Virus record (IMG/VR): IMGVR_UViG_3300006735_000280
Coordinates: 1-23,014 of that record
Direction: 5' to 3' (one strand)
Source of the DNA: a virus
DNA: 23,014 nucleotides
The notes beneath the pieces were generated by a model. The model did not search any database. It was given only the letters and a program-made list of their open reading frames with translations, and was not told where the DNA came from. Below, piece after piece: positions 1-23,014 of the stretch. Positions within the stretch are counted from its first letter, which is position 1. Every line of letters begins with the position of its first letter. The position numbers and the translations under genes are program-made.

Positions 1-338
1 GGTTCATAGAACTCATCATACGGAACATAACGACCACTTATCTCATTCCAAGCGTGGTCTTTAGTTACGTGTGCACTTGTTGTTTCGATTCCAACCACGT
101 GTTTATACCATTGTCTCATTACGAACTCAGGTGCTTTTAATATGAACATACAATGTTGATGTCTGAAAGGACTGAAGTGTTTATGTTTGATTAGGAACTT
201 AGATAACTTTCTATCTTTCTCTTCAAAGGTATCACTTCTACCACCAAACGAAACCCTAGCAGCATTTACTGGTGTTAAATCATCACCAAGTGTATCTACT
301 AATTCAATATAACCTTTATCTAATACATCAATTTTCAT
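1..338 (-). CDS. thyX: ThyX, flavin-dependent thymidylate synthase (N-terminal part, cut by window edge)
   Basis: Flavin-dependent thymidylate synthase converts dUMP to dTMP using methylene-tetrahydrofolate, FAD and NADPH, supplying thymidylate for phage DNA synthesis. Only the first 112 codons are in the window; the frame is open to base 1. Recognisable ThyX features in order are an N-terminal 'LVDTLGDDLTPVNAARVSFGG' type strand-helix start (about 13-33), 'LIKHKHFSPFRH' (49-60), 'FVMRQWYKH' (72-80) and 'WNEISGRY' (97-104). The usual signature RHRx7S is stretched: the His of 'KH' (80) and the Ser of 'SGRY' (101) are 21 residues apart instead of about 9, so about 12 residues are inserted. I believe similar longer versions occur in other phage and cyanobacterial ThyX proteins, but could not check. 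The start ATG overlaps the stop of the upstream gene as ATGA, suggesting translational coupling. The family call is confident. Confidence 0.92.
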   Translation of the reverse strand, partial: MKIDVLDKGYIELVDTLGDDLTPVNAARVSFGGRSDTFEEKDRKLSKFLIKHKHFSPFRHQHCMFILKAPEFVMRQWYKHVVGIETTSAHVTKDHAWNEISGRYVPYDEFYE

Positions 339-538
339 CTTAAATACCAAAGTGCTGGTTTTACAGATTTATCAATATCAATAATACCATCTCGTTTAAG
401 TTTTTGTTGTCCCCATCTAAAATCATATCCATCTGTATCACACCGTTTAAACATCTCATCCGAAATTTTCCTTGTTGGTAATGGCCCAAACTCTTTTAAT
501 ATTTCAACAATATATTTAAATGTTTCTGATTGTTTCAT
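335..538 (-). CDS. Small winged-helix-like protein, possible DNA-binding regulator
   Basis: This encodes 67 residues. A longer start five codons upstream (553) is possible, but I prefer the ATG at 538 because GGAGAGAG lies just before it and it overlaps the preceding stop as TAATG. The protein begins with a helix (SETFKYIVEILKEFG), then a Pro-flanked turn and a second helix (TRKISDEMFKRC). A 'WGQQKLKRDGIIDID' segment and 'ALWYLR' follow. This pattern of helices, then a 'LKRDGII' recognition-helix end and a beta wing ending in Y-x-L, is typical of small winged helix-turn-helix proteins. The family call rests on pattern only; no specific homologue is recognised. It sits between the nucleotidyltransferase and thyX, coupled to both by overlaps, so it is translated with the nucleotide-metabolism cluster and could regulate it or another phage promoter. 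Confidence 0.7.
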   Translation of the reverse strand: MKQSETFKYIVEILKEFGPLPTRKISDEMFKRCDTDGYDFRWGQQKLKRDGIIDIDKSVKPALWYLR

Positions 539-912
539 TAATCTCTCTCCCATTCTCCTTCGTGGAATCCATCCGCGAAGTGTTTAGTTTCTCTTATTTT
601 GGTTGCAGATATTTCACCTATATCTTTTGGTGGTACGTGTTCAATTATATCATATCCAACACCACGTCCATAATTTACAGATTCTATATCGGGTATAATC
701 ATAACTTTAATAGTTCCTTCTTCTATAAATTCTTTTAACTGAATTTGTAAATTATCATAAACTTCTTCACAAGTAAATGGATTATTCTTATCTGGCATCA
801 TATCTCGAATACAAATTAAAACATTTTTACCCTCTTTTAGTCTTTGGTCAATTAACCATTGATGACCTTTGTGCCAAGGTTGCCACCTACCTACAAACAT
901 TGAGTATTTCAT
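538..912 (-). CDS. HxGH-motif nucleotidyltransferase (NMN/cytidylyltransferase-like)
   Basis: This 124-residue protein belongs to the HxGH nucleotidyltransferase superfamily, whose members transfer a nucleoside monophosphate from ATP or CTP to a phosphorylated substrate. 'GRWQPWHKGH' at 8-17 carries the HxGH signature, 'NPFT' is at 44-47, and 'ISATKIR' at 101-107 matches the second phosphate-binding ISxTxxR motif. The spacing and the NPFT element resemble small NadM-type NMN adenylyltransferases, but the protein is shorter than most (about 165-180 residues), so the substrate is uncertain. Alternatives are a glycerol- or sugar-phosphate cytidylyltransferase or a phosphopantetheine adenylyltransferase-like enzyme. 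Its start has GAGGAG about 8 bases upstream and overlaps the end of the APS-kinase-like gene by 26 bases, so the two are very probably co-translated. Confidence 0.82.
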   Translation of the reverse strand: MKYSMFVGRWQPWHKGHQWLIDQRLKEGKNVLICIRDMMPDKNNPFTCEEVYDNLQIQLKEFIEEGTIKVMIIPDIESVNYGRGVGYDIIEHVPPKDIGEISATKIRETKHFADGFHEGEWERD

Positions 913-1297
913 CTATACACTCCTCTATTGTGTTGTCTGTATTTATCTTTACAAAGTTTTCTGTTGGTGGTTCATAATTTTCAACATGATATTCTTTTCG
1001 TAAATTACGTTTAGAATGTAAATAAAAAACTTCTCCGATTCTCATATCACGATAAGGTGAAACCAAAGATACTAATACCAAGTATCCTTTGTTATCCATA
1101 ACCTTTGCCATATTAATGACAAACTGAATGTTCTTTCTACGTCCTTTTTCTGAATAGTCTTGATTATCCAAAATATCTCGTAAGTCATCACCATCGAGAT
1201 GTATAATTTTCTTTGAAGTGCAAAATACTCTGTTTTGAAGTTCTTTACACAATGTTGTTTTACCTGAACCTGGTTGACCTGTAAACCATAGAATCAT
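887..1297 (-). CDS. cysC: Adenylylsulfate (APS) kinase-like P-loop protein, shortened
   Basis: APS kinase phosphorylates adenylyl sulfate at the 3' position to give PAPS. This 136-residue protein has the family landmarks: P-loop 'GQPGSGKTT' at 7-15, 'HLDGDDLRDIL' at 33-43, and 'SLVSPYRDMR' at 77-86, corresponding to the ISPYR segment. It is clearly shorter than the usual 170-200 residues. The later part carrying DPKGLYKKAR..FTGID, which forms the substrate lid in cellular CysC, is replaced by a short 'LHSKRNLRKEYHVENYEPP' stretch. The kinase fold is therefore confident, but true APS specificity is not certain. It is the first gene after the baseplate block, has a weak AAAGG ribosome site and overlaps the downstream nucleotidyltransferase. 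The symbol reflects family resemblance only. Confidence 0.82.
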   Translation of the reverse strand: MILWFTGQPGSGKTTLCKELQNRVFCTSKKIIHLDGDDLRDILDNQDYSEKGRRKNIQFVINMAKVMDNKGYLVLVSLVSPYRDMRIGEVFYLHSKRNLRKEYHVENYEPPTENFVKINTDNTIEECIDEILNVCR

Positions 1298-1350
1298 TTA
1301 ATAACCTTTATTTAATAATATATATATAACTTTAATTTCAAAAACTAAAA
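1298..1350. other. AT-rich gap between baseplate block and metabolic cluster
   Basis: Fifty-three bases, almost entirely A and T with an alternating TATATATATA tract. I see no hairpin followed by a T run, so there is no evident terminator after the hub gene. On the minus strand the tract could serve as a -10-rich promoter for the cluster starting at 1297, but no good -35 or T4-type late element is visible. Confidence 0.4.
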
Positions 1351-4335
1351 TTATTTTAAGTAACGAAGAACTCTCTTCTCTTCTCCAAAACTGAATTCTT
1401 TTTTAAACCACTTTTCAAGGGTAGGGCGTTTTTTAGTTCCATATTTTTTATTAAATTGTTTTGTAATTTCTTGACGAATGTCAGCACTTAATATGATTCG
1501 TTTCTCATCTTTATCCAGAAAGCTCTTGAAGTTGTACTTTTTTGGTTCCCAATACATGGCATGTTCAAAAACCCTATAAACTTCTTTTTCTCTTGTTCCA
1601 CCTCCTGCCATGGCATTATAAAGTTTATCCACGAGTTCTGGTATTTTATCTTTTTGTTCATCGTTCCAGTCTTTGTAAACTTTTCTGTTTTCAGCTGTAT
1701 TTGCAGATTCACCCGCCTTTGTTTGAAAACCACCAGTTTCCGTTTCAATTTTATCTTGTTCCTCTACATCATCTGAAAGCTCATTAATCACCTCTACGAA
1801 TTTAAGTCCATCTATGTATTGAATTTGGTCTTTAACTTTATCAAGAATTTCATAACCAGTTTTCTCTGCAAGATCATCAGTATTAACTCTCATCATCGCT
1901 TCAATTTGAGTATTCCATCCATCAGTGCCTACTGTATGAGCTACTGACGTGACTTGAAACACTGCAAACTCTCGATATAATTCAGGTATATAATCTATAG
2001 TAAAATAATCATATAGTTTTATTCCTGCTATTCCACTCAAACTAAAAGTACAGGTAAATGGAATAGGTATATCGTTTAATCTAAAGGACTTATCTGTTTT
2101 GTTTATAAAGTAATCCATTGTTTTTGTGTACTGAGGTAACATGGTGCCGTCAGGATTATAAATAACTCCTCTTTCATTCAAACTCTTAGTGGTGTCAAAC
2201 CATTGATACTTTTCAGTCTCATCTTCATCATCAAGTGCCCCTATCACTGCTAATTGTTCATTTGTTTTTTGAGTCGCTCTCTGAGTGATTGGTGCAGTTT
2301 TTACTTTTAAATCTCCTGTTTTATCTCTGAAGGCCACTTGACCATTCATGTATGGTGTAGTTACATCACCTAATAATTCATCTCGTTGTAGTTTTAGTGC
2401 ATCTATTTCTGCGTTTTGTACCTTTTTACTCACATAATTATAACTTTGAAGTGCTGCAAATACTTGCATTTGTTGTGAATCCATATCCTTTTGGATATCT
2501 CCATACACACCACTTCTTACCTCTGCACTATTTTGACCAGTAAGGGCTGCCTGAGTCATCATTTCAGCAGATATACTTGTAGAAAAAGTTAGTTCTTTTA
2601 ATAATGAGTCTTTACTATAAACACTAAATTCAAACGACTTATCTGAATTACTTCGTGTGGATTTGTTCCTTGTATCAGGAAAAGTTAAAACTTCTTTGAC
2701 TCGTTTTCTCGTTACTTTTCTATCAAAAACTCCAACTAATGTGGTGTCGTTTGTACCTTGTAATACATCAAAATCCCAAAACCCACCATACTGAGCACTT
2801 ACGTATGCCCAAAAAGCTTTAATAGAAGAACCAATGTCCGAAGTACCTGTAAAATATTTTTGAAGAATGTCAGCACTGAAAACAATATTTCGAATGATAC
2901 CCCTTTCATTCTGAAAAATATCTGGTTCAAACTTGTTGAACCTTCTGTTAATTGAGGAGTATACCTCTATTACTTCTTCATATTTATCAAGTCCTCTTTT
3001 ACCTGTCTCTTTTGTTTTTTCATAAACATTTTTATCAAACTCAATTGTTTTACCAGGAAAAATTATATCAAAGGATTTAGTGAATAAGTTTATATCACTT
3101 TTACATAGGTTTGGTTCATATCCATCAAAATCAAGACTTTTAAAAGAACTATTAAATCTTGCAATCCATTTGTCATCTACACCAGTTTTTTCATTTTTTC
3201 CTGATTTTGGTAAGATTAAACCAAAGTGGGTATTCAAGATATTATCTTCAAACCAACCCCAAGTACACCAACCTTTACTCCCTCTAATATGAATTTGTCC
3301 ATCGGTATTTAAATATGATTTACTTTTATCATTACTCTCTTCTTCAGATTCACTTTTATATGGTGGAAACCAATCAAAGTTTTTGATAATTTTTTCTATT
3401 GTTGTAGCACTCGGAACTCTCATAATATGACCATTGAAATCACTCATTATTTTTTCAAAAGAAGTTTTTTGTGCCTCTTTAATTGCTTCTTTTAATTTTT
3501 CTTTTTCTTTATCTACAAGGACTCTATTACTCTCTACGTTTTGTATAGCTTTATTCACACCAGCCTGTATTCTTTTTTGTTCTTTTGTTTGATAATCAAA
3601 AACTAAACTTGGTGTTTCAATATCATCATTTCTTCCGATTGGTGATTTAAATAATTGTTGTCCCATTGAGACTATTTCGGTTGAACACTCGTATCTACCA
3701 GCTTCAGAGAGATTGAAATTAAAATTCTTAATCGTACCACAAGTAACAAAGTAATCACCACCATATTCCACTATCTTTTTTTGATTTGCCTTGAAAAAGT
3801 CAAGCATCTCTTCTGAAGTTTCAGCAGTGGAAATCTCTTGTGGTTTTTCAGCAGACCAACCAAACTCGACCATTACCATTCTACCAATAGTTAAAAATGC
3901 ATTTTGATATATTTCAAATTCATTTATATCACCTAAAGTCCAAGTGATTGTGGTTGATAATGTGGTTTGATTTAAATAACTGGATTCTATTGAGGTGATT
4001 CCATTGTGAGGACGAAAGAGTTTATCGGAATCGTTCTTTCTAATAGATAAAGCTGGTTCAAACTCATTACCTTTAACATAAGAACTTAATTCAAATAACT
4101 CGGTGGATTTTACATCAATTATATCTCCATTTGAATCACGTTCAAGATTAGGAACTGCGGAAATGGCCTTTGCCCAACAGGTATTACTAAGAATGTTTTC
4201 TTGTTGTGTAAGGTTTGAGTAATCCGATACGGAATCAGTTGCAGATCCTAAATATACACCACCTTGTCTATTGAGAGCATCAATTCTTTGGAATAAAGTT
4301 CTTTGTATATTTGGATGTATAAAGTCACCAAACAT
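1351..4335 (-). CDS. Large baseplate hub-like tail protein (994 aa) with annexin-like C-terminus
   Basis: This 994-residue structural protein is encoded next to the LysM-like wedge gene, in the position where T4-like phages carry baseplate hub/wedge genes. The N-terminus (1-20, 'FGDFIHPNIQRTLFQRID') and the segment around 135-160 ('EFEIYQNAFLTIGRMVMVEF') look like tail proteins that form beta-barrel rings. Residues about 255-300 are strongly charged and predicted coiled coil. Near residues 770-830, 'IAGIKLYDYFTIDYIPEL' followed by 'FQVTSVAHTVGTDGWNTQI' resembles the C-terminal part of gp27/late-control-D type hub proteins. The last 100 residues hold 'LYNAMAGGGTREKEVYRVF' (905-923), which resembles an annexin-type G-x-GT-[DR]E loop. 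The start at 4335 is preceded by AGAGAG inside the end of the upstream gene. Hub is the best guess; a large wedge protein is the alternative. Confidence 0.62.
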   Translation of the reverse strand: MFGDFIHPNIQRTLFQRIDALNRQGGVYLGSATDSVSDYSNLTQQENILSNTCWAKAISAVPNLERDSNGDIIDVKSTELFELSSYVKGNEFEPALSIRKNDSDKLFRPHNGITSIESSYLNQTTLSTTITWTLGDINEFEIYQNAFLTIGRMVMVEFGWSAEKPQEISTAETSEEMLDFFKANQKKIVEYGGDYFVTCGTIKNFNFNLSEAGRYECSTEIVSMGQQLFKSPIGRNDDIETPSLVFDYQTKEQKRIQAGVNKAIQNVESNRVLVDKEKEKLKEAIKEAQKTSFEKIMSDFNGHIMRVPSATTIEKIIKNFDWFPPYKSESEEESNDKSKSYLNTDGQIHIRGSKGWCTWGWFEDNILNTHFGLILPKSGKNEKTGVDDKWIARFNSSFKSLDFDGYEPNLCKSDINLFTKSFDIIFPGKTIEFDKNVYEKTKETGKRGLDKYEEVIEVYSSINRRFNKFEPDIFQNERGIIRNIVFSADILQKYFTGTSDIGSSIKAFWAYVSAQYGGFWDFDVLQGTNDTTLVGVFDRKVTRKRVKEVLTFPDTRNKSTRSNSDKSFEFSVYSKDSLLKELTFSTSISAEMMTQAALTGQNSAEVRSGVYGDIQKDMDSQQMQVFAALQSYNYVSKKVQNAEIDALKLQRDELLGDVTTPYMNGQVAFRDKTGDLKVKTAPITQRATQKTNEQLAVIGALDDEDETEKYQWFDTTKSLNERGVIYNPDGTMLPQYTKTMDYFINKTDKSFRLNDIPIPFTCTFSLSGIAGIKLYDYFTIDYIPELYREFAVFQVTSVAHTVGTDGWNTQIEAMMRVNTDDLAEKTGYEILDKVKDQIQYIDGLKFVEVINELSDDVEEQDKIETETGGFQTKAGESANTAENRKVYKDWNDEQKDKIPELVDKLYNAMAGGGTREKEVYRVFEHAMYWEPKKYNFKSFLDKDEKRIILSADIRQEITKQFNKKYGTKKRPTLEKWFKKEFSFGEEKRVLRYLK

Positions 4336-4336
4336 T

Positions 4337-4645
4337 TTACTCTCTACTTGAATTTAAATTATTTAATTCTCTGATTGAATCTGAGATATCGGTTGGAATT
4401 GTTATTCTTCGACCAATCTTAGGTCTTAAATCACCATTGAATTCCCCATTGGCTCTTGCAATAACCCACCAAAAAGTTGTATCGTTATAAAACCTATTAG
4501 CCAGAGAACCATAACTATCTCCATACTTAACAACATAAGATATATCACTATCTTTTGGTGATATTTTTGCATACTCAATTGAAGATAATTTTCTATTACC
4601 ATTTTCTTTATCAAGTTTTATTCTTTGGTGTCTGTATCTGTTCAT
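4337..4645 (-). CDS. LysM-like baseplate wedge protein (T4 gp53-like)
   Basis: This 102-residue protein has a clear LysM-type domain in its second half: 'YVVKYGDSYGSLANRFYND' (about 38-56), 'FWWVIARANGEFN' (58-70) and 'PKIGRRITIP' (74-83). T4 gp53, a baseplate wedge component, carries a LysM-like domain, and small LysM proteins are standard in contractile-tail baseplates, where they link wedge or hub parts rather than degrade peptidoglycan. Its ATG overlaps the stop of the 465-aa gene as TAATG, and only one base separates its stop from the hub start, so the three genes are tightly coupled. The LysM fold is confident; the gp53 assignment is by size and context. Confidence 0.8.
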   Translation of the reverse strand: MNRYRHQRIKLDKENGNRKLSSIEYAKISPKDSDISYVVKYGDSYGSLANRFYNDTTFWWVIARANGEFNGDLRPKIGRRITIPTDISDSIRELNNLNSSRE

Positions 4646-6042
4646 TATTCACTCTTCTCTATACTATTTTGATTTACTTTAGCATTCATTTGTGCATGAA
4701 ATGGATATTTTTTCTTATATGCAGTTGAAGATGTTTTTTTAGTTTGGTCTAAATATGGACTTATTCCACTCTTAACATCATGTAGTTCTGGTAAAAAAGG
4801 AACATCATAATGTTTACCAAGAGTTTGTGGTGAGTATTTACCAATGTGGGTAAATTCAGTAGTTACTGCAAAATGCATTGGTATTTGGAATCCATCGTCA
4901 GTTTCCCAATTACTTGAATCATCCACCGTTATTGCAATACTACTAAAATAACCTGGTGTATCATTAAACATATCACCTACTGTTATACTTACATAAGGTG
5001 CTACAGGACGAGTAGACTCATCACCTTGAAACAACTTTTTAAATGATGGATAACCAAGTCCTACTAAATAATTCATTTTTTCTTGTATGATTGGTATTTC
5101 TTGTTTAGTGAATGCTGCCACTTTAAAATCCAATGATACAGTTCTATCCGTACCCGTATAAATGTGAACAGCATCAGGTCTACCAATGTATCGTTCAGTA
5201 TTAAACTGAGGGCTAACAGTATCAGTTATATTCTCTAAATGTGCTGGAAATATTAACCACTTACCATTTACTAAATCTCTGATTCTAAATTTAATAAAAT
5301 CCTTTGGAAGTTTTTTCGTTCCCGTTCGAGTACTATGACCACCATAAGGAACTTGTAATGCATTATGTACAGTAACATCGTACAGATTACCACCATTAAA
5401 GGTTCTTATTGGGCCACTACTAAACCCATAATCTTTTGCCTTTTCACCCCCACCATCCAGATTTTTAAATAAGTTTGTAATAGACTTCCCCAATCCACTT
5501 GCCTCAGGTGTTACATCAGTATTTTTAGTAACCTCTGACTCTGGATTATATTTAGGTGGATTTACTAAATCCGTTAAAGCAGTACGTAAACTCCTTGCGT
5601 GTCGTGGTGCGTGAAAATAAGGTGGAAGTGATGTAAAAAATCCCAATGGATTGTATATTCGAGTTTCTTTTCTTGCATTAAATCGTTGTAATATTGCTTG
5701 TTTAATGTTAAAAATAATCCCTTTTGGTGTAATAGTCCATTTTGCCCATCTCTCTAAATCTTCAGCAGTTTTAATAACCTGTAAGGCAACGTTTCCGAAT
5801 CCATCATTAAATCTATGTGCCGATAGATAAATATCACTTGGTTGTTTTACATCATTACTTCCTCTATCTGCGTTTGCCAACTTTGAAAAGTTAGAGGAAA
5901 CAACCGTTGTGGTTACTTCAGTAGTACGAGCTGGTGGAGTGGGCAAATTCTTAACGTTACTCGGTTCTCTACGAGATGTTTCAATTTTTGTATAATCGAA
6001 ACTTGATAAGTCTTTTGATTTTAATCTATCTAATAATGACAT
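4645..6042 (-). CDS. Baseplate / tail-tube-initiator-like structural protein (465 aa)
   Basis: This gene lies directly downstream of the tape measure, where T4 has genes 48 and 54 that cap the baseplate and start the tube. The N-terminal 100 residues are polar and probably unstructured (Pro/Thr-rich 'LPTPPARTTEVTTT'). A helical stretch follows at 88-120 ('ALQVIKTAEDLERWAKW', 'GIIFNIKQAI'), then 'ETRIYNPLGFF' (126-136). The C-terminal part (about 248-400) is beta-rich, with 'FIKFRIRDLVNG', 'PAHLENITDTVSPQF', 'VHIYTGTDRTVSLDFKVAAF' and 'FQIPMHFAVTTEFTHIGKYS', similar in character to tube-like folds of baseplate proteins. I do not recognise a precise orthologue, so the gp48/gp54-like role is inferred from position and fold pattern. 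The ribosome site is weak (CGGATAATTAATT before ATG). Confidence 0.6.
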   Translation of the reverse strand: MSLLDRLKSKDLSSFDYTKIETSRREPSNVKNLPTPPARTTEVTTTVVSSNFSKLANADRGSNDVKQPSDIYLSAHRFNDGFGNVALQVIKTAEDLERWAKWTITPKGIIFNIKQAILQRFNARKETRIYNPLGFFTSLPPYFHAPRHARSLRTALTDLVNPPKYNPESEVTKNTDVTPEASGLGKSITNLFKNLDGGGEKAKDYGFSSGPIRTFNGGNLYDVTVHNALQVPYGGHSTRTGTKKLPKDFIKFRIRDLVNGKWLIFPAHLENITDTVSPQFNTERYIGRPDAVHIYTGTDRTVSLDFKVAAFTKQEIPIIQEKMNYLVGLGYPSFKKLFQGDESTRPVAPYVSITVGDMFNDTPGYFSSIAITVDDSSNWETDDGFQIPMHFAVTTEFTHIGKYSPQTLGKHYDVPFLPELHDVKSGISPYLDQTKKTSSTAYKKKYPFHAQMNAKVNQNSIEKSE

Positions 6043-6063
6043 AATTAATTATCCGTTAATTCT

Positions 6064-7749
6064 TTACTGTGAGTTCAACATTCGTCCCAACATAACCATT
6101 ACTGGATTGTTGGTCGCTGCTCCAACTGCCGTTACTGCAGGTGCAACATCACCACCAACCTTCTTTAAATTATCCCCTAAGGCCCTTGTTAATTCCTTTG
6201 TTGCCTTTGTTAATTCTTCTGTTGCACTTATTGATTGTTGTTGTAGTTTAGTTTCTTTTTCTTCTGTGCTTATTTCTAAAGGTTTTCCTGCAACCAACCT
6301 ACTTAATTCACCCACTTCAACTCCAATTGCAGATGCTAATTTTTTCCTTTGTATTGCATTTAATCGAGTGAATTCTTCTGCACTTCCCAATTGTTGAATT
6401 ATATCGTTTGTGGCCCCCACGATATCATTATCTATGGCTAACATTCTAGCCCTATCAAAGTTTATATTCCTACCAATCATCATCGAGGCTTCCATAGCAG
6501 AAGTTATAGAGGTTTCAAAGTCTAATAATGAGTCTGTAATTTTTAAAGTTGTTGCCAACTCTACACCCATTTTTGCTGCTTGAACTGCTGCCATAGCAAT
6601 ATTTTTCATACTTGAGTCGGTGTAGGCTGCAAACTCTTCTGCACTTGTTGCCATATCTTGAAGTACTACACCACTATCTACAAGATTATCTCCAGCCAAC
6701 TCAGTAACTGCATTAACTAATTCCAAACCACCCGTGAAATCAGTATTACCCATATCGGAAAATAACCTAGCCATATTTGCTATGTTTTCTTCTGTTGCAC
6801 CTGATTTGATTGCTAATGTTGTTAAGGCCTTTACGTTTTCTTTATTTACATCACGAGTACCTCTCGTGGCAGTGAAAATTGCCTTTGCACTTTCTCTAAT
6901 ATCACCACCAAGAGCTGCAGCCTGTAGTTGAAATCCTGGCATAGTTTCAGTAACAGCTGCAAGTTTTATAGAAGTTCCAAGACCTGCATTTAATTCTTCA
7001 GAAAAATTTTGTGCTGCCTTAAATCCCTTAACGAAAAAACCAACTACAGCTATTAGTGCTCCTAATATGGCCATAAGTGGATTGGCTTTAATTGCAAGTG
7101 CAAACTTCTTAGCTTGTTTTCCCATATCTTTGAATGCAGTAACACTTGAACCCAACGTCCCCAATGCCATATCAAGAAGTTTATTACGTCTTTTAACTTT
7201 ATCGGCAGCCTCTCCAACTATTTCACTTTCTTGTTGTAGTAAACCTAACCTTTTTTTAATAACTTTTAATTCTTTAGGAGCAAGTTTCCCAGCTTCTTTA
7301 AGAAGTTCTGAAATTTCTTCTTGAACCTTTTTAGAATCATAATCCACAATATTTTTAGCTGATGTACTGTTAAGAACGTGTTCCTCTGTTTCTGAGATTT
7401 TTGATAATAAGGATGAATAATCACTACTGAAATCTTTGGTTTTTCTAATGGAGTGAGATATGGCTCGATTTGCAGTTTGACTTTCTCTTAGATTTTTAAT
7501 CTGTTGTACAAGACTATTTGTTGTATCACTTAGTAAACTATTGTGAGTTCTACGTGTTCTGGTCACGTCCTCTTGTATTTTACGTTTTTTTTCTTCGTGT
7601 TTTAAAATCTCTGCGTTATTGTTAAGGATTTTTCTCTGGTCTGTTATGAATTGTTGTTTTGCACCAGCACCCTTACCTAACTCGGCATTAATTCTGACTT
7701 CGAGGTCTAATTGGTCTTGTTTTAGTTTATTAAATTGAGCTTGATCCAT
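6064..7749 (-). CDS. Tail tape measure protein (T4 gp29 position)
   Basis: This 561-residue protein is mostly helical. Residues 1-200 are heptad-rich coiled coil with many Lys, Glu and Gln. A hydrophobic segment 'PLMAILGALIAVVGFFV' lies at 224-240, followed by a long Ala-rich helical domain (about 245-490) with 'SSMKNIAMAAVQAAKMGVE' and 'LNAIQRKKLASAIGVEVGEL', a pattern I associate with phage tape measure proteins. If fully helical along the tail lumen it would span about 84 nm (0.15 nm per residue), close to a T4-type tail; gp29 of T4 has 590 residues. The order tube, chaperone-like gene, then this gene supports the call. The ATG at 7749 lacks a good ribosome site at normal spacing (AAGGA lies 13 bases upstream), but an in-frame stop upstream makes it the first available start. 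Confidence 0.85.
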   Translation of the reverse strand: MDQAQFNKLKQDQLDLEVRINAELGKGAGAKQQFITDQRKILNNNAEILKHEEKKRKIQEDVTRTRRTHNSLLSDTTNSLVQQIKNLRESQTANRAISHSIRKTKDFSSDYSSLLSKISETEEHVLNSTSAKNIVDYDSKKVQEEISELLKEAGKLAPKELKVIKKRLGLLQQESEIVGEAADKVKRRNKLLDMALGTLGSSVTAFKDMGKQAKKFALAIKANPLMAILGALIAVVGFFVKGFKAAQNFSEELNAGLGTSIKLAAVTETMPGFQLQAAALGGDIRESAKAIFTATRGTRDVNKENVKALTTLAIKSGATEENIANMARLFSDMGNTDFTGGLELVNAVTELAGDNLVDSGVVLQDMATSAEEFAAYTDSSMKNIAMAAVQAAKMGVELATTLKITDSLLDFETSITSAMEASMMIGRNINFDRARMLAIDNDIVGATNDIIQQLGSAEEFTRLNAIQRKKLASAIGVEVGELSRLVAGKPLEISTEEKETKLQQQSISATEELTKATKELTRALGDNLKKVGGDVAPAVTAVGAATNNPVMVMLGRMLNSQ

Positions 7750-7800
7750 ATGGGGCTAGCCATCCTTAAATAATATGTTATATTGAAAGAGATTAAGTTA

Positions 7801-7989
7801 TTATTTTGGTATTCTACTGAGTGCGTCTTCTAAACTACCTAATGATTTAACAAATTTTTCTAACTCCCGTTTAGTTTTAGGATCAGATAAGACTTTTCGT
7901 GCGTTTTTTTGTTTCATCTTGTTGATTTTCTTTTCAACATTTTTATAAAACCTATCAAGAACGCCTTCGGCTAAGTCAAGTTTTGCCAT
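7801..7989 (-). CDS. Small basic helical protein of unknown function (62 aa)
   Basis: A 62-residue Lys-rich protein with a helical pattern: 'EGVLDRFYKNVEKKINKM' followed by 'KRELEKFVKSLGSLEDALSR'. It has a good ribosome site (GGAG, 7 bases before ATG). It lies directly before the tape measure gene and after the SGNH-like gene, so an assembly role with the tape measure is possible, but no family is recognised. Being encoded inside the tail cassette with no frame problem and a strong start makes it very likely a real gene. Confidence 0.8.
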   Translation of the reverse strand: MAKLDLAEGVLDRFYKNVEKKINKMKQKNARKVLSDPKTKRELEKFVKSLGSLEDALSRIPK

Positions 7990-8053
7990 TGTTAATCTCC
8001 ATTTATATCGATTGATTTATCTCAGTAATAAATATAAGAATTGAGGTTTTTTA
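7990..8053. other. Short AT-rich intergenic gap upstream of the 62-aa gene
   Basis: Sixty-four bases. On the minus strand it contains TTATATTTATTACTGAG and, closer to the start, GATATAAATGGAG. The latter resembles TATAAAT but overlaps the region just before the ribosome site, too close to be a useful late promoter. I see no hairpin. Confidence 0.3.
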
Positions 8054-8734
8054 TCATGATTGTTGATTTATATATTCTTCTACTACTTTTGCAGCAACTT
8101 TATCTGCATTTTCATTTGGATGAGCATCATAAATAATTCTATTTTTTGGATGTTGCCAAACCCAATACTTTTTAGATAAATTACTTCTACCTGTCAAACC
8201 ACGTTTCATATTTTTTTCTGCATAATTTTTGTAATCTAAATCATCACAATCTTCTTCTTTTTTACAATAACCAGACTTACCCTCAAAAGACAAATGAATG
8301 TGTTTCATATTGTTATCTTGGAAAAATTTAACAAACTGATTATCTATATCTTCTCCAAAATCAAATGGATGTCTTAATGGATAACCACCAGTATTATATA
8401 GAAAGAAAATTACGTTAGAGTGTAAATTATTAATATCCAAAAGTAAATTTTTGTATTCAGTTAATAACTTTTCAATTGAATCTTGTTTGTTTTGTTGGAA
8501 AGAATGTACAAAATTTTGGTGTGTTTGTTTCGTATCACCACGTGAAAATGTCCTGATAGGTGTGGGTAATTGACACACTACAGCCTCTATCTCAACATTG
8601 TTTTGATAATTTTTTATTGTTTTTTCAATTAAAGATAATCCCTTACCATGTAAACTTCTTTTAATTGGACTTACAAGTTTTAAATAATCTGGCCATTTAT
8701 CCGTCCAACTACAACCAATACATAAAACTTTCAT
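8054..8734 (-). CDS. SGNH/GDSL hydrolase-like protein
   Basis: This 226-residue protein begins with a beta strand and 'IGCSWTDKWPDYL' (6-18), matching block I of the SGNH fold with Ser9 as candidate nucleophile (Cys replaces the usual Asp of GDS). It ends with 'IIYDAHPNENADKVAAKVV' (201-217), matching block V with Asp203 and His205. 'FFLYNTGGYP' (110-119) may contain the oxyanion Asn (114), but blocks II and III are not obvious. SGNH enzymes are esterases or deacetylases acting on glycans and lipids; several phages carry such proteins, but here the target is unknown and catalysis is inferred. It is not a standard T4 tail component and looks like an insertion between the chaperone and tape measure genes. 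The start overlaps the 30-aa ORF as ATGA. Confidence 0.72.
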   Translation of the reverse strand: MKVLCIGCSWTDKWPDYLKLVSPIKRSLHGKGLSLIEKTIKNYQNNVEIEAVVCQLPTPIRTFSRGDTKQTHQNFVHSFQQNKQDSIEKLLTEYKNLLLDINNLHSNVIFFLYNTGGYPLRHPFDFGEDIDNQFVKFFQDNNMKHIHLSFEGKSGYCKKEEDCDDLDYKNYAEKNMKRGLTGRSNLSKKYWVWQHPKNRIIYDAHPNENADKVAAKVVEEYINQQS

Positions 8735-8823
8735 TTGTATATAAATGGATCTTTGTATTTACTTTTTTTAAATTTAATCCAAAACTTAATTTTCTTATAA
8801 AACTTAGAAAGAATCTTTAACAT
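8731..8823 (-). CDS. Tiny cationic aromatic peptide ORF (30 aa)
   Basis: A 30-codon ORF starts at 8823 with a strong ribosome site (TTGGAG, 7 bases before ATG) and ends in a TGA that overlaps the SGNH start as ATGA. The peptide begins 'MLKILSKFYKKIKFWIKF' and has 11 Lys in 30 residues with eight aromatic residues and only one acidic residue (Asp). Plotted as a helix, the Lys side and the Ile/Leu/Phe/Trp side separate reasonably, giving an amphipathic cationic character. It could be a functional membrane-active or nucleic-acid-binding peptide, or simply a leader whose translation brings ribosomes to the SGNH start. AT-rich DNA favours Lys, Ile, Phe and Tyr codons, so composition alone is weak evidence; the ribosome site and overlap are the stronger arguments. 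Confidence 0.55.
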   Translation of the reverse strand: MLKILSKFYKKIKFWIKFKKSKYKDPFIYK

Positions 8824-8836
8824 TTATAATCTCCAA

Positions 8837-9070
8837 TTATAGTTGTCTTTGAATGGTTTTTGGTGGTTCTTGTGTGGTTGATGATTTATTATATGCAACA
8901 CTTTCTTTCTCTTTAATCTCAACCAACTTATTCATATAATATCTTCTCCAATGGACTGGCATATTATATAAATCATTAAAAGTGAATCCATTACTAAAAT
9001 GACACAATGAAAATATTTCATCGTGTATTGATTTTTTATAACTCTGACTTAGGCCAAAAAAACGTAACCC
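8837..9070 (-). CDS. gp51/gpT-like frameshifted extension of the gp26-like gene (no own start codon)
   Basis: An open frame between TAG at 9071-9073 and TAA at 8837-8839 lies +1 to the gp26-like gene and overlaps its last 35 bases. It has no ATG or GTG until the middle of the conserved-looking part. Its translation is protein-like: 'SYKKSIHDEIFSL', 'SNGFTFNDLYNMPVHWRRYY' and 'MNKLVEIKEKE', then a Pro/Gln tail. The 'IHDEIF...YNMP.W.R.YY' pattern resembles small proteins I associate with the position just after gp26-like genes in T4-like phages, possibly acting in hub or tape-measure assembly. The likely product is a fusion: gp26 residues 1-252, then a shift at TTTTTTT (9056-9062), then about 72 residues, about 324 in all. 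Alternatives are initiation at a TTG or a homopolymer sequencing error. Confidence 0.7.
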   Translation of the reverse strand, partial: GLRFFGLSQSYKKSIHDEIFSLCHFSNGFTFNDLYNMPVHWRRYYMNKLVEIKEKESVAYNKSSTTQEPPKTIQRQL

Positions 9071-9812
9071 CTATCGGTATATCTACCGTATGGGGCTCTC
9101 CTATTCCACTAACATACTCTGTAGTCATATCCACATCTGGTGTGATTGACTTTACATGCTTTCTAAACTCTTTTGTATCTAAAGAGAGAAACTGATTATC
9201 AACAAAATTATTTATTGTTTTTTTAGTCGTATCTCCATCTACAGAAATGATTTGTTGTTTTAAACGAGTGGTGAGTGTTGGATCTACGCCCGTAGATTTT
9301 GATATAGATTTTAGTGCCTTGACCGTTTGTTCTATTTCTGATTCATCTTTGTGAGTTAATAATTTAAATTCAATGACTCGTTTTGAATTGGGTAACTCAA
9401 ATGAAAATTTATTTTCACCACTTTCAAAAATAGAATCTTTTGGTGATGTAAATTTCAAAGTACTTAAATCCACCACGATTTCCTTTTTAAGTCCAGAATC
9501 AGGATCTACAATCTCTACGGTGTAATCTTTACCATATCCCAAAATTCTAGCACCCAACATAATCGCATTTTTATCACCAATCAACATATCATCTAACTTG
9601 ATTGATTTATCTGGAATTATAGACTCAAACAATTTATCTAAAACAATTCCCTTTTGAATCAGATTAGTAGAGGTTAAAATGTCCTCTTCTTTTGCAGTCA
9701 TATATTTTATCTCTATAGTACCACTTGAAAGTGGACTATCTTTTGGATATAATAATCCTTTTGAAGGCAAATCTAATACCTCAGTAGGAAAATCATATTG
9801 ATTTTCAGCCAT
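9036..9812 (-). CDS. T4 gp26-like baseplate hub / tail assembly chaperone-like protein
   Basis: This 258-residue protein has the hallmarks of the T4_baseplate (gp26-like) family: 'LPSKGLLYPKDSPL' (15-28), 'IKYMTAKEEDILTSTNLIQKG' type segment (35-55) and 'IKLDDMLIGDKNAIMLGARILGYG' type segment (71-94). In T4 gp26 (208 residues) takes part in hub assembly. The gene lies between tube and tape measure, exactly where long-tailed phages keep the gpG-type tail assembly chaperone, so a tape-measure chaperone role is a reasonable inference. The ORF ends 'GVTFFWPKSEL', but seven T at codons 251-253 allow a shift into the start-less frame extending to 8837. The start at 9812 has AAAGGAG 7 bases upstream. 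Confidence 0.82.
   Translation of the reverse strand: MAENQYDFPTEVLDLPSKGLLYPKDSPLSSGTIEIKYMTAKEEDILTSTNLIQKGIVLDKLFESIIPDKSIKLDDMLIGDKNAIMLGARILGYGKDYTVEIVDPDSGLKKEIVVDLSTLKFTSPKDSIFESGENKFSFELPNSKRVIEFKLLTHKDESEIEQTVKALKSISKSTGVDPTLTTRLKQQIISVDGDTTKKTINNFVDNQFLSLDTKEFRKHVKSITPDVDMTTEYVSGIGEPHTVDIPIGVTFFWPKSEL
9056..9062 (-). promoter_or_regulatory. Candidate programmed frameshift site (T7 run)
   Basis: On the coding strand the zero frame reads ACG TTT TTT TGG. A Phe tRNA on TTT can re-pair perfectly one base forward (next codon GGC) or two bases back (extra TTT, then GGC); either enters the open frame ending at 8837. A -1 shift instead reads TTG GCC TAA and stops at once. The zero-frame stop TAA comes 18 bases after the run. 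Frameshifts of this kind, mostly -1 but sometimes -2 or +1, are known for tail assembly chaperone pairs of long-tailed phages. I see no obvious stimulatory pseudoknot in the AT-rich sequence that follows. Confidence 0.6.
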
Positions 9813-9855
9813 ATTTAGCTCCTTTGAATACTATTTGAAATTAAAACCACTTACT

Positions 9856-9882
9856 ATTATAACCTTTGGTCGTTTATTTAGA
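9856..9882 (-). promoter_or_regulatory. Possible promoter upstream of the gp26-like gene
   Basis: About 45 bases upstream of the 9812 start the minus strand has a perfect TATAAT (9856-9861), and a little further upstream CTAAATAA (9875-9882), which resembles T4-like late promoter -10 elements. No good -35 box is present for the first. Either could drive the chaperone and tape measure genes; both are short motifs in AT-rich DNA and may be chance. Confidence 0.25.
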
Positions 9883-10026
9883 TGGTGATATCTTATCCTT
9901 AATTGGTTTAAGAACCATATCGAATATGATGTCATCATATTTAGTCGGGGTAAGTTTTACGATTTTCTCTACTGCGTAAAGAACTACCAAAACGTATTCC
10001 CAATTTGCCACTAACCATTCAGTCAT
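9874..10026 (-). CDS. Small single-membrane-segment protein (50 aa)
   Basis: A 50-codon ORF lies between the tube and gp26-like genes, with a strong ribosome site (AGGAG, 8 bases before ATG). The sequence starts 'MTEWLVANWEYVLVVLYAVE', giving a hydrophobic N-terminal helix (about 4-19) that could just span a membrane, and continues 'KIVKLTPTKYDDIIFDMVL' before a Lys-rich tail. The pattern of a short hydrophobic helix followed by 'LTPTK.DD' is one I associate with small phage membrane proteins of unknown role. It might be a holin-like or other inner-membrane-associated protein, or a minor tail part. The start is clear and the codon pattern is protein-like, so the gene is probably real; the function is unassigned. 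Confidence 0.75.
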   Translation of the reverse strand: MTEWLVANWEYVLVVLYAVEKIVKLTPTKYDDIIFDMVLKPIKDKISPSK

Positions 10027-10041
10027 TTTTATTCTCCTATT

Positions 10042-10533
10042 TTAGAACGACAATACTGCGTAATCGTAACGAAGTGTTAGAGTAATATCAGCGACGTCCG
10101 TTGTATTTGAAAAATCTAAGTCATTAAAGTTTGCTGATTGAATAAATGCACCATGTAATACCCACTCTTCTACCTTGTCACCTACTGGCCCTAATAGATT
10201 AAATCTAATCTCTTTTTTATACATATCTGAGTATCCCTCACGACCTGTTACTGCTTCGTGATGTTGGTTTACCCATTCCATTACAGCCTGTGCTCCACTT
10301 GGAACGATAGGATCATAAAGAGTTATTTCTAATTGTTCCCAAGTAGCTTTACCTTTAAGATATCTTTTGGTGTTGATATGATGCAATTCTATTTCATCAA
10401 AAGTAATGTTAGGTCTTGCCATTGCCTTTACAAAGTAAGAGGGTATATCTTCAATGTACATGATGAACCTATTTTTAGTTTTTGGTTCAAACGGTGTAAA
10501 AAAGATTTCGTCTTGATTCAGAATCTCGGCCAT
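10042..10533 (-). CDS. 19: Tail tube protein (T4 gp19-like)
   Basis: The inner tail tube is built of hexamer rings of this protein and is the conduit for DNA ejection. From the start I choose, the protein has 163 residues, the same length as T4 gp19. An upstream in-frame ATG (10587) and one at 10539 exist, but AGGAG at 10541-10545 lies 7 bases before the ATG at 10533 and only one base before the 10539 one, so 10533 is the likely start ('MAEILNQDEIFFTPFEPKTK'). Tube features include 'KNRFIMYIEDIPSYFVKAMARP', 'GKATWEQLEITLYDPIVPSG', 'LLGPVGDKVEEWVLHGAFI' and the closing 'DVADITLTLRYDYAVL' strand pair. It directly follows the sheath gene and terminator, as in T4 (18 then 19). Confident. Confidence 0.93.
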   Translation of the reverse strand: MAEILNQDEIFFTPFEPKTKNRFIMYIEDIPSYFVKAMARPNITFDEIELHHINTKRYLKGKATWEQLEITLYDPIVPSGAQAVMEWVNQHHEAVTGREGYSDMYKKEIRFNLLGPVGDKVEEWVLHGAFIQSANFNDLDFSNTTDVADITLTLRYDYAVLSF

Positions 10534-10575
10534 TTTCATTCTCCTGTTAATATGCCGTTTAAATGCTATTACATA

Positions 10576-10583
10576 TATAAATA
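10576..10583 (+). promoter_or_regulatory. T4-late-promoter-like TATAAATA on the opposite strand
   Basis: TATAAATA is the exact T4 late promoter -10 octamer, here oriented away from every annotated gene. Downstream on the same strand the terminator hairpin is followed by CTTTT, so a transcript of roughly 90-100 bases could be made. In AT-rich DNA the octamer can occur by chance, so this is a candidate only. Confidence 0.25.
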
Positions 10584-10584
10584 T

Positions 10585-10604
10585 CACTTTCTTAAAAAAA
10601 AGTG
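10585..10604. repeat. Inverted repeat CACTTT / AAAGTG
   Basis: A six-base-pair stem (10585-10590 with 10599-10604) around an eight-base A-rich loop, in the sheath-tube gap. It could be a weak hairpin in the tube gene leader on the minus strand. No T run follows a G/C-rich stem, so it is not a convincing terminator. Confidence 0.35.
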
Positions 10605-10649
10605 TTAAGGAAAGATATTGTTTTTTGAAGTTTTATAGAAGTTATTTTT

Positions 10650-10680
10650 AAAAAAAGAAAAACCCCAACCGAAATTGGGG
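10650..10680 (-). terminator. Rho-independent terminator after the sheath gene
   Basis: On the minus strand CCCCAA (10675-10680), loop TTTCGG, then TTGGGG (10663-10668) is followed directly by TTTTTCTTTTTTT. The hairpin lies 37 bases after the sheath stop codon. It also has CTTTT on the plus-strand side and so could act in both directions, though the minus-strand T run is much better. It would limit read-through from the fibre/sheath transcript into the tube and later genes. Confidence 0.88.
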
Positions 10681-10716
10681 CTTTTCATTATATGTCAGTT
10701 TACTTATAAAATAAAC

Positions 10717-13068
10717 TTATTCAGGAAATGTAGCTCCTGTTGGTTGAACAATGAAGTCCAATACAATAAACTCAGCTGTTCTTGTAGGTTGAATAAAGAT
10801 TTGACCTCTTAATTCATTTCTATCAACAACATCTGGTGTATTATTTGAATCATCCATTACCACTCTGAATGCACTTAGACCACTATTAGCCTGTACTGAA
10901 TTCAAATATGGATTAACAATACCTAAGAAACGATTTCTCGTTGCTGCTGTATTTTGTTCAAACACTAAGAATCTTGAAGAACTTGCAATAAACTTACGTA
11001 AAGCGATTAACAATCTTCTTACATTGATTCTATCAAGTGCTGATGGTTTTCCTTGTAATGTTTTTTGTCCAAACACCACTACACCTTGTTGTGGGAATGA
11101 AGCTATTGGATTAACACGACCTTCATAAAGTGTGTCTCTTTCTTTATGTGTTAGTCTTGTTTTTGCTTCCAATACACTTGTCAATCCACCACGATTTAAA
11201 CCAGCTGGTGCGAACCATTCGTGTGCTACACTATCGGTGTTAGCGATAACACCAGGAATCACAACTGATGGTGGAACCCAAATTGGTTTATTTTTGACTG
11301 GATCAAGAATCTTAACCCACGGATAATAAGTAGCCGCGTAATTAGTATCTATGGACTTAATATCACCAACAGCGTTAGTGACTGAACGTCCCCATCTTGA
11401 ACCATCCATTACGTAGAATGTGTCTGCTCTATCTTCTACTTTTGAGATAGCGTGATTAGTAACTTGAGTATGATACTCGTGTATAATACCAGGTGTTACC
11501 AACATATTCATATCAAACTCATCAGGATTACTTACAGCGTTAATTGCTCGTTTGTAAGCTACTGTACCACTTGCGTTTGCATTAGTACAATTAAATCCTT
11601 GTTGGTTTGTTGTTGAAATATCAGTACCAGTTGCTTTCAATGTAGTTGGATCATCTCCATCAAAACCGCCTTGGAAAGGAACAGCGAATTTTCTCTGTTC
11701 TTTAGCGGATAGTGTCATTGTGATTGCCTCTGTACCATCAGAATATGTGTCTGCTCCGATTTCACTAGCGTCAACTGTACCTACCATATTCTCTAAGGTG
11801 AACACAACATTATTACCAGTTCCTGCACTTGCAGGTAATGGAGCTAGATAGTTTTTATTATCTTGACTATTAAAATCCCAACCATAGTATTCATTTGTAT
11901 CAAACCTACCAGAACCAGTAGTAATGTGATCTGTATACTGATTTGTTTGGAAACTAGCACTTGGAACTGAAGTGGTTTGTAATACAGGATTAGTCACTGC
12001 TGCAAATCCATGAGGTAATGCATCTCCACTAATACCTTCAAGTTCTGTTTCATAATCACTAATATAGATATGTGGTGATTTGTTTGGCCAGTCACCATTG
12101 TAGGTGAGTTTACCATTTGAATCAATTGTTACGTATCTATCACCAATTTGTCTTGGTATGTAGTTTACTGAATCAGGATCAAAGTTAAGATTTGTAAACT
12201 CTTCTACTAATTGTCCGTCATCATTTTCACCTGGATTATTTTTTAATAGTCTAAGTGTAAAATCACCAAAGTCACTACCAGCAATATCTTCTTTTGCTCT
12301 CAAATCAGCAATACCCAACTTGTACTTATCATTAATATCCGTACCATGTGAACGTGTATTAACTTTAAACAAATTCTTTCTACTTCCACCAATTTCTTGT
12401 GAAATGATGTAAGGTGTAGTTGCAACTGAGTAATCGTGTGTGAAATCTTCTCCACTACCACTTGCTAAAGATGCAGAACCTACTGTTGAAGAGAATCCCT
12501 TTTCACATTGATACGTTTCAAAGTTTTTATACACATACAAATCTTTATTGGTGTCTTGTGGATCACTACTAAATACTTTTGTGAGGTAACTATCAGAGCC
12601 AGTATCAAATGAGGCTGTGTATGCCACACTATTTACTGTAAACATGAATTCACTCCAAGTTCTTTGACTATCATTGATGACAGCTTGACCACCACTTTCA
12701 ATATCTAAACTTGGACTTTTTCTTGAGGGTTTTAATACTGCCGCAACTGAATTCTGAGTAGAACTTGAAATACTTATATAAAGTGAATCAGATTGATATC
12801 CACCGATACCTAAAACTCTTACTATAGTTACAGCTGGTGCACCATTGTCAAAATACTCTTGTACTGTATATGGTACATAAAATCGTGTATCTAAACCACC
12901 GAAAGTATTTTCAAATTCAGAAAAACTCGTCAAAGTTGTCGGAACGAACGCCGGCCCTTTAACTGTTGGCCCTACTATTGCTGCTCCAATTTCACCAATT
13001 CCTTGTGGTAGAAATGAAACATCTCTTTCTCTGGTAAATACACCTGGACTAACGATTCGTTCAGCCAT
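10717..13068 (-). CDS. 18: Tail sheath protein (T4 gp18-like)
   Basis: The contractile sheath surrounds the tail tube and shortens to drive it through the cell envelope. This 783-residue protein starts 'MAERIVSPGVFTRERDVSF' and has the N-terminal 'GAAIVGPTVKGPAFVPT' segment usual in gp18 proteins. The conserved C-terminal domain has 'NPIASFPQQGVVVFGQKTLQ' and 'ALDRINVRRLLIALRKFIA' (about 650-690), 'LVFEQNTAATRNRFLGIV' and the final 'FIVLDFIVQPTGATFPE' strand that links neighbouring subunits. T4 gp18 has 659 residues; the extra 120 or so lie in the variable middle (about 100-560), which forms surface domains in this family. The ribosome site is AGGAG, 7 bases before ATG. It is followed by a terminator and then the tube gene. 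Confident. Confidence 0.96.
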   Translation of the reverse strand: MAERIVSPGVFTRERDVSFLPQGIGEIGAAIVGPTVKGPAFVPTTLTSFSEFENTFGGLDTRFYVPYTVQEYFDNGAPAVTIVRVLGIGGYQSDSLYISISSSTQNSVAAVLKPSRKSPSLDIESGGQAVINDSQRTWSEFMFTVNSVAYTASFDTGSDSYLTKVFSSDPQDTNKDLYVYKNFETYQCEKGFSSTVGSASLASGSGEDFTHDYSVATTPYIISQEIGGSRKNLFKVNTRSHGTDINDKYKLGIADLRAKEDIAGSDFGDFTLRLLKNNPGENDDGQLVEEFTNLNFDPDSVNYIPRQIGDRYVTIDSNGKLTYNGDWPNKSPHIYISDYETELEGISGDALPHGFAAVTNPVLQTTSVPSASFQTNQYTDHITTGSGRFDTNEYYGWDFNSQDNKNYLAPLPASAGTGNNVVFTLENMVGTVDASEIGADTYSDGTEAITMTLSAKEQRKFAVPFQGGFDGDDPTTLKATGTDISTTNQQGFNCTNANASGTVAYKRAINAVSNPDEFDMNMLVTPGIIHEYHTQVTNHAISKVEDRADTFYVMDGSRWGRSVTNAVGDIKSIDTNYAATYYPWVKILDPVKNKPIWVPPSVVIPGVIANTDSVAHEWFAPAGLNRGGLTSVLEAKTRLTHKERDTLYEGRVNPIASFPQQGVVVFGQKTLQGKPSALDRINVRRLLIALRKFIASSSRFLVFEQNTAATRNRFLGIVNPYLNSVQANSGLSAFRVVMDDSNNTPDVVDRNELRGQIFIQPTRTAEFIVLDFIVQPTGATFPE

Positions 13069-13174
13069 ATTTTTCTCCTATTTATTTAATTTATTATGGA
13101 TTACAATAAAACAATTTTTATCTTATATAAGTATAAGGCTAAAATCCCAAAATACATATACTTAGAAGTTTTTT
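13069..13174. other. Intergenic leader upstream of the sheath gene
   Basis: An AT-rich 106-base gap containing the palindrome CTTATATAAG (near 13123-13132) and the sheath ribosome site. AATAAATA (13079-13086, minus strand) lies directly against the ribosome site and is too close to be its promoter. No terminator hairpin is visible between the coiled-coil gene and the sheath gene. Confidence 0.35.
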
Positions 13175-13453
13175 TTAAGAATTTGGTGTAAATTCACCAC
13201 TGCCTACATCAAGACTACCTCTTCCATACTTTTCTTCGAGATTTTTTAACAATTCTTGTTCTTGGTTTCTCATATTAGTGAATTGTACTTCCAATTCCAT
13301 CAATTGATTTTCCACTTCATCTCGTTGTATGTCTAATTGTTGTCGTCTAAGATAAACGGCACCAATTGTGGTTTGTAGGTCTTTATAAGATTGTTGTACT
13401 TCTCTTATTGAATCAAGTTCTATAGATTGTAATTTAACTGTTTCTTTTGGCAT
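13175..13453 (-). CDS. Small coiled-coil protein before the sheath gene (92 aa)
   Basis: A 92-residue protein with a long coiled coil from about 10 to 75: heptads in 'LDSIREVQQSYKDLQTTIG' and 'LDIQRDEVENQLMELEVQFTNM', then 'NQEQELLKNLEEKYG'. It ends 'GRGSLDVGSGEFTPNS'. The 'EKYGxGxLDxxxGxFTP' ending is a pattern I associate with short hypothetical proteins of marine T4-like phages. It is encoded between the fibre genes and the sheath with a strong AAAGGAG ribosome site. A role as a structural or assembly protein of the tail or head is plausible but unassigned. Confidence 0.8.
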   Translation of the reverse strand: MPKETVKLQSIELDSIREVQQSYKDLQTTIGAVYLRRQQLDIQRDEVENQLMELEVQFTNMRNQEQELLKNLEEKYGRGSLDVGSGEFTPNS

Positions 13454-13504
13454 AATTATAACTCCTTTTAATATTAATAATATATATAATACTAATTTTT
13501 CAAA

Positions 13505-13813
13505 TTAATCTTTTAATTCATCTATTTCATTTAAAAGTTTTAACGAATCGACTTCTGATTTTAGTTCTTTGATAGATTCTATCAAAATTGGTACTAATTT
13601 ATTATAGTCTACAGACTTAAACTTTCCTCTACCATTCAATCCTTGTTGTTCTTTCACAAGTTCAGGAACGACAGCTTCAACTTCTTGTGCTAACACACCA
13701 ACATCATGTCCCATATCTTTTCGTTTCCAATCATACTCAACACCTCGAAGTTGCATCACCGTATCTAAACCATATTTCATATCTGTAATGTTTTCTTTCA
13801 AGTTCATATCGGA
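13505..13813 (-). other. Peptidase_S74 intramolecular chaperone domain
   Basis: Residues 1268-1369 of the long fibre. The conserved Ser-Asp (1268-1269), LKENI, the 'YDWKRKD' strand, 'GVLAQEVE' and a terminal coiled coil are present. Self-cleavage before Ser1268 is expected from the family. Confidence 0.88.
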
Positions 13814-16800
13814 TGCCACGGTAGATGAGAATGCAACAACGTCACCATCAGCGTGGAATGTTCCACCACTTGCCAATCTAAACTCTTCAACATTAGATAG
13901 GTAAATTTTAATATTATCATCAGTTCCAAAATCAATCCAATCACCACCACTATCTCTACCAACTTTTAATGATGTGTTATAGATAGAGGATATACCTGTT
14001 TGTGCTGCACTTGTACTTAAAGCAACTGTACCATCACCAACCGCGGCGTCTATACCAGTTGATGCTAAAGTACTTGCTGCCATAACTGCCGGCCCACTTG
14101 AACCACCAACTATAAGTTCACCATCATCATCCATTACGGCCGTACCAACTTGGTCAGTACTACTATCTTGTGAAATCAATACTGCTTTATTTGCTAAGGT
14201 CTCTGCTCCTGTTCCACCACTTGATACGGCTAATGGTGTATCAACAATGGTTACCGAAGAAAACGTACCAATGGTACCCGAACCAGATATAGTTGAGACA
14301 TCTAAATGTCCAAATGAACCAGTAGAGGTTGATTTACTAAGGAAGTCTCCACTTGCACTTACAGTACCTTCAACAACAATTCTTTCTGCACTATTACGTG
14401 TGTCAATTGTTAATACTGAAGTACCACCTGCTCCTGCGTCAAATGTTAAGGCATTTGCGTTGTTATCTATTAAATCTATATCGGTAGCTCCAGCTGTTAG
14501 TGTAATATCTCCACCAGTTAAAGTTAAATCTGTAAATGTTGGACTATCACCTGTACCAACTCCGATTGAAGTTCTTAATGTTGCTCCACTTTCTGCTACT
14601 GGATCTCCACTTCCATCACCAACAATCATCTGTCCGTCAGTAAGAACTGACATAGCTGTAATCGCTCCTGTTCCACTTCCAAGTAGAACACCACCATCAG
14701 TTAATGTACTTGCTCCTGTACCACCATCGGCTACAGTCAAGTCAGTAATTCCTGTGATTGTACCACCCTCAATGGTTGCCGTAGTAAATGTTCCGATAGA
14801 TGCACTTACACTTGAACCAGATATATTAGTGGTTCCTGAAGTATTTCTAAATATAACTGAAGCGTCTCCACCAGTGAACGAAGCACTGATAGAATTTCCA
14901 CCAAGTGCCCCCACTACAAAATCTCCACTACCACTCAATGTTCCAGATGTTTTTACAACTCCAGTTGAAGTAACATTACCGACTGCTAAAGTACCAAAGG
15001 TAACATCTGCGTCAGACGTAACGTCTTGGTTAATCGTTGAGTTTGCCTCAATCGTTATAGTTTTAAGACCATCACCTCTGTTTTGACCTAACGTGGTTCC
15101 ATAAACTGCTGAACCCGTTATAGTACCAGTTGAAGTTATATTACCCACTTCAACAATATTTCCTGTGAGTTTAAGACTTCCTTGAGAACTACTCATGTAG
15201 GCTGAATTACTACCTACCCATAAATCTGTACTACCACTAATCAATCCAGCAACTCTTAGTTCTCCACCACCGATTACCAATTTATTAGATGAGTGAACTA
15301 TAGTCATATCTCCATTATTGAAATCAACTACTCCACCACTACCTAAGAATAAATCACTAAACATTTTTGATGAAGTACCAAGTGCTATATCATCATTTGT
15401 ATTTGGTTCAATAGTTCCATCTTTAATATGTATTTGGTCTGCACCTGCTGCTTCAAACGTTATAACGTCATCCGCTGATGCTCGAATTGATGTATCTAAA
15501 TCATCATCTAAATCTATTCTACCTTGACCATCTAAGGTTACATTATCAGTAAATATATTAGACCATTGTGTTCCACTTGCACCTAATGTGTATACACTAT
15601 CTGTACCGACAGTAAAGTTTCCAACAATATCACCCGAACCTGTTATTTGTAAACTACCAGTTACTTTATGGGTGTCGTCTGTAGTATCACCCAATATATT
15701 ACTACCACTTGCGAATGAAGCGGTGATATAACTTACAGAAGAACTCACAATAATTTCTTGTGCGGTTAATCTTCCTGTAAGAGTTGCTGATGCAAATTGT
15801 ACATCAGCGTCTTTTGTTAAATCTTGGTCTACTGTTGCGTTATCTTCAATTGTTAAAGTTTTAGAAGCTGCTCCATAAGTTATAGTACCACTACTTCCAT
15901 CACCAACTGTAAGAGATTCATTCATTGTAAGTGTATTTGCTTGTCCAGCTCCAGTCAATACAATGTTTTGTCCATCACTAACAGTAAGAGTTTCATTTAA
16001 TACTAATTCATGTAAACCCGTACCTGTACTACGTTTAATCTCAGTAAAGTGTCCGAATGAACCACTAACACCACCCGATGCAGTTACTTGAGCTTCAACT
16101 TCTAAACCACCACTTAACTTGACTTTTTCTGCGTCGTTAGTGGTGACAATTTCTAATATACCATTCTTACCACTTGCATCAAATGATAATGCAGAGGCGT
16201 TATTGTCAATCAAATCAACATCAGTTGCCTGACCAGTTAGAGTTATATCTCCAGTGGAAGTTACTCCTGCAAATGTTACTGATGCGTCACTTGTTAAATC
16301 TTGGTTTATCCTTGAGTCATCCTCTACAGTAAGTGTTTTAGATGCTCCACTATATGTTAATGTACCATCATTACCATCTCCAATTGTAAAAGATTCATTT
16401 AAAGTAATTGTTTTGAGACCACCACCTGTGTTTTGTCCAAGTGTTGTACCGTAAACTGCTGAACCACTAACTGTGCCCGTTGAGGTTACATTACCTACCG
16501 ATAAAGTACCTAAAGTAGCATCTGCATCTGTAGATAAGTCTTGGTTTATAATTGAGTTTGCCTCAATTGATATAGTTTTAAGACCACCACCAGTATTCTG
16601 TCCAAGTGTTGTACCGTAAACTGCTGAACCACTAATTGTTCCAGTTGAAGTAACATTTGTTGCGGATAATGTTGCTCCACTAAATGATAAATCACTATCC
16701 TCTGATAATAATCCGGCAGTTCCGTATACAGCGACTCTACCAGAAGTTTGGTTATCAGCTGTTAAGGTATTTGCTCTAAATCCGTGTGCTCCAATATCTA

Positions 16801-17614
16801 AATTACCACCTGCTGTCAATGAGGTTATTCCATCTATAGTTCCACCATTAATATCGGCCGAAGTAAAGATAGCATTTGACGCGGATACGACTGAACCTGA
16901 TATATTTGTGAAATTACCAGTAGTTGCCGAACTGACACCTATTGTTACTCCATCAATAGTACCACCATTAATATCAGCATCGGTGATGGTTACTTGTGAT
17001 TCACCACCTAAAGTAACACCATCTATTTCTCCACTACTTATATATGCTGCTACAGCGTCTCCGTCTGTACCGAGTTGGTCAATATAACCAATTCCATTTA
17101 CATAAATGTCTTTCCATTGTTTAGCACTTGAACCTAAATCAAATGAGTTATCATCATTTGGAATTAATGAAGATGAAAATTCAGCTTCCATTACTACATC
17201 ATCAGAATCCGAATCACCAATGGTTATTTGTCCACCAAGTGTTAAATCACCAGTTACTTTAGCATTACCTTGTATATGTAATGAAGAACCACTTATAATT
17301 GAACCACTAATATTTGCAGCTGCTCCAGAACCACTTGTAAATATAACACCATCTTCATCTGCCTTGATTTGTTGTAAAATAGTTCCGTCTGGTCTTACAA
17401 AATTTATAGAGGAAGTTGCAACAAATATTTCTTTCCAAGTTTGTGTCGCACTACCTAAATCGTAGGTTTCACTGGTTGTTGGTACGAAATCTGCACTTGA
17501 ACTAATTGCAGATTGTGCCTGATTCAACTCCAGTATCGATGCAGTTGAATTGGAGGTTATACCTTTCGGATTGTGTAATTCGGCGTTAGTTAACGCACTA
17601 TGTAATTTAGCCAT
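13505..17614 (-). CDS. Long repetitive tail fibre with C-terminal Peptidase_S74 chaperone
   Basis: This 1369-residue fibre is made of beta-rich repeats. Four 'DLGS....W..I/L' type modules occur near residues 51-65, 156-172, 675-690 and 743-756. Repeated 'VYGTTLGQN.G.GLKTI' units are at about 332, 387 and 837, 'ADINGGTIDG' at 213 and 253, and 'GGTGA' repeats at 964 and 1133. The end is an intramolecular chaperone of endosialidase type (S74): 'SDMNLKENI' at 1268-1276, 'MQLRGVEYDWKRKD' and 'VGVLAQEVEAVVPELV', then a coiled coil (1345-1366). In this family the domain helps trimerise the fibre and cuts itself off just before the conserved Ser, here Ser1268. The fibre probably contacts the host surface. 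It starts with GAGG 7 bases before ATG. Fibre role confident; receptor unknown. Confidence 0.92.
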   Translation of the reverse strand: MAKLHSALTNAELHNPKGITSNSTASILELNQAQSAISSSADFVPTTSETYDLGSATQTWKEIFVATSSINFVRPDGTILQQIKADEDGVIFTSGSGAAANISGSIISGSSLHIQGNAKVTGDLTLGGQITIGDSDSDDVVMEAEFSSSLIPNDDNSFDLGSSAKQWKDIYVNGIGYIDQLGTDGDAVAAYISSGEIDGVTLGGESQVTITDADINGGTIDGVTIGVSSATTGNFTNISGSVVSASNAIFTSADINGGTIDGITSLTAGGNLDIGAHGFRANTLTADNQTSGRVAVYGTAGLLSEDSDLSFSGATLSATNVTSTGTISGSAVYGTTLGQNTGGGLKTISIEANSIINQDLSTDADATLGTLSVGNVTSTGTVSGSAVYGTTLGQNTGGGLKTITLNESFTIGDGNDGTLTYSGASKTLTVEDDSRINQDLTSDASVTFAGVTSTGDITLTGQATDVDLIDNNASALSFDASGKNGILEIVTTNDAEKVKLSGGLEVEAQVTASGGVSGSFGHFTEIKRSTGTGLHELVLNETLTVSDGQNIVLTGAGQANTLTMNESLTVGDGSSGTITYGAASKTLTIEDNATVDQDLTKDADVQFASATLTGRLTAQEIIVSSSVSYITASFASGSNILGDTTDDTHKVTGSLQITGSGDIVGNFTVGTDSVYTLGASGTQWSNIFTDNVTLDGQGRIDLDDDLDTSIRASADDVITFEAAGADQIHIKDGTIEPNTNDDIALGTSSKMFSDLFLGSGGVVDFNNGDMTIVHSSNKLVIGGGELRVAGLISGSTDLWVGSNSAYMSSSQGSLKLTGNIVEVGNITSTGTITGSAVYGTTLGQNRGDGLKTITIEANSTINQDVTSDADVTFGTLAVGNVTSTGVVKTSGTLSGSGDFVVGALGGNSISASFTGGDASVIFRNTSGTTNISGSSVSASIGTFTTATIEGGTITGITDLTVADGGTGASTLTDGGVLLGSGTGAITAMSVLTDGQMIVGDGSGDPVAESGATLRTSIGVGTGDSPTFTDLTLTGGDITLTAGATDIDLIDNNANALTFDAGAGGTSVLTIDTRNSAERIVVEGTVSASGDFLSKSTSTGSFGHLDVSTISGSGTIGTFSSVTIVDTPLAVSSGGTGAETLANKAVLISQDSSTDQVGTAVMDDDGELIVGGSSGPAVMAASTLASTGIDAAVGDGTVALSTSAAQTGISSIYNTSLKVGRDSGGDWIDFGTDDNIKIYLSNVEEFRLASGGTFHADGDVVAFSSTVASDMNLKENITDMKYGLDTVMQLRGVEYDWKRKDMGHDVGVLAQEVEAVVPELVKEQQGLNGRGKFKSVDYNKLVPILIESIKELKSEVDSLKLLNEIDELKD
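16434..16470. repeat. Exact 37-base direct repeat, copy 1 (inside fibre gene)
   Basis: Identical over 37 bases to 16599-16635, with a period of 165 bases (55 codons). It encodes the 'SGSAVYGTTLGQ' unit of the fibre. A third, diverged copy lies near 15085-15115. The identity of the two close copies suggests recent duplication or gene conversion. Confidence 0.9.
16599..16635. repeat. Exact 37-base direct repeat, copy 2 (inside fibre gene)
   Basis: Second copy of the unit at 16434-16470; the surrounding bases differ on both sides, so the exact identity is limited to 37 bases, while the protein repeat is longer. Confidence 0.9.
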
Positions 17615-17655
17615 TGAAATTCCTCATATATATTAAATATTTCATTACCATAATT

Positions 17656-18075
17656 TTATTCTTCAAAAAATACAAGTTCACCTGAATTTGTGGTTACAAA
17701 ATTGATATTAAGTAAGGATAATGTATCAGAACCATCACTCGTTATCGTAACAGCCTTTTCCATTGCCTGTATTGTTATTGCGTTACCACCATAATCATCA
17801 GCCTCAACTCTTCCAAACGAACCAGTTGATGCTGCTGAACCACTTATTATATCTAAACTTCCTGAAAGAGCTCCACCCCAAGAACCACTAACATCTGCTG
17901 ATGTTGCGAGTCCCGAAAGATTACTACCATCACCATAATAAGTACTTGCACTTACTTCGGATCCACTAATTGCCCCAATAGACTTAATAACACTACCAGT
18001 TATTGCTCCTGATGTAGAAAGTGACGCTAGACTTGCATCACTACCAGATACTATGACTTTTTTCCAACTTGGCAT
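17656..18075 (-). CDS. Short fibre-type protein (139 aa)
   Basis: This 139-residue protein is made of the same Ser/Gly/Ala-rich beta sequence as the neighbouring fibres ('ISGSEVSASTYYGDGSNLSG', 'SAASTGSFGRVEADDYGGNA'). Its N-terminus 'MPSWKKVIVSGSDASLASL' is a pattern I associate with the start of marine phage tail or fibre proteins, suggesting an attachment domain followed by a short shaft. It ends 'NSGELVFFEE' without a chaperone domain. It may be a short fibre, a collar between fibre parts, or a shortened paralogue of its large neighbours. The ribosome site is AAGGAG, 9 bases before ATG. Confidence 0.8.
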   Translation of the reverse strand: MPSWKKVIVSGSDASLASLSTSGAITGSVIKSIGAISGSEVSASTYYGDGSNLSGLATSADVSGSWGGALSGSLDIISGSAASTGSFGRVEADDYGGNAITIQAMEKAVTITSDGSDTLSLLNINFVTTNSGELVFFEE

Positions 18076-18184
18076 TTAATATATCTCCTTACGGTTGGTA
18101 ACTCTTTATGAGCCCACTTCCTATTTCATTTAAAATAGGCCAATAAGTTTTCTGTTTAATAAATATCATAAAATTCACTTTTAA
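18076..18184. other. Intergenic region with hairpin between fibre genes
   Basis: 109 bases. It contains the inverted repeat CCTATTT-CATTTA-AAATAGG (18120-18139), a 7-base-pair stem with 6-base loop and no T run after it, so not a standard terminator. Upstream on the minus strand is TATGATATTTATTAAAC, an AT-rich element similar to GTGATATTTATATATG before the tube gene. A promoter for the 139-aa gene is possible but unproven. Confidence 0.4.
18120..18139. repeat. Inverted repeat CCTATTT / AAATAGG
   Basis: Perfect 7-base arms separated by CATTTA, lying 45 bases upstream of the 139-aa fibre start. It could form an mRNA hairpin that stabilises or pauses transcripts. Confidence 0.5.
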
Positions 18185-20500
18185 TTACTCCACTCTTATC
18201 CATATATCGTCTGTAGTGGTGTTTACCCATTGTTCACCAACACCATAAGAACCTGAAGTGGTATTAGGATTATGGTTTGCCGTTACTGTCGTGGTAACGT
18301 ATGCAGTTGGTGTTACAGCAGTTCCATCTGATGCAACTCCTTTAGCAACTGCCCATCTTTCATCTTGTGTGTCGTGATATATAGCAGAACCACTATCTAC
18401 TGCTGAACCACTCTGTACAATCAATCCACCATCTACATTAGATGCTGCTGAACCAGTTGCTGTGAATATAAATTGGTCTCCAACTTTCAAATTAGTTGTA
18501 GATAATGTAGTGGTATCACCTTGTACTGTTAAATCTCCAGTCAAGGTTAAATCTGCAAATGTGGGATTTGCATCAGTTGTTAAATCTTGGTTTACAGTCG
18601 AGTTAGACTCAATTGTAATGGTTGAACCTTGTACCTCAAGAGTTCCACCGATTGTTATGTTACCATCTGATGTTAAATTATCTACAGATATATCACCACT
18701 AGCACTTATATTTCCGCTTGCGGAGACATGAGTAGTATTAATATTAGTAATTGTTCCCGTGTTAGTTATATTAGCAACATTAGTAATATTATTACCATCA
18801 ATATTAAGGTCTTGGGTAGCGGTGTGGTTACCTAAATTATCACCACCCGCAATAGCTGCTGCAAGTGATGCTGAAACATCACTAATGGAAGGTAACGAAA
18901 GTTTACCATCTACGACCAATTTACCTAATGAACCACTTGAAACTGATGAACCACTTATAAAGTGTAAATTTGTAAAATCATTTTTTTGTAATAATCCAGA
19001 TTGTCCCATACCAGCATGTGAGGAACAATAATAATATAATGCATTTGGAGTGTCTTTATCAACTTTTATTTCAATATAAGAACCTAAATTACCAGGTGAT
19101 ACTACACTTGTACCAACATTAGTATTGTATTCAGAACCACCACCATGTGTCCCATTTATCGTTGTACTGAATCTAAAGGGATGGCCGTCATTAGAGGAAT
19201 CTGATTGGTCGAACCTATATGTTTTTCCCTCATCAATCGTGAAGTTTGGTGTCATCTCTCCTTCAAAAACATATCTGTTAAAAGGAGGATCGTCAGCACT
19301 ACCTACAGTTACATCAATTATTTCTGTTAAATCACCCACAACCTTACCCATAGAACCAGTTCCAATTACAACTAAGTCACCACTTGCACTTATAGATGAA
19401 CCAGTTATTTGTGCAAACTGAGAATTACCAGCAACATTTAAAGTCCCAGCTATATCAGCGTTACCATCGATATCTACACCAGTTGCGGATAAATTACCAC
19501 TTGCACTTACGGCTCCACTTGCTGTTACATTACCTGTAATATCTAATCCACTTAAACCACTAATTTCACCAGAAGAATTAAATGAACCCGTTACATCTAA
19601 TCCACTTTGAGCATCTACTCTTGATTGAAAATCTACTATTCCTGCTACATCAAGTGTTCCATCTATATCAACTACATCTAAATTAGTTGTTCCGTTTACG
19701 TATAAATCTTTCCATTGTTTTGAATTTGAACCCAAGTCAAATACATTATCCACATCAGGTATGATACTACCACTATATTCTGCGTTTATCTGTATTGAAT
19801 CTGTATCAGCGTCACCAAGTGTTATATTTCCACTCAATAACATATTGGATGCGGTAATATCACCAGTAAGGTCAAGTCCCGTTGCCAATGTCTTACCAAC
19901 ATATTGGTATGCTGTCATAAACACAACTTCATTTGATGCTGGATCGTGGTCAGAACTTAAAAATTGTAATACACCAGTTTTATAATCAAATATGTAATCG
20001 TTTGTTGAGACTATATCACTTGCCCCAAGTGAACCAGTTTGATTACTTTGTGTGTAAGTTGAAGATTTATAAACAATTACACCATATCCTGGAGTATCAT
20101 CTTCTGTAGTTGCATTTGCTAAAGAAGATACAGAATATTTAGGTGAAATAAAATTAGTTTGTTGATTATCATCAATTAACTGTGCACCGATTCCACTATC
20201 GCTTCCTGTAGGATTTAAAAAGAACCATACCTCAGTATTAGTATTAGAAGGAGTCAACTTATGTCTATACCAATATTGCATTAAGTTCGAACCCGATGCC
20301 TGATGGATTGAACCATGTTGAGAACTTCCACTAAATGGTAATCCACTCGATGGTACATAATGTGCCTGTGTGTAAATTTCTTCGGCTCTTAAATCAAGCA
20401 CATTCGTAAACGATTCTTGTGCAGTCGTAAATGTGTTATGCGTATATCTTCTTGACGCTAACAGTCTACTTGATTTTGAACCTGAATCTATAAATCCCAT
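18185..20500 (-). CDS. Tail fibre protein with embedded cupredoxin-like domain (771 aa)
   Basis: A 771-residue fibre-type structural protein. The N-terminal 200 residues are non-repetitive ('ASRRYTHNTFTTAQESFTN', 'YWYRHKLTPSNTNTEVWFF') and probably attach it to the virion. A beta-repeat shaft follows (about 205-395), including 'NVFDLGSNSKQWKDLYVNG' (252-270), nearly the same as a module in the 1369-aa fibre. Residues 405-503 form a cupredoxin-like insert with a full set of candidate copper ligands (His440, Cys492, His495, Met498). More shaft follows (515-670), and the end is 'SYGVGEQWVNTTTDDIWIRVE'. The start at 20500 has a GAGAGAGA ribosome site and lies 8 bases after the previous stop. The fibre call is good; its exact place on the virion is unknown. 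Confidence 0.85.
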   Translation of the reverse strand: MGFIDSGSKSSRLLASRRYTHNTFTTAQESFTNVLDLRAEEIYTQAHYVPSSGLPFSGSSQHGSIHQASGSNLMQYWYRHKLTPSNTNTEVWFFLNPTGSDSGIGAQLIDDNQQTNFISPKYSVSSLANATTEDDTPGYGVIVYKSSTYTQSNQTGSLGASDIVSTNDYIFDYKTGVLQFLSSDHDPASNEVVFMTAYQYVGKTLATGLDLTGDITASNMLLSGNITLGDADTDSIQINAEYSGSIIPDVDNVFDLGSNSKQWKDLYVNGTTNLDVVDIDGTLDVAGIVDFQSRVDAQSGLDVTGSFNSSGEISGLSGLDITGNVTASGAVSASGNLSATGVDIDGNADIAGTLNVAGNSQFAQITGSSISASGDLVVIGTGSMGKVVGDLTEIIDVTVGSADDPPFNRYVFEGEMTPNFTIDEGKTYRFDQSDSSNDGHPFRFSTTINGTHGGGSEYNTNVGTSVVSPGNLGSYIEIKVDKDTPNALYYYCSSHAGMGQSGLLQKNDFTNLHFISGSSVSSGSLGKLVVDGKLSLPSISDVSASLAAAIAGGDNLGNHTATQDLNIDGNNITNVANITNTGTITNINTTHVSASGNISASGDISVDNLTSDGNITIGGTLEVQGSTITIESNSTVNQDLTTDANPTFADLTLTGDLTVQGDTTTLSTTNLKVGDQFIFTATGSAASNVDGGLIVQSGSAVDSGSAIYHDTQDERWAVAKGVASDGTAVTPTAYVTTTVTANHNPNTTSGSYGVGEQWVNTTTDDIWIRVE
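18992..19288 (-). other. Cupredoxin-like (type-1 copper) module in the fibre
   Basis: Residues about 405-503 of the 771-aa fibre. It begins 'NRYVFEGEMTPNFTIDEGKT', continues with 'SNDGHPFRFSTT' (first His, 440), and ends 'ALYYYCSSHAGMGQSG' with Cys492, His495 and Met498. The C-x2-H-x2-M spacing is the same as in amicyanin. Copper binding is inferred from these residues, not shown. Confidence 0.7.
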
Positions 20501-20508
20501 ATCTCTCT

Positions 20509-23014
20509 CTAACTAAAGGTTAATGTAATATCATCTATTGGTGTCGGGTCACCTGTATATCTTACTATTACGTATAATTCGTTATCATCATTATCCAAAT
20601 ACATTCCATCACTATTTCTTATTGGAACTGTATAAGTGTTACTTCCAACACTACCACCAGTATTTCCATATAAATCTATTGTGGAACTAAATGGATTTAA
20701 AAAATTATCATTTGCCACACTTGAAGAAATTAAGTTTGCAGTGGTTTCACTCGGATCATAAATTCTAGCTCTTGATAGTACACTATTAGTACCACTTCCA
20801 CTTGCAGAACTCTTAAATAATATTGCACAAGCTACTTTATCATCAGTAGATGCCTTCCAATTAACCAATGTATTATTATTAAGATTAACCGTCATACTTG
20901 ATTTCGTTCCACTTATTTGGAATCGTCTTATGTAATACTTGTATGTTCCACTACTATGATAATTGTTTAGATACCAATATCTATATGTTCCACCTGGATT
21001 TACTAAATATCCTGGTTTTACTTGTAAATCATACACACCCAAATTATTCAATACATAACTTGTAGTAAAGGCCGTACCGTTAAATCCTGTTACATTATCA
21101 TCTAATACTATTCTATAATCTTCACCAGTAAATGCTTCACTCGTTCCTGTTAAACTACCACCATCATATCCTTGAGTCCTTTGATAGACTGCCATTGAAC
21201 CACTCAATGCATGTTGACCAAAGGTACTTCCACTATGATAAAAATATGTCATTGTTTGTAGAGTAGAACGAGAACTTGCTCTATTTCTACCTCGTATTCC
21301 GATTGTAAATGATGAATCACTAACACCAGTTTGTGAAGTATTATTTCCAGTAGTTCCACTTAGTGTATAAACTGCGTTATGACTATATACATCAGTTCTT
21401 GTTGGAACTACCGATGTACTTCGTAATGTTCCTCCTGAACCAGAAATACTAACAACTGCATTTGAAGTCTGTATAGTTCCACCACTTGTACTCAATCCAT
21501 CTACTCCAGATGTTGCTGATACGGATTCATTTCCTGACATTCCAAGTGAACCGATATTATCATCTACTAATGTGGATGATGCTGCATACATTGGATTAAA
21601 TAATCCGTGAACTGATGCACTTAAATGATAGGTCGCCCCAATTAAATATGGAACTCCACTTAAACTTCTTGATGTTGCACTCACATAACTTTGAGTTACA
21701 GAAGTTATTCCTAACGTATTACTTCCAATATCACTTTCTATTTGGTCAATTGGTGCCCAAAAATTATTTTTTGTTGTACCATCTTTAAATGTATAATTAC
21801 CCGAACCAGTTGCCAAACCAACTTTCAATCCATGAAAATTATAATATCCACTTGAAGATACACTTGTAAAATCTGTTTTTGATGCGTGATATTTTCTCGT
21901 CAAAGAACCAGTCATATCAGTTCCACCCACATCTACAAATTTACCATCTTGAAATCCTGCTGGTATAACTGCTGGTTGTGTCGTGTTAATTTTTGCTAAT
22001 GTTACACCATTAGATGTACCAAAATCCGTTAATGATATATCTAAGAAAGATTGTGATGCATATTTAAAAGAAGATGATGGATTTGCTATACTACCCGTAT
22101 CACTAAATGATTGAGTTACAATGACTTTAACATCAAGTTGAGTAGCCCCTCCATTTGTTAATCCACCTAAACCAAATAATTCTAAATCGGTAGATGAGGA
22201 AACACTATTAGCATCACCACCACCACTATTAGAATCAAAATCTATTTTATAAGTTGAACCATTATCATGATATGCTGAAATACCACTAAAAATTGTACCA
22301 CCTTCTGCTACCCAATTCTTAGTAACTAAATATTTCATAGTATTATTTGAACTATCGTAACTTTGTGGTAAATATCCATCTACACTATCGGTAGTACCTA
22401 AATTAGTTTCATTAGTATCTACACTTGCCCAAGTTTTAGTATTTGGTGCGGCATCTGAAACATCTAAGGAATGACTTAACACTCCAGACATGAACCTTAA
22501 AATTTCACTTACATTTGTAGTGTTATCAAAATTATTAAAATAACTACCTTCTAAATTACTTCCCCACGGGTTAGACGTTGGATATCCATTTGTAATATTG
22601 TTGGTAAAAATGGCTGTCGAGCTTGAATATACTCCTTCTGATTGTACATTTAAAGTACCAGATATAAAGTTTGAACCAGTAATATCCAAAGAACCACTAA
22701 ACACATGAGTATCATCCATAGAATTACCAAAAATATTACTACCACTAGCAAAACTTTGTGTCATATAGGTTACAGATGAACTAACAATATAATTTTGTGC
22801 TATAACATCACCTTGAGTTACTATATCACCACTTGAAGTTATTCCTGCAACGATTACATCACCAGTTGTGGTCATGTTTCCAGTTACTTCAACATTACCT
22901 GTAACACTTACACCATCTGCAGTAGTTGCAAATTTTTGATTATTATTATGGCGTAATGATACGTTTCCATCTGCATTTGCTTGTAACATCGTTTCAGTAT
23001 CATCATGATTTTTA
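20509..23014 (-). CDS. Large tail fibre-type protein, N-terminus beyond window edge
   Basis: The frame is open to the window end, and the codons before the first in-window Met (22989) are also fibre-like ('HDDTETMLQANADGNVSL'), so the gene almost certainly begins outside. At least 834 codons are present. Repeats of the 'TADGVSVTGNVEVTGN' kind open the visible part. A module 'YIVSSSVTYMTQSFASGSN' (about 67-85 from that Met) is paralogous to residues 621-639 of the 1369-aa fibre. 'PWGSNLEGSYFNNFDNTTNV' and 'SEILRFMSGVLSHSLD' form a motif I associate with marine phage structural proteins. The C-terminal half is beta-rich and ends 'YTGDPTPIDDITLTFS'. It has no S74 domain. Likely a host-contact fibre or its proximal part. 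Confidence 0.85.
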   Translation of the reverse strand, partial: KNHDDTETMLQANADGNVSLRHNNNQKFATTADGVSVTGNVEVTGNMTTTGDVIVAGITSSGDIVTQGDVIAQNYIVSSSVTYMTQSFASGSNIFGNSMDDTHVFSGSLDITGSNFISGTLNVQSEGVYSSSTAIFTNNITNGYPTSNPWGSNLEGSYFNNFDNTTNVSEILRFMSGVLSHSLDVSDAAPNTKTWASVDTNETNLGTTDSVDGYLPQSYDSSNNTMKYLVTKNWVAEGGTIFSGISAYHDNGSTYKIDFDSNSGGGDANSVSSSTDLELFGLGGLTNGGATQLDVKVIVTQSFSDTGSIANPSSSFKYASQSFLDISLTDFGTSNGVTLAKINTTQPAVIPAGFQDGKFVDVGGTDMTGSLTRKYHASKTDFTSVSSSGYYNFHGLKVGLATGSGNYTFKDGTTKNNFWAPIDQIESDIGSNTLGITSVTQSYVSATSRSLSGVPYLIGATYHLSASVHGLFNPMYAASSTLVDDNIGSLGMSGNESVSATSGVDGLSTSGGTIQTSNAVVSISGSGGTLRSTSVVPTRTDVYSHNAVYTLSGTTGNNTSQTGVSDSSFTIGIRGRNRASSRSTLQTMTYFYHSGSTFGQHALSGSMAVYQRTQGYDGGSLTGTSEAFTGEDYRIVLDDNVTGFNGTAFTTSYVLNNLGVYDLQVKPGYLVNPGGTYRYWYLNNYHSSGTYKYYIRRFQISGTKSSMTVNLNNNTLVNWKASTDDKVACAILFKSSASGSGTNSVLSRARIYDPSETTANLISSSVANDNFLNPFSSTIDLYGNTGGSVGSNTYTVPIRNSDGMYLDNDDNELYVIVRYTGDPTPIDDITLTFS

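Follow-up and report, generated by a model that had tools for sequence, protein, structure and literature searches.

Does a single gene in the tail region of this phage specify both a short and a long tail assembly chaperone, by a programmed change of reading frame on a run of seven T? The window, by which we mean the whole 23,014-nt stretch analysed (IMG/VR record IMGVR_UViG_3300006735_000280), carries on its minus strand a gp26-like ORF ending in ...GVT FF W PKSEL*, with the codons ACG TTT TTT TGG CCT at the run (Table 1). The +1 frame stays open between 9070 and 8837, far above chance expectation, and translates as GLRFFGLSQSYKKSIHDEIF...YNMPVHWRRYY.... A protein joining the two frames would have 324 aa after a +1 shift and 325 aa after a -2 shift. 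The coordinates and description of the ORF, the T run, the +1 frame and the fusion of about 324 residues, as given in a preliminary description of the sequence, were all correct on recheck. That description had a +1 (or -2) shift on the run producing a G/GT-type pair, and this is still the best-supported reading, with +1 favoured over -2. From the sequence patterns set out below, it is likely that +1 programmed frameshifting on T7 makes a gpG/gpGT-type chaperone pair from one gene.

Table 1. Features of the chaperone locus and flanking tail genes, in window positions
Feature	Positions	Strand	Details
Tail tube protein	10042..10587	-	directly upstream in transcription direction; phrog_4542, E 9.6e-31
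gp26-like zero-frame gene, putative short tail assembly chaperone	9036..9812	-	258 aa; AGGAG before ATG; TAA stop
Upstream hairpin (predicted)	9066..9097	-	3 nt before T run; AGCCCCAU-A-CGGUA-GAUA-UACCG-AU-A-GGGGUU
Slippery run U7	9056..9062	-	begins 18 nt ahead of TAA
Zero-frame codon TTT (E site)	9062-9060	-
Zero-frame codon TTT (P site)	9059-9057	-
Zero-frame codon TGG (A site)	9056-9054	-
+1-frame extension, T-like C-terminal domain	8837..9055	-	72 aa + stop; first codon GGC at 9055
Second hairpin (predicted)	9003..9025	-	AT-rich, 10-bp, 37 nt after T7 start; kept in close relatives
Candidate tape-measure gene	6064..7749	-	downstream; from position and composition only

The gene lies where G/GT-type chaperones are found, between the tube gene and a putative tape-measure gene. 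The tube half of the gene order in the preliminary description stands on a profile match, and the tape measure remains a candidate, its product having no family match among Pfam and PHROG profiles and no significant similarity to the annotated tape measure of phage immuto. The order tube, chaperone, tape measure is annotated in LIS04 and also in immuto, where the tube is named a tail completion protein. Downstream of the chaperone locus and ahead of the candidate tape measure is a gene (8054-8734, minus strand) for a 226-aa protein of unassigned family.

The slip site and frame relation across relatives

A first round of 80 IMG/VR relatives (53–100% identical) and annotated phages gave 83 complete loci, window included, with TTTTTTTGG in the same phase at 78. 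A wider search reached 156 loci encoding 122 distinct fusion proteins, whose sites were TTTTTTTGG (n = 93), TTTTTTTAC (n = 19), TTTCTTTGG (n = 9) and TTCTTTTGG (n = 1, locus L240). The run was exactly T7 in 146 of 156 complete relatives, the remaining ten comprising nine TTTCTTT and one TTCTTTT, and no run of six or eight T occurred among the 156. The second frame was +1 to the gp26-like frame in 121 of the 122 distinct relatives, a relation retained with the slip site TTT TTT TGG and with its variants TTT TTT TAC and TTT CTT TGG. L240 is the sole relative with its domain outside the +1 frame; it is the only locus of the window family with TTC TTT TGG (L240:1501-2430), its T domain is in the -1 frame, and this reflects either an erroneous indel or a site that has truly changed.

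The same relation was found in annotated distant relatives, with a +1 continuation in RM378, SP-15, LIS04, GXN1, Flavobacterium phage immuto and Microcystis phage Mel-JY01. Some of the distant sites differ in sequence, being TTT TTT CAC in SP-15, TTT TTT AGT in LIS04, TTC TTT CGT CCC CGA in GXN1 and TTT CTA TTC in the huge phage LR756508, with the +1 continuation still open in each. The main alternative raised beforehand was a homopolymer length error, or a one-base indel fixed in a dead or fused gene. A T7 homopolymer is error-prone; however, the exact run recurs from contig to contig, the nine TTTCTTT sites have the same frame relation and no long homopolymer, the cyanophage clade described below differs systematically, and both frames are under purifying selection. 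We reject this explanation, whose probability is close to nil, because the frame relation persists in relatives with as little as about 20% identity; the frame offset is real and not a sequencing error.

The same loci bear on RNA polymerase slippage, by which the seven-base homopolymer would yield mRNAs with six or eight U and the long form would arise by ordinary translation. The run needed for this is present in the window, but in the TTT CTT TGG variant a C interrupts the homopolymer, evidence against slippage during transcription. GXN1 likewise has no such run and keeps the +1 domain, and hairpin placement follows shift direction (see below). We regard this explanation as exceedingly improbable.

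Codon choice at the site is strongly constrained. At the FFW motif, both Phe codons were TTT in all 51 distinct proteins of the first round, versus 7–28% TTC at seven other conserved Phe columns of the same proteins. In the wider set, the first Phe codon was TTT rather than TTC by 121:1, against 978:280 at the other Phe codons of the same genes (Fisher p about 1e-11, phylogeny ignored).

The second frame as a coding sequence

Among close pairs, pN/pS was 0.297 in the +1 frame, whereas the other two frames gave 1.29 and 1.52; pN was lower than pS in the +1 frame in all 374 pairs, with changes mostly at third positions. In this stretch, protein-coding selection acts on the +1 frame and not on the others. 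Five residues of the extension (H, Y, P, R, Y) are invariant. The short form and the extension were folded separately with AF2, and the extension gave a confident three-helix model (pLDDT 86). A fold search with the extension gave no significant match (best E 0.016), and the match at E 0.34 to a protein of phage Moogle named as a tape measure chaperone is a hint only. The short-form model (pLDDT 86.9) matched the fold of an SP-15 hub subunit (E 1e-17) and of T4-like gp26 proteins, and the protein itself matched PF12322 T4_baseplate (E 5.9e-10) and phrog_150 baseplate hub (E 3.5e-13).

T4 gp26 and gp51 are paralogues (E 1e-21), gp51 being the long one with an extra C-terminal segment, and the window-family extension aligned to this protein and to the cyanophage extension. 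Directly, the window-type extension matched gp51 weakly (E 0.004); full-length matches linked the window-type fusion to the cyanophage-type fusion (E 9e-8) and the latter to gp51 (E 8e-17), all three being single-comparison values. The fusion is thus homologous to T4 gp51 through the cyanophage form, and the gp51-like label given to the second frame is upheld by this chain. The PF12322 match, the gp26/gp51 chain and the fold matches suggest that both products are chaperones, the role of gp26 and gp51 as tail assembly chaperones (TACs) of T4 being taken from the literature. The 23 kb record holds a single gp26-family match, and no separate long-form gene as in T4. A search with SP-15 gp26 found no bacterial genomic relatives, and a search for solved structures found none.

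None of the inspected annotated relatives has the two frames joined in its annotation. Small hypothetical proteins are annotated in the frameshifted T-domain region of immuto (L082:5851-5961), Mel-JY01 (L083:5740-5976) and SP-15 (L086:4755-4874). Furthermore, in Pseudomonas phage Cygsa01 the T-like domain has an ORF of its own that overlaps the stop of gp26 (TAATG; L094:3309-3482), a third route to such a domain.

Separate ORFs such as these four would fit independent translation of the second frame as a small protein, through internal initiation or reinitiation, the assumption behind the annotation of Mel-JY01, immuto and SP-15. However, 67 of the 122 distinct sequences, the window among them, have no ATG, GTG or TTG ahead of the second-frame core, and the remainder share no common start codon. 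Conservation of the slippery site would be unneeded under independent translation, and the domain is fused in frame in T4 gp51 and in one cyanophage-type locus (L168). Independent translation is therefore highly unlikely.

Hairpins around the T run and the direction of the probable shift

The upstream hairpin of the window, absent from the preliminary description and an extension of it, has a predicted energy of -16.4 kcal/mol, with a dinucleotide-shuffle z of -2.64 (9053-9107) and a synonymous-recode z of -4.83. A folding-energy scan along the gene reached its minimum in the 36 nt preceding the T run (-8.85 vs about -3 kcal/mol). A whole-family covariation scan for one upstream stem shape gave no single consensus, as the hairpins differ between clades, and we therefore used a synonymous-recode test in its place, in which recodings preserve the zero-frame protein and the last 39 nt before the T run are scored. 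The mean z was -2.06 (n = 112 distinct) compared with -0.23 in control windows, and 22 of 26 clusters (65% identity) had z < -1 (p 2.8e-8). The signal was absent in immuto, GXN1, LIS04 and SP-15. An excess of GGG codons 9 nt before the T run (56/73 vs 77/1587) was considered as a Shine-Dalgarno element and dropped; in the window this GGG is the 3' arm of the hairpin, paired with CCCC. In the FFGQP subclade (n = 20), the upstream signal (z -1.62) is accompanied by a strong downstream stem (z -4.04), a GC stem about 5 nt past the T run with compensatory changes (L043-L064), making this clade a possible -2 shifter. Published experiments with a 70S system found that a hairpin placed upstream promotes +1 shifts and dampens -1 shifts, a downstream pseudoknot having the reverse effect, and weak E-site pairing is reported to favour +1 (PMC6321510).

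In the mechanism we infer, most ribosomes would terminate at 9036, releasing a short product of the gpG/gp26 type. In a minority, tRNA-Phe paired to the second UUU in the P site, with UGG in the A site still to be read, would move forward by one base along the U run; these ribosomes would continue in the +1 frame and complete a gpGT/gp51-like form with a helical T domain. The hairpin, refolding behind the ribosome beside the E site, would probably push forward and block backward slips, and weak UUU pairing in the E site would probably also aid the shift. For the long form we would expect the role of lambda gpGT, linking tape measure and tube protein.

The same two products could arise by a -2 shift, in which the peptidyl-tRNA leaves the second UUU and pairs anew two bases further back, after which U5-U7 is decoded as one more Phe. 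T7 permits perfect re-pairing of this kind, the required T at position 3 is invariant, the downstream stem of the FFGQP subclade is of the kind driving backward shifts, and -2 shifts are documented in Mu and arteriviruses (PMC5009743). However, the hairpin is upstream rather than downstream in most clades, and by their sequence the sites of GXN1 and LR756508 permit re-pairing after a +1 slip but not after a -2 slip. The near invariance of the first TTT fits weak E-site pairing under +1, yet it is also what a -2 slip needs, and we retain -2 as a rival for this reason while considering it unlikely. The +1 shift is favoured because of the upstream hairpin, the GXN1 and LR756508 sites and the prfB-like TTT CTT TGG variant. 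Points against it are the sense A-site codon (UGG or UAC), which pauses less than the prfB stop, the hairpin missing in four outgroups, the FFGQP downstream stem and the frame of L240.

Known frameshifting systems and cyanophage-type relatives

The locus shares with lambda G/GT (-1) a single gene before the tape-measure region, with a short form and a longer one, here predicted, that is reached by frameshifting and carries a C-terminal T domain, and differs from it in the +1 frame, the upstream hairpin and a 250-aa gp26-type N domain. The canonical -1 motif X_XXY_YYZ does not apply, as the second ORF is +1 and the zero-frame phase is TTT TTT TGG. T4 gp26 and gp51 are homologous short and long chaperones, but encoded by two paralogous genes where the window has one gene with a predicted frameshift. 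Phage Mu G/GT (-2) is a chaperone pair whose long form is likewise in the +1 phase; its slip sequence is different, a -2 shift is not the favoured reading here, and two-back re-pairing of the Mu type is possible on T7 and impossible at the GXN1 and LR756508 sites. With the +1 site of prfB (CUU UGA C, with an upstream Shine-Dalgarno duplex) the locus shares P-site re-pairing one base forward, at UUU U here and at CUU U in the nine TTT CTT TGG relatives, and a U-initial A-site codon. An upstream duplex beside the E site is also common to both, here the predicted hairpin, which is missing in some outgroups. This locus differs from prfB in that the duplex is an intramolecular hairpin, the A-site codon is a sense codon and there is no autoregulation.

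Cyanophage-type relatives have the opposite, -1 arrangement, which goes beyond what was previously noted for this gene. They possess a homologous gp26 gene, equivalent Phe codons and a homologous T domain, but their domain follows T_TTT_TTC in the -1 frame, and their hairpin lies downstream, with none upstream. T_TTT_TTC was followed by a long -1 extension at 77 of 80 loci, and at two more the heptamer was present and the extension short or cut. Mean z (n = 65) was +0.40 upstream and -2.48 downstream. At cluster level the contrast with the +1 family, drawn from only 6 clusters of the -1 type, gave p 1.4e-4 upstream and p 0.17, not significant, downstream. Vibrio phage VmeM-32 and Variovorax phage V45v66 have -1 extensions too. 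In one cyanophage-type locus (L168:1501 onwards), gp26 and the T domain form one uninterrupted ORF, a natural in-frame fusion without a slippery run, and this phage may lack a short form or encode it at another place.

A tree of 51 sequences, unrooted and with some long branches, placed the +1 rows on one side of a branch with support 100/99. On balance we favour a single change of shift direction in the chaperone gene of the T4 superfamily, on a deep branch separating +1/upstream-hairpin from -1/downstream-hairpin lineages with equivalent Phe codons. If true, this switch would be a natural counterpart to the bidirectional duplex model, tested so far by reporter constructs, and the paired families would offer a comparative system for what sets the direction of ribosomal slippage. 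The +1 direction is the rarer one, and the hairpin is placed where, from in vitro work, one would expect it for a +1 shift.

G-T frameshifting is described as widely conserved among long-tailed phages, T4 excepted (PMC5009743), and T4-like chaperones have been described as using another mechanism. In the present data a large, mainly marine clade of the T4 superfamily bears a frameshifting signature, and annotators now split or miss the long chaperone. A passage of PMC12846349 attributes -1 poly-T signals in T4-like TAC genes to Vladimirov 2022, and one in PMC10274946, citing Vladimirov et al. 2022, describes some T4-like phages as having two copies, one short and one a long fusion, in place of frameshifting. 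In the literature searched, with Vladimirov et al. 2022 outside it, neither the +1 form nor the hairpin contrast was reported, and their novelty is provisional.

Elsewhere in the window, an APS-kinase-like gene (PF01583, E 1e-19; 887-1297, minus strand) adjoins a cytidylyltransferase-like gene (PF01467; 538-912, minus strand), with a ThyX fragment nearby at 3-350. A 1369-aa repetitive fibre-like protein (13505-17614, minus strand) carries a C-terminal S74 intramolecular chaperone domain (PF13884).

Follow-up and report, generated by a model that had tools for sequence, protein, structure and literature searches.

The tail fibre encoded in the window (the whole stretch of DNA that was analysed, a 23,014-bp IMG/VR virus fragment) contains in its middle a region, residues about 392–508, that is best explained, on its structural model, as a genuine cupredoxin (plastocyanin-like) domain with a type-1 copper loop of amicyanin length. 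We consider it likely that this domain of the fibre is a copper-binding module. The gene, the domain and the four predicted ligands are as follows.

18185..20500, minus strand: tail fibre gene, 771 residues (open reading frame and alignment with the domain-less orthologues L348 and L349)
18977..19327, minus strand: predicted cupredoxin domain, residues about 392–508 (modelled stretch and fold matches)
19181..19183, minus strand: codon of H440, predicted first ligand (His in 176 of 177 domain matches and in 134 of 134 thinned relatives)
19025..19027, minus strand: codon of C492, predicted thiolate ligand (Cys in 174 of 174 domain matches)
19016..19018, minus strand: codon of H495, predicted second His ligand (His in 174 of 174 domain matches)
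19007..19009, minus strand: codon of M498, predicted axial ligand (Met in 174 of 174 domain matches; Gln in 1 of 31 SAR86 domains)

The window virus has a contractile tail, with matches to sheath, tube, and T4 baseplate families; its sheath is nearest to those of Microcystis phage Mel-JY01 (49%) and of the Flavobacterium phages 'immuto' (52%, with 46% of the protein covered). The fibre gene lies on the minus strand, the plus strand of the stretch running through stops, and comparison with L348 and L349 reveals conserved ends (N-terminal residues 1–230 and C-terminal residues about 602–771) around a variable middle. The first-pass annotation had placed a cupredoxin-like insert at residues 405–503, flanked by a β-repeat shaft and holding H440, C492, H495, and M498 with C-x2-H-x2-M spacing. 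All four residues are present with that spacing in the minus-strand translation, on which 19288..18992 corresponds to residues 405–503. The proposed span falls inside the domain but is too short, as the model has its first β-strand before residue 405 and its last around residues 503–507. A β-repeat shaft on both flanks fits, with the refinement that the domain is a mid-fibre insert, the middle being replaced in the closest domain-less relatives. The 771-residue fibre has a single cysteine, C492, which rules out a disulfide role, and a search of the whole record with an 11-row profile yields a single copy of the domain. Elsewhere in the window, a 1,369-residue fibre (13505–17614, minus strand) carries an S74 intramolecular chaperone domain at its end (Pfam 4e-15), and a 226-residue protein among the tail genes (8054–8734, minus strand) matches nothing in PHROG and, above cut-off, nothing in Pfam.

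In terms of fold, AlphaFold2 supplied with an alignment of 134 relatives returned an all-β model of residues 392–508 (pLDDT 96.0, pTM 0.88); a prediction from 11 sequences only was poor (pLDDT 60.5). A cupredoxin fold is a Greek-key β-sandwich of about 8 strands over some 100 residues, and the model agrees with it. All 50 matches listed by VIA-align are cupredoxin-fold copper proteins, the best of those listed being the N-terminal domain of the three-domain nitrite reductase of Hyphomicrobium denitrificans (2dv6/6tfo; Z 9.3, rmsd 2.5, 96 residues, 22% identity). A Z near 9 is only moderately above the background stated for the tool, but the match spans the full length of the domain and the matches listed are all of one kind. 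We take this reductase domain to be a type-1 copper domain that is joined to a larger protein, as the fibre domain is; unlike the window domain, it is part of an enzyme, without a phage or fibre context. Foldseek against the PDB likewise gave 2dv6 (E 6.9e-4), and 47 of its 50 matches listed have the cupredoxin fold, the remaining three being SO1698. Against viral models, Foldseek found 69 at E ≤ 0.001, and the named models among the 50 listed are chiefly structural proteins of cyanophages and other phages, with a few giant-virus "beta-sandwich" proteins. With a confident model and two lists in agreement, the cupredoxin-like fold suggested earlier is borne out. An immunoglobulin V-set domain, the annotation carried by some records, was set aside, no such match occurring among the fold matches listed.

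The predicted site has the type-1 order, a histidine followed, after the penultimate strand, by Cys-x(n)-His-x(n)-Met. H440 lies two residues ahead of a strand in the secondary structure of the model, and C492 closes the penultimate strand (E96-101), before the last strand; in plastocyanin, the first His and the Cys have the same placement relative to the strands. The first-pass annotation had named a fold that keeps the four residues apart as evidence against its reading; the predicted fold and the placement of the residues within it are compatible with four side chains that would come together.

By sequence alone, membership in the cupredoxins is weak. At E ≤ 0.1, the isolated domain was matched by no family other than Copper-bind (PF00127; E 0.022, 15.6 bits), and record-wide the domain is the sole PF00127 match in the 23 kb (E 4e-4, 15.3 bits); at 15.3–16.1 bits, the window domain misses the family cut-off of 21.2 bits. 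PF00127 recognises 23 of the 134 relatives at E ≤ 0.1 (best 2.2e-5), the plastocyanin model TIGR02656 recognises 17 (best 1.6e-4), and the NCBIfam amicyanin model TIGR02657 recognises two (best E 0.042); the window domain itself has no match to TIGR02657 at E ≤ 0.1. The family profile matched 46 PDB sequences at E ≤ 10, of which 11 are plastocyanins, one is a pseudoazurin, and one is a copper oxidase; the others are antibodies and ribosomal protein L31. The top match was an antibody fragment (E 0.041), and a plastocyanin came next (0.051) with all four ligands aligned. Antibodies were the two best PDB matches of the 11-row profile, with pseudoazurin third (E 1.1), and a PDB search with the single sequence gave nothing convincing.

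The loop of the window domain, C-x2-H-x2-M, has the ligand spacing of amicyanin, which is a free electron carrier, whereas its relative here is a domain of a fibre. Plastocyanins, including those encoded by phage petE, share the ligand order of the window domain, but the phage plastocyanins have a C-x2-H-x4-M loop and an Asn after the first His. Asn also occupies this position in classical blue copper proteins. In the fibre family, by comparison, the first-ligand His is followed by Pro, in 174 of 177 domain matches. A profile-profile comparison (hhalign) with 26 phage plastocyanins was not significant (4.7% probability), so descent from petE is not claimed; petE and the virion domain occur together in 4 of 11 isolates. 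Given the faint family matches, the nonsignificant hhalign result, and the His-Pro pair, the window domain therefore belongs to a distinct cupredoxin family, neither plastocyanin nor amicyanin. Separately, a marine euryarchaeal protein (L166) combines four fasciclin domains and a full Pfam Copper-bind domain with a member of the fibre-domain family, the latter nearer the N terminus than Copper-bind.

The conservation of the predicted ligands was assessed in several sets of sequences. The 177 domain matches counted above were reduced to 172 by requiring coverage and the absence of X, and to 134 by k-mer thinning. In these 134 relatives, which are 24–65% identical to the window, the four ligands are the only invariant columns, and the motif is therefore more than chance, which we rule out as an explanation. 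Because the scans that collected the loci were seeded partly on ligand residues (the patterns hold the Cys and the second His and, for genomes, the Met too), a seeding artefact was considered; it is countered by repeated searches with profiles over whole isolate phage genomes and SAR86 genomes. The records searched in this way had been picked for tblastn or pattern matches or for belonging to one family, and prevalence figures drawn from them are not general.

In 24 isolate phage genomes, the 84 matches at E ≤ 1e-3 came down to 64 once those with a common 16-residue core were combined, a step that merges some near-identical domains of different phages. Four, three, two, one, and zero ligands are present in 40, 0, 2, 8, and 14 of the 64, where independent columns would give 13.0, 25.5, 18.7, 6.1, and 0.7. 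In 10,000 permutations, the number of matches with four ligands never exceeded 22 and the number with three never fell below 11; the test ignores relatedness, and the ligand-poor matches form, by reading, about half a dozen groups, so that the independent losses are few. The 64 include a split domain in L341 counted as two halves and an S-PM2 entry that is a C-terminal half, and these partial entries are both of the "2 of 4" states and one of the "1 of 4" states. The ligand set is kept or lost almost as a unit, in a nearly all-or-none manner, which is what a metal site predicts. Two variants, in L341 (ACG-2014j) and L330 (S-PM2), keep the first His and the Cys, but their second His lies seven residues beyond the Cys, and the Met is absent; from their sequences, these domains appear to have an alternative ligand loop.

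Free loss of the ligands among homologues, which the first-pass annotation had named as evidence against a metal site, is not what the alignments reveal: some homologues do lose them, but almost always jointly and in separate paralogous domains. The 24 of 64 isolate matches without a complete set include ligand-free domains that are separate paralogues: one group is a family of structural proteins, another is the second gp7 domain of several phages, and a further one is part of a ~6,200-residue protein. The gp7-second-domain type is intact in S-RIM14 and ACG-2014d. The stand-alone ORF 080 of P-SS2 keeps only the Met of the four ligands, and it was detected in virions with on average 9 peptides (PMC2784084). 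In the SAR86 family, a profile search without motif seeds found all four ligands in 30 of the 31 domains read, which came from 30 loci, of 40 places. In one domain from a SAR86-family genome (L389), the axial Met is replaced by Gln, the residue that serves as axial ligand in stellacyanin.

Within its own fibre lineage the domain is rare. Relatives of fibre residues 1–230 were found in 32 viral loci (61–100% identity), and apart from the window itself the domain is present in one of these 32 orthologous fibres (L347); 31 are without it, among which L356 ends too early to be informative. L347 shares its contig with L001, and the L001 domain is 98% identical. The nearest domain-less relatives, L348 and L349, keep both fibre ends and have the middle replaced, and no copy of the domain was found in seven larger related virus fragments and three isolate relatives (0 of 10). 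The low carriage, the replaced middle, and the absence from these relatives point to a swappable insert: the domain is accessory and exchangeable in the fibre middle, and building this fibre does not require it. Its absence from 31 of 32 orthologues argues against a need for it in fibre stability, which is accordingly a disfavoured candidate for its main purpose.

Beyond this lineage, 211 of 50,697 phage records match the domain at E ≤ 0.001; by name, all are from marine phages or cyanophages except for a record called just "phage" and another called "uncultured". Relaxing the threshold to E ≤ 10 gives 401 phage records, of which two (Psychrobacillus and Vibrio) are beyond the marine and cyanophage groups. 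The control, a T4-like terminase, matched 2,498 records, among them 632 from Escherichia, 328 from Klebsiella, and 200 from Salmonella phages; no Escherichia, Klebsiella, or Salmonella phage is in the match list of the domain over the 50,697 phage records. Marine cyano-, pelagi-, and methylophages have related domains in their fibres and baseplate proteins; enteric T4-like phages do not. The domain is carried by fibres, by gp9-type connectors and gp7 baseplate wedge proteins, and by further proteins with a virion-structural annotation. Of the 24 isolates examined, which were chosen for having matches, 22 have one or more domains with the complete ligand set, and relatives are encoded on at least 590 stretches of viral contigs. 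Profile and record searches agree with the first-pass annotation that motifs of this kind occur widely in structural proteins of marine phages. Two domain-bearing proteins, one at L168 14554–20037 (P-HM2) and the other its MED4-213 homologue, are annotated as PF07686 or immunoglobulin, and these annotations probably confuse two β-sandwich folds. One relative (L125) is on a contig labelled as an Epulopiscium single-cell genome, where it looks out of place; the sequence may be phage or contaminant.

Relatives are also found in bacteria, in lipoproteins that SAR86 and its allies export. In the SAR86 family, 33 of 61 genomes contain a match, mostly in a recurrent protein of ~636 residues. Open reading frames of 550–660 residues in SAR86-family genomes (L395–L415) have a Y-P-[HY]-C-x2-H-x2-M loop, and the ~636-residue protein is a lipoprotein where its start was read; it is perhaps an undescribed surface copper lipoprotein. 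Among 71 genome loci, 16 have open reading frames with the start of a lipoprotein, as read by eye: a signal peptide and lipobox, with poly-Gly after them.

Type-1 copper binding is the best reading of the predicted site, and, if the cupredoxin assignment is right, we regard copper binding as very likely. Since the cytoplasm, where tails assemble, has almost no free copper, the metal would probably be bound after release, from seawater or the periplasm. Copper may then complete and stiffen the exposed loop face, and the face so organised would make weak contacts with the host surface or with neighbouring parts of the virion during adsorption; we put forward the two steps together as a tentative proposal. 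The suggestion that the copper-shaped loop face is a displayed contact module for these partners is made by analogy, and we hold it equally tentatively. The Ig-like domains of other phages, which are thought to make weak surface contacts, are exchangeable β-sandwiches scattered over tail and baseplate proteins, all of which the fibre domain has in common with them. To our knowledge, these Ig-like accessory domains lack a set of metal ligands.

Fold and ligand conservation alone leave the metal unnamed, and the site might hold something other than type-1 blue copper, such as zinc or a Cu(I)-only structural staple. The Pro after the first His (174 of 177) would permit an unusual site, as it leaves one backbone NH fewer; in classical sites, the backbone NH at this position bonds the Cys sulphur. 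However, His-Cys-His-Met in a cupredoxin fold is the type-1 copper set of known proteins, the lone axial change among 31 SAR86 domains is to Gln, as in stellacyanin, and a structural staple is a poor fit with a domain that is dispensable in orthologous fibres, so that we consider another metal unlikely. It is highly improbable that the domain binds no metal and is ordinary Ig-like decoration with residues conserved for folding only. Ligand-free paralogues do occur in virion proteins (14 of 64 matches without any ligand), and the fold works in P-SS2 ORF 080, a virion protein without three of the four, but residues needed for folding would not vanish jointly while the fold persists, and elsewhere, in the 134 relatives, the ligands are the only invariant columns.

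The remaining alternatives accept the copper and differ in what it is for. A redox-active domain on the virion, carrying out electron transfer or consuming reactive oxygen at the cell surface, would agree with a fold and ligand set that are those of electron carriers, but the protein families matched in the record include no partner and the domain is embedded in a fibre, which makes this role very unlikely. Copper could also serve as bait, in a counterpart of the Trojan-horse entry proposed for iron, the loaded domain being recognised by a host copper-uptake protein or by a copper-handling surface lipoprotein. Many marine bacteria have lipoproteins that contain this domain (a match is present in 33 of 61 SAR86-family genomes), and one study discusses a proposal of iron in fibres and receptor use for other phages (PMC11705849). 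We nonetheless find the bait role distinctly unlikely, as no receptor is known, the domain is away from the conserved C-terminal end of this fibre, and cyanophages carry it in baseplate wedge proteins too. Neither electron transfer nor copper-receptor use of the domain finds support here.

The fold and the ligand set of the proposed copper-binding module are already known; a type-1 copper domain as part of a particle was not found described in the full-text literature searched, mainly open-access articles, where the papers listed include none on a virion-borne cupredoxin or blue copper domain. The nearest published idea is that of the HxH iron sites in T4 gp37 and marine phage fibres, the basis of a Trojan-horse proposal (PMC11705849). 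There too, as proposed for the window fibre, a metal is placed in a phage fibre; the HxH iron sites are octahedral and made of paired His residues, whereas the window domain is a self-contained copper-type domain (PMC11705849).

A broader reading, which we regard as possible but more doubtful than the contact role itself, is that fibres and baseplates across a broad group of marine phages contain blue copper centres, with up to several copper-competent domains per genome, that the group shares this module with a family of surface copper lipoproteins in SAR86 and its allies, and that copper acquired after lysis acts as an adsorption switch or contact key. If true, this would make it the first virion-borne blue copper device. 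The analysis gives a testable meaning to domains that are now annotated as hypothetical, tail fibre, or immunoglobulin, and, if the copper is real, its blue colour would be an easy spectroscopic handle on the fibres of cyanophages and pelagiphages. Real copper would further suggest that abundant ocean bacteria bear a family of copper lipoproteins yet to be described. Marine phage particles would then bear a redox metal site known from cellular electron carriers and enzymes, and phage adsorption would be tied to the availability of copper.
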